Source: Hyphobacterium sp. CCMP332 (GTDB taxonomy: Bacteria; Bacteroidota; Bacteroidia; Cytophagales; CCMP332). From it: 64,000 bases of DNA. The stretch spans positions 2,024,001-2,088,000 of the forward strand of contig CP058647.1 in assembly GCA_014323545.1 (NCBI GenBank). The letters are read 5' to 3'. A model generated the notes under the pieces. It worked only from the letters and a program-made list of their open reading frames with translations, was not told where the DNA came from and searched no databases. The translations under genes were made by a program, and so were the position numbers. Below, piece by piece: positions 1 through 64,000 of the stretch (position 1 is the stretch's first letter; every line of letters starts with the position of its first letter).

Positions 1-23
1 TTTTTAACCAAATTTTGTTAATT

Positions 24-428
24 ATGAAATACTCATTAATCATTCTAATCTCAGTTTTTGCCTTTGGTTTTAATACCAATGCACAGGTCGAGTCTTTTAT
101 CATGGAATCGGAATATTCAAATTCATCCTATGCTAAAATGGCGATGATGGAAGAAGAACATGATTTCGGGAAAATTGAAAAAGGAATTCCTGTTTCACAC
201 ACCTTTAAATTTGAAAATAAAGGAGATGCCCCCCTGATTATCAGCAATGTGAAAACAAGTTGTGGATGCACGGCTTCAGAATATTCAAAAGAAGAAATAT
301 TACCAGGTGAAATGGGTTATTTAAAAGCCACTTATAATGCTTCCAAAATTGGACATTTCAACAAAAGCCTTACTGTTTCTTCCAATGGTGGCGATGTCGC
401 GCTAAACATAAAAGGAGAGGTTTATTAA
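24..428 (+). CDS. DUF1573 domain secreted protein
   Basis: A small exported protein with an N-terminal signal peptide ending near ...NTNAQ and one DUF1573 domain, an Ig-like fold common in Bacteroidota. The features seen are the HDFGKI opening, the block around NKGDAPLIISNVKTSCGCT, and a glycine-rich end. The paired cysteines in SCGC are typical of the family. An in-frame TTG lies 9 bases upstream, but the ATG gives the better signal peptide, so I start there. The function of DUF1573 proteins is not established; an extracytoplasmic or surface role is inferred. The gene is convergent with polA and the two share a hairpin. Confidence 0.85.
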   Translation: MKYSLIILISVFAFGFNTNAQVESFIMESEYSNSSYAKMAMMEEEHDFGKIEKGIPVSHTFKFENKGDAPLIISNVKTSCGCTASEYSKEEILPGEMGYLKATYNASKIGHFNKSLTVSSNGGDVALNIKGEVY

Positions 429-443
429 AATTCCAATTAATCA

Positions 444-470
444 ATACCCGGAACTGACAACTCCGGGTAT
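444..470. terminator. Convergent hairpin between DUF1573 gene and polA
   Basis: A perfect 9-bp stem (ATACCCGGA / TCCGGGTAT) with a 9-base loop lies between two converging genes and ends one base before the polA stop codon. It lacks a clear T-run on either side, so it is probably a weak or hairpin-only terminator. Confidence 0.6.
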
Positions 471-471
471 A

Positions 472-3276
472 TTAATGTGCTTCCAACCAATTGAGGCCGG
501 TACCCATACCAATTTCCATTGCCACTTTCATAGGAATGGCATTTTTCATTATATCCTCTACCTTGTTCTTTAAGCTGTCTAATTCATTTTTGTAAACATC
601 AAAAACCAATTCATCATGAACCTGAAGAATCATTTTTGATTTCATTTTCTCTGATTTCATCCAGTCATGGATTTTTATCATTGCGACTTTAATCATATCT
701 GCAGCAGATCCTTGTATGGGTGCATTGATAGCATTTCTTTCAGCAAAACCTCTTTGAGTCTGGTTTCTGGAATTAATATCTCTTAAATAGCGTCTCCTGC
801 CTAAAATCGTCTCCACGTATTCATTTTCCCTGGCGCTGTTAATGATATCGTCCATGTATTTTTTAACGTTGGGAAATTCATTAAAATAAGCTTCTATAAG
901 TGCTGCTGCTTCTTTTCTTGGGATATTTAATCTTTGGGAAAGACCAAATGCAGAAATTCCATATATGATCCCGAAATTGGCAACTTTGGCCTTTCTTCTC
1001 ATATCGGAATCAACTTTATTCAATTCGACTTTAAATATTTTACTTGCAGTGGTGGAGTGAATATCAATGCCATTTTCAAAAGCATCGAGCATACTTTTAT
1101 CTTCGGCAAAAGCGGCCATTATCCTCAATTCAATCTGAGAATAATCTGCAGATAATAAAATGTGTTCATTATCTCCGGGAATAAATGCCTTTCTTATTTC
1201 CCTCCCTTTTTCAGTCCTGATAGGAATATTCTGTAGATTGGGGTTTGTTGAACTCAATCGTCCGGTAGCAGCAACTGCCTGATTGTAAGAGGTATGAATT
1301 CTACCATCTTTTTGACTAATTAATTCGGGAAGGGCGTCAACATAAGTTGATTTTAGCTTTTGATATTCCCGAAAATCAAGTATTAAGGAAGCAATTTCGT
1401 GATTATTTGCAAGTTGAGATAGTATTTCTTCACCTGTTGCATATTGACCCGTCTTTGTCTTTTTGGGTTTTTCAACAAGTTTCATTTTATCAAATAAAAT
1501 TTCACCAAGTTGCTTTGGTGAAGCTATATTAAATTCTGCTCCTGCAATTTTAAAAATCTTATCCTGCGTTATCTGAGCTGCCTTACCCAGTTCATCAGAA
1601 ATTTCTTTTAATGTTCCACGGTCCACTTTAACTCCCGATACTTCCATATCGGATAAAACCTTTACCAATGGGGTTTCTACCTCATTAAATAATTTTTCCT
1701 GATTATGTGACTTGAGCTCTCGTTCCAGTTTGTATTTGAGTTGGAGAGTGATATCAGCATCTTCCCCGGCGTATTCTGCAACCTCTTTAGGGTCAGCATC
1801 ACGCATATTGCCTTGATTTTTTCCCTTTTTACCGATCAATGTTTCAATGGAGACCGGTGTATAATTCAGATAGTTCTCGGACAGGGCATCCATATTGTGT
1901 CTGGAATCCGGTTCAATTAAATAATGCGCAAGCATAGTATCAAATAATGCCCCTTTAACCTCAATTCCGTAGGTCAATAAAATTGTAATATCATACTTTA
2001 GGTTTTGTCCTATCTTTAAAATCCTTTCATTTTCAAAAATCTCTTTGAATTCGCTTAATATTGATCTGCAATCATCCTGATCCTGAGGCATTGGAATGTA
2101 ATACGCTTCATGGGCATTGTAGGATATAGCCAGCCCTACTATTTCGGCCTCAAAGGCATTGATGTCTGTGGTTTCTGTATCAAAACAAAACTCCTCCTGT
2201 CTTGATAGAAATCGAATAAGATTTTTTCGTTTGGATTCAGAATCAATGAGATAATATTGATGTTTTACAGTTTGAATATTCTCTTTTTCCGGTGATATTT
2301 TTAATACTTCCTCGGATTCGGATGGCATAAACATATCAATCTGATTTTCATCTGATTTTTTCTTAGAAGAGGAACTTGAATTACCTGAATCACCTTCATC
2401 GCCAAAAAGTCTTTTTTTAGTTGTTCTGAATTCAAGCTCATCAAGGAGAGCAATGAGTTGCTCATTGTTTGGTTCGTTATGACGTAAATCTTCTTCGTTA
2501 AACTCAATTGGAACATCTACAGCAATAGTTGCAAGCTTTTTAGATAAAATACCCTGCTCTCCAAACTCAATGACATTTTCTTTTTGTTTTCCTTTTAATT
2601 CATCAGCATGTTCGACGAGGTTTTCAACAGAACCGTATTGTTGAATGAGTTTTTTTGCGGTTTTTTCACCTATTCCAGGAATTCCGGGAATATTATCAAC
2701 ACTGTCGCCCCAAAGTCCCAGGATATCTCTTACCTGATCGGGATTTTCGATTTCCCATTTTTTGATAACTTCCTTTTCACCCAATACCTCAACGCCCTTA
2801 CCCATAAAAGCAGGCTTGTATAAATATACGTGTTCTTCTACCAATTGGCTGTAGTCCTTGTCGGGAGTCATCATGAACACTTCGAAACCCGCTTTTGAGG
2901 CTTTTTTTGCCAGTGTGCCAATGACATCATCGGCTTCGTATCCATCAATTCCATAAAGTGGAATATTGAAGGCTTCAACCATTTTAATCACAAATGGGAT
3001 GTTACTTTCGATATCTTCAGGTTGTTCCTGTCTATTGGCCTTGTAATCGGTGTAATCCTTATGTCTAAAAGTTGGCGCTTTGGTATCTATTGCCACAGCA
3101 ATATGAGTGGGCTTTTCCTTTTGCAAAATTTCTAAAAGAGAATTTGTAAAGCCATAGGTAGCTCCTGTATTTACTCCTTTGGAATTTATTCTTGGATTTT
3201 TACTGAAAGCAAAATGAGCTCTATAAATCAAGGCCATTGCATCCAGAAGAAACAGTTTCTTTTCAGGCTTCGACAT
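472..3276 (-). CDS. polA: DNA polymerase I
   Basis: Full-length 934-residue polymerase for repair and Okazaki fragment processing. The N-terminal 5'-3' exonuclease domain (about 1-290) carries acidic motifs such as GYEADDVIG and GDSVDNIPG. A Ser/Lys-rich linker follows. The 3'-5' proofreading domain (about 345-530) looks active: DTE in the first exonuclease motif, NLKYD in the second and YAGEDAD in the third. The polymerase domain has motif A (SADYSQIELR) and motif C (QVHDELVF, near residue 885). It starts one base after the end of the upstream lipoprotein gene and is probably co-transcribed with it and gpmA. Confidence 0.97.
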   Translation of the reverse strand: MSKPEKKLFLLDAMALIYRAHFAFSKNPRINSKGVNTGATYGFTNSLLEILQKEKPTHIAVAIDTKAPTFRHKDYTDYKANRQEQPEDIESNIPFVIKMVEAFNIPLYGIDGYEADDVIGTLAKKASKAGFEVFMMTPDKDYSQLVEEHVYLYKPAFMGKGVEVLGEKEVIKKWEIENPDQVRDILGLWGDSVDNIPGIPGIGEKTAKKLIQQYGSVENLVEHADELKGKQKENVIEFGEQGILSKKLATIAVDVPIEFNEEDLRHNEPNNEQLIALLDELEFRTTKKRLFGDEGDSGNSSSSSKKKSDENQIDMFMPSESEEVLKISPEKENIQTVKHQYYLIDSESKRKNLIRFLSRQEEFCFDTETTDINAFEAEIVGLAISYNAHEAYYIPMPQDQDDCRSILSEFKEIFENERILKIGQNLKYDITILLTYGIEVKGALFDTMLAHYLIEPDSRHNMDALSENYLNYTPVSIETLIGKKGKNQGNMRDADPKEVAEYAGEDADITLQLKYKLERELKSHNQEKLFNEVETPLVKVLSDMEVSGVKVDRGTLKEISDELGKAAQITQDKIFKIAGAEFNIASPKQLGEILFDKMKLVEKPKKTKTGQYATGEEILSQLANNHEIASLILDFREYQKLKSTYVDALPELISQKDGRIHTSYNQAVAATGRLSSTNPNLQNIPIRTEKGREIRKAFIPGDNEHILLSADYSQIELRIMAAFAEDKSMLDAFENGIDIHSTTASKIFKVELNKVDSDMRRKAKVANFGIIYGISAFGLSQRLNIPRKEAAALIEAYFNEFPNVKKYMDDIINSARENEYVETILGRRRYLRDINSRNQTQRGFAERNAINAPIQGSAADMIKVAMIKIHDWMKSEKMKSKMILQVHDELVFDVYKNELDSLKNKVEDIMKNAIPMKVAMEIGMGTGLNWLEAH

Positions 3277-3277
3277 T

Positions 3278-3847
3278 TTAATAATTAATTTTGGCTAAAA
3301 TTTCTCCTCCCTCTTCACTTTTTAAAATCACTTTTGTCTTTGAAATGATATGATAGCTTTCCAAACGCTCTCTTTTTTGATCAAAATAAAGCATAAGCTT
3401 TTTTTCAGAAGCATAAAGATAATTATCCTCAATGATGGTAGCAGATATCATTTCGGGAAACATGGCATTGGCAGGTTTTACTTTTAATTCCTTGATTTTC
3501 GATTTGTAATCAGCTTTTTTTAAACGATACACTAGTGCCTCATTGACAACTGAATCGTATAAAGGTGCCAATGCGGGTTTGTTTATATTCATTGCTTTAA
3601 ATAATTCCAGTTCCTCCGACCAGTCAATGTCGCTTTTAGAAACAGTGGATGAATCATCGATAAATATTACGGTCTTTTCTAAAGTGGGTGATAAAGAATC
3701 GAGAAATTCAATTTGTTGATTGATTATTTTCAATACATCATAATGCTCGGCAGGATATTTAAAATCTTCATTTGAAGGGCTACATTGAAAAAAAATAGCA
3801 GTTGTTAAGACTGCTATTGCAATTGATATTATTCTGTTTTTATTCAT
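3278..3847 (-). CDS. Putative lipoprotein of unknown function
   Basis: I do not recognise this 189-residue protein. It starts with a basic stretch and a hydrophobic segment ending in FFQC, so it is probably a lipoprotein or secreted protein. The residue before the cysteine is Gln instead of the usual Gly/Ala/Ser, so lipidation is uncertain. The rest is mixed helix and strand with no motif I can name. Its start codon overlaps the end of gpmA by four bases and its end abuts polA, so the three genes form a tight operon. Position alone does not indicate a function. Confidence 0.75.
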
Positions 3848-4590
3848 TTACTTTTCGCCTGATTGGCAACTTTATTCATTGCTGCTTTTATTTCATCCTG
3901 ATCTCCCAGATAATAATCTTTAATATAATTTAAATTGTCATCCAGTTCATAAACCAATGGAACACCTGTTGGAATGTTCACCTTTAAGATATCGTCCTCC
4001 GGCATATTTTCAATTAGTTTTTTAAATGCTCTAATGCTATTGCCATGTGCAGCAACAATGATTTTTTCTCCTTTTTTCAGACGCGGAAACAGGTCATTTT
4101 CTAAAAGTGGTTTTATCCTTTCAACAGTTAAAGCGAGACTTTCCGTTAATGGTATTTGATTCTCATCGAGACTTGAATACCTCGGATCTTTACCCGGATA
4201 TCTTTCATCTTCTTTTTCAAGAGGGGGTGGAGGTGTAGCATAACTTCTTCTCCAGATAAGAACCTGTTCATCACCGTATTCTTTTGCGGTTTCAGCTTTG
4301 TTTAATCCCTGTAAAGCGCCATAATGCCTTTCGTTCCATCTCCAATCTTTTATCACCGGAATCCAGGCCTGATCAATTCCATCTAACACAAAATTCAAAG
4401 TTCTGATGGCCCTTTTTAATACAGAAGTGTAGGCCAGATCAAAGACGAATCCTTCTTCTTTTAGCAATCTACCAGCCTCTTTAGCCTGAGTTTCTCCCAA
4501 TTCTGTAAGATCCACATCTTTCCAACCGGTAAATCTATTTTCTTTGTTCCAAAGGCTTTCGCCATGCCTGACTAAAACGAGTTTGATCAT
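3844..4590 (-). CDS. gpmA: 2,3-bisphosphoglycerate-dependent phosphoglycerate mutase
   Basis: A glycolytic and gluconeogenic enzyme that interconverts 3- and 2-phosphoglycerate in the cytoplasm. The phosphohistidine signature [10 protein letters not shown] is at residues 6-15, with catalytic His9. It is followed by NRFTGW, the [11 protein letters not shown] loop and the second catalytic histidine in [10 protein letters not shown]. The 248-residue length is typical of the cofactor-dependent family. It is probably the first gene of the operon with the lipoprotein gene and polA. The 140 bases upstream contain no gene, and I see no convincing promoter there. Confidence 0.96.
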
Positions 4591-4730
4591 ATTTTTGAAA
4601 AATTTGTACCAAGATAAGGAATGAAATAAACGATTGACACAGAATTTTACTTTTTACTGTCTCAGTTTAAGTTTAATGATAGGATTGCTTTCAATTAATA
4701 CAGATAGGGGATGAAATATTTTGGTTTTCC

Positions 4731-7700
4731 TTATTTGGATTTCACGATTCTTCTGACTATCGTCGTATTCTTAGTTTCAATTATTATAAAGTACAAGCCC
4801 GGAGATGAGGACTCCAAATTGATTTGATTTTCCTTATTCAATTCTGCTTTGTACAAAGTTTGACCATTGACATCAGTAATTTCTAAATTGCCTGATGGCC
4901 TTTTGTCAAAATCTACATGAATAAAATCGTTAAATGGATTTGGATAAACATTGATCTTTAAATTCGCAGCAAGATCGTAGAATACAGAAATTACTCTGGA
5001 ATATTCGAAGCTGCCATTCGCGTCTATCTGTTTAAGTCTATAGTAGTTTTCACCTTCGTACAGATCATTATCAATTACAGTATAATTTAAAACTTCATTT
5101 GAATATCCCGCGGCATCCACACTTTGAATAGAGATCCAATCGAAACTTGAACTACTTTTTTCTACATTAAAATGTGATGTGTTTTTCTCATTAATAGTTT
5201 TCCAGTTAATTAGTACCTCATCATTTATCAATTCGGCATTAAAGGCAATTAACTCCAGAGGTAGTGGAGCACCGGCACTGGCACCTATAGCAAATTTTGA
5301 AAAAGTAGTATAACCTGTTCTTTGAGCAAAACCATTGCCGGCATCATAAATTCTTCCTGCGGAATCCAATGGAGGCATCAATGTTGTTCCTGCCAATGCA
5401 TCCCATTCATTGTAATTCGTTGAAGCAGAAGGTCTTTTCAAAATGGTAAAAGCATTATCCAAAGTTCCGTTCAAACCGGTGATATTTTCAACATGAAGAC
5501 GCAAGCCATAACTTCCACCACTTATTGCACCCACCGGATTTATATCCCATTCTGCATCTTCAAAGATATTTACTATTGCCGGACCATCTGAAGCTATTAC
5601 CGGATTTAAATTTCCATCCACATTATTTCCAACTTCATTAATGGTTGATACCGATACTTCCAATGCACTTATTCCCGCTGCATTATTATTGATAAATTCC
5701 ATGAGTTGATAATCTACTGAATTGCCACCTGTTCCAACCGGGAAAGGTATGGTATCGGTATTGACCAAAATACTCTTTCTCACTAAGCCTGTAATAAAAC
5801 TAGCGGATGAATACCCTGTAATATCAGAGGGGTCTGTACTGCTTAATATTAGCGTATTTCCATTGGCGTCAACTATTCCATCTGTTAGCGTTAATTGATT
5901 GGAAATGGTTACATCACCGTCAAGGGATAATTGTGGGCCGGTACCGAAACTATTATTGATTTCTACATTGACATAATTAAAGTTATCACCAGCTCCACCG
6001 GTATTTTGAGGGAATGTTTGAGCGTTAGCTGATCCATTAAATTCCAAAGTGGAATTATTATTCATATCCAGGATTCCAAAGTTTGCATTTCTTATAAAAT
6101 CACCCCCAATAGATAATCTGCTATCATTGTTTAATTCAATTTCTGATTCCCCCGAAGCGATTGCAAAAAATTCAATATTGCCTGAAACATCTAAAGTCGA
6201 ATTATCATTTAAGCGTGCTATCAAATTATCGGCACTTGAAAAATCGGTATCGATTATAAGATCACCCCCAATTGAGCCACTGCTATTATCATTAAACAAA
6301 AATTCAAGATCATCTCCTCCTGTATTGCCATTGTGATCTAAATAAACATTCCCCGTCACATTGAGCTGCGCAGTACTTCCTACCGAATTATTTCCTATGT
6401 GAATAAGTATGTCATCTCCACCCTGATGGTTTGCAATTAAATCTCCTGTAATATTGACCTGGGAATTGTCATCAATTAACAAACTCAAATCACCACCAAT
6501 CAATGTCAGCATAGTCAGTGAATCTCCAACATTTAGCTGTGTGCCGACACCATTTACATTTAGAGTAGTGTTTTCTCCTCCATCATCAAGCTCAAGATCT
6601 AAATTATCATTCACTGTAAAACTCACGCCTCCATTAATATTTAAACTTGCATCATCATTTCTTACATCATTTTGTATAAGTAGTGAATTAATAACCACAT
6701 CGCTTGCCGGGCTATTAACATCAAAGCCATCAATGAGGACCACCGAGCTTGTGCCGGGTTCACAATCACATGTTGCTTCACCGATTCCTATAGTAGACCA
6801 GGTACTGCTGTTATTCCAATCTCCATCCAATCTTGCATAAATGTTTATTGGGCTCACGCTAAATCTATAATTGAAATGGTTGATTCCACCACCGTCATTC
6901 GTCGCAATTATTTTAGAAGAACTAAATCCGGTTTCGGCGGGATTTGTAACATTATTGATAATAATATCAAAATTTACCCCTTCAGAAATACCGGTAGGAG
7001 CATTAAAAATTAATGTATCATTGTTCTGTGTAGTAAATGATGAAATCGCCACGCCATTAAAGGTACTTCCAGCCAATGTTGCAGTAGAAAAGTCTCCATT
7101 TGGTAAGACTATTATTATCTGATTGCCTATCGAAATATCAAGTGTTTTGGTGACATCACTTTCTATATTTTGATTGTATGTAAAAACTGTAACTGCAGAA
7201 GGGGAATCATCGGTATTGATCAAGGTAGAATTTTCAAAACAAGAATTAGTAGGAGCAGCTTCCGAGCTTACCCTGACATTATCTATGGTCCAATATTCAT
7301 TAGTGGCATTATTTCGAACCAATGCACGTATTTCAACCTCACAGCCCAATAGATTGTTTGAAACAGCTTTTTCAGGGCCAAAAGGCAAATCATCCTGATG
7401 TGTTCCGTTGATTTCAAAATTTTCCCAACTCGCCCCATCCATGCGATATTGAATTCGAATTGAATCTGTAATTTCCAGGGTACCAAATTCACCGTATTCA
7501 ACTTCCAGTTTTACATTATCATAATTGGAAATATCAATGGTTTCGGTGGTCCAGGCATTTTCAAGAGGTACATTTCTTGCAAGCAGGCCTCTTGCCCCGT
7601 CGATCATATAATAATTTTCAACCCGATACGATGTTCCCGATAAAAGATTTTCTAATGTCCAGTCGATGCCGACATCGTTGGAATTATTGTCCACAGCAAC

Positions 7701-10556
7701 GTTGGCATTATCGGCATAGGTCTCAAAATCTTCAAACCAGATGGAGGCGGGCCCGACGGTATAGCTGTAATTAAAATGGTTGATACCGCCCTCATCGTTG
7801 ACCGCTTCCAGTGAGGCGGTGTATTGATCTTCGGTGGCGGGATTAACGGCACCGATGATAAGGATGTCAAAGGCAGCGCCTTCGGCAACGGTGGAAGGGG
7901 CGAGAAACTCCAGGGTGTCGGAGGTCTGGGTGGTAAAAGCGGCGATGGCGTTCCCGTCAAAGGTACTTCCGGCGGTGGTGGCTGAAGAGAAGTCACCGTT
8001 GGGCAGGACGATGCGCACCAGGTTACCGGCCGAGACGTCCAGGTCAAGCACGCCATCGGCGGGCACGGTTTGAGAAAAGGTATAATCGGAGGCAGCCGAG
8101 GTGCCGGTTTCCGAGACGCTCATGGAGGCGGCGGTGAAACAGGCGTTATTGGTAGCATCCTCAGAGGAGACGCGCACGTTATCAATGGTCCAGTATTCGT
8201 TGGTGGCATCACAGGCGGTGGTGACGCGCACTTCGACCTGACAACCGAGCAGTCCGGTGACCGTGGCTTTTTCAGGACCATTAGGCATATCGTTTGAATG
8301 GAAGCCGTTGTTGAGGCGGATCCAGGCGGCGCTGTCGAGGCGGTATTCGATGACGATGGAATCGGCGGCTTCCAGGGTACCAAACTCCCCGTATTCCACA
8401 TCGATGCGCACATTGTCATAGGCGGAGATGTCAATGGATTCGGTGGTCCAGGATTTAGAGATGCCCAGGCCGGTGTTACGAGCGAGCAGGCCCCGTGCCC
8501 CGTCGATCATGTAATAGTCTTCAACGCGGAAGGAGGTTCCGGTAAAGCCGATGGGTTCAAGGGTCCAGTCGATGCCGACATCGTTGGAATTATTGTCCAC
8601 AGCAACGTTGGCATTATCGGCATAGGTCTCAAAATCTTCAAACCAGATGGAGGCGGGCCCGACGGTATAGCTGTAATTAAAATGGTTGATACCGCCCTCA
8701 TCGTTGACCGCTTCCAGTGAGGCGGTGTATTGATCTTCGGTGGCGGGATTAACGGCACCGATGATAAGGATGTCAAAGGCAGCGCCTTCGGCAACGGTGG
8801 AAGGGGCGAGAAACTCCAGGGTGTCGGAGGTCTGGGTGGTAAAAGCGGCGATGGCGTTCCCGTCAAAGGTACTTCCGGCGGTGGTGGCTGAAGAGAAGTC
8901 ACCGTTGGGCAGGACGATGCGCACCAGGTTACCGGCCGAGACGTCCAGGTCAAGCACGCCATCGGCGGGCACGGTTTGAGAAAAGGTATAATCGGAGGCA
9001 GCCGAGGTGCCGGTTTCCGAGACGCTCATGGAGGCGGCGGTGAAACAGGCGTTATTGGTAGCATCCTCAGAGGAGACGCGCACGTTATCAATGGTCCAGT
9101 ATTCGTTGGTGGCATCACAGGCGGTGGTGACGCGCACTTCGACCTGACAACCGAGCAGTCCGGTGACCGTGGCTTTTTCAGGACCATTAGGCATATCGTT
9201 TGAATGGAAGCCGTTGTTGAGGCGGATCCAGGCGGCGCTGTCGAGGCGGTATTCGATGACGATGGAATCGGCGGCTTCCAGGGTACCAAACTCCCCGTAT
9301 TCCACATCGATGCGCACATTGTCATAGGCGGAGATGTCAATGGATTCGGTGGTCCAGGATTTAGAGATGCCCAGGCCGGTGTTACGAGCGAGCAGGCCCC
9401 GTGCCCCGTCGATCATGTAATAGTCTTCAACGCGGAAGGAGGTTCCGGTAAAGCCGATGGGGTCCAGGGTCCAGTCGATGCCGACATCGTTGGAATTATT
9501 GTCCACAGCAACGTTGGCATTATCGGCATAAGATTCAAAGTCTTCAAACCAGATGGAGGCGGGCCCGACGGTATAGCTGTAATTAAAATGATTGATACCG
9601 CCCTCATCGTTGACCGCTTCCAGTGAGGCGGTGTATTGATCTTCGGTGGCGGGATTGGTAGCCCCGATGATAAGGATGTCAAAGGCAGCGCCTTCGGCAA
9701 CGGTGGAAGGGGCGAGAAACTCCAGGGTGTCGGAGGTCTGGGTGGTAAAAGCGGCGATGGCGTTCCCGTCAAAGGTACTTCCGGCGGTGGTGGCTGAAGA
9801 GAAGTCACCGTTGGGCAGGACGATGCGCACCAGGTTACCGGCCGAGACGTCCAGGTCAAGCACGCCATCGGCGGGCACGGTTTGAGAAAAGGTATAATCG
9901 GAGGCAGCCGAGGTGCCGGTTTCCGAGACGCTCATGGAGGCGGCGGTGAAACAGGCGTAGTCAGCAACGCCAAATCCTTCAACCAAAATATCATCAAAGG
10001 ACCAATATTCATTGGTGGCATCATTTGCAGCAGTAATCCTGATCTCTATAGTGCATCCAAGAATTCCACTAATTGTGGCTGTATCTTGTGATACAACCAT
10101 ATCATCGGACTGGAAACCATTTGTAAAACTTATCCAGGTTCCTCCATCCAGACGGTATTCAATTAAAATCGAATCTGCAGGCTCCAAAGTACCAGTTTCA
10201 TTGTAAAGAACTGATGCACTTACATTTTCATAGGCAGAAATATCTATGGTTTCACTTTGCCATGTTTTAGAAATGCCTAAACCAGTATTTCTGGCTACGA
10301 AAGAGCGAGTTCCATTAATTAAGAATGCATTTTCTACCCGAAATGAAGTTCCGGTCAAACCCATTGCTTCTACTGTCCAATCAATACCTACATCGTTTGT
10401 ATTATTATCAACTGCGACAGTGGCATTATCAGCATACGTTTCAAAACCTTCAGACCAAATTGTGGTTTGAGCAATACTTACTTCAAAGTTTGTATTAAAA
10501 AGTAAAATGAGAATGATAGCTTTAAAAAGCTGCGATTTGGATTTTAAAAAGGTCAA
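4731..10556 (-). CDS. Giant secreted repeat protein with T9SS sorting domain
   Basis: A 1941-residue exported protein. A signal peptide (1-30, ending SIAQ) is followed by four alternating A-B modules. A (about 165 residues, EDFETYADN... to IDNVRVSSE) looks like a MAM or jelly-roll adhesion/carbohydrate-binding domain. B (about 135 residues) runs from CFTAASMSV to NYSYTVGPAS. The module period is 302 residues; modules B1 to the start of A4 (residues 200-967) are almost identical. A G8/beta-helix-like region rich in NINGG, DDNS and NITGD motifs follows (about 1240-1560). The last 75 residues, starting at VYPNPFNDF, form a type A T9SS sorting domain. It is probably a surface adhesin exported by the T9SS encoded nearby; this role is inferred. 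Confidence 0.9.
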   Translation of the reverse strand: MTFLKSKSQLFKAIILILLFNTNFEVSIAQTTIWSEGFETYADNATVAVDNNTNDVGIDWTVEAMGLTGTSFRVENAFLINGTRSFVARNTGLGISKTWQSETIDISAYENVSASVLYNETGTLEPADSILIEYRLDGGTWISFTNGFQSDDMVVSQDTATISGILGCTIEIRITAANDATNEYWSFDDILVEGFGVADYACFTAASMSVSETGTSAASDYTFSQTVPADGVLDLDVSAGNLVRIVLPNGDFSSATTAGSTFDGNAIAAFTTQTSDTLEFLAPSTVAEGAAFDILIIGATNPATEDQYTASLEAVNDEGGINHFNYSYTVGPASIWFEDFESYADNANVAVDNNSNDVGIDWTLDPIGFTGTSFRVEDYYMIDGARGLLARNTGLGISKSWTTESIDISAYDNVRIDVEYGEFGTLEAADSIVIEYRLDSAAWIRLNNGFHSNDMPNGPEKATVTGLLGCQVEVRVTTACDATNEYWTIDNVRVSSEDATNNACFTAASMSVSETGTSAASDYTFSQTVPADGVLDLDVSAGNLVRIVLPNGDFSSATTAGSTFDGNAIAAFTTQTSDTLEFLAPSTVAEGAAFDILIIGAVNPATEDQYTASLEAVNDEGGINHFNYSYTVGPASIWFEDFETYADNANVAVDNNSNDVGIDWTLEPIGFTGTSFRVEDYYMIDGARGLLARNTGLGISKSWTTESIDISAYDNVRIDVEYGEFGTLEAADSIVIEYRLDSAAWIRLNNGFHSNDMPNGPEKATVTGLLGCQVEVRVTTACDATNEYWTIDNVRVSSEDATNNACFTAASMSVSETGTSAASDYTFSQTVPADGVLDLDVSAGNLVRIVLPNGDFSSATTAGSTFDGNAIAAFTTQTSDTLEFLAPSTVAEGAAFDILIIGAVNPATEDQYTASLEAVNDEGGINHFNYSYTVGPASIWFEDFETYADNANVAVDNNSNDVGIDWTLENLLSGTSYRVENYYMIDGARGLLARNVPLENAWTTETIDISNYDNVKLEVEYGEFGTLEITDSIRIQYRMDGASWENFEINGTHQDDLPFGPEKAVSNNLLGCEVEIRALVRNNATNEYWTIDNVRVSSEAAPTNSCFENSTLINTDDSPSAVTVFTYNQNIESDVTKTLDISIGNQIIIVLPNGDFSTATLAGSTFNGVAISSFTTQNNDTLIFNAPTGISEGVNFDIIINNVTNPAETGFSSSKIIATNDGGGINHFNYRFSVSPINIYARLDGDWNNSSTWSTIGIGEATCDCEPGTSSVVLIDGFDVNSPASDVVINSLLIQNDVRNDDASLNINGGVSFTVNDNLDLELDDGGENTTLNVNGVGTQLNVGDSLTMLTLIGGDLSLLIDDNSQVNITGDLIANHQGGDDILIHIGNNSVGSTAQLNVTGNVYLDHNGNTGGDDLEFLFNDNSSGSIGGDLIIDTDFSSADNLIARLNDNSTLDVSGNIEFFAIASGESEIELNNDSRLSIGGDFIRNANFGILDMNNNSTLEFNGSANAQTFPQNTGGAGDNFNYVNVEINNSFGTGPQLSLDGDVTISNQLTLTDGIVDANGNTLILSSTDPSDITGYSSASFITGLVRKSILVNTDTIPFPVGTGGNSVDYQLMEFINNNAAGISALEVSVSTINEVGNNVDGNLNPVIASDGPAIVNIFEDAEWDINPVGAISGGSYGLRLHVENITGLNGTLDNAFTILKRPSASTNYNEWDALAGTTLMPPLDSAGRIYDAGNGFAQRTGYTTFSKFAIGASAGAPLPLELIAFNAELINDEVLINWKTINEKNTSHFNVEKSSSSFDWISIQSVDAAGYSNEVLNYTVIDNDLYEGENYYRLKQIDANGSFEYSRVISVFYDLAANLKINVYPNPFNDFIHVDFDKRPSGNLEITDVNGQTLYKAELNKENQINLESSSPGLYFIIIETKNTTIVRRIVKSK
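7657..9958 (-). repeat. Near-identical 906-bp tandem repeat, about 2.5 copies, GC-rich
   Basis: Two full units and about half of a third, period exactly 906 bases (302 codons), inside the giant repeat gene. Offsets match to the base: for instance 7657, 8563 and 9469 start the same run. Outside these limits the next modules are similar only as protein. Sampled 60-base lines inside the zone contain about 62% G+C, against roughly 32-43% in the flanking parts of the same gene. Confidence 0.95.
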
Positions 10557-10578
10557 AATAGGATAAAAGGAAGTTTAC

Positions 10579-10594
10579 GTATACAAATGTATAC
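10579..10594. promoter_or_regulatory. GTATAC-N4-GTATAC dyad, possible operator
   Basis: Two copies of the self-complementary hexamer GTATAC separated by four bases cover the -7 box of the promoter above. A repressor bound here would block RNA polymerase. No cognate regulator is identifiable. Confidence 0.35.
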
Positions 10595-10614
10595 AGTTTA
10601 AACTTAATAAGAAA
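10584..10614 (-). promoter_or_regulatory. Promoter of the giant repeat protein gene
   Basis: On the minus strand TACATTTG matches the Bacteroidota -7 consensus TAnnTTTG exactly, and TTTC lies 19 bases upstream, one mismatch from TTTG. The expected start of transcription is near 10577, about 20 bases before the ATG. The -7 element sits inside a GTATAC-N4-GTATAC dyad. Confidence 0.6.
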
Positions 10615-10619
10615 CCGCT

Positions 10620-11828
10620 TTAAAATATGAATCCGGCAAGTAATCCGGTTAATATAATTAGTGGCGAGGGCACTTTGCTGAACATCAACATTAAAAATGT
10701 TATAAGTATAACAAGAAGGTTTACGATGTCCATAAATCCGATATTAATAATATCTACCCCAATAGGTTCAAATAAAATTAATGCAGCTGCCACAACCAAT
10801 CCTGAACTAGCGGCATTAATTCCTTCCAATGAGGCTCTAACCACTCTATACTGTTTTAGTGATTCCCAGAATCGAATAATAAAAAATATCAGAAACGTAC
10901 CCGGTAAGAAAATACCTAATGCAGCCATTGTAGCTCCTAGTATTTCACCTCCAATGCCCAATTCCCTAAGTGAAAGTGCACCTACAAATGCGCTAAAACT
11001 AAAGACAGGTCCGGGAAGCGCCTGAACCATTCCATAACCGGTTAGAAATTCTTCTGAACTTAAATAGTGTTTAAACTCTACAAATTCTGTGTGTAAATAT
11101 GGTATCAAAACTTGCCCACCTCCAAAAATCAAACTTCCATTCCTATAAAAATTTTCAAAAATTAGAAGTGGTTTATAGGCAAGTAGATTACCCAATAAAG
11201 CGGCCAGAATTAATATTCCAAGATATAGGATGAAGTTTTTCCAGTCAATATTTAATTTTTCTTTCTCATCCTGCTTTGGTTGCTGCTGAAATTTCATGGC
11301 GGTAATAACTCCACCCGTTAAAAGTAAAATCGGAAATACCCAAGGGGAACGTATGAAATAACTGATTACAGCTGCAATCACCATTAAAGCCCCGCCGAGT
11401 TTTGTGTTTATTACTTTTGATGAAATCACATAAGCTGCGTAAGCTACAAAGCCCACTGCCATTGGCTGAATAAATCTCGCAAACTCCATTGAGCGCTGAT
11501 TTTCATCCAGGTAGGAAATTAAAACACCTGCAGCAGTCATAATGGATACTGCAGGGAAAATCCAAACTAAAAGTGTCAGGTAAGCTAATGTTGCACCACC
11601 TTTTTTATATCCTATAGCTGTAATGGTTTGGGTCGAGGTAGGACCAGGAAGAATCTGACACAGTGCAAGCAATTCTAAAAGTTCTTCTTCGGTAACATAG
11701 CCCCGTTTTTCCACAAATTGTTTTGTGAACAGCGCTATATGTGCTTGAGGACCCCCAAATGCGGTCAGTGAAAGGCCGAGTACATCTTTAAGAAAAATAA
11801 AATATCTGAAGTCCCTTAGCTTGGCCAA
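10620..11828 (-). CDS. chrA: Chromate transporter family (long-chain CHR) membrane protein
   Basis: A 402-residue membrane protein with two homologous CHR halves. The first half has FGGPQAHIALF and ILPGPTSTQT. The second has FGGGQVLIPYLHTEF followed by GYGMVQALPGPVFSF. These GGP/GGGQ and PGP signatures define the ChrA family, whose characterised members export chromate. Many homologues have not been tested, so the substrate is inferred. About ten hydrophobic segments are visible. It follows the oxygenase gene by three bases and is probably the last gene of that leftward run. Confidence 0.9.
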   Translation of the reverse strand: MAKLRDFRYFIFLKDVLGLSLTAFGGPQAHIALFTKQFVEKRGYVTEEELLELLALCQILPGPTSTQTITAIGYKKGGATLAYLTLLVWIFPAVSIMTAAGVLISYLDENQRSMEFARFIQPMAVGFVAYAAYVISSKVINTKLGGALMVIAAVISYFIRSPWVFPILLLTGGVITAMKFQQQPKQDEKEKLNIDWKNFILYLGILILAALLGNLLAYKPLLIFENFYRNGSLIFGGGQVLIPYLHTEFVEFKHYLSSEEFLTGYGMVQALPGPVFSFSAFVGALSLRELGIGGEILGATMAALGIFLPGTFLIFFIIRFWESLKQYRVVRASLEGINAASSGLVVAAALILFEPIGVDIINIGFMDIVNLLVILITFLMLMFSKVPSPLIILTGLLAGFIF

Positions 11829-11831
11829 AAC

Positions 11832-12803
11832 TTATTTCTTTAAGCCAATTTCTTTTAACCTCTCATTTAAAAATTCACCCGCACTGATGTCATCAAATTG
11901 TTTAGGGTTTGATACTGAAACACAAGAATCCAAACAACTCAAATCCATGTCAGATCTTGGATGCATGAAAAATGGTATTGAATATCTGGAAGTTTTCATT
12001 TTTTCTTTAGGAGGGTTGACCACCCTGTGAATGGTCGATCGCAAAACACCATTTGTCAGTCTTTCAAGCATATCTCCAACGTTCACAACAATTTGATCTG
12101 GAAGGGCCGTAATTGGGATCCATTTATTATCTCTTCTCAAAACCTGCAATCCCTCTGCGCTTGCACCCATTAATAGAGTAATGAGATTAATATCGCCATG
12201 TTCTGCTGCCCGAACCGCATCTTCGGGAATTTCTTCGGGATTTTCAATTGGGTAATAATGTATTGGCCTTAAGATTGAATTTCCTTTTTCAACTTTTTGG
12301 TCGAAATAGTTTTCATCGAGGTTCAGATATAATGCGATTGCTCTTAGCACCTGTTGTCCAGCGCTTTCCAATGTTTGAAACACATTTATGGAAATATCTT
12401 TTAGTTCGGGAATTTCTTTAGGCCAGATATTCACAGGATACGTTTCACTTAAATCTTCCGGAGAGCCCGAAGGCTGACCTACATGATAAAATTCCTTTAA
12501 ATCTCCTGTATTTCTCCCTTTTGCATGTTCCTGTCCTTTCGGGGTATAGCCTCTTTGTCCGAAAATAGATTTATCGTGATATTTCAATTTTATCTCATCC
12601 GGGAGTGAGAAAAACCGCTGATATGCAGCGTATAATTTTTGTGAATCATTTTCTGATAATCCGTGATTTTTAAGGGCTATGAAACCAATATTTGAATAAG
12701 CTTCGCCCAATTTTTCAACAAAACTATTTTTTAATGCTTCATCCTTTGACTTAAAATCATTGAGATCCAAAGATGGGATTTCATCGTGAAGAACAGGTGT
12801 CAT
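11832..12803 (-). CDS. 2-oxoglutarate/Fe(II)-dependent oxygenase, isopenicillin N synthase-like
   Basis: A non-haem iron oxygenase of the isopenicillin N synthase superfamily, 323 residues. The conserved N-terminal DIOX_N region (about 8-120) includes GFIALKNHG. The iron ligands are visible as His202 and Asp204 (EHGD) and His259 (STIHRVVNP). Arg273 and Ser275 (SRYS) form the expected co-substrate carboxylate site. The substrate cannot be told from sequence; bacterial homologues are often only called oxygenases. It sits between recO and chrA in the same direction. Confidence 0.9.
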   Translation of the reverse strand: MTPVLHDEIPSLDLNDFKSKDEALKNSFVEKLGEAYSNIGFIALKNHGLSENDSQKLYAAYQRFFSLPDEIKLKYHDKSIFGQRGYTPKGQEHAKGRNTGDLKEFYHVGQPSGSPEDLSETYPVNIWPKEIPELKDISINVFQTLESAGQQVLRAIALYLNLDENYFDQKVEKGNSILRPIHYYPIENPEEIPEDAVRAAEHGDINLITLLMGASAEGLQVLRRDNKWIPITALPDQIVVNVGDMLERLTNGVLRSTIHRVVNPPKEKMKTSRYSIPFFMHPRSDMDLSCLDSCVSVSNPKQFDDISAGEFLNERLKEIGLKK

Positions 12804-12836
12804 ATGAATTTATTCTGAGATAAATTTAAATATATA

Positions 12837-13502
12837 TCAATTGTGAACAACTTCTCTTAAAACATTAATTGATCTGAATGCTCCAAAGTTATCTAAATGA
12901 TATTGGTAGTACCTAATTAATAATTCCAACAATTGAAATCTATCAGCTCCCTTAAGGGGCATTTGATTAAAATTTATAAGCTTTTCAACAATTTTGGATT
13001 GCCGGGTATCCATTAGAACACCGGCCGAATTAAAGTCTTTTAGTTGGTTTGGAGCAAAACCTAGAAATGAACTTAACTTCAACATAAAATCAATATGAAA
13101 ATCCTCAATATGGTCTTTAATTTGATCAAACAATGCAATCTGCTCAACCAAAAAATTGAACTTAGCGGAATTCGCACTTTCTTCTTTTAGACATTTAATC
13201 AGCAATTCAGCCAGAAACATTGCGATAATAATTTTAAAAGGATGAAATGGAATACTCCTGAATGGAAGGAACAGCTTTAATTCTGAAATACGCTGAATTT
13301 CTTTGTTTTGATTTTCATAAACAACCATTTCCAAAATATTCAGACTTTGAAAATAGGCCATTTTATTGCCTTTTTTACTACTTTTTACGCTGTTGACTAT
13401 ATAGGATCTAAGGCCAAATTCTTCTGTATAAACCTTAGCTATTATCGAGTTTTCCTTATAACTGATATAGCCTAAAACAATTCCGCGTGTCTTGTGAAGC
13501 AT
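12837..13502 (-). CDS. recO: DNA repair protein RecO
   Basis: A RecO-family recombination mediator, 221 residues. The N-terminal OB-fold begins with KTRGIVLGYISYKENSIIAK, the usual opening of bacterial RecO, and a helical C-terminal domain follows. With RecF and RecR it loads RecA on SSB-coated DNA. No cysteine cluster for zinc is visible in the C-terminal part. Its ATG overlaps the last base of the porZ stop codon, which suggests translational coupling. Confidence 0.9.
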   Translation of the reverse strand: MLHKTRGIVLGYISYKENSIIAKVYTEEFGLRSYIVNSVKSSKKGNKMAYFQSLNILEMVVYENQNKEIQRISELKLFLPFRSIPFHPFKIIIAMFLAELLIKCLKEESANSAKFNFLVEQIALFDQIKDHIEDFHIDFMLKLSSFLGFAPNQLKDFNSAGVLMDTRQSKIVEKLINFNQMPLKGADRFQLLELLIRYYQYHLDNFGAFRSINVLREVVHN

Positions 13503-15814
13503 TATTCAATAATAGCAAATTTTGTATTGCAGAATTCTTCACCATCTTCCGTCGTAGTTAGAATATAATATACGCCTGATTTCGGTTTTGTATTGTTGTA
13601 GGATCTAAGATTCCAGGTAATTGAATTCCCTGTTGCTGTCTGCTCATAAAACAACTTCCCGCCATTGTCAACAATCTTTACTATGGCATTTTGTGGAATA
13701 TTATAAACACTTAAGTTTCCCTGATATCCGGGTTTTACAGGATTGGGAAATACTTTTATATCATCGCAAACACTATTTGAACTCGTAGCTGTACCACGAT
13801 AAGATACAATTCCATCATTGGTTGCAAAAAAGACTTCCCCGTTTTGTTCATTGATTTCGATATCTACGATTCTGTTGCTTATCAAAGGGCTGTTATCGAC
13901 TGTAAAATTAGCGATTACGTTTGTGCCATCCGGTTCAAATAACCACACACCGTTATTTGTTCCCACCCATTTTCTATTAGCCGGATCTACTTCTATTGAT
14001 GTTATTATCTCCTCGCGCAATAAAGGTCTGTTTTCAAAAATGGGAGTACTGGCATCAACATTTCCACCTTCAAAAATTCTATCAGGATTGAAAAATACTG
14101 CGACTCCATCATTGGTTCCAACCCAAATATCTCCGTCAAGATCAATTGCCATATCATTTACAGCATTGGTTGGAAGGTTGCCATTTCCTTCTGCCGCATT
14201 CAAACTTCTTATTTGATTTTCTTCTTCATTAAACACAATTATACCTCCGGTGATATTAATTACTCTACACCAAATGTTGTTGCCTTCGTCTGTCAGCATT
14301 TGATCAATACGATCGAGATTTTGAGCAGAAAAAGGAAGTGTTCTCCATCCATTTTCCGGACTGTAAAAATTAATTGGCGTCGGCGATTCATTATTTGCCA
14401 GCACTAGTTCACCCTCCTGATTTTCGGTCATTGCGGTAACTCGCGTAGAGGCAAAACCATCCAAAATGTTAAATAATGTGGAGTTATTCGAATTAAAAAC
14501 CTGAAAAGAGTCTGAATTATATTGCAACAGAACTCCATATCCAATTGATCCCAGTGCCAGTAAATTGGCGGATTTATAAAAGTAGGGTTCGTAAAGATCA
14601 AGAAGGAATTTCCCTATATTTTTAGTATTTGGCAGCTCCTTCGGTAAATAATTAATCCATTCTCCATTTTCATAAATAGAATATCCAAAATCGTTTAGTT
14701 GTTGTGTAAAATTTGTCTTTCTTCCTCCCGATGTCACCACCAGCATTCCATCATTATAGGCCATACGGGCTACAAGATTCTTAAATGGCCCATTTGGATT
14801 ATAGAATTCATATTCACCGCTCAGATTTGAAATAAGACCTCTGTCCGGCGAAGAAATCCAATATTTCCCGTTTTTATCTATTAGAAAATCATCAGGAGTT
14901 GGAAAAATTTCAAGCTCGGATATTGTATTGCTAAAGGTGTCAGTGGCATTCCACAATTGGACATTATTGCCTGTTATCAATATAAATTGATCCTTGATAA
15001 TTTTAAGCTTTTTTATTTGACTTCCCAGTCCGGGCATTCTTTCCTGCCATTTCCCGGATTCATATTGCCATAACTCGGCAGAATTGCTATTGTTTCTTGC
15101 TACAAATATTGAATTGTTAAAGGAAACTAAATCCGAAAAATTATTTTGAGGAACACTGTCAGCAGAAACAAACAAACGCCAATTATTTACATCTTGTAAA
15201 TTGACTGAACTATTATAAGGAGCCTGCATTATTCCCTGGGATGTAGACAAATAAATGCTGTCGCCATTTGTATCCACGGTGCTGGCATAAATTTCAATTT
15301 GACTGTTATTTCCAAGTCCAAGATTTCTGTAATCTTCAGCGACTTCAATTTTCCTCAAATCTAATTTTACCAATCCAAACGAACAGGAGAGAAAAGCAAA
15401 ATCTCCATCAATGGATATGTGATTAATTCTTTTGGAACCAACAATTGCAGAAGATTGAATTATCGCATCGATGTTTATTATATAACCATCGCTATCCACT
15501 AGGTCTATATTACCGCTTTCATATGCTATTATTAAAGTAGCTAGTGCTTTATGATATTTTAACACAGAAATCCTGTTATCGTTTAGCCCTTGAATTTTAC
15601 TTATTTTATCAAATATTCCGGTCTTAGGATCTACTCTAAACAATCCATTTTCTGAAGCTGCATAAATGTAATTATTGGTTTCTTCTATCGAATTTATTTG
15701 GTAATAAGAAAAATGCGTCCTCCAGCTTCCAACGGGAATATTTGATTGTGCCGAGATTTTTGAAAATCCAAGGCAATTCAGGATAAATAAAATACTTAAA
15801 AAAGTATATTTCAT
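13502..15814 (-). CDS. porZ: T9SS component PorZ-like (beta-propeller protein with sorting domain)
   Basis: An exported protein of about 770 residues. I start at the ATG of MKYTFLSILF, which gives a clean signal peptide ending KISAQ; a longer reading frame continues upstream but would run into tdk. The mature N-terminus has VGSWRTHFSY, ENGLFRVDPK and SGNIDLVD, the hallmark of PorZ, followed by two-component-regulator propeller repeats such as DIWVGTNDGVAVF and KWVGTNNGVWLF. The C-terminal 80 residues (DDIKVFPNPVKPG onward) are a T9SS sorting domain. In Porphyromonas gingivalis PorZ is part of the surface attachment complex. Naming is by sequence pattern. Confidence 0.85.
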   Translation of the reverse strand: MKYTFLSILFILNCLGFSKISAQSNIPVGSWRTHFSYYQINSIEETNNYIYAASENGLFRVDPKTGIFDKISKIQGLNDNRISVLKYHKALATLIIAYESGNIDLVDSDGYIINIDAIIQSSAIVGSKRINHISIDGDFAFLSCSFGLVKLDLRKIEVAEDYRNLGLGNNSQIEIYASTVDTNGDSIYLSTSQGIMQAPYNSSVNLQDVNNWRLFVSADSVPQNNFSDLVSFNNSIFVARNNSNSAELWQYESGKWQERMPGLGSQIKKLKIIKDQFILITGNNVQLWNATDTFSNTISELEIFPTPDDFLIDKNGKYWISSPDRGLISNLSGEYEFYNPNGPFKNLVARMAYNDGMLVVTSGGRKTNFTQQLNDFGYSIYENGEWINYLPKELPNTKNIGKFLLDLYEPYFYKSANLLALGSIGYGVLLQYNSDSFQVFNSNNSTLFNILDGFASTRVTAMTENQEGELVLANNESPTPINFYSPENGWRTLPFSAQNLDRIDQMLTDEGNNIWCRVINITGGIIVFNEEENQIRSLNAAEGNGNLPTNAVNDMAIDLDGDIWVGTNDGVAVFFNPDRIFEGGNVDASTPIFENRPLLREEIITSIEVDPANRKWVGTNNGVWLFEPDGTNVIANFTVDNSPLISNRIVDIEINEQNGEVFFATNDGIVSYRGTATSSNSVCDDIKVFPNPVKPGYQGNLSVYNIPQNAIVKIVDNGGKLFYEQTATGNSITWNLRSYNNTKPKSGVYYILTTTEDGEEFCNTKFAIIE

Positions 15815-15845
15815 GGCTTGAGAACGCGACTTATACCGTCTTATT

Positions 15846-16424
15846 TTACTCATCGAGATTGAAACAAGCGCGACATCTAGCCTGGTATTCATCGGATGCT
15901 CCAAGCATAACAGTTTTATTAGACTTCTTAATGCGATATGAAAATGAAGCCAGACTTCCACAGCGCACACAAATGGCATGAAGCTTTGTAATAAATTCTG
16001 CATTAGCCATTAACTGAGGCATTGGACCAAAAGGATTACCCATATAATCTTTGTCCAAGCCCGCTACAATTACTCTCTTACCCTCATCGGCAATGGTTTT
16101 GATAATATCGATAATTTCTTTGCTAAAAAACTGGGCTTCATCAATGGCAATTACCTGGGCATCTTTTGATAATTTAAGAATGTCATTCTCATTCTCGATA
16201 ACTATTGACTCCATTTCACTTTCATCATGCGAAACAACTTTTTTTTCATGATATCTTTTATCCAAAGAAGGTTTAAACAATTCTATTTTTTGTTGTGCAA
16301 TTTTAGCACGACGCAAACGACGCATAAGCTCTTCTGTTTTACCGGAAAACATGGGTCCTGAAACCACTTCTACCCATCCCGAATTGGCAATTTCGCTATC
16401 CTGAAAAAAAGGTTCTGTAAACAT
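15846..16424 (-). CDS. tdk: Thymidine kinase
   Basis: A type II thymidine kinase that phosphorylates thymidine for salvage. The P-loop GPMFSGKT is at residues 23-30, DEAQFF with catalytic Glu96 follows, and the zinc-binding cysteines 152, 155, 184 and 187 are all present. The 192-residue length is normal for the family. It lies two bases after the ferredoxin gene and 31 bases before the chosen start of porZ. Confidence 0.96.
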   Translation of the reverse strand: MFTEPFFQDSEIANSGWVEVVSGPMFSGKTEELMRRLRRAKIAQQKIELFKPSLDKRYHEKKVVSHDESEMESIVIENENDILKLSKDAQVIAIDEAQFFSKEIIDIIKTIADEGKRVIVAGLDKDYMGNPFGPMPQLMANAEFITKLHAICVRCGSLASFSYRIKKSNKTVMLGASDEYQARCRACFNLDE

Positions 16425-16425
16425 A

Positions 16426-16749
16426 TTAGTAGGAGTATTTCATATGAGGTAATTTATTTTCAGGACTCACTTCAATCTCTATGTCCCCGCTTATTTTACA
16501 TTGACAAGCCAATCTTTGATTTTCATTTAATAAATTTTTATTTCTATACTTCAATTCTGCTCCTGTCAAAGAACTGATATTTTCAGTTCCATTTATTAAA
16601 GTCAATTTACAAGTAGTACATCGCCCTTTTCCGCCACATGTATGCATCCAGTCTATGAATTCAGAATGAATAGCTTCCAAAACTGAATTATTTGAAGGGT
16701 AAAATGGTACCTTTCTATTGAAGAGGTTCTTAATAAGAATATCTGGCAT
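16426..16749 (-). CDS. 2Fe-2S ferredoxin
   Basis: A small plant/adrenodoxin-like ferredoxin of 107 residues from the chosen ATG (MPDILIKNLF); a longer in-frame start exists but would overlap the divergent gene. The cluster ligands fit CX5CX2C plus a distant cysteine: Cys38, Cys44, Cys47 and Cys82. GGKGRCTTCK is typical of the family. Its redox partner is not evident from the neighbourhood. Only 34 bases separate this start from that of the divergent gene of unknown function, so their promoters must overlap. Confidence 0.85.
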   Translation of the reverse strand: MPDILIKNLFNRKVPFYPSNNSVLEAIHSEFIDWMHTCGGKGRCTTCKLTLINGTENISSLTGAELKYRNKNLLNENQRLACQCKISGDIEIEVSPENKLPHMKYSY

Positions 16750-16783
16750 CTTTTTTAACTTCGCAAATGAAAGAAAATTCACT

Positions 16784-17815
16784 ATGGAGAGCAAACTAAA
16801 CCTTATTGCCATACAGGACTATTCTGATGAATTAGCTGGAATTTTTCTAAATGAGCTAAAAGGCCAAAAAAGTCATTTTTCAGGAAAGGATATTTTATCG
16901 CTAAATGAAGTGAAACAAGTTAACCTTTTTATTTTGAAAGAGATTTTTTTTAGCTGGAAAGTTCAAAATATACAAATGAGAAGTCCTTATTTTGATTTTG
17001 ACAAAAAGGAAGTTAGTGAGTCCCTTAAGGATTTCATGAATTTGTTGTCCAGACATATTAATGTTCCTTTTGAATTAATGCATGGGCTTTACAGCCTTGC
17101 CATCAGGGACACCATACTTTTTTATCTTGTGCCAGATTATTTTCTGGTTCACTTCATTAATGAATTGGAGGATGACATGCTTAACCGTGAGACATTAAAT
17201 CAGTACAAAACTTATTTGGATCTCAATAGGAAAATGTATGAAAATTTCCTTGCCAAAATAGACACAGAGAAAATAGACATAAGCAATAGAGAAAAGCTGG
17301 GTGAACTAATTCATTCGATAAGTTTTGACGCAGAGGAAAAGGAGATATTCGACTATTTTTCATCAAAGAAAAATCTGGATATAGAGCTGTTTTTAAAAAT
17401 TGAGGAAACTGAAGAAAGCGAGATTAAACCTAAAGCGGATACATTTAAAGAGGGGAAGAGTTATCAATTTGATAATGAGCAAATTGTAAATGAAAAATAT
17501 AAAACTGATTCGGGAATTCTCAATGACAAACACAAAGGAGAAAAGTCATCGTCTTTGCTCGATAATATGCAAAAACAGAAAATCAATAGCATTTCAAAAT
17601 CAATATCACTGAATCAGAGATTTGTTTTTATTAAAGAGTTGTTTGGCGGCAATCTTGATAATTACGATAAGGCCTTAAATACTTTGGATTCCTTTAAATC
17701 CTGGGAAGAGGCAAATCAATTTATCGAAGAAGAGCTTGCTCCTGAATACAACTGGGATATTTCAAAAGAATCGGTGGCAGAGTTTAATGAAATAATAGAA
17801 CGAAAATACAAATAG
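16784..17815 (+). CDS. Conserved protein of unknown function
   Basis: A 343-residue soluble protein without signal peptide or membrane segment. I start at MESKLNLIAI; an earlier ATG would overlap the divergent ferredoxin gene. The first 210 residues are helix-rich. A charged, probably disordered linker (about 215-265) follows. The last 75 residues, from LNQRFVFIKELFGG to a Trp-containing APEYNWD and an EFNEIIERKYK end, look like a conserved module seen in many Bacteroidota hypothetical proteins. I cannot assign a function. Its stop codon ends one base before the stop codon of convergent rodA. Confidence 0.8.
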   Translation: MESKLNLIAIQDYSDELAGIFLNELKGQKSHFSGKDILSLNEVKQVNLFILKEIFFSWKVQNIQMRSPYFDFDKKEVSESLKDFMNLLSRHINVPFELMHGLYSLAIRDTILFYLVPDYFLVHFINELEDDMLNRETLNQYKTYLDLNRKMYENFLAKIDTEKIDISNREKLGELIHSISFDAEEKEIFDYFSSKKNLDIELFLKIEETEESEIKPKADTFKEGKSYQFDNEQIVNEKYKTDSGILNDKHKGEKSSSLLDNMQKQKINSISKSISLNQRFVFIKELFGGNLDNYDKALNTLDSFKSWEEANQFIEEELAPEYNWDISKESVAEFNEIIERKYK

Positions 17816-17816
17816 T

Positions 17817-19085
17817 CTATCTGCCAAGAATTTGTAATCTGTGGGCATCTAATTTTAGCAAGGTAAAAAGCAAAATTGAAAAAGCAACTAATGCCGAACC
17901 ACCATAACTAAAAAATGGCAAGGGTATTCCAATGACAGGAAAGAGGCCAATTGTCATACCGATATTTACCATAACATGAAACAAAAATATACTCGTCACA
18001 GCATAGCCATAGGCCCTGGCGTATCTCGACTTTTGGCGCTCAGCAATTTGAACGAGTTTTATTAGAAAAAATACAAAAACAGAGACCAAAATAAGCGAGC
18101 CAACAAACCCGTGTTCCTCTCCAACGGTACAAAAAATATTGTCCGTACTCTGATCCGGAATAAAATCAAATTTTGTTTGTGTTCCTTTTAAATATCCTTT
18201 GCCCCAAAATCCACCACTTCCTATGGCAATTTTAGATTGAGTCACCTGCCAGCCTGCTCCCATTGGGTCTGCATTTGGGTTAATAAATACCTGAATTCTA
18301 TTTTGCTGATGGGGTTTTAATACATTGTTAAAAACATAATCCACGCTGATTACTAATCCAATGGAATAGACCACAGCCATGATTACCAAAATGATCCGCT
18401 TTGCTTCTTTCAAACTCAATAATATTCCGAGTATTCCAAGGATGATCATTGCCACGATAATTACAATTTTTGAAACCAATAAGGTCAAAATAAAAAGTAT
18501 GGCTGAGAGTACACCTATTATTAAAATTATCGGTGACATACCTTCTCGAAACAAAACCAAAATAAAAGCAGAGTACACCAAAGCAGATCCGGTATCGCCC
18601 TGCAGCACTGTAAGGGCAAGAGGAATTATTATGATTGCAGCTATGGCCACAATGTGTTTGAATTTTCTGAAGCTGAAATTAGATTTATTTAAAAACTTTG
18701 CCAGAGCCAGTGCGCAGGCATATTTTGCAAATTCAGATGGTTGAATTCGCACTCCACCTATTTGAAACCAGGATTTTGAACCGGCAACTTCGGTTCCCAA
18801 AAATAATACGGCAATTAGGCTGGCGATTACCATAAAATAAATAAGCCATGAAAAGGTGCGGAAAAAGCGGAAATCCATGAGCATAATTATCGAAGCAAAT
18901 ACCAGGGATATTCCAATCCATATTAATTGCTTTCCTGAATTAAGAGAAAAATTGAAAATACTTGTAGGATTTTCGGGATCGTATACAGCGGCATAGATAT
19001 TAAGCCAACCAAATGTAATCAGGGCTAAATAAATTGCAATTACAGTCCAGTCGATATTATCCGTAAGTCTTCCTTCGGTTCTCAT
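17817..19085 (-). CDS. rodA: Rod shape-determining peptidoglycan polymerase RodA
   Basis: A SEDS-family glycosyltransferase of 422 residues with about ten membrane helices. It polymerises lipid II into glycan strands together with PBP2. Family signatures visible are GGVRIQPSEFAKYA, GDTGSALVY, GAGWQVTQSKIAIGSGG with GKGYLKGTQTKFDFIPDQSTD, and the C-terminal PFFSYGGSAL. It is the last gene of mreB-mreC-mreD-mrdA-rodA and overlaps the mrdA stop codon by one base, the standard elongasome order. Confidence 0.96.
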   Translation of the reverse strand: MRTEGRLTDNIDWTVIAIYLALITFGWLNIYAAVYDPENPTSIFNFSLNSGKQLIWIGISLVFASIIMLMDFRFFRTFSWLIYFMVIASLIAVLFLGTEVAGSKSWFQIGGVRIQPSEFAKYACALALAKFLNKSNFSFRKFKHIVAIAAIIIIPLALTVLQGDTGSALVYSAFILVLFREGMSPIILIIGVLSAILFILTLLVSKIVIIVAMIILGILGILLSLKEAKRIILVIMAVVYSIGLVISVDYVFNNVLKPHQQNRIQVFINPNADPMGAGWQVTQSKIAIGSGGFWGKGYLKGTQTKFDFIPDQSTDNIFCTVGEEHGFVGSLILVSVFVFFLIKLVQIAERQKSRYARAYGYAVTSIFLFHVMVNIGMTIGLFPVIGIPLPFFSYGGSALVAFSILLFTLLKLDAHRLQILGR

Positions 19086-20887
19086 TAATAAATGAATTCA
19101 CCTTTCTTTATATAGTCTTCGAGCCAGGTCCGTTTGATCTCTCCCAACAAATATTTTTCGATCATCAAACCACTAATACCGGCAGCCGCTCGCCCTCCTT
19201 GTCCTGAATTTTCTACAAATACCGAAATGGCAATTTTTGGATTTTCTTTTGGGGCAAAACAGATAAAAACGGAGTGATCCTCACCATGGGGATTTTCAGC
19301 TGTTCCGGTTTTTCCGCAAACATCGATTCCAGGTACATTGGCGCGCAATCCTGTGCCTTTTTTTACCACTTGTTCCATGGCGTCTATAACAATTGGAAAA
19401 TGCCCAGTATCAATACTTGTATAATTTCGGACTTTGTATGTTTCAGGAATACTTTCTTTTTCATCGATGTCCTTAATAAAATGTGGAGTCATATAATAAC
19501 CTCTATTAGCAAGTATCGCTGCCAAATTGGCCATTTGAATCGGTACAATTGAAATTTCACCTTGTCCGATTGCCAGACTGTAAATCGTAGAAAACTTCCA
19601 ACGGTTATCGCCGTAAAGCTTGTCATAATAGGCGGGTTGCGGAATAAAACCTCCTTTTTCATTTGGAATGTCAATTCCAAGTGGGGTTCCAAAACCAAAA
19701 CTTCTGATGTGTTTATTCCAGGTGGCCAATCCAATTTCAGAGTCTTTGTAGGTATTCTCATCCAAATTCTGATTAATAATTCTTTTGAAAGTTTCTCTAA
19801 AATAGGGATTGCATGAATTTTTAATGGCCCCCTTTAGATCTTCAAAATAGTGATCACCGTGGCATGCAATAATGTTTCTGTTACAGGTAATTCTGGTATA
19901 AGGGAAAATCACTTTTTCTTCAAGAGCAATTAAAGCCTGGGCCAGCTTAAAAATGGAGCCCGGAGGATAAGGAGACATTAAAGGCCGGATAAATAGAGGT
20001 TTTAAAGTGTCTTCCAATAAACTCTGATAGTTTTTTGGGAAGTCTCTTCCCGTTAAAATATTCGGGTCATAGGAGGGTGCTGAAATAAATGTGAGGATTT
20101 CACCGGTATTTGGTTCAATTGCAACTACACTTCCTCTTTTCCCTTCCATTAACCATTCGGCGTATTGTTGTAATTCAAGGTCTAAGGAGGTTTTGATATT
20201 TGATCCCGGCGATGAAAGTGTATCGTAAAGGCCTTGTTTAAATTTTCCTTTTACCAAACCCCGAACATTTACCATTTGGTAGCTTATTCCTTTAACTCCT
20301 CTTAATTCCTGCTCATATTCGGATTCAAGGCCACTCTTTCCAATAAAATCACCCTGCTCATAATGTTCTTTTTCATATTTTTCGAGTTGTGATTTGCTTA
20401 TTTCACCAATATAACCCAATGCCGATGCCATGCTTTTATGCGGATAAGATCGCACCGTACGAGGGGATACATAAAAACCGTTAAATCCAACAAGATTATC
20501 TTCTATTTCGGCAAACTCTTCGAGGGGCAATTGCTTAATAAAAATAGATGGTTTTACATAGGAATAAGATTTAGCGTTTTTTAGCTTCTCATCGTATTTC
20601 TCCTCATCAATATTAAAGATTTCACAAAATTTATCTTTTTGATCTTCTTCAACTTCTTTGGGCACTACCATTACATCAAAAACCGGTTCATTTTCAACAA
20701 GGACATTATTTTTTCGGTCAAGGACCAGACCCCGGAATGGATAATGCACTTTTCTCTGAATAATGTTATGCTCGGCGGCTAATTTGTAATTGGAATCCAG
20801 AACCTGAAGTGCGAAAAGCCTTGAAATAAATACAAGGCCGATTATAATTATGATACCGATAAAGACGTATTTTCTATTATCTCTCAT
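19085..20887 (-). CDS. mrdA: Penicillin-binding protein 2
   Basis: The transpeptidase of the elongasome, 600 residues. One N-terminal membrane helix (about 8-28) anchors it. The PBP dimerisation domain spans about 50-220. The transpeptidase domain has all three motifs: SIFK at 311-314 (catalytic Ser311), SCN at 358-360 and KTGT at 526-529. It works with RodA, encoded directly downstream. The gene starts four bases inside mreD, consistent with coupled translation. Confidence 0.96.
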   Translation of the reverse strand: MRDNRKYVFIGIIIIIGLVFISRLFALQVLDSNYKLAAEHNIIQRKVHYPFRGLVLDRKNNVLVENEPVFDVMVVPKEVEEDQKDKFCEIFNIDEEKYDEKLKNAKSYSYVKPSIFIKQLPLEEFAEIEDNLVGFNGFYVSPRTVRSYPHKSMASALGYIGEISKSQLEKYEKEHYEQGDFIGKSGLESEYEQELRGVKGISYQMVNVRGLVKGKFKQGLYDTLSSPGSNIKTSLDLELQQYAEWLMEGKRGSVVAIEPNTGEILTFISAPSYDPNILTGRDFPKNYQSLLEDTLKPLFIRPLMSPYPPGSIFKLAQALIALEEKVIFPYTRITCNRNIIACHGDHYFEDLKGAIKNSCNPYFRETFKRIINQNLDENTYKDSEIGLATWNKHIRSFGFGTPLGIDIPNEKGGFIPQPAYYDKLYGDNRWKFSTIYSLAIGQGEISIVPIQMANLAAILANRGYYMTPHFIKDIDEKESIPETYKVRNYTSIDTGHFPIVIDAMEQVVKKGTGLRANVPGIDVCGKTGTAENPHGEDHSVFICFAPKENPKIAISVFVENSGQGGRAAAGISGLMIEKYLLGEIKRTWLEDYIKKGEFIY

Positions 20888-21399
20888 GTTTTAATCTTGC
20901 TGAAAAGGAGCAATTGAACAGTAATAATCATCACCAGCGAAAATATAGCGGAAACAGCCGCATAGAGCATGGCTTTAAAAAACAATGAAAAACTAAAAGC
21001 ATCGAGACAATACAGAATCAAATGATGACTGAAAATCAAAATCGAGGCGTACATCAAATACCATCCCCAACCCATTTGATTAACCGTAATTCTCATTCCA
21101 ATTTCAAAGCCACTTTTAGGATTCAATAAGCTTAATAAGCCCGGCCTTATAAACATTAGAAACACAGATGCAGCTGTATGAATTCCACCACTTTGATAAA
21201 AAATGTCTAAAATTAATCCAGTGCCGAATGCGATAATTAAACCGAGAATTCTGTCAAAATCAAAAGGCAGCATTAAAAAAAACCCAACGTAAATAAAACA
21301 AAAGCCATACTCAAGAAAGTTAAGCTGGCTGAATACAAATAGTTGCAACAAGAGAAAAACAAAAAATGCGCTAATATGATATATAAAATCTCTGCCCAT
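20884..21399 (-). CDS. mreD: Rod shape-determining protein MreD
   Basis: A 171-residue membrane protein with about five hydrophobic segments. Sequence similarity within the MreD family is always weak, so the call rests on size, topology and its fixed place between mreC and mrdA. It is thought to help couple MreB to the periplasmic elongation enzymes. It starts one base after mreC ends. Confidence 0.88.
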   Translation of the reverse strand: MGRDFIYHISAFFVFLLLQLFVFSQLNFLEYGFCFIYVGFFLMLPFDFDRILGLIIAFGTGLILDIFYQSGGIHTAASVFLMFIRPGLLSLLNPKSGFEIGMRITVNQMGWGWYLMYASILIFSHHLILYCLDAFSFSLFFKAMLYAAVSAIFSLVMIITVQLLLFSKIKT

Positions 21400-21400
21400 A

Positions 21401-22231
21401 CTATTCGTTTGATAATTCTTGTTCCAATTCTAATTTTTCTTCCCTCAATCTATTTCCAACCAAATAAACATGTTTAATGGAATTAAAATTTGTAAAGAGT
21501 TTTACACTGAGGTCGTAAAATGTCGCATCTTCCGAAAGTTCTACTTTAGAAATGATACCAATATCGACTTCAGGAGGGAAAACAGCATTAAACCCGGAAG
21601 TTTTTACAGTATCCCCCGGATTAATCTTTAAATGTCTGGGGACATATAGCAATCTGGATTTCTCCGAACTTTCAGCATCCCACTTCAAGGTAGCCTGAAT
21701 ACCGCTAGGTGTTATTTTAGATGCTACATAATAGCCGGTGTGGAGTACCGATACAACCGTAGAATAATTAGAGGAGACCGATTCAACCTTACCAATTATT
21801 CCTTTTGAGCCTATAACTGCCATATTTGGTTTAATTCCATGGATGGCCCCTTTATTTAAAGTGAGATAGTTGTTAAATCGATTGGTCGAATTGTTGATGA
21901 CTTCAGCCGGAACATAGTAGTACTGCTGAAGCACAGAAGGAGGCCGGTCACCTCTGGGTGACTGATTTGGAGAATGTGCTCTTTGCGCTAAAAGCTCCCT
22001 AAGTTTTGCATTTTCAACCTGAAGCTCTTTGTTATGTTCCTTTAAATTTAAGTATTCGCTTACATTGCTTGTACTTGATTTAATTCTTCCCGAAATCTCA
22101 ATTCCAGCTTTTACGATTTTTGTTTGCTGATAAATGGTTCTGTTTTTAATCAGAACAAAAGACAGGTATTCTAAAAATAGAAAAAGAATAAATGCGCGAT
22201 AGCGATATAATAATTGAAATAATCTTTCCAT
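21401..22231 (-). CDS. mreC: Rod shape-determining protein MreC
   Basis: A 276-residue bitopic protein. One N-terminal membrane helix (about 12-27) is followed by a coiled coil (about 60-95, LKEHNKELQVENAKLRELL) and the beta-rich periplasmic domain with LNKGAIHGIKPNMAVIG and GDTVKTSGFNAVFPPEVDIG. It links MreB filaments to PBP2 and RodA and controls their activity. It lies six bases downstream of mreB. Confidence 0.95.
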   Translation of the reverse strand: MERLFQLLYRYRAFILFLFLEYLSFVLIKNRTIYQQTKIVKAGIEISGRIKSSTSNVSEYLNLKEHNKELQVENAKLRELLAQRAHSPNQSPRGDRPPSVLQQYYYVPAEVINNSTNRFNNYLTLNKGAIHGIKPNMAVIGSKGIIGKVESVSSNYSTVVSVLHTGYYVASKITPSGIQATLKWDAESSEKSRLLYVPRHLKINPGDTVKTSGFNAVFPPEVDIGIISKVELSEDATFYDLSVKLFTNFNSIKHVYLVGNRLREEKLELEQELSNE

Positions 22232-22237
22232 GAAAGA

Positions 22238-23263
22238 TTATTTCATTAAAACGGCTTTATAACGGTCGAGATCTTTAAGTGGAATTCCGGTTCCCCGAAC
22301 CACGGCTCTCAGTGGATCCTCTGCCACATGCACCGGTAATTTGGTTTTCATGGAAAGCCTTTGATCCAAGCCTCTTAAAAGGGCTCCGCCTCCGGTGAGA
22401 TAAATTCCATTATCGTAAATATCTGCGGATAATTCAGGAGGACTTATTTCCAGGGCTTTTAAAACCGATTCTTCAATTTTGGAAATTGATTTATCCAGAG
22501 CAAATGCGATTTCTGAGTAAGAGATTTTTATAACTTTTGGAATTCCGGTCATTAAATCCCTTCCCCTGATTTCATAGTCTGCAGGCGGCTCATCTAGCTC
22601 GGTCAAAGCAGAACCAACTTCAATTTTTACTTTTTCAGCTGTTCTTTCCCCGATTAGTAGATTATGCTGTCTTCTCATGTAATCCAGAATGTCCTTATTG
22701 AAAACATCACCGGCTGTTCTAATGGATTGATCGCAAACTATCCCAGACAATGCAATGACTGCAATTTCTGTTGTTCCACCCCCAATATCCACCACCATGC
22801 TTCCCACAGGTTGTTCAATGTCAATACCAATTCCTAGGGCTGCCGCAATAGGTTCCTGGATCATGTATACTTCTTTGGCATTTGCATGTTCTGCGGAGTC
22901 TCTTACCGCTCTTTTTTCTACTTCGGTGATACCTGAAGGAATACAAATCACCATTCTATGGCTAGGTCGAAATAACTTCTTGCCTTCATCCGTCATACGG
23001 ATCATTCCTCTGATCATTTGCTCTGCAGCATTGAAATCGGCAATCACACCGTCTTTTAAGGGTCGGATAGTTTTAATATTCTCATGGGTTTTTTCATGCA
23101 TCTGCATGGCTTCCCTTCCAATAGCAAGCACTTTTCCCGTTGCTTTGTCCAATGCAATAATGGAGGGTTCATCCACTACAATTTGGTCTTTGTGAATGAT
23201 TAATGTATTTGCTGTTCCTAAATCGATAGCAATATCACTTGTAAAGAAATCTAAAAATCCCAT
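22238..23263 (-). CDS. mreB: Actin-like rod shape protein MreB
   Basis: A bacterial actin of 341 residues that forms membrane-bound filaments guiding cell-wall elongation. Nucleotide-binding motifs are visible: DLGTANTL (phosphate 1), the VVDIGGGTTEIAVI phosphate 2 loop and YLTGGGALLRG (adenosine). An amphipathic N-terminus (MGFLDFFTS) fits membrane binding. It is the first gene of the elongasome operon, and a candidate promoter lies between it and purH. Confidence 0.97.
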   Translation of the reverse strand: MGFLDFFTSDIAIDLGTANTLIIHKDQIVVDEPSIIALDKATGKVLAIGREAMQMHEKTHENIKTIRPLKDGVIADFNAAEQMIRGMIRMTDEGKKLFRPSHRMVICIPSGITEVEKRAVRDSAEHANAKEVYMIQEPIAAALGIGIDIEQPVGSMVVDIGGGTTEIAVIALSGIVCDQSIRTAGDVFNKDILDYMRRQHNLLIGERTAEKVKIEVGSALTELDEPPADYEIRGRDLMTGIPKVIKISYSEIAFALDKSISKIEESVLKALEISPPELSADIYDNGIYLTGGGALLRGLDQRLSMKTKLPVHVAEDPLRAVVRGTGIPLKDLDRYKAVLMK

Positions 23264-23307
23264 AGTGTCTCAGATACTAATTCGTACGCCTTCAAGTTTT
23301 CGAGTGG

Positions 23308-23315
23308 CAAAGATA
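23308..23315 (-). promoter_or_regulatory. Candidate -7 promoter element of mreB operon
   Basis: TATCTTTG on the minus strand matches TAnnTTTG exactly in the short gap between purH and mreB. It would start transcription near 23301, giving a leader of about 38 bases. No TTTG lies at the preferred 19-base spacing, so only the -7 part is supported. Confidence 0.45.
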
Positions 23316-23321
23316 ATTTTT

Positions 23322-24845
23322 TTAATGTTTGAAATGTCTGATTCCGGTAAAAACCATAGATAAATCATTTTTATTACAATAATCGATAGAATCCTGGTCT
23401 TTTATAGATCCACCGGGTTGAATAATTGATTTAATTCCTGCTTTATCAGCTATTTCTACACAATCGGGAAATGGAAAGAAGGCATCGGATGCCATAACGG
23501 CACCATTTAAATCCATTCCAAATCTTAAAGCTTTTTCAATTGCCTGATTCGCTGCATCTACTCTCGAGGTTTGCCCCACTCCGGATGCCAGCATTTGGCC
23601 TTCCCGTGCCAATACTATCACATTCGATTTGGTATGTTTGCAAACCTTATTCGCAAAAATTAATGCATTGATTTCAGATTGATTGGGTTGTTTTTTGGTA
23701 ACAACTTTTAAATCTTCTGCTTTTTCTATCGCTAGGTCCTTATCCTGAACAATAACACCATTTAAAATTGTTTTAAACTGAGGTTTTGAATCAATTTTTA
23801 ATTTTTGTTTTAGCAGTATTCTGTTCTTTTTACCTTTTAGTATAGTAAGTGCTTCTTCTGTAAAAGAGGGAGCGATTACAACTTCGCAAAAAAGCTTATG
23901 AATCTCTTCGGCAGCATCTTTATCAATTTCTCTGTTGGTGGCAAGAATGCCTCCAAATGCTGATACAGGATCTGCCTCCAATGCTTTCAAATAGGCAGAC
24001 TTTACTGTTTCTCCTAATGCCAAACCGCATGCATTGGTGTGTTTTATAATGGCAAAGGCTGTTTTGTCAAATTCCTGAATTAATGCTACTGTTGCGTCAA
24101 TATCTACTAAATTATTAAAAGATAAATCTTTGCCGTGCAGTTTTTCAAACATGTCATCCAAAGGACCGAAAAAGGTAGAAGATTGATGCGGATTTTCACC
24201 ATAGCGCAGGATTTTACCCGGTTTTATACTTTCTTTAAAAACACTTATTTCTGAATCCTTATTGAAGTGTTTGAAAATTGCCGTATCGTAATCTGAGCTT
24301 GTTTCAAATGCATGAGCAGCAAAATACTTCCTGTCTTCAATACTGGTTTTGGCTTCTTTTCCTGAAAGCACTTTTTCTAAATCCTGATATTGATTTTTTG
24401 ATGCTACGACTAAAACATCTTTGTAATTTTTAGCTGCAGCCCGTATCAGGGAAATACCACCAATGTCAATTTTTTCAATGATTTCTTTTTCATCCTGAGT
24501 ATTGGCAACTGTTTCCTGAAATGGATATAGATCAACGATAACGAGATCAATTGAGGGGATTTCAAAATTTTCGGCCTCCTGTTTGTCCTGGGCAAGGTCT
24601 CTTCGGAAAAGAATTCCTCCGAATATTTTAGGGTGTAGTGTTTTTACTCTTCCACCGAAAATTGAGGGGTAAGATGTCAGGTCTTCAACAGGAATTACTT
24701 TGGCGCCGCTTTCTTCCAAAAATTTCTGTGTGCCACCAGTAGAATAAATAGTGATATCTTTTTTGATTAGATCTTGAATAACTGATTCAAGACCGGTTTT
24801 GTGGTATACTGAAATTAAAGCGCTTTTAATTATTTTGTCTTGCAT
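23322..24845 (-). CDS. purH: Bifunctional AICAR formyltransferase / IMP cyclohydrolase
   Basis: Catalyses the last two steps of IMP synthesis. The N-terminal MGS-like cyclohydrolase domain (about 1-190) has SVYHKTGLE, YSTGGTQKFLEESG and SYPSIFGGRVKTLHPKI. The AICAR transformylase domain fills the rest, with LRYGENPHQ, KHTNACGLA, DPVSAFGGI and the C-terminal SDAFFPFPD and GIRHFKH. The 507-residue length is normal. It follows purN by 14 bases, so two purine genes are probably co-transcribed. Confidence 0.97.
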   Translation of the reverse strand: MQDKIIKSALISVYHKTGLESVIQDLIKKDITIYSTGGTQKFLEESGAKVIPVEDLTSYPSIFGGRVKTLHPKIFGGILFRRDLAQDKQEAENFEIPSIDLVIVDLYPFQETVANTQDEKEIIEKIDIGGISLIRAAAKNYKDVLVVASKNQYQDLEKVLSGKEAKTSIEDRKYFAAHAFETSSDYDTAIFKHFNKDSEISVFKESIKPGKILRYGENPHQSSTFFGPLDDMFEKLHGKDLSFNNLVDIDATVALIQEFDKTAFAIIKHTNACGLALGETVKSAYLKALEADPVSAFGGILATNREIDKDAAEEIHKLFCEVVIAPSFTEEALTILKGKKNRILLKQKLKIDSKPQFKTILNGVIVQDKDLAIEKAEDLKVVTKKQPNQSEINALIFANKVCKHTKSNVIVLAREGQMLASGVGQTSRVDAANQAIEKALRFGMDLNGAVMASDAFFPFPDCVEIADKAGIKSIIQPGGSIKDQDSIDYCNKNDLSMVFTGIRHFKH

Positions 24846-24859
24846 GAATGCATTGAGTT

Positions 24860-25435
24860 TTAGCCAAAAATCAAATTTATTGTTTTTTCAATAACAGCCG
24901 GATAATGTTTGTATTCTTCAGCATGAATTTTTTCTTCCAATTCTGAAAGACCAGTATTTTTATCTATGGGGAAACGCGATTGAAAAATCAGTTTACCTTC
25001 ATCGTAGTTCTCATTCACATAGTGAATACTTATACCGCTTTCTTTTTCATTTTGTTCCAAAACGGCCTTGTGTACATTGGATCCGTACATGCCTTTACCC
25101 CCGAATTTTGGCAAAAGTGCGGGGTGAATGTTGATGATTTTATTGGGGAATCTATTTATCAGAAATTCAGGAATAAGCAATAGAAAACCTGCCAGAACGA
25201 TAAAATCGATTTTACTTTTATCGAGGATACTCAAAAGTTTATTGGGGTCTTTAAAATCTTCTTTCGATAAAAAGATGTTTGGAACCGAATGCTTTTGCGC
25301 TCTTTCCAAAACAGTTGCATCTTTCTTATTGCTAAGAACCAATGCGATGTTGATCTTTTCATTGGTCTTAAAATACTTAATGATGTTTTCGGCGTTTGTG
25401 CCTGAACCCGATGCGAAAATGGCAATGTTGATCAA
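24860..25435 (-). CDS. purN: Phosphoribosylglycinamide formyltransferase
   Basis: GAR transformylase, the third step of purine synthesis, 191 residues. The phosphate-binding loop SGSGTNAENI is at residues 9-18. The catalytic Asn and His are seen in INIHPALLPKF, and the catalytic Asp in NENYDEGKLIF. GKGMYGSNVHKAVL matches the folate-binding loop. It lies between the prenyltransferase gene and purH, all leftward with short gaps. Confidence 0.96.
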   Translation of the reverse strand: MINIAIFASGSGTNAENIIKYFKTNEKINIALVLSNKKDATVLERAQKHSVPNIFLSKEDFKDPNKLLSILDKSKIDFIVLAGFLLLIPEFLINRFPNKIINIHPALLPKFGGKGMYGSNVHKAVLEQNEKESGISIHYVNENYDEGKLIFQSRFPIDKNTGLSELEEKIHAEEYKHYPAVIEKTINLIFG

Positions 25436-25444
25436 TTCCTTTTG

Positions 25445-26308
25445 TTAATTTACCCAAATCATGCTGATTACTCCAGAGAGTAATATCGCCTTGCAGAAGT
25501 TACTGCAAAAATGAAATTTATCTTTTGTATCAGCCCAATATATAAAGTATAATAAAATTAGTATTTCGGCGCTGAGAATAATTCCAATAATCCAAAAGCT
25601 CCACAGATCGATATAAAAATCAAAAACAAACAGACCAGCCAAAAATAAAATGGCTGTAACATAAATATATCTTTTAGCTCCCCTTTGTCCGTAAATTATT
25701 GGCAGGGTATGGCTGCCATAAACAGCATCGCCTTTAACATCTTCCATATCTTTGACAATTTCTCTGATTAGAGAAACAAAAAATGCAAGGCTCGCATAAA
25801 GCCCCACGGTTAAATAATTGCTTTTATAATACACCGAGATTATAAGAATTGTAAATGCTGTGAGCAATGCAACTAAAAAATTACCCCAAAAAGCTACTTT
25901 TTTTAGGTAGGCGGAATAAAACCAAAGTGATGCTATTGAAAATAAATGAATGGCGAGAATTTTAAATGATACAAGTAACCCTAAAACCAGTGCCGAAGCA
26001 TTTAAAAAAGAATACACCAAAAGCATTTCTCTTCTCTGGAGGATTTTACCCACGAGAATGCTTTTGGGCCTGTTGATAGCGTCAATTTTCACATCGTGAT
26101 AATCATTGATCAGGTAACCGGCCGCTGCAATTAGCACTGTGGACAAGGTGACCAGAAACAATGAGTAATCCTGACTTAGTCTCAGGTTTCGAAATTGTGA
26201 GTCAATCAGAAAGATTGCCGTGAAATACTGAGTAAAAAAAATAATAATCAGATTATTGACCCGTATGAGCCGTAAAAACCCTTCTATAAATATAATTGCT
26301 TTGCCCAC
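25445..26308 (-). CDS. UbiA-family prenyltransferase
   Basis: An integral membrane prenyltransferase of 287 residues with about eight hydrophobic helices. Both Asp-rich, magnesium-prenyl-diphosphate binding motifs are visible: NDYHDVKIDAINRP and KDMEDVKGD. Bacteroidota members of this size are usually annotated as geranylgeranylglycerol-phosphate geranylgeranyltransferase-like, but the acceptor cannot be told from sequence. Ten bases separate it from purN, so it may be the first gene of the run into the purine genes. Confidence 0.88.
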   Translation of the reverse strand: MGKAIIFIEGFLRLIRVNNLIIIFFTQYFTAIFLIDSQFRNLRLSQDYSLFLVTLSTVLIAAAGYLINDYHDVKIDAINRPKSILVGKILQRREMLLVYSFLNASALVLGLLVSFKILAIHLFSIASLWFYSAYLKKVAFWGNFLVALLTAFTILIISVYYKSNYLTVGLYASLAFFVSLIREIVKDMEDVKGDAVYGSHTLPIIYGQRGAKRYIYVTAILFLAGLFVFDFYIDLWSFWIIGIILSAEILILLYFIYWADTKDKFHFCSNFCKAILLSGVISMIWVN

Positions 26309-26577
26309 AGTTTAAAGTTGAAAATTTAATCCGGGAATAACTGATTTCGTCTGCTTTTTCTAATGTTAAGAAAAGATTAATTGCAATCCTTTAATTGATT
26401 GCTCTTTTAAATAGACATTGATACATCTGACCTTTTAAAATTTAAAAGACTATTAAGTCAATGTTAAGTAATAGGTCAACAACACTCAATTATTAACATT
26501 TTCATAAATAATTTATGCATCACAAATTCTATTAAAGCTTTCAGATTTGCGACTGAAATTAAAAATCAACTATTGAA

Positions 26578-27825
26578 ATGAAAAAGTTATCCTTATTATT
26601 TATTGGAACCCTTATCGGTTCTACATTTTTGCTAACCAGTTGTGGAGATGATGACGAATCGACACCTCCGACTCCTCCGGACTCAGGTAATACCGTAGTT
26701 ACCGAGAATATTTCAGGAGAGATTACCTGGACATCTGATAAAGTCTACGAATTAGGTGGACGTATAACTGTCCTTGATGGCGCGACTTTGACAATTGAAG
26801 CCGGTACTATCATTAAAGGTCAGGCTGGTACTCAGGCCAATGCGACCGCACTTCTAGTTGCAAGAGGTGGAAAGTTAAATGCAAATGGAACAGCATCTGC
26901 TCCCATAATTTTTACATCAGTAGCGGATGAAATTACTCCTGACGATGTGGCTGCAGGTAATTTTGAATCGCCAAATCTAGATCCTGATATTAATGGTCTT
27001 TGGGGAGGAGTAATAATTTTGGGTAAGGCAGCGATTTCTGCTTCAGCAGCTGAAGTACAAATAGAAGGTATTCCGACTTCAGATACCAACGGACTTTATG
27101 GAGGTTCTGATGATTCAGATAATAGCGGAACTATTCGATATATCTCTATTCGACACGGCGGAACAAACATTGGAGCCGGTAATGAGATCAATGGTCTTTC
27201 ATTAGGAGGAGTTGGAAGTGGAACAACAATTGAACATGTAGAAATTGTTGCCAACCAGGATGATGGCATAGAGTGGTTTGGTGGAACCGTAAATGTTTCC
27301 AATGCCTTGGTTTGGAATGTTGGTGATGATGGAATGGACACCGACCAAAGTTGGTCAGGTACATGTTCTAACTTCATGGTTGTAACAGCAGCGGGTCATA
27401 ATTTCGAATTGGATGGGCCAGAGGGTTCTACTCTTCTTGATGTTCAACATACGTTTGAAAACGGAACAGTAGTACATGCTATTCTTGAAACAGATGATGG
27501 AAGCATCGAAACGGTTAGATCTGCAGAAGACATCATTAATACTGATGATAATTCTGGAGTAGTATTGAGAAATATTTACATCACTGCTTTACTTGATGGA
27601 AATGAAACAACAATTCCAGTAGGAAATCAGGTTGATGAATCAACTTTTGTAAATGTTGATTTTGAAGGCGTTGTTCTAAACGTACCAACTACGGATCTTG
27701 TTGATTTTATGGAATCCGGAGCAATACCTACTGGAATCACAGCAGGAACTTCTGGAACAAAAGCTGATGCAAGCGTATTTGCATGGACATGGGCTGGTCA
27801 GTCTGGAAACCTTGCAGGTCTTTAA
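26578..27825 (+). CDS. Probable surface lipoprotein with beta-helix-like repeats
   Basis: A 415-residue lipoprotein. The signal peptide ends in a good lipobox, LLTSC, followed by GDDDE. Such an acidic run just after the cysteine resembles the lipoprotein export signal that sends Bacteroidota lipoproteins to the cell surface. The mature protein is Gly/Thr/Asn-rich with recurring ITVLDGATLTIEAGTIIKG-type and IEGIP/ITAG-type turns, pointing to a parallel beta-helix. I know no biochemical function for this family. It is followed by a strong terminator and then a TonB receptor, a pairing that suggests a joint role in uptake; this is inference. Confidence 0.75.
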   Translation: MKKLSLLFIGTLIGSTFLLTSCGDDDESTPPTPPDSGNTVVTENISGEITWTSDKVYELGGRITVLDGATLTIEAGTIIKGQAGTQANATALLVARGGKLNANGTASAPIIFTSVADEITPDDVAAGNFESPNLDPDINGLWGGVIILGKAAISASAAEVQIEGIPTSDTNGLYGGSDDSDNSGTIRYISIRHGGTNIGAGNEINGLSLGGVGSGTTIEHVEIVANQDDGIEWFGGTVNVSNALVWNVGDDGMDTDQSWSGTCSNFMVVTAAGHNFELDGPEGSTLLDVQHTFENGTVVHAILETDDGSIETVRSAEDIINTDDNSGVVLRNIYITALLDGNETTIPVGNQVDESTFVNVDFEGVVLNVPTTDLVDFMESGAIPTGITAGTSGTKADASVFAWTWAGQSGNLAGL

Positions 27826-27848
27826 TTCATATTGATTATTTAATTAGG

Positions 27849-27874
27849 ACCCGGTCGAGAGACCGGGTTTTTTT
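27849..27874 (+). terminator. Rho-independent terminator after the lipoprotein gene
   Basis: Perfect 8-bp stem ACCCGGTC / GACCGGGT with a GAGA tetraloop, followed directly by a run of seven T including the last stem base. Confidence 0.92.
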
Positions 27875-27930
27875 ATGATCTGCTAAATTGATAACATTCA
27901 GGTTACATTTCCTTAACACAAAATTCAAGC

Positions 27931-27957
27931 TTGTAAATATTTACCTAAGTATTTTTG
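27931..27957 (+). promoter_or_regulatory. Candidate promoter of the TonB receptor gene
   Basis: TATTTTTG matches TAnnTTTG exactly. A TTG lies 16 bases upstream, shorter than the preferred 19-base spacing, so the -33 part is weak. The predicted start, near 27964, gives a leader of about 25 bases. Confidence 0.45.
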
Positions 27958-27988
27958 CGCCAGCATTTAAAGACCATGTCTGAATCAA

Positions 27989-30901
27989 ATGATGAGGAAA
28001 ATTCTTATTTTATTTTTTGTAATATTTTTTACTCAAATGTCCTTTGCCCAAAAAGGCATAATCCGTGGTTCAATAATTGAAGACTCCAACGGCGAACCGA
28101 TGTTCGGTGTCACCGTAGTCATTAAAGGAACGACCAACGGTTCTATTACTGATTTTGATGGTCAATTTGAAATCAAAGCAGAACCGGGTACTTACGATAT
28201 TCAGGCATCTTTTATTTCATTCGCTCCAATTACTATCGCAGGAGTTAATGTTAAGGCTGATGAAATTACATTGTTAAATAATGTAAGAATGGAAGAAGAT
28301 GTTAAAACGCTGGATGAAGTGATTGTTACCGGTGAGGTTTTAAGAAACTCTGAAGAGGCAATTTTAACAGTCAAAAAAAGATCGGCCAGCGTAATCGATG
28401 GAATTTCAGCTGCTAAGTTTAGAAAAATTGGAGATTCTGATGCCGCCAGTGCTATTAAAAGAGTAACCGGCGTTTCCGTTCAAGACGGGAAATATGTTTA
28501 TGTGCGTGGTTTAGGGGACAGGTACACAAAAACAATGTTAAATAATGTGGATATCCCAGGTTTGGATCCGGATAGAAATACACTACAGATGGATATTTTC
28601 CCAACCAACCTTATCGATAATATGATCATTTCTAAATCATTTGTTGCAGATCTTCCGGCAGATTTTACAGGTGGTTTGGTCAATATTGAAACCAAGGATT
28701 TTCCTGAAAAGAAAACGATGACACTTTCCCTAGGCATAGGTTATACACCTCAAATGCATTTCAATCCAAATTATTTAAGTTACGAAGGTGGCTCACTTGA
28801 TTTTCTTGGAATTGATGATGGAACAAGAGATTTTCCTTCCGGGGAAACACCAACATTTCCTGATCCTGCCCTTGGAGATTACACAAAACAATTTAATTCA
28901 ACGCTTGCGGCGCAACAACAATCCAGTTTTATGAATTATAATATTGGAATATCTTTTGGGAATCAGATTGGAATTAATGAAAAGAAAGAATCCTCAAAAG
29001 GAAATAAGCTGGGTTATATTTTCTCATTGGCCTATAAATCGGAGACCAATTTTTACGATAATATGTTTTATGGCGATTATCAAAGACCTTCTGATCCTAC
29101 GGAAACAGAATTAAATTACGCCACCACATTGGATGGTTCACTGGGCAACCAAAATATTCTCATTGGTGGAATTACGGGATTAGCTTATAAAACCAGATTA
29201 TCCAAATACAGATTAACCGTTATGCACTTGCAAAATGGGGAAAAAAGGGCAGGCCAGTTCAATATTGATGATAATGGTTCGGCCGTTGGAAAATCTGGCT
29301 ACACCGGATTCTCTCATAATCTTGAATTCAATCAGAGAGGATTAACTGATATCATGCTAAATGGTACACATTACAATTCAAATGGACGTTGGGAAATTGA
29401 TTGGAGACTTTCTCCAACCATTTCAACTTTAAGCGATCCTGATATCCGAAGAGCAGCATTTTCTTATACTGATCCAAATGGAAATTATTTCTTCAATGCC
29501 GGAGAAGGGGGTTTCCCTTCAAGGATATGGAGAAATCTGAGTGAGATTAATGCGGTAGCAAAAGTAGACCTGGCAAGAACTTATGAGTTTGGTGGGAAAG
29601 ACGCCAAATTCTTATTCGGTGTAAGCAATACTTATAAAAATAGAGATTATGAAATTAATCAATTCGACTATGTTTTTCAGGGTGCCAACGACAGATTCTA
29701 TGAAGAAATAAATAACAATCCAGATAATATTTTAACTGATGAATATATTTATCCTTCTGAATCAAATACAAATATTTACATCGTTTCCGGAAATAATACA
29801 CCAAATCCAAATCAATACAATTCAAATGCGAACAATTTCGCCGCTTATGTTTCAAATGAATTTAATGTAATTCCAAGATTAAAAACTGTATTGGGATTAA
29901 GAGGTGAATATTTTGTCCAAAGACATACAGGAAGAGACGTACTTGCAGCTCAGGGTAATCCTTCTGGTAGATCATTAGACAACGAAAAGGTATTGGATGC
30001 TTTTGATTTGTTTCCAACGGCAAACTTTATTTATGCTTTAACTCCCGATCAAAACCTGAGAGTTTCATATTCGAGAACAATAGCAAGACCTTCATTTAAA
30101 GAATTGTCTTTTGCTCAAATTCTCGATCCTATTAATGGAAGAACTTTTAACGGAGGCTTATTTCCAATTCAAAATGCCAATGATAACTGGGATGGTAATT
30201 TGACAGAAACCAGGATCAATAATTTTGATTTAAGATGGGAGCTGTTCCTTGAGAAAGGCCAAATATTTTCAATTAGTGGATTTTACAAACAATTTGATAA
30301 TCCTATAGAAATGATCCGATTACCGGCACAGCAAACCGGATCCGATTTTCAACCGAGAAATGTAGGTGATGCGGTTGTCTATGGTGCAGAACTTGAAATC
30401 AGAAAATCTTTTGATTTTATTTCAGAAAGATTGAGCAAGATTAATTTCAGTTCGAATTTGACTTATGCCATTTCAGAGGTGGACATGACAGATGTTGAGT
30501 TTAACGCAAGAAAATCTTACGAGAAAGATGGAGAAAATATTGAGAGCAAAAGACCAATGGCAGGGCAGGCACCTTACATTATTAATTCCGGTTTGTCCTA
30601 TTCAGATATAGAGAAAAGTTTTGATGCAGGATTTTATTATAATATTCAGGGCCCAACCTTAATCTTTGTTGGTACCGGTTTGATCCCGGATGTTTACGCC
30701 GTTCCTTTTCACAGTCTGAATTTTTCAGCAAATAAGGCATTTGGACCTGAAAATAGAATCAATTTAGATTTTAAAGTTTCAAATATTCTGAACGATGTGC
30801 GGGAGGAAGTATTTAGTTCCTATGAAGCGGAAGATCAATTCTTCACAAGATTCAGTCCATATACCACATTTAGTCTTGGATTGAAATACGACTTTTTCTA
30901 A
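27989..30901 (+). CDS. TonB-dependent outer membrane receptor
   Basis: A 970-residue outer membrane receptor. After a signal peptide (about 1-20, ending MSFAQ) comes a carboxypeptidase-regulatory-like domain (about 22-105; GIIRGSIIEDSNGEPMFGVT, DFDGQFEI). The plug domain follows (SDAASAIKRVTGVSV, YVYVRGLGDRYTKTMLN), then a 22-strand-type barrel ending in aromatic TFSLGLKYDFF. The plug motif with GLGDRY is typical of the wider Bacteroidota TonB receptor group without a SusD partner. No SusD gene is adjacent; the preceding gene encodes a probable surface lipoprotein. The substrate is unknown. Confidence 0.93.
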   Translation: MMRKILILFFVIFFTQMSFAQKGIIRGSIIEDSNGEPMFGVTVVIKGTTNGSITDFDGQFEIKAEPGTYDIQASFISFAPITIAGVNVKADEITLLNNVRMEEDVKTLDEVIVTGEVLRNSEEAILTVKKRSASVIDGISAAKFRKIGDSDAASAIKRVTGVSVQDGKYVYVRGLGDRYTKTMLNNVDIPGLDPDRNTLQMDIFPTNLIDNMIISKSFVADLPADFTGGLVNIETKDFPEKKTMTLSLGIGYTPQMHFNPNYLSYEGGSLDFLGIDDGTRDFPSGETPTFPDPALGDYTKQFNSTLAAQQQSSFMNYNIGISFGNQIGINEKKESSKGNKLGYIFSLAYKSETNFYDNMFYGDYQRPSDPTETELNYATTLDGSLGNQNILIGGITGLAYKTRLSKYRLTVMHLQNGEKRAGQFNIDDNGSAVGKSGYTGFSHNLEFNQRGLTDIMLNGTHYNSNGRWEIDWRLSPTISTLSDPDIRRAAFSYTDPNGNYFFNAGEGGFPSRIWRNLSEINAVAKVDLARTYEFGGKDAKFLFGVSNTYKNRDYEINQFDYVFQGANDRFYEEINNNPDNILTDEYIYPSESNTNIYIVSGNNTPNPNQYNSNANNFAAYVSNEFNVIPRLKTVLGLRGEYFVQRHTGRDVLAAQGNPSGRSLDNEKVLDAFDLFPTANFIYALTPDQNLRVSYSRTIARPSFKELSFAQILDPINGRTFNGGLFPIQNANDNWDGNLTETRINNFDLRWELFLEKGQIFSISGFYKQFDNPIEMIRLPAQQTGSDFQPRNVGDAVVYGAELEIRKSFDFISERLSKINFSSNLTYAISEVDMTDVEFNARKSYEKDGENIESKRPMAGQAPYIINSGLSYSDIEKSFDAGFYYNIQGPTLIFVGTGLIPDVYAVPFHSLNFSANKAFGPENRINLDFKVSNILNDVREEVFSSYEAEDQFFTRFSPYTTFSLGLKYDFF

Positions 30902-30926
30902 TAGCAAATAAATTAGTAACAAATTC

Positions 30927-30954
30927 AAAGCCGGTCCAAACCCGGCTTTTTTTT
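30927..30954 (+). terminator. Rho-independent terminator after the TonB receptor gene
   Basis: 8-bp stem AAAGCCGG / CCGGCTTT with a 7-base loop and a run of eight T. Confidence 0.9.
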
Positions 30955-30993
30955 GTGTCTTGATATTGATTAATTTAAAGTCAAAATTGCTTA

Positions 30994-31710
30994 ATGAAAC
31001 AGTACACACTTTTATTAATCATTGTATTAATGCTTTTAAACTTCCAAATGAGTTTAGCTCAAAAAATCAAAGGAAGCGGTAACATAATCAAAGTAGAAAG
31101 GGAAATTGAGGCCTTTACCGGTTTAAGAACAAGAAGTTTTGTAGATGTGGAACTGGTACAGGGTCCTTTTAAACTTGAAATAGAAGCAGAAGATAATATC
31201 GTCGAATACGTAGAGACGCGTGTGGTAAAGGAAAATCTTATCATAGAAATGGATGAAGATGTAAAAATAAAAACTGAAAAGCCCGTTAAAATTTATCTTC
31301 AACTTCCGGATCTGAAATTTGCTGAAGTAAGCGATGTCAGTAAATTGAGTACAAAGTCTGTCATTAAAATTGAAGAATTGAAAATTGAAGCAACCGGCGC
31401 CTCAAAATCTAATTTTATTTTAGATGTAAAAACATTGAGGATCAGCTTGTCGGGATCAAGTAGTCTGAGAGCCACCGGTTATGCGGTAAGGCAAAAAATT
31501 AAAATGGAAGAAGCCAGCAAATACGAAGCCAGTCAATTGAAATCTGAGGATATTGATATAGCTGCAAGCAGTGCAAGTAAAGCTGAAATTCTGGCTTTCA
31601 ATAGCATATTTGGAGATTTAAGTGAGGCTTCTCAATGTGTTTATTACGGTGAGCCAAAAAAAGTAGATGTTTCAACCAGCGACGCCGCCAGCATATCACA
31701 ATTGAAATAA
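30994..31710 (+). CDS. DUF2807 (GIN domain) secreted protein
   Basis: A 238-residue exported protein with a signal peptide ending near QMSLAQ. The remainder is one head-GIN/DUF2807 beta-helix domain: a regular ladder of hydrophobic-polar strands with GSGNIIKVEREIEAFTGLR near the start and ATGASKSNFIL, LSGSSSLRATG and AASSASKAEIL repeats later. Small residues at turns (Ser, Ala, Gly) are typical. The fold is known but the role is not. It sits between the TonB receptor gene and a LytS/LytTR pair and has its own transcript by terminator position. Confidence 0.85.
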   Translation: MKQYTLLLIIVLMLLNFQMSLAQKIKGSGNIIKVEREIEAFTGLRTRSFVDVELVQGPFKLEIEAEDNIVEYVETRVVKENLIIEMDEDVKIKTEKPVKIYLQLPDLKFAEVSDVSKLSTKSVIKIEELKIEATGASKSNFILDVKTLRISLSGSSSLRATGYAVRQKIKMEEASKYEASQLKSEDIDIAASSASKAEILAFNSIFGDLSEASQCVYYGEPKKVDVSTSDAASISQLK

Positions 31711-31795
31711 ACACTGAAAATTGGTCAGCTAGATCATCTGATCTCAGTTTTTCACCGTTTAAAATAATTGAGCTTTAACATTTGAACGGCTTTGA

Positions 31796-31803
31796 TAGCT
31801 TTG
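31796..31803 (+). promoter_or_regulatory. Candidate -7 promoter element of the kinase-regulator pair
   Basis: TAGCTTTG matches TAnnTTTG exactly, with TTTA 18 bases upstream. Transcription would begin near 31810, only about four bases before the ATG at 31814. That argues against the in-frame TTG at 31808 as start and suggests a nearly leaderless mRNA. Confidence 0.45.
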
Positions 31804-31813
31804 AATATTGATT

Positions 31814-32869
31814 ATGGCTATTTCAAAGAAATTATCATATCTCTTTCTTCAGTTGAATACCATCGTCCTTTATACCTTATTTATAGGTGGGTTGATGTAT
31901 TTCTATGGGGATTTTAAGCTGAATTATCTCATTGAAGCCAGCTTTTTTATAAGCCTTTTCATTTTAAATACGCATTTACTAAGACATTTCATCATTCGAT
32001 ACGACTGGTTCAGTTTAAAATTCAATAAACTGATTATCAGAGTAATAGCTATATCAATAATAATGGGATTAGTATTTTTCCCTCAAAGTGTTGTCAATGC
32101 CGTGGGATGGCAAACCATCACATGGGCCGAATCATTTGAAAGAGCCAATATTTTTTATCAAATCAGCATTTTTTCAATGTTGTTTTTGCTCTGGCTCCTC
32201 ATTTATTTTTTATTCCATTACATTTCCAATTACCAGAGGAGTTTAAAAATGGCGGCCTTAATGAATGAAGCCGAGCTTAAAAATCTCAAATCTCAGCTTA
32301 ACCCGCATTTTTTATTTAATGCATTAAACAGCGTAAGAGCACTGGTTGATGAAAACCCTCAAAAAGCTAAAAAGTCAATTACAGCCTTATCAAATTTATT
32401 GCGTTTATCATTGCTTGCCGGCAAAAAGAAAGTAGTGCCTTTGTCAGAAGAGCTGGAAACAGTAAAAGATTATTTGTCTTTAGAACAGATAAGATTTGAA
32501 GAAAGGCTTGAAACACATATTCATTGCCCTGCGGAAAGCCTGAACTACAAAGTACCACCATTGATGCTTCAAACCCTGGTGGAAAATGCCATCAAACACG
32601 GAATTTCTAATTTAAAGGATGGGGGATTAATCGATATCCGCTCATTTGTTAAGGAAAACAAATTGCATCTTGAAATCAGAAATACAGGACAATATGTAAA
32701 CGGAAAATCAAACAAATCGGGTGGGCTGGGGCTCAAATTATCAAGAAAAAGACTCCAATTACTTTTTAATGAGAATGCCTCATTAGTGGTGGCAAATGAA
32801 AATAGCAATACAGTATTAACAGAAATTATAATCCCAGAATATAAAGGCGATGAAAACAATAATAATTGA
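31814..32869 (+). CDS. LytS/YehU-type sensor histidine kinase
   Basis: A membrane histidine kinase of 351 residues with four N-terminal hydrophobic segments (about 10-138) and no recognised ligand domain. The His_kinase domain has the phospho-acceptor in LKSQLNPHFLFNALNSV (His165). A degenerate HATPase follows, with PPLMLQTLVENAIKHG and GGLGLKLSRKRL. Kinases of this class pair with LytTR regulators, and one overlaps its end by 20 bases. An in-frame TTG lies two codons upstream; I chose ATG from the promoter position. Confidence 0.92.
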   Translation: MAISKKLSYLFLQLNTIVLYTLFIGGLMYFYGDFKLNYLIEASFFISLFILNTHLLRHFIIRYDWFSLKFNKLIIRVIAISIIMGLVFFPQSVVNAVGWQTITWAESFERANIFYQISIFSMLFLLWLLIYFLFHYISNYQRSLKMAALMNEAELKNLKSQLNPHFLFNALNSVRALVDENPQKAKKSITALSNLLRLSLLAGKKKVVPLSEELETVKDYLSLEQIRFEERLETHIHCPAESLNYKVPPLMLQTLVENAIKHGISNLKDGGLIDIRSFVKENKLHLEIRNTGQYVNGKSNKSGGLGLKLSRKRLQLLFNENASLVVANENSNTVLTEIIIPEYKGDENNNN

Positions 32870-33578
32870 CGATGAAAGACTTGCACGTCAGGAATTAAAA
32901 AATATGCTGATTCCTTTTGATGAAATTGAAGTGATTGGCGAAGCGGCCAATGCAGATGAGGCCATAGAAATGATTCAGCAAAGCAATCCTGATCTTATTT
33001 TTTTGGATGTTCAAATGCCCGGAAAAGACGGTTTTGAAATGCTTCAGGAATTAAATTCTGTTCCAACCGTCGTTTTTGTTACGGCTTATGACGAATATGC
33101 ATTGAAGGCTTTTGAAGTCAACGCCATGGATTATTTGGTCAAACCGGTCCAGCCTGAAAGATTAAAGGAATCGATTCGAAAATTACTTGAGGAATTTGAT
33201 AAGAAATCCAGAACTAAGACGGGAAAAATAGCCAGAAATAATTTGACCGGAGAAGATCAGGTGTTCGTAAAAGATGGAGATAAATGTTGGTTTGTAAAAT
33301 TATCTGATATAAGGATGTTTGAATCCGACGGAAATTATGTGAAAGTATATTTCCATAATTTCCGACCCTTGATTCACAAATCATTAAATGCCCTGGAAGA
33401 AAAACTCGATGGCAACGAATTTTTTCGCGCAAGTAGAAAATACATTATCAATTTGAAATGGGTTGAAAATATAGAGAGTTGGTTTAATGGCGGCTTGATG
33501 GTGCATTTGAAAGGCGGCGATAAACTGGAAATTTCCAGAAGACAGGCAGTGAAGTTTAAAGAGATGATGAGTCTTTAA
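32850..33578 (+). CDS. LytTR-family response regulator
   Basis: A two-domain response regulator of 242 residues. The receiver domain (1-115) has the acidic pair Asp7/Asp8, phospho-acceptor Asp53 (FLDVQMPGKDG) and Lys98 (DYLVKP). The LytTR DNA-binding domain (about 140-242) shows ESDGNYVKVYF, FFRASRKYIINL and ISRRQAVKFKEMM. It starts 20 bases inside the kinase gene, in another frame, so the two are translationally coupled. The target genes are not identified; the flanking DUF2807 and hemW genes are possible but unsupported. Confidence 0.95.
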   Translation: MKTIIIDDERLARQELKNMLIPFDEIEVIGEAANADEAIEMIQQSNPDLIFLDVQMPGKDGFEMLQELNSVPTVVFVTAYDEYALKAFEVNAMDYLVKPVQPERLKESIRKLLEEFDKKSRTKTGKIARNNLTGEDQVFVKDGDKCWFVKLSDIRMFESDGNYVKVYFHNFRPLIHKSLNALEEKLDGNEFFRASRKYIINLKWVENIESWFNGGLMVHLKGGDKLEISRRQAVKFKEMMSL

Positions 33579-34703
33579 TCAGATTACAAAAAGATCTGAG
33601 GCAATTTCATCAGCCAATAACTTCCCATTTTCGCTTAAAATATAAGAATCAGGTTTTTCGATGATCAACCCTTTGTTAATGTAGGTGCTGAGGACAACTT
33701 TTATAGACGGAAATAATTCTGAATTTTGAATTTTGAATTTATCCACTCCCCACTTAGTTCTGAGTCCTGTCATCAACATTTCATTAAATATATTCGAAGG
33801 ACTCAATAGCTCAGTATTTCTATTTAAAGTACCTGATTTTACTCCTTTTATATAGAGCGCATTATTTGAGGGGTTAATTCTGCGACTTTCGCCGTTAAAA
33901 GAATGTGCAGATGGCCCAATGCCCAAATACTTTTTTCCCAGCCAATAATTTGTATTGTGAATTGCATAAGAACCATCTCTGGCAAAATTAGAAATCTCGT
34001 ATTGTTCAAATTCCCAATCGCCCAATAAATTTTTCATTTCCCGATACTCCGAAACGACCTCATCTTCATCTTTTTCTTTCAAGCGTCCCTTTTTTTTCCA
34101 GTTTCCAAAAACAGTTTTTTCTTCAATAGTGAGGGCATACATTGAAAGATGCTGGATTTCTTTGTTATCTAATACTTCAAGTTCATTTTTAATAGCACCG
34201 GGTTTTCTCCCTGGAATGCCATAAATAATATCCACATTTAACTTATTAAATCCACATTTAATCGCGTTTTCGATGGATTTTATAGCTTCCTGACTATTGT
34301 GACCACGGTTTAAAAAATTGAGTATCTCATCGTCAAAAGATTGCACACCAATACTTAAACGTTGTATTCCTATTTCCTTAAGACTTTTTAAATAACTGAG
34401 GCTTAAATCATCGGGGTTGGCTTCCAGTGTGATTTCTTTGGCAGTAGTACGATCAAAATTGAAAAAATTTTCGGTACTTTTTATTATAGATTCTAATTGT
34501 TCCGGACTGAATACCGATGGAGTACCTCCACCAAAATAGAGCGTTTCAATTTTATTATTGTCAAAAAATCTGCTTTCATAGCTAAGTTCTTTAATAATAG
34601 CCTGAAAAACTTCATCCACATTTTTAAGAGAGGTAGAAAAATGGAAGTCACAATAATGACAAGCCTTTCGGCAAAATGGAATATGGATATATATTCCGGC
34701 CAT
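33579..34703 (-). CDS. hemW: HemW-like radical SAM haem chaperone
   Basis: A radical SAM protein of 374 residues. The iron-sulfur cysteines are Cys11, Cys15 and Cys18 (FCRKACHYCDFHF), here CX3CX2C followed by the fourth HemW-type position occupied by Phe rather than Cys. GGGTPS, EANPDDLS, RLSIGVQSFD and YGIPGRK follow. HemW members bind haem and are often mislabelled coproporphyrinogen III dehydrogenase (HemN). The end abuts the response regulator stop codon, so the genes converge without a terminator between them. Confidence 0.92.
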   Translation of the reverse strand: MAGIYIHIPFCRKACHYCDFHFSTSLKNVDEVFQAIIKELSYESRFFDNNKIETLYFGGGTPSVFSPEQLESIIKSTENFFNFDRTTAKEITLEANPDDLSLSYLKSLKEIGIQRLSIGVQSFDDEILNFLNRGHNSQEAIKSIENAIKCGFNKLNVDIIYGIPGRKPGAIKNELEVLDNKEIQHLSMYALTIEEKTVFGNWKKKGRLKEKDEDEVVSEYREMKNLLGDWEFEQYEISNFARDGSYAIHNTNYWLGKKYLGIGPSAHSFNGESRRINPSNNALYIKGVKSGTLNRNTELLSPSNIFNEMLMTGLRTKWGVDKFKIQNSELFPSIKVVLSTYINKGLIIEKPDSYILSENGKLLADEIASDLFVI

Positions 34704-34741
34704 TTAATTCTTGATAATCAAGTGAATTGACATAAAATCAA

Positions 34742-34749
34742 TATTTTTG
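34742..34749 (+). promoter_or_regulatory. Candidate -7 promoter element of WecA-like gene
   Basis: TATTTTTG matches TAnnTTTG exactly; no TTTG at the proper distance. It would place the transcript start about 29 bases before the TTG start codon. Confidence 0.35.
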
Positions 34750-34784
34750 AATTTGTTTGTAAACCGGCATCAAAGTTATTTTTT

Positions 34785-35840
34785 TTGGAAACACCACAAT
34801 TTGAAATTTACGATTATATTCTCCCATTCCTTTGGTCTTTCCTATTGGCGGTATTCGCTATTCCTTCAATCATTTTTGTGGCTCATATAAAAAACCTTCT
34901 GGACGAGCCCAACAAAAGAACCGTTCACATGTCCCTAACGCCCAGGTTGGGAGGTCTTGCAATTTTTGCAGCATTTATGTCTTCTCTTACAATTTTCGGG
35001 ACACTTGATTTCGGCATTCAGCAATTGCTTGCGGGCTGTATAATATTATTTTTTATCGGTTTGAAAGACGACCTGGTTTCGGTATCCGCTTTCAAAAAGT
35101 TTTTTGTTCAAATTCTTGCGGCCGGAATTATCATATTTATCGGTGATATAAGAATTACAAGTTTTCAAGGTGTATTCGGAATTTTTGAAATTGATGACAA
35201 ACTGAGTTATCTCTTTACATTTTTGGTGATTATGGGAATTTCGAACTCTATCAATCTAATAGATGGAATGGATGGTCTGGCGGGAAGTATTTTATTAATA
35301 ATCACGCTCTCTTTTGGTCTTTACCTGCATTATTACGGAGGAGAATATTATTCTGCATACGCCATGGTTGCAGTTTGTCTGGTAGGTGGAATTTTGGGAT
35401 TTCTTCGTTTTAACTTTAAAAATGCATTAATATTTATGGGAGACACGGGTTCACTGGTCAGTGGTTTGATTGTTGCTGTTTTGGCTATAAAATTTATTGA
35501 AATGAATAAGATTCCGGCGGGACCCTCTGTTGCTGTATCAATTTTAGTTGTGCCAATATTTGATACACTTCGTGTTTTTACTATAAGAGTCATAAATGGT
35601 GTTTCTCCATTTTCACCGGATAAAAATCACTTGCATCATCAATTGCTAAAAATTGGGTTAAAACAAGGCGAAACGCTATTCATATTAATCTTTTTTAATA
35701 TTCTGGTAATTCTGATTTCAATTTATTTTTCAAATGCAGGCAACTCTACTATGATTACAATTCTGGCCAGCCTCTTTATTATTACCAATTTAATTATTGA
35801 GCTATTAGTGAAAAATAAGGTCAAGAAATCACATGCTTAG
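34785..35840 (+). CDS. WecA/MraY-family undecaprenyl-phosphate sugar-1-phosphate transferase
   Basis: An integral membrane enzyme of 351 residues with about ten helices that links a sugar-1-phosphate to undecaprenyl phosphate. Signatures visible are DEPNKRTVHMSLTPRLGG, LKDDL, NLIDGMDGLAGS, FMGDTGSL and the C-terminal HLHHQLLKIG histidine motif that favours the WecA branch over MraY. The start is TTG: the frame is open back to a stop at 34728-34730 with no ATG or GTG, and the next ATG would remove the first membrane helix. The product probably primes O-antigen or another surface glycan. Confidence 0.9.
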   Translation: METPQFEIYDYILPFLWSFLLAVFAIPSIIFVAHIKNLLDEPNKRTVHMSLTPRLGGLAIFAAFMSSLTIFGTLDFGIQQLLAGCIILFFIGLKDDLVSVSAFKKFFVQILAAGIIIFIGDIRITSFQGVFGIFEIDDKLSYLFTFLVIMGISNSINLIDGMDGLAGSILLIITLSFGLYLHYYGGEYYSAYAMVAVCLVGGILGFLRFNFKNALIFMGDTGSLVSGLIVAVLAIKFIEMNKIPAGPSVAVSILVVPIFDTLRVFTIRVINGVSPFSPDKNHLHHQLLKIGLKQGETLFILIFFNILVILISIYFSNAGNSTMITILASLFIITNLIIELLVKNKVKKSHA

Positions 35841-36933
35841 AAAGTCTTTTGTCGTAATTCTGTTTTTAATTTTTGCCGATTATACATGCGTTAATGCTTC
35901 GCAGTATAAAACAATTGAAGATCTGATTTTCAAGTCGGAGAAAATTGACAAATCCAGTGGAATTCGGGTTCCATGGAATGGAGCCAATACAAGTTCTTCT
36001 ATTTTTACAAAACTCGATACTTCCTGGTCCGGAAAGCTAATAATAAACATTGTCCACCCGAAAAACTATTCGCTTTTTCTCAATAAGGTCTTAATATACA
36101 GAGCTAAAGCTCCGGACAGCGTTCAATTTACGCTTGAAGAACTGAGGGCGACAGGTTCAAAAAATCCACTTGAACTGGAGCATTTTTCTGAATTATTAAA
36201 TTCAGGAAACCTTAAAGCCAGGCTGATAAAGAAAACGGATTCAATTGAGAATTCAATTATCGACAAGAAGGAACGCATTATTCATAAACCCTATCTCGAA
36301 TCAATATTTCTGGGTTTCTTCTTTGCTCTTGCGATGGTTAGAATCCTGTCCAAAAGAGAATTTGATTTTTATTTTTCCGGCAATTTTCTGAGGTCGCCGA
36401 GATTGACGATAGAAAAATTCCTCGGTGATAGTATCAACCCCCTCTTATTGCTACTGGCCATATTAATTCTGGCAGTATTGCTTAATTCTTTTATATATGA
36501 TTTTGATTATTTCAATTACGAGTTTAGGACTTTTTTTGGTTTAAGAATAAATAACAACTGGATTAAAACCGGACTCTTTTCATTTCTGATTGTCTTATAT
36601 CTATTTCTTAAAAGAAGCTTTTATCTTTTTTATTTATGGATCAGACAGGAAACGCGTAATTTTTCTTCGCTTTGGAGAACCTACCTTTTAAGTTTTAGCA
36701 ATCTGAGTTTTTGGTATTTTTTACTTTGCAGTATTCCACTGCTCTTAATATCAAATTTAGAATTAGGGAATTATTTTCAAATCTTATTCTTTATATTTGC
36801 GGCTCTAAATGCAGTCGGTGGGATAATGACTTACTTAAATTTCAACATTAAAGCGGATTTATTAACCATTTCGGGCATTTTAGCAATTGATGTCTTTCCA
36901 ATCATTTTATTGGTGCATTTACTAACCTTTTAA
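35833..36933 (+). CDS. DUF4271 membrane protein
   Basis: A 366-residue protein with a signal peptide-like N-terminus, an extracytoplasmic N-terminal part (about 25-150) and five or six hydrophobic helices in the C-terminal half (FFGLRINNNW, SFYLFYLWIRQETRNFSSLWRTYLL-type region). This matches DUF4271, a Bacteroidota family usually encoded directly before uroporphyrinogen-III synthase, as here. Its function is unknown. It overlaps the preceding gene by eight bases and lies 14 bases before hemD. Confidence 0.82.
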   Translation: MLRKSFVVILFLIFADYTCVNASQYKTIEDLIFKSEKIDKSSGIRVPWNGANTSSSIFTKLDTSWSGKLIINIVHPKNYSLFLNKVLIYRAKAPDSVQFTLEELRATGSKNPLELEHFSELLNSGNLKARLIKKTDSIENSIIDKKERIIHKPYLESIFLGFFFALAMVRILSKREFDFYFSGNFLRSPRLTIEKFLGDSINPLLLLLAILILAVLLNSFIYDFDYFNYEFRTFFGLRINNNWIKTGLFSFLIVLYLFLKRSFYLFYLWIRQETRNFSSLWRTYLLSFSNLSFWYFLLCSIPLLLISNLELGNYFQILFFIFAALNAVGGIMTYLNFNIKADLLTISGILAIDVFPIILLVHLLTF

Positions 36934-36947
36934 TTTATTTCTGAGGT

Positions 36948-37736
36948 ATGAACAACACTGATACTAGCCTAATAGACGAGAGAAAGAAAAAAGTATCTTC
37001 TATTTTGGTATCACAACCCCAACCAAAGCAGGAAAACTCTCCTTACCATAAATTGGCCGAGAAGTATAAATTGAAAATAGATTTCAGGCCGTTTATAGAA
37101 GTGCAGGGTGTTCCGTTTAAGGAATTCCGAAAAGAGAAAATCGATCTTCTCAGCCATACTGCTGTCATTTTTACAAGTAGAAATGCTATCGATCATTTTT
37201 TTAGAGTATGTAAGGAAGCCAAGGTGGAAATGCCACCCGATATGAAATATTTCTGTATTTCAGAACAGACGGCTTATTATCTACAGAAATACATAGTACT
37301 GAGAAAAAGGAAATTATTTACAGGCCAAAAGACTGTAAATGACCTTCTGGAAATTATAAAAAAGCATCCTGAAGAGAAATACCTGTTTCCTTGTTCAAGC
37401 ATCAGGAAAGATGACATACCTGATTTTTTAAAGGAGAATAATATATTCTTTAAAGAAGCAATTATATACGAAACGGTGGCAAGTGATTTGTCTGATCTTG
37501 CCGATATAAAATATGACATTATTGCATTTTTCAGTCCATCAGGAATCAATTCCTTGTTCATAAATTTTCCGGACTTTAAACAAAATAATACAAGAATAGC
37601 AGCTTTTGGACCAACAACGGCAAAGGCTGTGGAAGAAGCCGAATTAATTTTAGATATTCAGGCACCACTTCCGCAGGCTCCATCAATGACCGGAGCAATT
37701 GAACAATATATAAAAGAGGCCAATGGTCTTAAATGA
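36948..37736 (+). CDS. hemD: Uroporphyrinogen-III synthase
   Basis: A HEM4-fold enzyme of 262 residues that closes hydroxymethylbilane to uroporphyrinogen III. The family is poorly conserved, but the pattern VSSILVSQPQP, AVIFTSRNAIDHF, YFCISEQTAYYLQ, IIAFFSPSGINSLF and RIAAFGPTTAKAVEEA is characteristic. It follows the DUF4271 gene by 14 bases. Other haem genes except hemW are not nearby. The porP gene begins after an 88-base gap. Confidence 0.88.
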   Translation: MNNTDTSLIDERKKKVSSILVSQPQPKQENSPYHKLAEKYKLKIDFRPFIEVQGVPFKEFRKEKIDLLSHTAVIFTSRNAIDHFFRVCKEAKVEMPPDMKYFCISEQTAYYLQKYIVLRKRKLFTGQKTVNDLLEIIKKHPEEKYLFPCSSIRKDDIPDFLKENNIFFKEAIIYETVASDLSDLADIKYDIIAFFSPSGINSLFINFPDFKQNNTRIAAFGPTTAKAVEEAELILDIQAPLPQAPSMTGAIEQYIKEANGLK

Positions 37737-37756
37737 TAATTAATTGATTCATTATT

Positions 37757-37787
37757 TTTAATATTGGCTTTTTATTACATAGTTTTA
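37757..37787 (+). promoter_or_regulatory. Weak candidate promoter of porP
   Basis: TTTA and TAGTTTTA are each one mismatch from the Bacteroidota consensus and are separated by exactly 19 bases. The leader would be about 31 bases. Confidence 0.3.
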
Positions 37788-37824
37788 AGGCATTTTATAA
37801 AAAATTCGTGATACAAACGACATT

Positions 37825-38805
37825 ATGAAGAGAGTTTTACTGCTACTGGTTACGATTGTAACATTCTACCTTCCAGAGCTTTACGCACAACAAGACCCAC
37901 TGTTTAGTCATTACATGTTTAACAACCTGTACAATAACCCCGGTTATTCTGGTATGGAAGGACAAACTGATTTTTTACTAATAGCCAGAAACCAGTGGTT
38001 AGGTTACAGTAGTAGTTTTGAAAATAATGGAAATCCCGTTAGTGGAGTTTTTTCTTTTAATACGCCAATTTTTAAAATCTCTTCAGGTATTGGAGCTACC
38101 TTTATGTATGAAAGTATTGGAGTTTCAAGAAATGGTAATTTTTTATTGAATTACAGTTATCATTATCCAATTGCCAATGGGAGACTGGGCCTCGGTATCA
38201 GACCGGGAATTTTTTATCAGGCTTTGGATTTCACAAAATTAAATCCGGTGGATCCTAATGATCCCAACCTTTTGGGGGGAAATGAAACTCAGATTAAACC
38301 CGACCTCGGATTAGGTCTTTGGTACCAGGCAGAAAACTATTATGTAGGAGTAGCAGCAGATCACATGATTGCCTCAGAATTTGATTTTAATACAACGGAT
38401 ACAGATACTTCCCAGGGGCTTAGAAATCAATTGGTTCCACATTATACATTTACTGCAGGCTACGTTTTTGAAGTAACCTACGAACTAAAAGTGACTCCTT
38501 CCGTAATATACAAAACGGCAGAATTTAATCAGGGCTATTTTCAGCTGGGAGCAATAGCGACTTACAATGACAGAATTTGGGGTGGCTTAACTTACAGACA
38601 AGGTGGCGACCTGACTGCTTTAATTGGAATGGGATTTCTCGAAGACAATGTTTTAAAAGCTGGGATAGCAATAGATTATGGTTTACAGGGTGACAGAAAT
38701 GATGCACTTAGTCCATTGTCTACAGAGGTATTGATTTCGTATACATTACCGGTTGCAGCACCTGGTGCGAAACCTGTGATACGAACTCCTCGTTTCAGGC
38801 ATTAA
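37825..38805 (+). CDS. porP: T9SS outer membrane protein PorP/SprF family
   Basis: A 326-residue outer membrane protein with a signal peptide ending near ELYAQ. The mature protein opens with QDPLFSHYMFNNLYNNPGYSG, the hallmark of the PorP/SprF family, and continues as a beta-barrel with alternating strands (GLGLWYQAENYYVGVAADHM). The family has many paralogues, some being partners of particular secreted adhesins. Here the gene stands immediately before gldKLMN, the porPKLMN order known from Porphyromonas, so it is probably the core PorP. A gldK promoter lies between the two genes. Confidence 0.9.
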   Translation: MKRVLLLLVTIVTFYLPELYAQQDPLFSHYMFNNLYNNPGYSGMEGQTDFLLIARNQWLGYSSSFENNGNPVSGVFSFNTPIFKISSGIGATFMYESIGVSRNGNFLLNYSYHYPIANGRLGLGIRPGIFYQALDFTKLNPVDPNDPNLLGGNETQIKPDLGLGLWYQAENYYVGVAADHMIASEFDFNTTDTDTSQGLRNQLVPHYTFTAGYVFEVTYELKVTPSVIYKTAEFNQGYFQLGAIATYNDRIWGGLTYRQGGDLTALIGMGFLEDNVLKAGIAIDYGLQGDRNDALSPLSTEVLISYTLPVAAPGAKPVIRTPRFRH

Positions 38806-38830
38806 AAGGAATTGGGCTTCATTCTCATAT

Positions 38831-38861
38831 TTTGATAAGTATATAATTAATTTTAGATTTG
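38831..38861 (+). promoter_or_regulatory. Promoter of the gldKLMN operon
   Basis: Exact match to the Bacteroidota consensus: TTTG, 19 bases, TAGATTTG. Transcription should start near 38868, giving an 88-base leader before the gldK ATG. The identical spacing is found at the tRNA-Phe promoter in this window. Confidence 0.75.
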
Positions 38862-38955
38862 ATTTCGTTTTTGAAAATATGGGGATTGCAATAATTTTAA
38901 AATTCCACAGTTTATAGGGAACAGGCTTTTTTGAATGAATTTATTTAGTGGTGTT

Positions 38956-39984
38956 ATGAAAACACATTTTTTCACAAAATTGCTCTTAGGAGCGCTCATC
39001 ATAGTTATAATCGGTACATCCTGTAACAGGCTTGGTACAATTGACGATGGTGGTAATTTGATTGGAGTTCCAAACAGATCCGGATTCCAACAATTCACTC
39101 CTTTTGGAATGGTTTATTGTCCTCCGGGAACTTTCCACATGGGTCAGGCAGATGAAGATGTGCCTCATACCATGATTAACCTCAACAAACAGGTTACGAT
39201 TGGAGGGTTCTATATGGATGATACTGAAATCACGAATAATGAATACAGACAGTTCGTCTATGCTATCATAGAGGATTCTCTTGAATTGCTGGGTGAAGAT
39301 TTTGTATATGGTGAACTCTATCCTGATACAACGGTTTGGATGAAGGATTTCTCTCACCATATGGGAGATCCATTGACAGAATATTATTTCTATCACCCGG
39401 CCCATGATGACTACCCTGTGGTAGGTGTGGACTGGGTTGCTGCCAATTACTTCTGTGATTGGAGAACTAAATACCTGAATGCCTGGAGAGTGGATAATGG
39501 GCTATTCCCAATGCCAAAATTCAGATTGCCATCAGAAGCGGAATGGGAATATGCATCAAGAGGAGGAAGAGATATGGCTATGTACCCTTGGGGTAATCCA
39601 TATATCAGAAATGGAAGAGGTTGTGCATTGGCCAATTTCAAGCCAGGTCGTGGTAACTACTACGATGATGGATTTGCTTATACTTCACCCGTAGGATCAT
39701 ATTTTGCTAATGACTATGGATTATACGATATGTCAGGTAACGTTGCAGAATGGTGTCAGGACGCCTTTTTTGAAGCATCGGTACCGGTTGTTTGGGATTT
39801 GAACCCAACTTATTTTGATAATAATGAACCGAGGAAAGTGATTAGGGGCGGTTCCTGGAAAGATGTTGCTTATTACCTTCAAACAGGTACTAGGACTTAC
39901 GAATTTCAGGATACGGCGACTTCATTCATAGGTTTTAGGTGTGCGATGACATTCCTTGGCCGTTCCTCTGGCACAGAATTTTAA
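38956..39984 (+). CDS. gldK: Gliding motility/T9SS lipoprotein GldK (PorK)
   Basis: An outer membrane lipoprotein of 342 residues that with GldN forms the periplasmic ring of the T9SS. I start at MKTHFFTKLL, giving a lipoprotein signal ending GTSC. The rest is a formylglycine-generating-enzyme-like (SUMF1) domain: GMVYCPPGTFHMG, YPVVGVDWVAANYFCDW, RLPSEAEWEYASRGG, GNVAEWCQDAF and VIRGGSWKD. As in other GldK proteins the fold is probably structural rather than catalytic. First gene of gldK-L-M-N. Confidence 0.95.
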   Translation: MKTHFFTKLLLGALIIVIIGTSCNRLGTIDDGGNLIGVPNRSGFQQFTPFGMVYCPPGTFHMGQADEDVPHTMINLNKQVTIGGFYMDDTEITNNEYRQFVYAIIEDSLELLGEDFVYGELYPDTTVWMKDFSHHMGDPLTEYYFYHPAHDDYPVVGVDWVAANYFCDWRTKYLNAWRVDNGLFPMPKFRLPSEAEWEYASRGGRDMAMYPWGNPYIRNGRGCALANFKPGRGNYYDDGFAYTSPVGSYFANDYGLYDMSGNVAEWCQDAFFEASVPVVWDLNPTYFDNNEPRKVIRGGSWKDVAYYLQTGTRTYEFQDTATSFIGFRCAMTFLGRSSGTEF

Positions 39985-40039
39985 AATTTCTTACTATTAG
40001 GATTATTAGAGCTTATTAACAACGTAAACGTCAAAAATT

Positions 40040-40846
40040 ATGGCACAAAAAGGTGGTTTTAAAGAGGTATTATTCAAAAAGATAATGCCAATGGTCTATG
40101 GTATTGGTGCTTCTGTAGTAATTGTAGGAGCCATGTTTAAAATCCTTCACATACCAGGTGCAGGATTCATGTTAGGTGTAGGTTTGACTACTGAAGCAAT
40201 CATTTTCTTCCTTTCTGCATTTGAACCAAGTCATGATGAACTTGATTGGTCTAAAGTATACCCGGAATTAAAAGAAGAATCAGGTGAATTTGAAGAAGAA
40301 GATGAGTTCGGAATGCCCGCAACTTCTGAGAATGCTACAAAGAAATTGGACGATATGTTCAACGAAGCCAATATTAATGATGAATTACTTGACAGATTAG
40401 GAGAGGGCTTTACCAAGCTTTCTGAAACTGTTAGTGGTTTGAATAATATTTCAGATGCCGCCAGCGCGACGAACGAATATGCTGATAGCGCAAGATCTGC
40501 TTCAGGAAAACTACGTGAAATGAACGATAGTTATGATAAGACGGCCTCGGCTATGTCTGAATTAGCAGGTGCGAGTGAAGATGCAAAAGAGTATCATGAG
40601 CAAGTACAGCAGATCACAAAGAATTTGGGAGCTCTTAATTCAGTTTATGAACTTGAATTACAGGACGCTAACAGTCACTTAAAAGCAATGAACAAGTTTT
40701 ACAGCAATCTTTCTGTTGCACTTGAAAATATTGCAGAAGCAGAGCAGGATACTGAAACATTTAGAAGCGAGCTTTCTAAATTGTCTTCTAATCTGACTTC
40801 TTTGAACAATGTTTACGGAAATATTCTAGCCGCAATGAAGGCTTAA
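40040..40846 (+). CDS. gldL: T9SS inner membrane motor protein GldL (PorL)
   Basis: A 268-residue inner membrane protein that with GldM forms the proton-driven motor of gliding and type IX secretion. Two transmembrane helices (about 16-33 and 42-60) carry the family's polar residues; Glu52 in GLTTEAIIFFLSAFEP corresponds to the conserved membrane glutamate needed for proton coupling in characterised GldL. The cytoplasmic remainder is helical and rich in Ser, Asn and Glu, probably coiled. The gap to gldK is 55 bases and to gldM 23. Confidence 0.95.
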   Translation: MAQKGGFKEVLFKKIMPMVYGIGASVVIVGAMFKILHIPGAGFMLGVGLTTEAIIFFLSAFEPSHDELDWSKVYPELKEESGEFEEEDEFGMPATSENATKKLDDMFNEANINDELLDRLGEGFTKLSETVSGLNNISDAASATNEYADSARSASGKLREMNDSYDKTASAMSELAGASEDAKEYHEQVQQITKNLGALNSVYELELQDANSHLKAMNKFYSNLSVALENIAEAEQDTETFRSELSKLSSNLTSLNNVYGNILAAMKA

Positions 40847-40869
40847 TTAACTAAAAGCGAAAAATAGCT

Positions 40870-42477
40870 ATGGCAGGCGGTAAAGAAACACCAAGACAGA
40901 AAATGATCGGAATGATGTACCTGGTACTCACGGCCCTTTTGGCTCTCCAGGTAAGTAGTTCCGTGATGTATAAGTTTAAATTTCTCGAAGAGAAAATTGA
41001 GACTGTAGTTCGCGAAACTTCTAACCGAAATGTTAACGTGGTAAATAACATTAAGGCAAAAGTAGAGGAGCGGGGGAATAAGAAAATGGAAGTTGAAATT
41101 CTTAGTACCGCTAAAGAAGTAAGATCCAGAACTAAGGAAATGGTTGACTATATCGAAGATCTTAGAGAAGCTCTAAAAGAAATCGATGGTGTAAATCCTG
41201 AAACCGGATTTTATGAAGGTGCAAAAAATGAGGATAATGTTCAGACGATGTTCATCGGGCCAAATCAAAATGGTAAAGCTTATGAACTCAGAAAGAAAAT
41301 CGATGATTATTGTGCATATCTTCAGGAGCATGCCACAGAGGATACAAAAGATGACTTCAAGTCATTTGCTGTTGATGCAAAAAATGACCCCTTCTTTAGT
41401 AAAATAGCAGATCAAAAGTCTAAGGATTTTGCTGAATTAACTTTCCAGAATACTCCGATGGTAGCCGCAATGGCCGTAATGGCTGAAATGCAAAGTACGG
41501 TTGTTCAAATGGAAAGTGAATTGCTTAATGAACTTGCTTCAGAAGTAGGTGCCGCTGACTTTAAATTTGACGTTTTGCAAGGAATGGTTAGACCGGAATC
41601 TAAAGTGGTTGCAGCTGGTACAAAATACAAAGCGGAAATGTTTATAGCTGCGTTCTCTTCAACCGTACAGCCTGAAATGTTTTATGGAGGAAAAGAGATC
41701 AAAGTTGAAAATGGAATCGGTCTTGTAGAATTTACAGCTACACCTGGAAAATACGATAAAGAAGGACAAGCTAAAAAAACCTGGAAGGGTGAAATTAAGC
41801 TTGCAAAACCAACCGGTGGTGATACTGTGATAGTTGTTGAAACGGATTACATTGTTGCGAAACCTGTTATACAAATTCAATCAGCATCTGTTCAGGCTTT
41901 GTATAGAAATTGTGGTAACGAACTTAATGTTCAGGTACCAGCACTTGGCCAGACTTACAACCCTAAGTTCAGTGTTAAAGGTGGTGCAGCAATCCCGAGC
42001 TCTAAAAAAGGAATAGTTACAGTGATTCCAACTTCTAAAAATGTAACCTTAACTGTTAGTAGTAATGGAAATTCGATAGGATCACAAAGTTTTAAAGTAC
42101 GATCCGTGCCATTGCCAACACTTGTAGCAAAAGTGGGAAGAAGACCTGCCAATGTGAGAGACGGAGAGCAAGCGCCCGGGCCTAGAGCGATGGAAATTGA
42201 TGTTCAGGCCGATAAGGATTTTGCTTCTTTCTTACCTAAAGATGCCAGATATAGAGCGACTGAAGTTATCGTAAAATTGGCTAGAGGAAAAAGAGCAGTA
42301 GCTCAGCAAACATTTAGATCAAGTAAATTAAACCTTTCTTCGTTTGCTGCTCAGGCACGACCTGGAGACAGATATTCAATAGAGGTGAAAACGGTAATGA
42401 GGAGAAATTTCCGAAATCAGAATGAAGAAGTTGATGTGCCGGTAACATCTCGTTACATCATAATACCAATTATCTAA
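40870..42477 (+). CDS. gldM: T9SS motor protein GldM (PorM)
   Basis: A 535-residue protein with one N-terminal membrane helix (about 13-33, MIGMMYLVLTALLALQVSSS) and a long periplasmic part of successive domains. The opening GGKETPRQKMIGMMYLVLTALLALQ is strongly conserved in GldM. Its helix packs with the GldL helices, and the periplasmic dimer is thought to transmit motor motion to the GldKN ring. The C-terminal domains contain YNPKFSVKGG and PLPTLVAKVGRRPA. Length is typical. Confidence 0.95.
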   Translation: MAGGKETPRQKMIGMMYLVLTALLALQVSSSVMYKFKFLEEKIETVVRETSNRNVNVVNNIKAKVEERGNKKMEVEILSTAKEVRSRTKEMVDYIEDLREALKEIDGVNPETGFYEGAKNEDNVQTMFIGPNQNGKAYELRKKIDDYCAYLQEHATEDTKDDFKSFAVDAKNDPFFSKIADQKSKDFAELTFQNTPMVAAMAVMAEMQSTVVQMESELLNELASEVGAADFKFDVLQGMVRPESKVVAAGTKYKAEMFIAAFSSTVQPEMFYGGKEIKVENGIGLVEFTATPGKYDKEGQAKKTWKGEIKLAKPTGGDTVIVVETDYIVAKPVIQIQSASVQALYRNCGNELNVQVPALGQTYNPKFSVKGGAAIPSSKKGIVTVIPTSKNVTLTVSSNGNSIGSQSFKVRSVPLPTLVAKVGRRPANVRDGEQAPGPRAMEIDVQADKDFASFLPKDARYRATEVIVKLARGKRAVAQQTFRSSKLNLSSFAAQARPGDRYSIEVKTVMRRNFRNQNEEVDVPVTSRYIIIPII

Positions 42478-42487
42478 AAAGATTAGA

Positions 42488-43420
42488 ATGAAAACCTTAG
42501 GTAAATTAATATTATCACTTTTTATAATTGTAGCAATGAGCGAATTCTCCTTTGCTCAGGAGAATATAAACTCAGGTTATAACGACTTGTCTGTACGACC
42601 AATACATTCTTCGGACATTATGTTTAAGAAAAGAGTGTGGAGAAGAATGGACCTAAGGGAAGTTCAGAATTCGGCTTTCTTTTCCAATGGAAGAGAATTG
42701 ACTCAATTAATTGTAGAGGCGGCTAAGAAAGGAATTGTACAACCGTATGAAGCAGATACATTGGGTACACCTATGTCAATGGAACAATTCCTTGAAAACC
42801 TGACTAACCCTGCAATTGAAGGGTTTGCATCAGAAGAGGAAGAGGAAGACCCAATGTCAGATCCAAATGATCCATTCGGTGATCCTAACGATCCGTTTGC
42901 CGATCCTAATGATCCATTTGCCGATCCGGGAGGAGAAGCACCTGCATCTGATCCTGATGACCCATTTGCTGAAGAAGGCGGAGGTGAAGACATGTCGATT
43001 GATCCTTATTATCTGCCCAGAGAGCTGTTTATCATTGAAGTTCAGGAAGATGTTATTTTCGATAAAAAAAGATCGAGAATGTATTATGACATTCTGACTT
43101 TTAAATTAATTGTAGATGCATCATTAACACCTGATGGTATTGACAAAACAGTTGCCGTGTTTTCATATACAGAATTGGTAGATAAACTATTTAAGGATAA
43201 TCCTGAAGCAATTTGGTTTAATGATCTTAACTCTGCAGAACATAGAAATTTGCAAGATGCATTTGACTTAAGACTTTTTGCTTCAAGAATAATCAAGGTA
43301 TCAAATACAGATAATAAATTTATCGTGGATATCTACGGACCGGGTAAAGCTAATCTTTATGGTAGTGACTGGTATGAAATGAAGATAATGGAATACGAAC
43401 ACGAGTTGTGGGAGTTCTAG
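42488..43420 (+). CDS. gldN: T9SS ring protein GldN (PorN) with acidic insert
   Basis: A periplasmic protein of 310 residues with a signal peptide ending SFAQ (1-24). Family features are VRPIHSSDIMFKKRVWRRMDLRE, LFIIEVQEDVIFDKKRSRM and the C-terminal GPGKANLYGSDWYEMKIMEYE-type region. It binds GldK to form the T9SS ring. Unusual is an acidic, Asp/Pro-rich insert at residues 116-169 with three DPNDPF(G/A) repeats, which I do not recall as standard in GldN. Last gene of the operon; a strong terminator follows. Confidence 0.93.
   Translation: MKTLGKLILSLFIIVAMSEFSFAQENINSGYNDLSVRPIHSSDIMFKKRVWRRMDLREVQNSAFFSNGRELTQLIVEAAKKGIVQPYEADTLGTPMSMEQFLENLTNPAIEGFASEEEEEDPMSDPNDPFGDPNDPFADPNDPFADPGGEAPASDPDDPFAEEGGGEDMSIDPYYLPRELFIIEVQEDVIFDKKRSRMYYDILTFKLIVDASLTPDGIDKTVAVFSYTELVDKLFKDNPEAIWFNDLNSAEHRNLQDAFDLRLFASRIIKVSNTDNKFIVDIYGPGKANLYGSDWYEMKIMEYEHELWEF
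42860..42922 (+). repeat. Three 21-bp tandem repeats within gldN
   Basis: Three in-frame copies of a 21-base unit encoding DPNDPF(G/A). They differ at synonymous third positions, so they are maintained as protein and not a fresh slippage product. Confidence 0.9.
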
Positions 43421-43440
43421 TACTCTAATAGTAAGCTTAA

Positions 43441-43469
43441 AAAGGCGGGTTTAATCACCCGCTTTTTTT
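43441..43469. terminator. Two-way terminator shared by gldN and uvrC
   Basis: Stem GCGGGT / ACCCGC with a 6-base loop. Rightward it is followed by seven T; leftward it is followed by five U on the uvrC transcript. The uvrC stop codon occupies three bases of the loop, so one arm codes for the last UvrC residues. Confidence 0.88.
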
Positions 43470-45241
43470 ATGCCTTCAAAAATGTTGAGTCCTTTTGTTT
43501 TTCCAAACAATTCAATTAATTCCTCTTGACTTGCTTCCTTAATTTTTTTAACACTTTTAAACTCTTTAAGCAGTAAATCTTTGGTTTTTGGACCGATTCC
43601 TTCGATGTCATCCAACATACTTTTAGAAACCCTTTTGCTTCTTTGATTGCGATGATGAGTTATGGCAAATCGATGCGCCTCATTTCTCAAATGTTGAATC
43701 AATTTTAATCCTTCGGATTTCTTTGATACCATCAATGGAAAGGGATCACCTGGTTTATAAAGTTCTTCTAGTTTTTTGGCGATACCGATGATGGGAATTT
43801 GTATTTGAAGATTTAAGAGTTCTTCATAGGCAGCATTTAATTGTCCTTTACCGCCATCGATAACAATGAGGTCAGGCAAAGAGGCCTTTTCTTTAAGAAG
43901 TCTAGAATAGCGTCTATGTACAATTTCTTTCATTGAATCAAAATCATTGGGCCCCTCTACAGTTTTAATATTAAAATGCCGATATTCTTTTTTAGCTGGT
44001 TTGGCATTTTTAAAACAAACCATTGAAGCCACGGGATTAGAACCTTGAAAATTTGAATTATCAAAACACTCTATATGAAAAGGTGTATTATTTAGATTCA
44101 ATTCTTCTTTAAGTGTTTCTAATTTTCTAAGATTAGGATCAGGTATATCCACTTGTTCAATGGAAGATTTATATTCAATTGCATTTTTAATAGAGAGATC
44201 TAAAATTCTTTTCTTATCACCAGCTTTAGGTTGATTGACGATAATCCCGTTAATATCCTTCTCTATTAGAACATTGGAAATAATTGATGTGACCGGCATA
44301 TCTTCACTGCTCTGTTGTGATAGAATTTCATTTAGAAAAACCCGTAATAATTCCTGATCACTTAATTCAAGTGGATTTTTAAGTTCTACATTTCTGGTTT
44401 TAATTATTGCCCCCTCATGCAAATGTATGTAATTACCAAAGGTCTTTTTTATCCCATGAACAATAGTCAATGCATGGATTTCAATGTCGGAAATATTACT
44501 TACCATTGATTTGGAGTGATATTGCTCCAGATTGTTAAGTCTTTCCTGAAAACTTTGAGCCTTTTCAAATTCGAGGCTTTTAGCAAAATGCTGAATCTTT
44601 TGTTTAAAATGATCTTTTACCATTCTAATTTTGCCCTTAAGTACATTTCTTGCCATCTCGATATCCGCATTGTAATCTTCTTCCGAGTAAAGATCTTCGC
44701 ATGGGCCAAAACAATTTCCTATATGATATTCCAGACAAACTTTAAATTTTCCCTTAGCAATATTGGTTTCGGTTAGATTCAATTTGCATGTGCGGAATTT
44801 AAAGAGCTTTTGTAGAAGATCAACCACCTGTTTTTGAACTCTTACCGAAGGGTATGGGCCAAAATATTCGCCATAATTTAGATTTTTTCTTCGGGTGTGA
44901 TGAATTCTGGGAAAACGTTCTTTGGTAATTACTATGTAGGGATAAGTTTTACCGTCTTTTAAAAGCACATTGTACTTTGGCTGGTGTTCCTTAATTAAAT
45001 TGTTTTCAAGCAGAAAAGCATCTGACTCCCGGTTTACAACAGAAAACTCAACCTTTTCAATTTGCTTAACGAGTCGTTTGGTTTTCCTGTCTTTTCCTTT
45101 GAGGGATGTAAAATAGCTACTGACTCTTTTTTTAATATTCTTGGCCTTGCCTACATAGATTATATCTCCATGCTCACCAAAGAATTTATATATCCCTGGT
45201 TCATTAGGTAAGGATTTTAAAATTATATTTTCTACAGCCAA
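43451..45241 (-). CDS. uvrC: Excinuclease ABC subunit C
   Basis: The dual-incision nuclease of nucleotide excision repair, 596 residues. The GIY-YIG domain (about 12-90; PGIYKFFGEHGDIIYVGKAKN with catalytic Tyr and Arg context) cuts 3' of the lesion. A UVR motif is near 205-240 (LEFEKAQSFQERLNNLE). The RNase H-like endonuclease domain has IECFDNSNFQG and LIVIDGGKGQLNAA. Two helix-hairpin-helix motifs end the protein (DDIEGIGPKTKDLLLKEF). It follows the class A PBP gene by two bases. Confidence 0.97.
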   Translation of the reverse strand: MAVENIILKSLPNEPGIYKFFGEHGDIIYVGKAKNIKKRVSSYFTSLKGKDRKTKRLVKQIEKVEFSVVNRESDAFLLENNLIKEHQPKYNVLLKDGKTYPYIVITKERFPRIHHTRRKNLNYGEYFGPYPSVRVQKQVVDLLQKLFKFRTCKLNLTETNIAKGKFKVCLEYHIGNCFGPCEDLYSEEDYNADIEMARNVLKGKIRMVKDHFKQKIQHFAKSLEFEKAQSFQERLNNLEQYHSKSMVSNISDIEIHALTIVHGIKKTFGNYIHLHEGAIIKTRNVELKNPLELSDQELLRVFLNEILSQQSSEDMPVTSIISNVLIEKDINGIIVNQPKAGDKKRILDLSIKNAIEYKSSIEQVDIPDPNLRKLETLKEELNLNNTPFHIECFDNSNFQGSNPVASMVCFKNAKPAKKEYRHFNIKTVEGPNDFDSMKEIVHRRYSRLLKEKASLPDLIVIDGGKGQLNAAYEELLNLQIQIPIIGIAKKLEELYKPGDPFPLMVSKKSEGLKLIQHLRNEAHRFAITHHRNQRSKRVSKSMLDDIEGIGPKTKDLLLKEFKSVKKIKEASQEELIELFGKTKGLNIFEGIKKAGD

Positions 45242-45243
45242 AA

Positions 45244-47538
45244 TCAGTTAAAAATATCCCTGTCCGGATTTTCATTCAAATCGGGAACATCTACATCAAC
45301 GGAATCATTTGCGAAAGGATTGTTGAATTTGCTACAGTCGAGTTCTATATCAATTTTTACTTTTTGCTCAAATTCACCTTTCTCATAATTGAGCGTTGAA
45401 TCAGCGTAAATATTTTTCATAAAAAGCCCCCAAATAGGCATGGCCATTCTGCTTCCTGATCCCAGTGCAATGGATCTGAAATGAATCGATCGCTCTTCGG
45501 CTCCGACCCAGGCCCCGGCTACAAGATCCTTTGTGATTCCCATAAACCATCCATCGGAATAATTACTAGTAGTTCCTGTTTTAGCGGCAATCATATTGTC
45601 TCTTCTCAAATCCCAGCGATACAAACCCAGAGCCGTTCCGTTTCTTTCCTCAGTAGCACCGCGGAGCATATATAACATTATTTCGGCGGTTTGAGCATTT
45701 AAAGCTTCTTTGGTTTTGGGTAAAAATTCCTTAAGCACATTGCCGTATTTGTCTTCAATCCTTTGAATATAAAATGGTTCGGTCCAAAGTCCTTTATTCG
45801 CGAATGTACCATAGGTGCCTACCAATTCATAAAGTGAAAGATCACTGGTTCCCAAACATAGGCTCGGCACAGGAGCAAGTTCGCTTTGTATTCCCAATTT
45901 TTTAGCATAATCCACAACTACTTCTATTCCTACTCTCTTCATAAGATTGGCTGTGACAGAGTTTACTGATCTCCCAAGGGCTTGCCTTAACGTTAATTTC
46001 TCATAAGACCACCTTCCTTCCGCATTTTGGGGTGTATATGATTCTCCGGTAGGTAGAATAAAAGTGACTGGGGCATCTTCAAGCTCAAAACAGGGCGTAT
46101 AACCATTATCTATTGCAGCGGTATAAACAATTGGCTTAAACGTTGATCCCGGTTGTCTCTTTCCCTGGCGCACATGATCATACTTAAAATAGCGATGATC
46201 AATACCTCCAACCCAGGCTTTAATATGGCCATTTTTAAAATCCATTGCCATAAATCCTGCATGCAGGATATGCCTGTAATATTTCAAGGAATCAATTGTA
46301 CTAAAGGTGGTATCAATATCACCATTCCAGGAAAATACTCGCATTTTTTTTGGTAGATTAATATAGTATTCAACCGAATCAGGATGCTTGGCATATTTCT
46401 CTTTGAGTTTCTTGTAATACTTCAGTCTTTTTACGGAGTTCTGTATATATCCTCTTAACTCTCTATAATTTTCATCTACCCATGGATTTCTTCCCTTCCA
46501 ATGCTCATTAAATTTATTTTGAAGCTCAGGCATGTGTTCTTCAATGGCTTTTTCAGCATGTTGCTGTAGCCTTGAATCAATGGTTGTATAAACTTTCAGT
46601 CCATCGGCAAAAAGGTCATAGCCATTGGATTTGCACCATCTCATTAAATCCAGTTTGACAACTGACCGAAAATAAGTAGCTAGTCCTTTACTTTGATTGT
46701 CTACATCATAATACTCCAAGTTGATTGCCAAATTGGAAAGTGAATCATATTCCTTGTCATTGATATAGCCGTATTTGTGCATTTGACCCAATACACGATT
46801 CCTTCTGTTTATTGAATTATCATAATTATAAACGGGATTATACGAGTAGGTAGCACCTAAAATACCAATTAGTACTGCAGCTTCTTCGATGTTTACTTGT
46901 TCCGGACTTTTTCCAAAAAAGGTTTCTGATGCGACTTTAATCCCAAAAGCATTACTACCAAAATCGACTGTATTTAAATACATGGTCATTATCTCCTGTT
47001 TGGTATAAGCCTTTTCAAGTTTGATAGCCATCAACATCTCTTTGGCTTTGGCTATAATAATGTTGATTTTCAAAAAGTTTACATCTTTCAAAATACCATT
47101 ATTATGATCTCCGCGAATCTTAAATAGATTTTTTGCCAGCTGTTGTGTCAAAGTACTTCCTCCACCCTGGCTTCCAAGAAAAATTACAGCCCGTAAAATG
47201 GCCTCAAAATCAATCCCGGAATGTTTGTAAAACCTTGCATCTTCCTGCGCCAAAAGTGCATTGATCAAATGCGGGGATAGATCTTCATATTTTGTATTTG
47301 ATCTATTTTGCCTGTAGTATTTGCCAATTATTTTTAGTTCACCCTTGCTGTTTCTATCTGAGAAATAGATTTCCGAAGCTACTTCACTCTCCGGGTTTTC
47401 AAGAATTTTGAGTCCGGGAAGAGTACCGTATAAATTCATGAAGTTTATTGAAACCGAATAGAAAAACAACACTATTCCCAGGACGAGTGAAACAAACACT
47501 ATCCAAATAGCGGCTATTACTTTACTTGATTTTCGCAT
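45244..47538 (-). CDS. Class A penicillin-binding protein (PBP1A type)
   Basis: A bifunctional cell-wall synthase of 764 residues. An N-terminal membrane helix (about 8-30) is followed by the GT51 glycosyltransferase domain with LLAQEDARFYKHSGID, GGSTLTQQLAKNLF and KEMLMAIKLEK. The transpeptidase domain has STFK (RQPGSTFKPIVY), SVN (LGRSVNSVTAN) and KTGT (AAKTGTTSNYSDGWF), so both activities look intact. The C-terminal tail is acidic. It lies between porW/sprE and uvrC with very short gaps. Confidence 0.95.
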   Translation of the reverse strand: MRKSSKVIAAIWIVFVSLVLGIVLFFYSVSINFMNLYGTLPGLKILENPESEVASEIYFSDRNSKGELKIIGKYYRQNRSNTKYEDLSPHLINALLAQEDARFYKHSGIDFEAILRAVIFLGSQGGGSTLTQQLAKNLFKIRGDHNNGILKDVNFLKINIIIAKAKEMLMAIKLEKAYTKQEIMTMYLNTVDFGSNAFGIKVASETFFGKSPEQVNIEEAAVLIGILGATYSYNPVYNYDNSINRRNRVLGQMHKYGYINDKEYDSLSNLAINLEYYDVDNQSKGLATYFRSVVKLDLMRWCKSNGYDLFADGLKVYTTIDSRLQQHAEKAIEEHMPELQNKFNEHWKGRNPWVDENYRELRGYIQNSVKRLKYYKKLKEKYAKHPDSVEYYINLPKKMRVFSWNGDIDTTFSTIDSLKYYRHILHAGFMAMDFKNGHIKAWVGGIDHRYFKYDHVRQGKRQPGSTFKPIVYTAAIDNGYTPCFELEDAPVTFILPTGESYTPQNAEGRWSYEKLTLRQALGRSVNSVTANLMKRVGIEVVVDYAKKLGIQSELAPVPSLCLGTSDLSLYELVGTYGTFANKGLWTEPFYIQRIEDKYGNVLKEFLPKTKEALNAQTAEIMLYMLRGATEERNGTALGLYRWDLRRDNMIAAKTGTTSNYSDGWFMGITKDLVAGAWVGAEERSIHFRSIALGSGSRMAMPIWGLFMKNIYADSTLNYEKGEFEQKVKIDIELDCSKFNNPFANDSVDVDVPDLNENPDRDIFN

Positions 47539-47544
47539 TAAGAA

Positions 47545-50208
47545 TTAAAGATAGTTATCCTGGAAAAAAGTTTTATACTCTGAAATATTCTTTGAATTAT
47601 AAAATAGCGGAAAATTCTTCGATCCTATTACAAAATATTCAGGATTAACATTTTGGTAGCTCTTTAAAAATTTGCCCCTGCTTTGAAAAGCCTGATAATA
47701 ACGCATGGCATCTTCTTTTGATTCAAATTCCTTTACTGAAAAAAGAATACGCTCTGTATTCAAAAGCAATTGACTTACCTTAAGCTTTTCAATAGAAAAG
47801 TTGGCTTTGTTAAAATCGGAAAATTCAATCATCACATCATTCGTTTTAACACCTTTATTTTCAATTGAAAAAAGGAAAAAATGGCGGTCTTTGGCATTGA
47901 ATTCATAAGGGGTTTTTTCACTTGATTCTCCGGTTGCTTCTGAGACGTTTTCTTCAGGGCTTGTTGCAGCGCGTATATAATCATTCGCTTCATTAAGTAG
48001 TTTTTTTGCAAATGGCAATACTTCACTGGTGTTATATTCTTCAATAAAACTTTCCAGGTCACCTTTGTAGGCTAATATGTCCTTTTGCTTTCCTTTAATT
48101 ATAATTCTAAGCAAAATAGCTTTATCAATAAAGGTGGTAGAACTGTAATTTTCTATAATGTTATTAACACCTTGCAAGGCGGCATCATAATTGCCCATCT
48201 GATAATTTTCATAAGCAACTTTGTATAATGCATTAGCCTGTTGATCCTCCAATTGAGCATCTTTTAAATAATCAGGATTTAAAATGAGTTTGGCATACAA
48301 GGATTTTGGGTATTCAGTTAAGAGGATGTTCTTATAAGTTTCCGATATTTCTTTACTGCTTCTGTCATTTATCTTGTAAGACAATTCCTGTTCATCTTTA
48401 TTAATAAAATAGAGAAAGTACATGACCTCCAGATTATTTTCTGAATTGGGGAATCTTTCCAGGAGAGTCAGAAAAGTCTCAGTTGCATTTTCGTATTCCA
48501 GTAAATTGAGATTGTATATTTTGCCCAGCGTATAATAGGCCTCTTCGAGCTTTTTATTGGATGCCGCCAAGCTTTCCTCATCAAATGGAATATCCTTAAG
48601 CAATTTTAACCTTTGTACAGCCATGTTATATTCTTCTTTAGACTCAAAATCTTCCGCCTTCAGATTGAATTCCTCCTCAACCAAAGACTCGTCTTCTTCT
48701 GAGCTATCTTCCTCTTCATTAAATGCCACACCCTTATTTTGTCTTCTCCAGTTATCTTCCAAAGATCTTCTGCCCCAGATTCGGACAAATTCTGTCTGAC
48801 CGATACTTACGGCGGAAGCATTGTAAAAATAAAATCCCGATTGATCATTACTTCCTGAACTAAAGCCATCCTGAGCGTCACCATAACGGAGTTCATTATT
48901 AGCAAGGGCATTTTCCTGTCTTTCCCTTTCCAATCTTTTTCGCTCTTCTTCTTTTTCAATTATTTCATTTAAATAGCTAATGAGCTCTGTTGAGTCCATT
49001 CTTGCAAGTTTCTGCACACTATCTTCATATTGAATTATAGCCAGTTGCTTGGTAAAAGTTATTAATACCTCGTGCCTTCTTTTAATGCTTTCATAGTCTT
49101 TGTGATCTTTGCTTAGGGTTTGCAAAGTGCTGTCGTAGTAAGCTTTTGAAGTCTCGTATTCCTGTAAATCATCATAATGAATTTCTGCAAGAAGAAGATA
49201 GGAATAAGCTTTTTGATTGGGATTGGCCTCACTTGCCGCTACAGACCTATAGAGGTAAGAAAGCGCTTTATTGATATTATCTTGTTTGTACTCAAATTTT
49301 GCCAGTTCATAGTAAATTTTGTCTTTATAATCTTCATTCTTTTTATCCTTAAGCAACTTTTCGAAATATTTCTTAATCTCTTTAATGTCAGTTTCTGAAT
49401 TAAATCGTGTGACCTGCGCCAGATATAATTTAGAATAAAATGACAAGTCGTAGGAGGGATTGCTTTTTAAGGTCAATTTATAATGCTCATAAGCTTTATC
49501 ATTATTGCCTAATTCCTGATATAATTGTCCGAGAATAAAATGCTGCCTTGCTCTAAAACGCTTTGGTTTGGTAAACTGAACGGCGACTTCCATGTTTTCA
49601 GCCATTTCTTCCAATTCACCTATTTCCTGAAAGTAATCAGCCCTCGCCTGCGTTACTTCTGTTATTACTTTTTTATCGAGCGGTTGTTTTTTTAAATAAT
49701 CAGATACTGCCCTTGCATTATTTAGCTCCCCCGCTTCAATAAAGGATCTCAGTAGCCATGATAGGGCCAAATGTCTTGCATTTTCATCTTCGCTTTTGGA
49801 ATTTACATATTTGAATGTTTGAATGGCATTAGGAAAGTCTCTCTTATAAAACCTTGCCCTACCAATTAAAATATAGCAATCATCAACCCATTTGCTGTTT
49901 TTGTGATATTGTATTGGTAAAGAAGCTTTTTTGATGGCATCCTCTGCTAATCCGGTAAGTTGGGAAGACATGTCTTCATCCATTTCATCGTAGACATGGA
50001 GTATTTCGTTAAAGTTATTCTGTCTTTCCTGATTAATTTTAAACTCCGCATCGGATAGCTTTTCTCTTGCGATATAATAGGCATTATAATGGGCAGTAGT
50101 ATTGTGATAGGTTTTGGCAATAGGATTATTTCTTTCTGCTGAACAGGAGATCAACAGTGGAAACATGACCAAAACGGCATAAACAAAATTAAAAAGCCTG
50201 TATTTCAA
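47545..50208 (-). CDS. sprE: T9SS-associated TPR lipoprotein PorW/SprE
   Basis: An 887-residue lipoprotein (lipobox LLISC, Cys22) made largely of tetratricopeptide repeats. The segment after the signal, AKTYHNTTAHYNAYYIAREKL, followed by an EILHVYDE-like stretch and DDCYILIGRARFYKRDFPNAI, is typical of PorW/SprE. In Flavobacterium and Porphyromonas this protein is needed for T9SS function and links the outer membrane translocon to the GldKLMN complex. A Glu/Ser-rich acidic patch lies mid-protein (about 500-530). It heads the sprE-PBP-uvrC run and is divergent from the M23 peptidase gene. Confidence 0.88.
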   Translation of the reverse strand: MKYRLFNFVYAVLVMFPLLISCSAERNNPIAKTYHNTTAHYNAYYIAREKLSDAEFKINQERQNNFNEILHVYDEMDEDMSSQLTGLAEDAIKKASLPIQYHKNSKWVDDCYILIGRARFYKRDFPNAIQTFKYVNSKSEDENARHLALSWLLRSFIEAGELNNARAVSDYLKKQPLDKKVITEVTQARADYFQEIGELEEMAENMEVAVQFTKPKRFRARQHFILGQLYQELGNNDKAYEHYKLTLKSNPSYDLSFYSKLYLAQVTRFNSETDIKEIKKYFEKLLKDKKNEDYKDKIYYELAKFEYKQDNINKALSYLYRSVAASEANPNQKAYSYLLLAEIHYDDLQEYETSKAYYDSTLQTLSKDHKDYESIKRRHEVLITFTKQLAIIQYEDSVQKLARMDSTELISYLNEIIEKEEERKRLERERQENALANNELRYGDAQDGFSSGSNDQSGFYFYNASAVSIGQTEFVRIWGRRSLEDNWRRQNKGVAFNEEEDSSEEDESLVEEEFNLKAEDFESKEEYNMAVQRLKLLKDIPFDEESLAASNKKLEEAYYTLGKIYNLNLLEYENATETFLTLLERFPNSENNLEVMYFLYFINKDEQELSYKINDRSSKEISETYKNILLTEYPKSLYAKLILNPDYLKDAQLEDQQANALYKVAYENYQMGNYDAALQGVNNIIENYSSTTFIDKAILLRIIIKGKQKDILAYKGDLESFIEEYNTSEVLPFAKKLLNEANDYIRAATSPEENVSEATGESSEKTPYEFNAKDRHFFLFSIENKGVKTNDVMIEFSDFNKANFSIEKLKVSQLLLNTERILFSVKEFESKEDAMRYYQAFQSRGKFLKSYQNVNPEYFVIGSKNFPLFYNSKNISEYKTFFQDNYL

Positions 50209-50280
50209 ATTAATTTCTCTGAATGATTAACAAATTTCGGACTTCTTTATTATAAAAATGAGTAGATATTAATAATGTTA

Positions 50281-50288
50281 TAATTTTG
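50281..50288 (+). promoter_or_regulatory. Candidate -7 promoter element of the M23 peptidase gene
   Basis: TAATTTTG matches TAnnTTTG exactly, but no TTTG is present at the 19-base spacing. Its predicted start, near 50295, lies two bases before the TTG start codon, which would make the mRNA almost leaderless. Confidence 0.35.
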
Positions 50289-50296
50289 CGGCACAT

Positions 50297-51172
50297 TTGA
50301 CTACTTTGAAAAACCGCAAAACATTAAGTTCCTGGTTAACAACTAAATACCTTTTGGTAGTTCGGAATGAAGAAAATTTCGCTGAAAAATCTTCATTCAG
50401 TTTTACTTATGCAAAGATAATTGTTATTAGTTTTCTGACATTAGTTATCTGTAGTGCGGGTAGCGTTTTACTTTACAATAATGTATTGAAATCCTGGTTT
50501 TTCTCTGGAGAGACAGAATTTGATATCAATAAAAAGATTGTTGAATTAAGTCTTGCAGTTGATTCATTGTCGAATGAAGTAGATAAAAAAGAATTTTTTA
50601 TAAATACGATTCAGTCAGTTGTTTCGGGCGATTCTGTAATTGGCCTTTCCTATGAAAGAGATACCAATAATATTTTTTCAAATAGCGAATCTGGTTCTGA
50701 TGCATCGGGCCGGCTGATTGACTCCTTGTTAAAAGATGAGTTTGAAATAGGGAAAACATCGAATATAAATTTGGTTTTCAGAGATCAATCGAGTTTACAG
50801 GATATGTATTTTTTCCCTCCTGTCGAAGGATTGGTAACCAGGGCCTATAATACCAAAATTGATCATTTTGGGATTGATGTAGTTGCAAAAAACAATGAGC
50901 CCATAAAGTCAATTGCGGATGGAACCGTAGTTTTATCCAGCTGGACGGAAGATTCCGGATATGTTATAGCATTGCAGCACAAAAGCAATGTGTTTTCAGT
51001 TTATAAGCATAATTCAGAATTATTAAAAAAAGTTGGTAATTTTGCGCAGGCAGGCGAAATAATAGCAATAATTGGTAATTCAGGCGAGATAACGACAGGT
51101 CCTCATCTCCATTTTGAAATTTGGTACAACGGAAATCCTGTAAATCCGGAGGAATTCGTTACTTTTAATTAG
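50297..51172 (+). CDS. M23 family metallopeptidase
   Basis: A membrane-anchored peptidoglycan endopeptidase of 291 residues. One membrane helix (about 40-60), a short coiled coil (about 77-105) and a LytM/M23 domain (about 172-290). The zinc site is complete: His190 and Asp194 (DHFGID), His238 (YKHN) and His270/His272 (GPHLHFE), so it should be active. TTG is the only plausible start; there is no in-frame ATG before the membrane helix. It is followed eight bases later by bactofilin, a pairing that controls cell shape in other bacteria. Confidence 0.92.
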   Translation: MTTLKNRKTLSSWLTTKYLLVVRNEENFAEKSSFSFTYAKIIVISFLTLVICSAGSVLLYNNVLKSWFFSGETEFDINKKIVELSLAVDSLSNEVDKKEFFINTIQSVVSGDSVIGLSYERDTNNIFSNSESGSDASGRLIDSLLKDEFEIGKTSNINLVFRDQSSLQDMYFFPPVEGLVTRAYNTKIDHFGIDVVAKNNEPIKSIADGTVVLSSWTEDSGYVIALQHKSNVFSVYKHNSELLKKVGNFAQAGEIIAIIGNSGEITTGPHLHFEIWYNGNPVNPEEFVTFN

Positions 51173-51180
51173 TAGAGTTT

Positions 51181-51600
51181 ATGTTTAATAACAAAGAGAA
51201 TAAAAAGGATTTGACTGAACTAAGAGATTCAAGCAATAATATTGGGAAAGGCACAATTCTCGAAGGTGATATTCAAACTTTCGGAAATATAAGAATTGAA
51301 GGTAGGCTTACCGGAAATGTTAAGTCTAAATCTAAAATAGTTTTAAGTGATTCTTCTGCTGTCGATGGCAGTATACTTGCCCAGAATGCTGAAGTAGCAG
51401 GTGAAGTTAAAGGAAGTGTAGAGGTTTCCGAATTACTTATTTTGAGAAGTTCAGCAACCATACACGGAGATATCATGACCAACAAACTGGTTGTTGAAGC
51501 AGGTGCTACTTTTAACGGCTCGTGTAAAATGGGGGCTATTGTAAAGGAGATCACTATCGGGAATAAGGAGGAGAAAGATAGAACCGAAAAAACAGCCTAA
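51181..51600 (+). CDS. Bactofilin (polymer-forming cytoskeletal protein)
   Basis: A 139-residue bactofilin. The core (about 22-125) is a right-handed beta-helix with short hydrophobic-polar strands: GTILEGDIQTFGNIRIEGRLTGNV, DSSAVDGSILAQNAEVAGEVKG and SATIHGDIMTNKLVVEAGATF. The termini are polar and probably disordered. Bactofilins polymerise into filaments that recruit wall hydrolases, and the neighbour is an M23 peptidase. Its last codons overlap the start region of atpZ in another frame. Confidence 0.95.
   Translation: MFNNKENKKDLTELRDSSNNIGKGTILEGDIQTFGNIRIEGRLTGNVKSKSKIVLSDSSAVDGSILAQNAEVAGEVKGSVEVSELLILRSSATIHGDIMTNKLVVEAGATFNGSCKMGAIVKEITIGNKEEKDRTEKTA
51565..51571 (+). promoter_or_regulatory. 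Strong Shine-Dalgarno sequence before atpZ
   Basis: AAGGAGG, complementary to the 3' end of 16S rRNA, with a six-base gap to an ATA codon. Such a strong site is rare in Bacteroidota, which mostly do not rely on Shine-Dalgarno pairing. It also encodes Lys-Glu-Glu of bactofilin, so part of the match may be chance. Confidence 0.5.
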
Positions 51601-51778
51601 TAATTTTTTCAAGTACTCAGGCCTTGGTTTACAAATGCTTGTAACCATAGGCCTGGCTACTTTTGCAGGCATTTGGTTGGACAAAAAGCTTGAAATCAAA
51701 TTTCCGGTTTTTACGCTTATATTTTTGTTGGGATCTTTTGCGGGTTCCCTATATTTAATTTACCGCGAAATCAATTAG
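51578..51778 (+). CDS. atpZ: AtpZ/AtpI-family ATP synthase assembly protein, non-standard start
   Basis: A 66-residue membrane protein missed by a normal ORF search. Two helices flank a WLDKK loop; the sequence KYSGLGLQMLVTIGLATF and FPVFTLIFLLGSFAGSLYLIYREIN is typical of AtpZ, which is usually encoded before atpB as here. The frame is open from 51545 but has no ATG, GTG or TTG before an internal ATG at 51635 that would remove the conserved first helix. A perfect AAGGAGG at 51565-51571 stands seven bases before ATA at 51578, which I use as the start. It overlaps the end of the bactofilin gene in another frame. Confidence 0.72.
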   Translation: MEPKKQPNNFFKYSGLGLQMLVTIGLATFAGIWLDKKLEIKFPVFTLIFLLGSFAGSLYLIYREIN

Positions 51779-51781
51779 TAA

Positions 51782-52162
51782 ATGCGTTTTGCCATTTACG
51801 CCATTATTTTAATTTCAATTGAGCTTATTTTTTTTATAATAAGTTATTTCATATCCAATGAAATTTCGATTTACCAGACTTATTATTTATCGGTTGCTTC
51901 CATCTTACTTTTAATATTTTTCTCAAAATACCTTTTTCTCCATCTGACAAGAAGGATTCAAGCTAGTAAACCACATTTTTGGGTTAATGCCAATCTATTG
52001 GCTTTCGCAGTAAAATTTGTTTTGATAATTGGGCTTATGCTACTGCTGACTCTATTTGTCAAACAGGGCGCTAAAATAATGATCATTTGGACTGCGATTT
52101 TGTATTCTTTTCTACTGAGCGCCGATATTTTATACGATTTGAAAAAAACTTCAAAAGAGTAA
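51782..52162 (+). CDS. Small membrane protein of the ATP synthase operon (AtpI-like)
   Basis: A 126-residue membrane protein with four hydrophobic helices and little else. It occupies the place between atpZ and atpB where many bacteria encode AtpI, and its topology fits, but I see no conserved motif that proves homology. It starts three bases after atpZ. AtpI-like proteins assist c-ring assembly or magnesium supply; a similar role is a guess from position. Confidence 0.65.
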   Translation: MRFAIYAIILISIELIFFIISYFISNEISIYQTYYLSVASILLLIFFSKYLFLHLTRRIQASKPHFWVNANLLAFAVKFVLIIGLMLLLTLFVKQGAKIMIIWTAILYSFLLSADILYDLKKTSKE

Positions 52163-52193
52163 TATAAGTTGCCTTAAAAATATTGAATCAAAA

Positions 52194-52224
52194 TTTTTTT
52201 TTGGGGTCATAATATCTAGATTTG
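52194..52224 (+). promoter_or_regulatory. Promoter of atpB and the ATP synthase genes
   Basis: TAGATTTG matches TAnnTTTG exactly, with TTTT (one mismatch from TTTG) at the proper 19-base spacing. Transcription would start near 52231, about 33 bases before atpB. Transcripts from further upstream may also read through. Confidence 0.6.
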
Positions 52225-52263
52225 CAGTCTAATTTTTGAGGCTCCTGAAGGCGAAATTGTAGA

Positions 52264-53271
52264 ATGTTGAAAATCAAAATCTTAGCTTCAGCTTTATTAT
52301 TTTCTGTTGTTTTTGTTAGCGGCACATTTTTACCGCAAAATGCATATGCTTCGGCAGAAACCGGTGATTCTTTTAATCCCGGTGAAATGATAATGCATCA
52401 CGTAAAAGATGACCACACCTGGCATTTTTTCGGGGATGTAACGCTTTATCTACCAATCATTATTTATTCTGAAGAAAAGGGGTTCGATGTCTTTATGTCT
52501 TCGAAGTTTTTTGATGAAAATCATAAAATAATTCCTTACAAAGGCTATGTTCTGGAACACGGACATATTAGTTTAGAAAACGGTGGGCATGTATCGGATT
52601 TTTCAATTACAAAAAATGTAGCATTCCTGTTTTTAAATTCCGCATTGCTCTTGTGGATATTCTTTGCAGTTGCGAATGGTTATAAGAAAAATAAAGGAAA
52701 AGCACCAAAGGGTATACAAAGCTTTTTTGAGCCAATCATAATATTTATTCGTGACGAAGTAGTAAAACCAAATATTGGCGAAAACTACAGGAAATATCTT
52801 CCATACATGCTAAGCTTGTTCTTTTTTATTTGGTTTGGAAATTTACTGGGATTATTTCCTGGTGCTGCCAACCTTACCGGAAATATCGCGGTCACTTTGG
52901 TTCTTGCCGTGGGTACTTTTATACTTACCAATTTTAGCGGTAATAAGCACTATTGGAAACATATTTTCTGGACACCCGGAGTTCCGCTACCATTAAGAAT
53001 AATCATTTTACCTGTTGAAGTAATAGGAATATTTACAAAACCTATTTCATTAATGATACGACTTTTCGTCGCTATCACTGCAGGCCATATAGTTATTTTA
53101 AGTTTGATTGCCCTGACTTTTATTTTCAGTTCTTATGCTGTGGGGTTGGGTAGTTCTTTAATTGTAATATTTATTAACCTGATTGAATTGTTAGTAGCAA
53201 CGATTCAGGCATATGTTTTTACAATGTTCTCATCACTGTACATAGGTATGGCAGTGGAAGATCATCATTAG
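52264..53271 (+). CDS. atpB: ATP synthase F0 subunit a
   Basis: A 335-residue membrane subunit that forms the proton half-channels. An N-terminal signal-like helix and a long periplasmic segment rich in His and acidic residues precede the membrane core, as usual in Bacteroidota. The essential arginine lies in ISLMIRLFVAITAGHIV, followed by ELLVATIQAYVFTMFSSLYIG. It is the first structural gene of the F0 set. Confidence 0.96.
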   Translation: MLKIKILASALLFSVVFVSGTFLPQNAYASAETGDSFNPGEMIMHHVKDDHTWHFFGDVTLYLPIIIYSEEKGFDVFMSSKFFDENHKIIPYKGYVLEHGHISLENGGHVSDFSITKNVAFLFLNSALLLWIFFAVANGYKKNKGKAPKGIQSFFEPIIIFIRDEVVKPNIGENYRKYLPYMLSLFFFIWFGNLLGLFPGAANLTGNIAVTLVLAVGTFILTNFSGNKHYWKHIFWTPGVPLPLRIIILPVEVIGIFTKPISLMIRLFVAITAGHIVILSLIALTFIFSSYAVGLGSSLIVIFINLIELLVATIQAYVFTMFSSLYIGMAVEDHH

Positions 53272-53295
53272 TTTTTGTTTCATCCTAAATAATAA

Positions 53296-53541
<246 letters not shown>

Positions 53542-53547
53542 TCATTA

Positions 53548-53586
53548 GGACCCAATTCCGGCAATAGGTCGGTTTGGGTTCTTTTT
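53548..53586 (+). terminator. Internal attenuator between atpE and atpF
   Basis: A 7-bp outer stem GGACCCA / TGGGTTC (one G-U pair) with an additional CCG / CGG pairing inside, followed by five T. It lies in the operon, not at its end, so it probably lets only part of the transcripts continue into atpF. Confidence 0.65.
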
Positions 53587-53601
53587 ATCAAAATTTATAA
53601 T

Positions 53602-54096
53602 ATGGATTTATTAACACCTGGAACAGGATTAATTTTTTGGCAGGCACTTACCTTTCTAATTGTAGTATTCCTTTTGGGAAGATTTGCCTGGAAACCAATT
53701 TTAAGTGCTCTTGAAACTCGCGAGCATTCCATCGAAGAGGCACTTCGGTCGGCGGAGATTGCCAAAGAAGAAATGGAAAAACTTCAAGCGAGCAATGAAA
53801 AACTACTTCAGGAAGCAAGAATAGAAAGAGATCAGATCATAAAGGATGCACAAGCTGCTGCAGCTACAATTAGGGATGAAGCAAAAGTACAAGCTGAAGA
53901 AAGTGCAAATAAAATTATGGTCGATGCCAAAGCAGAGATTGAACAACAAAAAAATTCTGCAATAAGCGAAGTAAAAAATCTAGTAGCAGATCTATCATTA
54001 GATATTGCTGAGAAAATATTGCGCAAGGAATTGGCTGATAAAAAATCTCAGGAAAATCTTATTAAGGACTATGTTAAAGAAATTAAACTAAACTAG
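53602..54096 (+). CDS. atpF: ATP synthase F0 subunit b
   Basis: A 164-residue peripheral-stalk subunit. One N-terminal helix (about 8-26, TGLIFWQALTFLIVVFLLGRFAW) anchors a long, charged, Ala/Glu/Lys-rich helix typical of b subunits (EEALRSAEIAKEEMEKLQ). Only one b-type gene is present, so the stalk is probably a homodimer. It is followed one base later by atpH. Confidence 0.95.
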   Translation: MDLLTPGTGLIFWQALTFLIVVFLLGRFAWKPILSALETREHSIEEALRSAEIAKEEMEKLQASNEKLLQEARIERDQIIKDAQAAAATIRDEAKVQAEESANKIMVDAKAEIEQQKNSAISEVKNLVADLSLDIAEKILRKELADKKSQENLIKDYVKEIKLN

Positions 54097-54097
54097 C

Positions 54098-54655
54098 ATG
54101 TCTGAAATTAAGGTCGCTCTTAGATATGCAAAATCACTGCTCGAAGAATCTGTAAAAAGAGGAATTGAGGAGAAGATAAAGTCTGATATCGACTTATTTA
54201 CCAGGGCAGTGAAATCCAGTCGCGATTTGAGAGTAGTATTGTCCAATCCAATTATAGGGTTTGATAAAAAGAATGAAGTTCTCAATAAAATCTTTAAAGG
54301 CAAGGTAGACGACCTTACTATAAATTTCTTTCAATTGGTTTGCAAAAAAGGCAGGGCTGCAAATTTGACAACCATCGCGAGAGAATTTGAAAATCAATAC
54401 TTTACATATAAAAATATTAATAAGGCAAGTATTACCACAGCCATTGCACTCGATGATTCATTAAGGAATCAATTTGCAAAAATTATTGAAGAAGGCTTTG
54501 GCAAAAAAGTTGACTTGTCGGATAAAGTTGATCAGGAATTGATCGGTGGTTTTATTCTCAGAATGAATGATCGCCAAATCGATGAATCGATACGTCAAAA
54601 ACTGAATCAGCTTAAATTAAACCTAATTGATCAATCTTATAATTCATTAATATAA
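54098..54655 (+). CDS. atpH: ATP synthase F1 subunit delta
   Basis: A 185-residue subunit that joins the b stalk to the alpha subunits. The helical N-terminal domain begins [17 protein letters not shown], and the C-terminal part holds [25 protein letters not shown], the normal OSCP/delta signature. It lies one base from both neighbours. Confidence 0.95.
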
Positions 54656-54656
54656 C

Positions 54657-56234
54657 ATGGCACAAATAAGACCGGATGAAATTTCAGCCATACTCAGAGA
54701 ACAGCTTTCAAACTACAAAAGTGAAGCTGATCTTGAAGAAGTAGGAACAGTACTTCAGGTAGGTGATGGTGTAGCGCGTATTTATGGTTTAACAGAAGCG
54801 CAATCAGGAGAACTTTTAGAATTTGAAAATGGTCAAAAAGCTATGGTTCTCAATCTTGAAGAAGATAATGTTGGAGCTGTAATATTTGGGCAATCCAAAG
54901 AAATCAAAGAGGGAGATACCGTAAAAAGAACTAAACAAATTGCTTCAATAGAAGTAGGAGAAGGAATTGTCGGACGTGTGGTAAATACACTAGGACAACC
55001 AATCGATGGTAAAGGGCCTATTAAAGGCGAAAAATTTACCATGCCACTTGAAAGAAAAGCTCCTGGAGTAATTTACCGACAGCCAGTAAATGAGCCATTG
55101 CAGACCGGTCTTGTTTCTATTGATGCAATGATCCCAATTGGAAGAGGGCAAAGGGAATTAATCATCGGTGACCGTCAGGTTGGTAAAACCGCTGTAGCAA
55201 TCGATACTATCCTTAATCAAAAAGAATTTTACGACAAAGGTGAACCGGTTTATTGTATTTATGTAGCCATCGGTCAAAAAGCAAGTACAGTTGCTCAGGT
55301 TGTATCTGTATTTGAAAAATACGGCGCTTTAGAATATACAACAGTTGTAAGTGCAGCTGCATCTGATCCTGCGCCAATGCAGTTCTTTGCGCCATTTGCA
55401 GGGGCTTCCATTGGGGAATACTTTAGAGATACCGGAAGACCGGCATTGGTAATCTATGATGATCTATCAAAACAAGCCGTGGCATATCGTGAAGTCTCAC
55501 TCTTGTTGAGAAGACCTCCCGGTCGTGAAGCTTATCCCGGTGATGTATTTTACTTACACTCCAGACTGTTGGAACGTGCAGCAAAAATCATTGAAGACGA
55601 CAGTATCGCTAAAGAAATGAATGACCTGCCCGAATCATTAAAGAAAAAGGTGAAAGGTGGAGGGTCTTTAACAGCTCTTCCGATTATTGAAACTCAAGCC
55701 GGAGATGTTTCAGCCTATATTCCAACAAATGTTATTTCCATTACTGATGGCCAAATATTCCTGGAATCTAATTTATTCAATTCCGGAATCAGGCCGGCAA
55801 TTAACGTTGGTATTTCGGTGTCGAGAGTAGGTGGTGCAGCTCAGATAAAATCAATGAAAAAAGTTGCAGGTACCTTAAAACTCGATCAGGCACAATTCAG
55901 GGAGTTAGAGGCATTTGCCAAATTTGGATCCGATCTTGATGCAGCGACCAAAAGAACAATTGAAAGAGGAAGAAGAAATCAGGAAATATTAAAGCAGGGT
56001 CAATACAGCCCAATTCCTGTAGAAGAACAGGTAGCAATGATCTTTGCCTCTACAAAGGGATTTATTGATGCCGTGCCATTGGATAAGGTAAGTCAGTTTC
56101 AGGAAGATTATATTCAACTTTTAAGAGCTCAGGCCAAAGAAACCCTTGAAGGGTTAAGATCCGGCAAACTTGATGAAAGTATTACTTCGGTATTGGAGAA
56201 ATACGCAAAAGAAGTCGCATCAAAACTATCATAA
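54657..56234 (+). CDS. atpA: ATP synthase F1 subunit alpha
   Basis: The 525-residue non-catalytic nucleotide-binding subunit. The Walker A loop is [11 protein letters not shown] (near residue 170), with [17 protein letters not shown] as Walker B and [23 protein letters not shown] following. The [27 protein letters not shown]-type region and [10 protein letters not shown] complete the family pattern. No frameshift or gap. Confidence 0.98.
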
Positions 56235-56239
56235 TTTAG

Positions 56240-57121
56240 ATGGGAAGTTTAAAAGAGGTAAGAAGCAGAATTGCATCGGTAAACTCAACTCAGCAGATTA
56301 CCAAAGCCATGAAAATGGTTTCTGCTGCAAAATTGAGAAAAGCGCAGAATAGGATTACTCAGATGAGGCCCTATGCGCAAAAACTTGATGAAATTCTGGG
56401 AAATGTCAGTTTGATCTCAGAAGAGCTTCAGAGCGTATTCACAAGAGTGCGACCCGTTGAGAATATTCTTTTGGTTCATATTACCTCAGATAAAGGACTT
56501 TGCGGACCGTTTAATGGTAACATCAATAAGTTCACTGTAAAAACGATTAAAGAATTACGTTCAAAATATCCCGCAGCGAACATCAATATTTTACCAATCG
56601 GGAAAAAAGGAAGAGACTATCTCAAAAAAAATGAATTGGGATACGATGAAAGATATGTTCATTTGTTTGACAGTCTTGATTTTGAAAATGTTGGTGATGT
56701 TGCAGATTATATTATGAAATCCTTCGTTAAAGGTGAATTTGATGAAGTGCATATCATGTACAATCAATTTAAAAATGCAGCAACGCAAATACTCACAAAA
56801 GAACAATTCCTTCCGGTTATCCCACCGGTAGATGAAGAACTGAATAATTCTCCAGGCGATTATATTTTCGAACCTTCGGTAGATTATATTATCAAAGAAT
56901 TGATCCCAAATTCTCTGCGAATTAAATTATTTAAAGCTTTACTGGATTCAAATGCTGCAGAACATGGAGCGAGAATGACTGCCATGACACAGGCGACGGA
57001 TAATGCTGGTGAATTGTTAAAAGAGTTGAGATTGACTTATAACAGAACACGTCAAGCCGCTATTACGAAAGAAATTCTGGAAATTGTTGGTGGTGCAGAG
57101 GCATTAGAGCAAGCCGGATAA
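56240..57121 (+). CDS. atpG: ATP synthase F1 subunit gamma
   Basis: The 293-residue rotor shaft. The conserved N-terminal helix (KEVRSRIASVNSTQQITKAMKMVSAAKLRKAQ), SDKGLCGPFNGN and the C-terminal helix with ARMTAMTQATDNA and YNRTRQAAITKEILEIVGGAEAL are all present. It is the last gene of this ATP synthase group; beta and epsilon are not within the window, in line with the split atp operons common in Bacteroidota. A terminator follows. Confidence 0.97.
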   Translation: MGSLKEVRSRIASVNSTQQITKAMKMVSAAKLRKAQNRITQMRPYAQKLDEILGNVSLISEELQSVFTRVRPVENILLVHITSDKGLCGPFNGNINKFTVKTIKELRSKYPAANINILPIGKKGRDYLKKNELGYDERYVHLFDSLDFENVGDVADYIMKSFVKGEFDEVHIMYNQFKNAATQILTKEQFLPVIPPVDEELNNSPGDYIFEPSVDYIIKELIPNSLRIKLFKALLDSNAAEHGARMTAMTQATDNAGELLKELRLTYNRTRQAAITKEILEIVGGAEALEQAG

Positions 57122-57151
57122 ATCCTAAGAAAATATAATGACACAAAAATT

Positions 57152-57173
57152 GCCGGTGAATGCCGGCTTTTTT
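57152..57173. terminator. Terminator between atpG and convergent purM
   Basis: GCCGG / CCGGC stem with a 6-base loop and six T on the right; on the opposite strand the stem is followed by AATTTTTG, so it may also serve purM. Confidence 0.82.
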
Positions 57174-57174
57174 A

Positions 57175-58338
57175 TTAGTAATGATAGTCTCCGTATGGAC
57201 TATTAATGCTTAGTTCAGTTTTATTCGATGATTTAACTTCACCAATTAATTTTGCTTCCAGGTTAAAGCTGTTAGCAATTTGAATTATTTGTAGGGCACA
57301 GTTTTCATCACAGTATATTTCCATTCTGTGGCCCATATTAAATACCTTATACATCTCTTTCCACTCCGTATTGCTTTCGGATTGAATTAATCTGAACAAT
57401 GGGGGAGTATCGAATAAATTATCTTTTACAATGTGCAAATTTTCTATAAAATGCAGGATTTTAGTTTGCGCGCCTCCCGAACAATGAATTATTCCACCAA
57501 TCCCGGATTTTACTTCATTCAAAACCTTTTTTATTACAGGAGCATAGGTTCTGGTTGGTGATAAAACAAGTTTTCCGATATTAACCGGAAGGTCTTCAAA
57601 ATTATCCTCAATTGAACGGCTTCCTGAAAACACAAGGGAATCAGGGACAGAAGGGTCATACAATTCCGGATATTTGTGGGCATAGTCGTGCTTGAACACA
57701 TCGTGTCGCGCGGAAGTCAATCCATTGCTACCCATTCCACCATTGTATTCGCTTTCATAACTGGTTTGCCCAAAAGAAGCAAGACCGACAATTACCTGCC
57801 CAGCCTTGATTTTTTCATTGCTAATAATTTGATTTCGTGGCCACCGGGCAGTAATAGTATTATCTACTACAATGGTACGCACAAGATCTCCAAGGTCGGC
57901 GGTTTCACCACCGGTACTTCTAATTCCTATCCCATGTGATCGAAGCATTTCCAGTACCTCTTCGGTACCTTCTATCAATGTCTTAAGTACTTCACCCGGA
58001 ATAAGATTTTTATTTCTACCAATGGTTGATGACAAGAGCATTTTATCTGTTATGCCGACACATAAGAGGTCATCGACGTTCATTATAATCGAATCCTGAG
58101 CTATGCCTCTCCAAACACTCAGATCTCCTGTTTCTTTCCAATACAAATAGGCCAATGAAGATTTAGTACCGGCCCCGTCGGCATGCATCGCAATGCAGTA
58201 CTCATCATCATCACTTAGATAGTCCGGAATTATTTTGCAAAATGCATTTGGAAATATTCCCTTATCGAGATGCTTAATGGCCTCGTGTACATCTTCTTTT
58301 GATGCTGAAACCCCGCGTTTGGAATATCTTTCATTCAT
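57175..58338 (-). CDS. purM: Phosphoribosylformylglycinamidine cyclo-ligase (AIR synthase)
   Basis: The fifth step of purine synthesis, 387 residues from the chosen ATG (MNERYSKRGVSASKEDV). The extra ten residues upstream would be strongly hydrophobic and unlike the family. The motifs are HADGAGTKSSLAYLYW, MNVDDLLCVG, STGGETADLGDLV, GLASFGQTSYES and GIGGIIHCSGGAQTKI. The length is greater than the E. coli enzyme but normal for Bacteroidota. It lies 36 bases downstream of the porE-like terminator and thus is transcribed separately. Confidence 0.92.
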   Translation of the reverse strand: MNERYSKRGVSASKEDVHEAIKHLDKGIFPNAFCKIIPDYLSDDDEYCIAMHADGAGTKSSLAYLYWKETGDLSVWRGIAQDSIIMNVDDLLCVGITDKMLLSSTIGRNKNLIPGEVLKTLIEGTEEVLEMLRSHGIGIRSTGGETADLGDLVRTIVVDNTITARWPRNQIISNEKIKAGQVIVGLASFGQTSYESEYNGGMGSNGLTSARHDVFKHDYAHKYPELYDPSVPDSLVFSGSRSIEDNFEDLPVNIGKLVLSPTRTYAPVIKKVLNEVKSGIGGIIHCSGGAQTKILHFIENLHIVKDNLFDTPPLFRLIQSESNTEWKEMYKVFNMGHRMEIYCDENCALQIIQIANSFNLEAKLIGEVKSSNKTELSINSPYGDYHY

Positions 58339-58351
58339 AAGACAAAGAAAT

Positions 58352-58382
58352 AAAAAAGCCCCTTCCAATAAAGGAAGAGGCC
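58352..58382 (-). terminator. Rho-independent terminator after the porE-like gene
   Basis: On the minus strand a 9-bp stem (GCCTCTTCC / GGAAGGGGC, one G-U pair) with a 6-base loop, followed by six T. Confidence 0.85.
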
Positions 58383-58403
58383 AAAATTTTCTGTTAGAAT
58401 TTA

Positions 58404-60386
58404 TTATTCATTCTCAGAACCACCTTCTTCTTCCTGTTGGATGGGCTGAATTTCCTGCTCAACATCAAATCCGAGAATTTTAAATTCTGTTCTTCTGTTT
58501 TTCTGATGTTCTTCTTCTGATTCTGCATTTTCAACTATCAGACGAGATTCACCATATCCTTTAGGGATCATTCTGGTTTCGTCAATGCCATTATTGGTCA
58601 TATACTCAACAGCCGACTCAGCTCTTTTCTGAGAGAGTTTTTGATTGTATTTGCTATCACCTCTTGCATCAGTATGAGAACTCAATTCAATTCTCATATC
58701 GGTGTTGTCTTTTAATAAGGTTACGAGTTTATCGAGTTCATCAGCTGCATCATCTCTAATGTCAGAACTGTTATAATCATAATAAATGTTTTCAAGAACA
58801 ATAACTTTGTTAACCTCTTTCTTGATCAGCCCCAAAGTATATTTAATGTCAACATCATTTTCAAAATCAGGCAAATCTTCTTGTGGGACAGTTTTACCAA
58901 CTGTAGAAAATACATCATTTGCGGTTAAATAATCTTCTTTCTCTGCCACAACAGTATAATTTACACCTGTTTTTACTTCATTTCTAAATTCCCCGTTTTC
59001 ATTCGCAGTACCTTCATAAATGACCTCACCCCTTGAATCCATTAATTTCACTCTTGCATTTGGAAGAGGGTCACCAGTTGCGCCATCAATGATTTCACCG
59101 GCAACATAGTAAGTGGCAACTTTGAAATCAGGACTGTTATTAATGAATTTGTAAATATCATCATCACCTTTTCCGCCTTCTCGGTTTGACGTTATGTATC
59201 CTTCTTTTTCGTTGATAAAAATTAATCCAAAATCATCATAAGAAGAATTTAATGGCACGCCCATATTTGTTACTTCGATATTTCGGCCATCGCGTACAGC
59301 TTCAAAAACATCCAAACCACCCATTCCGGGATGACCATTAGATGCAAAGTATAATTTCTTGTCATCAGAAACATAAGGGAACATTTCGTCGCCCGGAGTA
59401 TTCAAAGCTTTTCCCATATTTCTTACTCTTCTGAAATTGCCTCTTCTGTCCATTTTAGACATATAAAGATCAATTCCTCCTCTGCCACCTTCTCGGTTGG
59501 AGGCAAAGTACAAGGTTCTTCCATCGGGTGAAAATGCAGGGCTGGCATCCCAGGCATTGGGATCTGAAATTTGTAATAATTCCGGCTCAGACCATTCCCC
59601 TTTTTTGTTTTTTGAAATGTAAAGATTCACATCCTGATCGCCTTTTTTTCTACCGTCATTACCTCTTGCGAAAACCATTGTTTTCCGTCTTTTAGAAAAA
59701 GTCGCACTGGCTTCATGCCTTTTATCTGTATTAAACTGTTCGGCCAGTGGAACTGCCACACCTGACTTCTCTGAGGCATCATCAAATTTGAATTTGTAAA
59801 TGCCTGTAAAGCCCTCTCCTGTAGCGGGGAATATATTTTCCGAATTTCTATCGGTTGTAAATATCATTTCCTGATTATAGAATACAGTTCCGTATTCTGC
59901 ATCGGGGGTATTTACAATATCAAGATTACTAAGTTCATAGTAAGTCTTCTTCGATTGGATTTGCTTTATTTTATCAATGCTTTCTAAAAATGCTTTGGCG
60001 GCAGCTTTTCTTCCTCTATCTTCACCCTCATCTATGTAATCCTGATATAAGCTCTTGGCTTTATCGTATTCTCCAACTGTTTTATAACCATTGGCAAGAT
60101 GAAATTTAGTGGCTTCATCTGCCCTTCCGGATCTCAAAGCAGCTTCGTAAAAAGGAATTGCTTCTCTAATTCTATTTGACAATCGGTAAGATTCGGCAAT
60201 TTGAAAAGAGGCGATGGCTGTATCAGCACCATCTGCGAGGCCTTCCTCGTAATCGCTTATAGCAAATTGATATTCACCTTTCTCAAATTTTTTATTACCC
60301 TTTCTGACCATTTTATGCAAATCGCTTGAACAGGCGCTTGCAAGAATTGCGAAAATCAGTAAGTAGGCGTAATTAGTACTTCTCAT
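58404..60386 (-). CDS. T9SS-associated PorE-like lipoprotein (TPR, PD40, CRD, OmpA)
   Basis: A 660-residue lipoprotein (lipobox LASAC). Domains in order: tetratricopeptide repeats (about 25-145), a PD40/WD40-like propeller (about 160-410; SPAFSPDGRTLYFASNREGG repeated in variants), a carboxypeptidase-regulatory-like domain (about 425-505) and an OmpA peptidoglycan-binding domain (about 535-645; NQKLSQKRAESAVEYM). This order matches PorE of Porphyromonas, which ties the T9SS to peptidoglycan. Paralogues with the same architecture exist, so the precise identity is likely but not certain. Confidence 0.82.
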   Translation of the reverse strand: MRSTNYAYLLIFAILASACSSDLHKMVRKGNKKFEKGEYQFAISDYEEGLADGADTAIASFQIAESYRLSNRIREAIPFYEAALRSGRADEATKFHLANGYKTVGEYDKAKSLYQDYIDEGEDRGRKAAAKAFLESIDKIKQIQSKKTYYELSNLDIVNTPDAEYGTVFYNQEMIFTTDRNSENIFPATGEGFTGIYKFKFDDASEKSGVAVPLAEQFNTDKRHEASATFSKRRKTMVFARGNDGRKKGDQDVNLYISKNKKGEWSEPELLQISDPNAWDASPAFSPDGRTLYFASNREGGRGGIDLYMSKMDRRGNFRRVRNMGKALNTPGDEMFPYVSDDKKLYFASNGHPGMGGLDVFEAVRDGRNIEVTNMGVPLNSSYDDFGLIFINEKEGYITSNREGGKGDDDIYKFINNSPDFKVATYYVAGEIIDGATGDPLPNARVKLMDSRGEVIYEGTANENGEFRNEVKTGVNYTVVAEKEDYLTANDVFSTVGKTVPQEDLPDFENDVDIKYTLGLIKKEVNKVIVLENIYYDYNSSDIRDDAADELDKLVTLLKDNTDMRIELSSHTDARGDSKYNQKLSQKRAESAVEYMTNNGIDETRMIPKGYGESRLIVENAESEEEHQKNRRTEFKILGFDVEQEIQPIQQEEEGGSENE

Positions 60387-60491
60387 AATGTATTTATAGT
60401 TCTCGTTAGGACGATTTTCGAATAAATAAGCCGGAAAATTAAGTAATTCTACCTTAAGGCAAAAGAATTATCTTCCGACCTTCAAAAATAA

Positions 60492-60995
60492 TCATTTAAG
60501 CGGAGTTTTTTGAAAATATTTGTTTAACCATGAATCCTCGGCTCGAAGACACCATTTGTCCTTCAGTTCATAACCTTTTGCAATTGAATTATTGTAAATA
60601 AGGGTGTTTTCATCAATTCCAGCGCTGTGAACAAGTTCTTTGATTTTTAAGAATGCAATAGAACTTATCCCATGCTCTGAACGATAATAAACTCTTGATC
60701 GGTCTGTTAGGTCTAATTTGTACTTTTTTTCAATTTCGGAAATAAAATGATTTAGCGAATCAATGGAACAGCCTGTGGCTTTTTCGAATGATTCGTCCAC
60801 CGCAATTATCAGAAAATGACCATCTACAAATAATTTATGAGACTTCAATTCCTTGCCATGCGCTTTCCACCGCCCAAGGAAAACATCGATGTAATCCAGA
60901 ATTTCATCTCTAATTTCCTCATTTATTTTTTGAGGAGAAGCGAAAATCCAAATTCTGGAATTGTCCGGTATGTGCTTTAATTCATCGTTTTTCAC
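60492..60995 (-). CDS. Conserved protein of unknown function
   Basis: A 167-residue soluble protein with mixed alpha/beta character and no signal peptide. Homologues in Cytophagales are often labelled ABC transporter ATPase, but I see no Walker A, Walker B or ABC signature, so I do not use that name. Features are RIWIFASPQKINEEI, LFVDGHFLIIAVDES and RVYYRSEHGISSIAFLKIKELV. It follows the HdrB-like gene by 12 bases and is probably co-transcribed with that Fe-S pair. Confidence 0.75.
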   Translation of the reverse strand: MKNDELKHIPDNSRIWIFASPQKINEEIRDEILDYIDVFLGRWKAHGKELKSHKLFVDGHFLIIAVDESFEKATGCSIDSLNHFISEIEKKYKLDLTDRSRVYYRSEHGISSIAFLKIKELVHSAGIDENTLIYNNSIAKGYELKDKWCLRAEDSWLNKYFQKTPLK

Positions 60996-61007
60996 TAAAA
61001 ATATACA

Positions 61008-61793
61008 TTAATTGAGATCAATTAGTTCAGCGAGGTCCAATACCTTCACTGTCTTTTCTTTTTCTTTATTTTTAACTCCATCAGACATCATGGTCATACA
61101 AAAGGGGCAAGCGGCTGCAATTACTTCAGCACCAGTTTCAAGCGCTTCTTCCGTTCTTTCAATGTTAATTTCCTTATTTCCGGCTTCTGCATCTTTAAAC
61201 ATTTGTGCGCCACCTGCTCCACAACATAAGCCTTTAGTTTTGCAGCGTTTCATTTCAACAAGATCGGCATCCAGTGCTTCAATTACCGCTCTTGGCGCTT
61301 CATAAACACCGTTTGCCCTTCCCAGGTAGCACGAATCGTGAAAGGTAATCTTCTGACCTTTGAATTTTCCACCTTCTGCAATTTTTAGCTTTCCATCCTT
61401 GATCAGTGTCTGCAGATATTGCGAATGATGAAGCACTTCATAATTACCTCCCAAATCGGGGTATTCGTTTTTTAATGTATTAAAACAATGAGGGCAAGCG
61501 GTAACAATTTTCTTTATTCCATAACCATCCAGAACCTGAATGTTTGACATGGCCTGCATTTGAAAAAGAAATTCATTGCCAGCTCTTCTGGCCGGATCTC
61601 CCGTACAGGATTCTTCAGTTCCTAATACGGCAAAATTGATGTCTAATTTGTTGAGTATCCTAATGATGGCTTTGGTAACCTTTTTATACCTGTCATCGAA
61701 TGAACCTGCACAGCCCACCCAAAAAAGTATCTCCGGGTTACGACCTTCAGCAGCCAATTCTGCCATAGTTGGTATTTTTATTTCTTCCGGCAT
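61008..61793 (-). CDS. Cysteine-rich Fe-S oxidoreductase subunit, HdrB-like
   Basis: A 261-residue protein with two cysteine-rich CCG domains: the first with WVGCAGSFDDR, EESCTGDPARRAGNEF and TACPHCFNTLKNEY, the second with DSCYLGRANGVY, CKTKGLCCGAGGAQMF and AACPFCMTMM. Such proteins resemble HdrB, GlpC and LutA and bind unusual iron-sulfur clusters. The electron acceptor or substrate is unknown. It lies one base after a membrane Fe-S protein and probably works as its catalytic partner. Confidence 0.88.
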   Translation of the reverse strand: MPEEIKIPTMAELAAEGRNPEILFWVGCAGSFDDRYKKVTKAIIRILNKLDINFAVLGTEESCTGDPARRAGNEFLFQMQAMSNIQVLDGYGIKKIVTACPHCFNTLKNEYPDLGGNYEVLHHSQYLQTLIKDGKLKIAEGGKFKGQKITFHDSCYLGRANGVYEAPRAVIEALDADLVEMKRCKTKGLCCGAGGAQMFKDAEAGNKEINIERTEEALETGAEVIAAACPFCMTMMSDGVKNKEKEKTVKVLDLAELIDLN

Positions 61794-61794
61794 A

Positions 61795-63105
61795 TTAATT
61801 TTCTGATTTTAATTCATTGGCCCAATTAAACCTGTCTGAAGGAGAAAAGGCCCAGGGTGCAAAATTATTTTCAATATTTGTCATCATGGCCGTCCATTCA
61901 GGAGGTGTTTTGGATTCTTCCATGACTTTATACCTTCTCAGCTCCAATATTATTTCAAGTGGATTGATACTTACGGGGCATGCCTCAACACAGGCATTGC
62001 AGGAGGTGCAAGCCATAATTTCTTCTTCTTTGATAAAGTCTCCCAAAAGAAATTTACCATTTTCCAAACCGTGTTTTCCAGCATCTTCCATTCTGTCCCT
62101 GGTATCCATCATAATTTTTCTGGGTGAGAGCTTTTTACCTGTAATATTAGCCGGGCATTCCGCTGTACAACGCCCGCATTCGGTACAGGAATATGCATCC
62201 ATTAAGTTTTTCCAGCTAAGCTGATTTACATCTTTGGCACCAAAACTCGAAGGGGGAGGCGCATCGCCTTCCGGCTGTTGCATTCCCAGCATTATTTTTA
62301 CCTCATTGCTGACGTCATCCATATTTTTAATTTTCCCCTTTGCAGAAAGATTGCTAAAGTAAGTATTGGGAAATGCCATAAATATGTGCAAATGCTTGGA
62401 ATATGTAACATATACTGCAAATGCAAAAATTCCCGCAATGTGAATCCACCAAAAAAACCGTTCAAGAAGCAAATTCATTTCGACAGACATGCCATTGTAG
62501 AGAGGAATAAGCATTTCGCTAATAAATAAGCTACCTGTTTCTGTATAATGTTCAGCGCCTGCATTCTGAAGTATTTGATCATTTGCATTCATGGATAGAA
62601 TCGCAAACATCAAAACAATTTCTATTATGAGAATAAGGTTTGCATCGAGTTTAGGCCAGGCGGTCATTTCACTTTTATGAAATCGATCTATGCTCAGCAC
62701 ATTTCTTCTTATAAGAAATATGAGGCAGGAAACAATCACTCCCAGGGCGAGAATTTCAAAGAAGTTAATTAAAGTACTATAAAATGAGCCAAGAACCGGT
62801 GCAAATAGGCGATGAGTACCAAAAATACCATCCAGAATTATTTCCAGTACTTCGATATTTATCAGCACAAAGCCAATATAGATTAAGAAGTGCATTATAC
62901 CTGCAACCGGCTTGTCAAACATTTTCTTTTGGCCAAAAGCCAATAGCATCATTTTTTTGAAACGCTCCGAGGAAGGCCCTTTGGGTTTATAGGACTGCCC
63001 CATATTTATATTTCTCTTAATGAAACTTACTCTCTTATAAATTAACCATCCGGAAATTCCGAGTAATATCAAAAAACCTATTTGTTCTAAATATGCCATT
63101 TCCAA
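61795..63105 (-). CDS. Membrane Fe-S protein, HdrE/HdrC-like fusion
   Basis: A 436-residue protein. Five hydrophobic helices in the first 250 residues resemble the NarI/HdrE cytochrome-type membrane anchor and contain several His (VAGIMHFLIYIGF, FWWIHIAGIF). The C-terminal part has two 4Fe-4S motifs, CTECGRCTAECP and CTSCNACVEACP, as in HdrC. It probably passes electrons between the quinone pool and the HdrB-like partner. A second in-frame ATG two codons downstream could also be the start. Confidence 0.88.
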   Translation of the reverse strand: MEMAYLEQIGFLILLGISGWLIYKRVSFIKRNINMGQSYKPKGPSSERFKKMMLLAFGQKKMFDKPVAGIMHFLIYIGFVLINIEVLEIILDGIFGTHRLFAPVLGSFYSTLINFFEILALGVIVSCLIFLIRRNVLSIDRFHKSEMTAWPKLDANLILIIEIVLMFAILSMNANDQILQNAGAEHYTETGSLFISEMLIPLYNGMSVEMNLLLERFFWWIHIAGIFAFAVYVTYSKHLHIFMAFPNTYFSNLSAKGKIKNMDDVSNEVKIMLGMQQPEGDAPPPSSFGAKDVNQLSWKNLMDAYSCTECGRCTAECPANITGKKLSPRKIMMDTRDRMEDAGKHGLENGKFLLGDFIKEEEIMACTSCNACVEACPVSINPLEIILELRRYKVMEESKTPPEWTAMMTNIENNFAPWAFSPSDRFNWANELKSEN

Positions 63106-63126
63106 GTTTAAAAAAATCCTGAAGTA

Positions 63127-63157
63127 TTTGTCACTATTATAAAATTAAATAGCTTTG
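63127..63157 (+). promoter_or_regulatory. Promoter of tRNA-Phe
   Basis: Exact Bacteroidota consensus: TTTG, 19 bases, TAGCTTTG. Transcription should start near 63164, five bases before the mature tRNA. Confidence 0.85.
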
Positions 63158-63168
63158 CAAGCCAATTC

Positions 63169-63241
63169 GGTGACGTAGCTCAGTTGGTAGAGCAAAGGAC
63201 TGAAAATCCTTGTGTCGGTGGTTCGATTCCACTCGTCACCA
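63169..63241 (+). tRNA. tRNA-Phe (GAA)
   Basis: Complete cloverleaf of 73 bases. The acceptor stem is GGTGACG / CGTCACC, the anticodon stem AAGGA / TCCTT encloses loop CTGAAAA with anticodon GAA, and the T loop is TTCGATT. Discriminator base A. The 3' CCA is not encoded and must be added afterwards. Confidence 0.97.
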
Positions 63242-63244
63242 CAG

Positions 63245-63301
63245 CCCCAAGCCTGTATTCAGTATTAATTGCCTGAATATTCAAGGTCTTGGGGTTTTTT
63301 A
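63245..63301 (+). terminator. Terminator of tRNA-Phe
   Basis: A long hairpin with outer stem CCCCAAG / CTTGGGG and inner stem TATTCAG / CTGAATA, followed by six T. Confidence 0.85.
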
Positions 63302-63343
63302 TTGTCCATTTTCACCTGATCTGGTCTTACAATACAATCCAAT

Positions 63344-64000
63344 TTATTGAAAATATTTTAATCGTATAATTTCTTTTTCACTGAGGTATCTCCATTGGCC
63401 TCTGCTTATCCCTTTTTTATCGAGTCCGGCAAACATTACCCTGTCCAATTTTTCCACCTGATAATGATAATGTTCAAAAAGCCTGCGGATCACCCTGTTT
63501 TTACCGGAATGAATTTTTACCCCAACACTTTTGGCATCGCTTGATACTATCGCGATGTCATCTACCTTTACTACACCATCTTCAAGCTCGGTTCCCTCTT
63601 TGATTTTTTCAAGGTCTTCATCTTTTAAAGCCCGGTTTAAAACAACTTCATAAATTTTTGGAACAGCCATACTGGGATGAATTAGCTTTTGAGCGAAATC
63701 ACCATCGTTCGTAAATAACAAGACACCGGTCGTCATTCTATCCAATCTTCCAACCGGGTAAATTCGCTGTTCAGTGGCTTTTGACACAAGCTCCATTACG
63801 GTTTTCCTGTCTTTCGGATCACTGAGTGTAGTAATAAATCCCTTGGGTTTGTTTAGAAGAAGATAGACATACTTCTCCGGCTGTATGACTTTACCTTTAA
63901 ATTCAACCCTGTCGTCTTTTCCAACTTTTGTACCAAGCTCCATAACAACCTTGCCATTCACTTTTACTTCACCATCTGCTATAAGTTTATCTGCCTCCCT
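63344..64000 (-). CDS. rRNA pseudouridine synthase, RsuA/RluB family (5' end outside window)
   Basis: The frame stays open to the right edge, so the start lies beyond it. The visible part begins in the S4 RNA-binding domain (EADKLIADGEVKVNGK). The catalytic domain has YLLLNKPKGFITTLSDP, VGRLDRMTTGVLLFTNDG with the catalytic aspartate, and GKNRVIRRLFEHYHYQV. These match the RluB/RluE/RluF/RsuA group that modifies uridines in rRNA. Which member it is cannot be told from the fragment. An internal ATG at 63961 would cut off most of the S4 domain and is not the start. Confidence 0.93.
   Translation of the reverse strand, partial: READKLIADGEVKVNGKVVMELGTKVGKDDRVEFKGKVIQPEKYVYLLLNKPKGFITTLSDPKDRKTVMELVSKATEQRIYPVGRLDRMTTGVLLFTNDGDFAQKLIHPSMAVPKIYEVVLNRALKDEDLEKIKEGTELEDGVVKVDDIAIVSSDAKSVGVKIHSGKNRVIRRLFEHYHYQVEKLDRVMFAGLDKKGISRGQWRYLSEKEIIRLKYFQ

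Follow-up and report, generated by a model that had tools for sequence, protein, structure and literature searches.

A GC-rich, near-identical tandem array within an AT-rich gene for a T9SS-exported protein: possible GC-biased concerted evolution

An AT-rich gene for a T9SS-exported multidomain protein contains an inner tandem array whose units are near-identical to one another and carry a marked rise in GC at synonymous sites. Codon choice is saturated between the inner modules and the outer modules N1 and C4, and the same association of near-identity with raised GC is seen in the arrays of six other species. Our first choice of explanation, held tentatively, is GC-biased concerted evolution of the inner array, followed closely by import of the array from elsewhere. 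The gene lies in a 64-kb stretch of DNA, analysed as a whole and referred to below as the window, of a single-contig host genome of 3.33 Mb that has 37% GC over the 19% examined. The role of biased gene conversion in bacterial base composition is debated, mostly via genome-wide correlations. Arrays in which a single gene carries a domain both as homogenised and as diverged copies offer an internal control for such conversion.

A homogenised GC-rich zone in a repeat protein gene

The open reading frame at 4731–10556 on the reverse strand starts with TTG and encodes a protein of 1941 aa. Four units of ~302 aa, each made of an N module (167–169 aa) and a C module (133 aa), are followed towards the C terminus by a region without units and then by a sorting domain that exceeds the cut-offs of TIGR04183 and PF18962 (53.4 bits against a cut-off of 23, and 48.7 against 27). 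At E up to 0.001 the T9SS sorting domain has 109 matches in the genome, of which two fall below cut-off, and genes of the T9SS machinery (PorZ N-terminal domain, GldM and GldN) lie inside the window. The GldN gene (42488–43420) contains a 21-bp tandem repeat of 3.2 copies at 42860–42927. The neighbours of the repeat gene are polA (472–3276), recO (12837–13502) and a porZ-like gene (13502–16003); no link between them and the array is claimed.

The predicted structure of one unit had a mean pLDDT of 67.7, the N module being modelled mostly confidently as a beta-sandwich and the C module poorly and with low confidence, so that we assign the latter no particular fold. The N model aligned with the MAM-containing chain 8a28_A (model residues 1–164; Z 13.4, 139 residues, 3.0 Å, 13% sequence identity) and with the gingipain cleaved adhesin domain 4itc (model residues 1–163; Z 11.6, 141 residues, 3.0 Å, 13% identity). 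It also resembles carbohydrate-binding modules, and sequence identity is 6–16% among the structural matches listed; a PDB sequence search with the module profile gave no match at E up to 1. The N modules are probably MAM/carbohydrate-binding-like beta-sandwiches that alternate with a second beta module (C). The whole is probably a long T9SS-exported surface protein, an adhesin, with a binding role suggested by the predicted N fold and the export signal.

Self-comparison at an offset of 906 bp delimited a zone that comprises C1–N2–C2–N3–C3 and the first 28–29 residues of N4; N1, the remainder of N4 and C4 are AT-rich (Table 1). The original prediction had described exact repetition every 906 bases across this zone. 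The period holds, and 7657–8555 matches 8563–9461 exactly over 899 bp, but 7657–9052 differs from the sequence 906 bp further on at 12 of 1396 positions, all between 8556 and 8757. Likewise, the GC content of about 62% first given from sampled lines of the zone is 0.568 when measured over its full length, and the island of GC-rich, near-identical repeats in an AT-rich gene was itself confirmed: other 2302-bp segments of the same genome have a mean GC of 0.373 (sd 0.024, maximum 0.467; zone z = 8.2; n = 10,086, taken at 50-bp steps and thus overlapping, as do some of the source stretches). The best-fitting GC segment of the gene, 7737–9971, has a GC of 0.572 inside versus 0.369 outside (log-likelihood gain 115 nats) and nearly coincides with the zone of near-identity.

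The rise is seen at third codon positions. The repeats have a GC3 of 0.68, compared with 0.28 for the remainder of the gene and 0.33 for a genome sample made of the ORFs of twenty 20-kb stretches, and their gain over the remainder of the gene is +0.41. Per-module GC3, a check proposed with the original prediction, sets the inner modules (0.66–0.70) clearly apart from both N1 and C4.

Table 1. Features of the repeat gene in the window, and array genes in other species (coordinates within each locus)
Feature	Position	Strand	Basis
N-terminal hydrophobic stretch, signal-peptide-like	10467-10556	-	by eye from translation
Module N1, AT-rich, GC3 0.26	9954-10460	-	module comparison
Module C1, GC-rich, GC3 0.70; DNA 98% identical to C2 and C3	9555-9953	-	
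Module N2, GC-rich, GC3 0.67; 99% identical to N3	9048-9554	-	
Module C2, GC-rich, GC3 0.70; identical to C3	8649-9047	-	
Module N3, GC-rich, GC3 0.66	8142-8648	-	
Module C3, GC-rich, GC3 0.70	7743-8141	-	
Module N4; residues 1 to 28-29 in homogenised zone, remainder AT-rich	7242-7742	-	
Module C4, AT-rich, GC3 0.27; 47-48% aa identity to C1-C3	6843-7241	-	
T9SS C-terminal sorting domain, residues 1870-1938	4743-4949	-	TIGR04183/PF18962 above cut-off
Homogenised GC-rich zone, period 906, 2.54 copies	7657-9958	-	self-comparison at +906
Array genes of presumed Flavobacteriaceae; mean array GC3 0.63-0.86	L113 782-4732; L114 1603-4698; L116 2272-4722; L117 74-4705; L118 61-4704		

Inner modules, codon usage and the search for a donor

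N2 and N3 share 60–61% of residues with N1 and 70–71% with N4 (65%, or 89/137, beyond the border of the zone). The claim that N1 and N2 share most residues in different spelling was borne out, since 60% of residues are shared and 58% of these use a different codon. At identical residues, codon agreement was 36/97 between N1 and N3 (35.4 by shuffling) and 26/63 between C4 and C3 (22.7 by shuffling, p 0.16), and N1–N4 likewise showed no excess over shuffled codons. N4 and N3 agreed slightly more than expected (41/85 against 34.7, p 0.02; one of four tests), an excess too weak for codon sharing to be used as a test of recent common origin. With no agreement beyond shuffling apart from this slight one, the inner units did not arise by fresh duplication of an outer unit. 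The inner and outer modules are old relatives.

The original prediction had also reasoned that a fresh duplication of a native module would keep native composition. This is supported by two neighbouring T9SS genes of the host genome (C1:418991–422146 and 423460–426615; L144) that share ~3 kb and are 93.6% identical over 3.7 kb. The pair is probably a recent duplication and shows no marked enrichment (GC3 0.31 against 0.27), so that near-identity alone, if recent, is insufficient for a GC rise.

Codon classes responded unevenly in the array. C-ending codons of four-fold families rose from 0.22 in the background to 0.64; in two-fold families, C-ending codons reached 0.47 versus 0.25 and G-ending codons 0.29 versus 0.25. 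Individual fractions were 0.97 for ACC, 0.91 for ATC, 0.79 for CGC, 0.72 for GAA and 1.0 for AAA. Because the rise is not uniform over codon classes, we liken the array to cases of GC-biased concerted evolution in how it works and do not claim that it is one of them. In the host, ribosomal genes and those for elongation factors and RNA polymerase have a GC3 of 0.29, and their codon shift correlates with that of the array at r = -0.25, which makes translational optimisation unlikely.

When native usage was given a single fitted GC tilt (B = 1.6 per G/C base), its fit to the unit was -0.987 nats per codon. The best untilted foreign usage among 89 genomes with at least 1,200 codons, that of G018, estimated from 1,340 codons or fewer, reached -1.007 (an earlier ranking had used 90 genomes with at least 600 codons). 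Two foreign usages plus a tilt fitted slightly better than the native one (-0.970 and -0.976). G018 belongs to the order of the host, in which single stretches of three genomes are GC-rich (G013, 60%; G018, 57%; G028, 58%), and its two-fold codons also have G below C (0.38 versus 0.67). Single stretches of two family mates of the host have 44–46% GC.

Searches for a donor returned distant relatives of the modules. At E ≤ 0.001, matches were present in 2 of the 59 relatives searched; the wider sets gave 22 of 390 genomes for the order, 44 of 395 for the class and 6 of 395 for the phylum. The sets overlap, and the counts include the host's own genome. Profile searches of order, class and phylum yielded only distant module relatives, spread across Bacteroidota; an orthologue of the window gene was found neither in the 59 relatives nor in these wider searches, and the two family mates, the closest genomes searched, had no module match. 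Scans of 84,980 species genomes with a single-protein pattern and an alignment pattern gave 0 and 17 loci, respectively, again distant module relatives only. The single-protein pattern was also run over viral contigs as part of the donor search, and blastn of the repeat against phages and plasmids gave no DNA match. The donor sought among Bacteroidota did not appear in 88 fetched loci with relatives, where no match of at least 80 aa exceeded 47% identity. One of these relatives is a module in G733 (46% over 103 aa; GC3 0.41); C1–C3 are as close to it as to their own C4 (47%), which leaves room for an outside origin.

Arrays in seven other species and the origin of the inner array

An orthologous array in another gene was found in seven species (L109, L112, L113, L114, L116, L117 and L118), which we take to be Flavobacteriaceae; its unit is presumably of a calcium-binding, Asp-rich type. 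Alignment A3 includes neither L118 nor L122, and it leaves out L110, which has a stop in its translated match. In six species, copies from the same gene differ from one another at a mean of 0–21% of identical-residue codons, and these homogenised arrays have a GC3 of 0.60–0.86 against 0.24–0.40 in their flanks. The copies of L112 have diverged (40%); its array has a GC3 of 0.48, compared with 0.33–0.42 in the flanks and 0.46 over the last 70 residues. Diverged upstream repeats of similar look in the Flavobacteriaceae array genes inspected are AT-rich. Across the seven orthologues, the association has a rank correlation of -0.5, which is not significant (p 0.25).

Between species, best-matching copies differ at 22–64% of codons (21 pairs) and the C-terminal flank at 7–58%. 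The arrays have thus diverged about as much as their flanks, indicating that they are not recent imports. C- and G-ending codons both rise in all five of the Flavobacteriaceae arrays checked, as biased conversion predicts. GC tilts of 1.2–2.6 fit six of the arrays; for the L118 array an untilted foreign usage is 0.8 nats better than the native tilt. The direction of singleton changes in four arrays was uninformative (50 S>W at 306 S sites, 33 W>S at 146 W sites). From these comparisons, recombination favouring G/C can account for homogenised GC-rich arrays in Flavobacteriaceae, as recent import does not. A GC-rich island within a repeat gene is by itself no evidence of horizontal transfer. The identity borders of the window array are indeed sharp, as first noted, the right one falling at the N1/C1 domain junction and the left one 28–29 residues into N4, but this is no argument for import, since the borders of the Flavobacteriaceae arrays look about as sharp at 60-codon resolution.

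For the window gene, we tentatively infer biased recombination as the cause. Intragenic recombination, by gene conversion and unequal crossing-over, would keep the two and a half inner units near-identical, and a preference for G/C over A/T would let the inner array gain GC over time. The outer modules would be too diverged for conversion and so would have retained the AT-rich spelling of the host. In this, the inner array may resemble homogenised arrays found in several other members of the Bacteroidota.

Import is a serious competitor that we consider possible, if somewhat short of an even chance. A GC-rich relative with a gene of the same subfamily would have donated the array, or at least 1.4 kb of it, by homologous recombination, leaving a recent foreign segment; the crossovers would lie where N1 meets C1 and within the conserved beginning of N4. 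The unit's GC far above all 10,086 other segments of the genome speaks for such a transfer, as do GC-rich genomes in the same order and the more moderate GC of the family mates. The untilted usages of G018 and G013 come close to the native-tilt model in their fit to the unit, the two-fold codons of G018 share the shortage of G relative to C, the inner modules show no excess synonymous sharing with N1 or C4, and C1–C3 stand equally close to the G733 module and to C4. Against this, no donor came to light, the inner N modules have their nearest relatives in N1 and N4 of the same gene, beyond the border as well as over their full length, and the donor would need the same rare subfamily. The original prediction had offered import and GC-biased conversion side by side: neither is refuted, the evidence for import is indirect, and conversion gains comparative support from the orthologous arrays.

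Two further explanations carry little weight. Selection on codons or DNA properties (expression, mRNA structure or stability) could have raised GC without any recombination bias, and the codon-specific nature of the shift would suit it; the preferred codons, however, differ from those of the ribosomal genes and the shift ends near the edge of near-identity, so that we hold it to be improbable. Even less probable is an assembly artefact, whether a wrong number of units or the inclusion of DNA from a different organism. The identity of inner copies over 899 bp favours it, but both joins are in frame and in register, at places where DNA identity to the outer modules is only moderate, and the genome is a single contig; an error in copy number would in any case leave the GC finding unaffected. 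GC-biased concerted evolution therefore stays our tentative first choice among the four.

Repeat genes at large and known systems

The association was also surveyed with a 24-mer repeat method, a repeat gene being one with at least 150 bp of repeated 24-mers; ORFs with five or more unknown residues were excluded, which dropped the L109 array gene (blastn-based GC3 0.58 versus 0.26). Set A comprised 209 ORFs from 45 loci with distant module relatives, partly chosen because their frames were long. Any gene whose first 60 bases had already occurred in another was dropped, which removed that of L118 and reduced this set from 16 repeat genes (13 up) to 15 (12 up). In these 12 of 15, GC3 is higher in the repeats (median +0.20 over the set, Wilcoxon p 0.0015), several of them being orthologues from related species and thus not independent. 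Set B, the best 40 long CHU_C genes of the listing by domain score and length, gave a rise in 6 of 7 repeat genes (median +0.06, p 0.11). Set C, an independent sample of 40 stretches with SprB domains (181 ORFs), gave 3 of 10 (median -0.02), and the sole repeat gene of set D, 20 arbitrary stretches with 124 ORFs, rose.

Pooled outside the host genome, the 33 repeat genes include 22 with a rise (p 0.005); a shift test on the 33 gave 16 rises (p ≤ 0.05) and 4 falls (p ≥ 0.95). The GC3 gain is larger where the longest exact repeat is longer (rho 0.49, p 0.004, the same 33 genes), with a rise in 13 of 17 genes whose longest exact repeat is at least 90 bp and in 9 of 16 with shorter ones. L126 has a 288-bp exact repeat and no GC3 rise. 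A GC rise in repeat genes is therefore not a general rule: the Flavobacteriaceae loci show it strongly, the SprB set C not at all. A first, blastn-based survey, in which 9 of 9 listed genes rose, had overstated the rule and missed the window gene, whose merged hits fell under the identity cut.

It is conceivable, and rather doubtful than established, that tandem domain arrays in the surface-protein genes of AT-rich Bacteroidota act as natural read-outs of GC-biased conversion, with codons drifting to much higher GC within one protein and lineage for as long as recombination holds the copies near-identical, and with GC being lost once homogenisation stops. If so, the array GC gain of the window gene would be an extreme one. 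The 2015 study of Lassalle and colleagues is said to be genome-wide in scope. It linked recombination to higher GC in bacteria (Lassalle et al. 2015, PMC4450053), and its main text contains none of the terms "repeats", "duplicat", "intragenic" and "paralog". In a preprint on M. tuberculosis, GC content and conversion frequency were reportedly not associated (PMC13061034), so that the general form of the biased-conversion idea is not supported there.

Several known systems resemble the window gene in part. In TALE genes, GC-biased gene conversion has been put forward as the cause of the raised GC of the repeat region (Schandry et al. 2016, PMC4987410). As in the window gene, tandem intragenic repeats are GC-richer than both gene ends, which is explained by frequent conversion, but the contrast is 70% versus 61–65% in GC-rich genes, compared with 57% versus 37% in the AT-rich window gene. 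Borrelia vlsE, with raised GC in a central region, is also mentioned in that paper. Rhs elements of Enterobacteriaceae also combine a GC-rich shared part and an AT-rich unshared part in one gene (PMC2935791). In K-12 rhsA, we found a GC3 of 0.73 where the sequence is shared with rhsB and 0.36 where it is not, with 0.52–0.67 in eight neighbouring genes. Rhs elements are, however, dispersed paralogues with exchangeable tips, unlike the tandem array in a single gene studied here (PMC2935791). Periscope proteins are likewise surface proteins with tandem domains, whose high DNA identity is thought to permit intragenic recombination; they are defined by length variation between strains (PMC8201768). 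The terms "GC content" and "gene conversion" are absent from the main text of that paper. Among the literature matches listed, none dealt with GC-rich homogenised arrays in Bacteroidota.

Other repeat genes with different units occur in two of the Flavobacteriaceae loci, at 11329–14979 of L116 and 13471–15069 of L113, with a GC3 of 0.76 and 0.80 in the repeats versus 0.47 and 0.40 outside them. In the same order as the host, a 957-aa frame at 7072–9942 of L208 has 2375 bp in repeats with a commonest lag of 123, and a GC3 of 0.47 versus 0.38.
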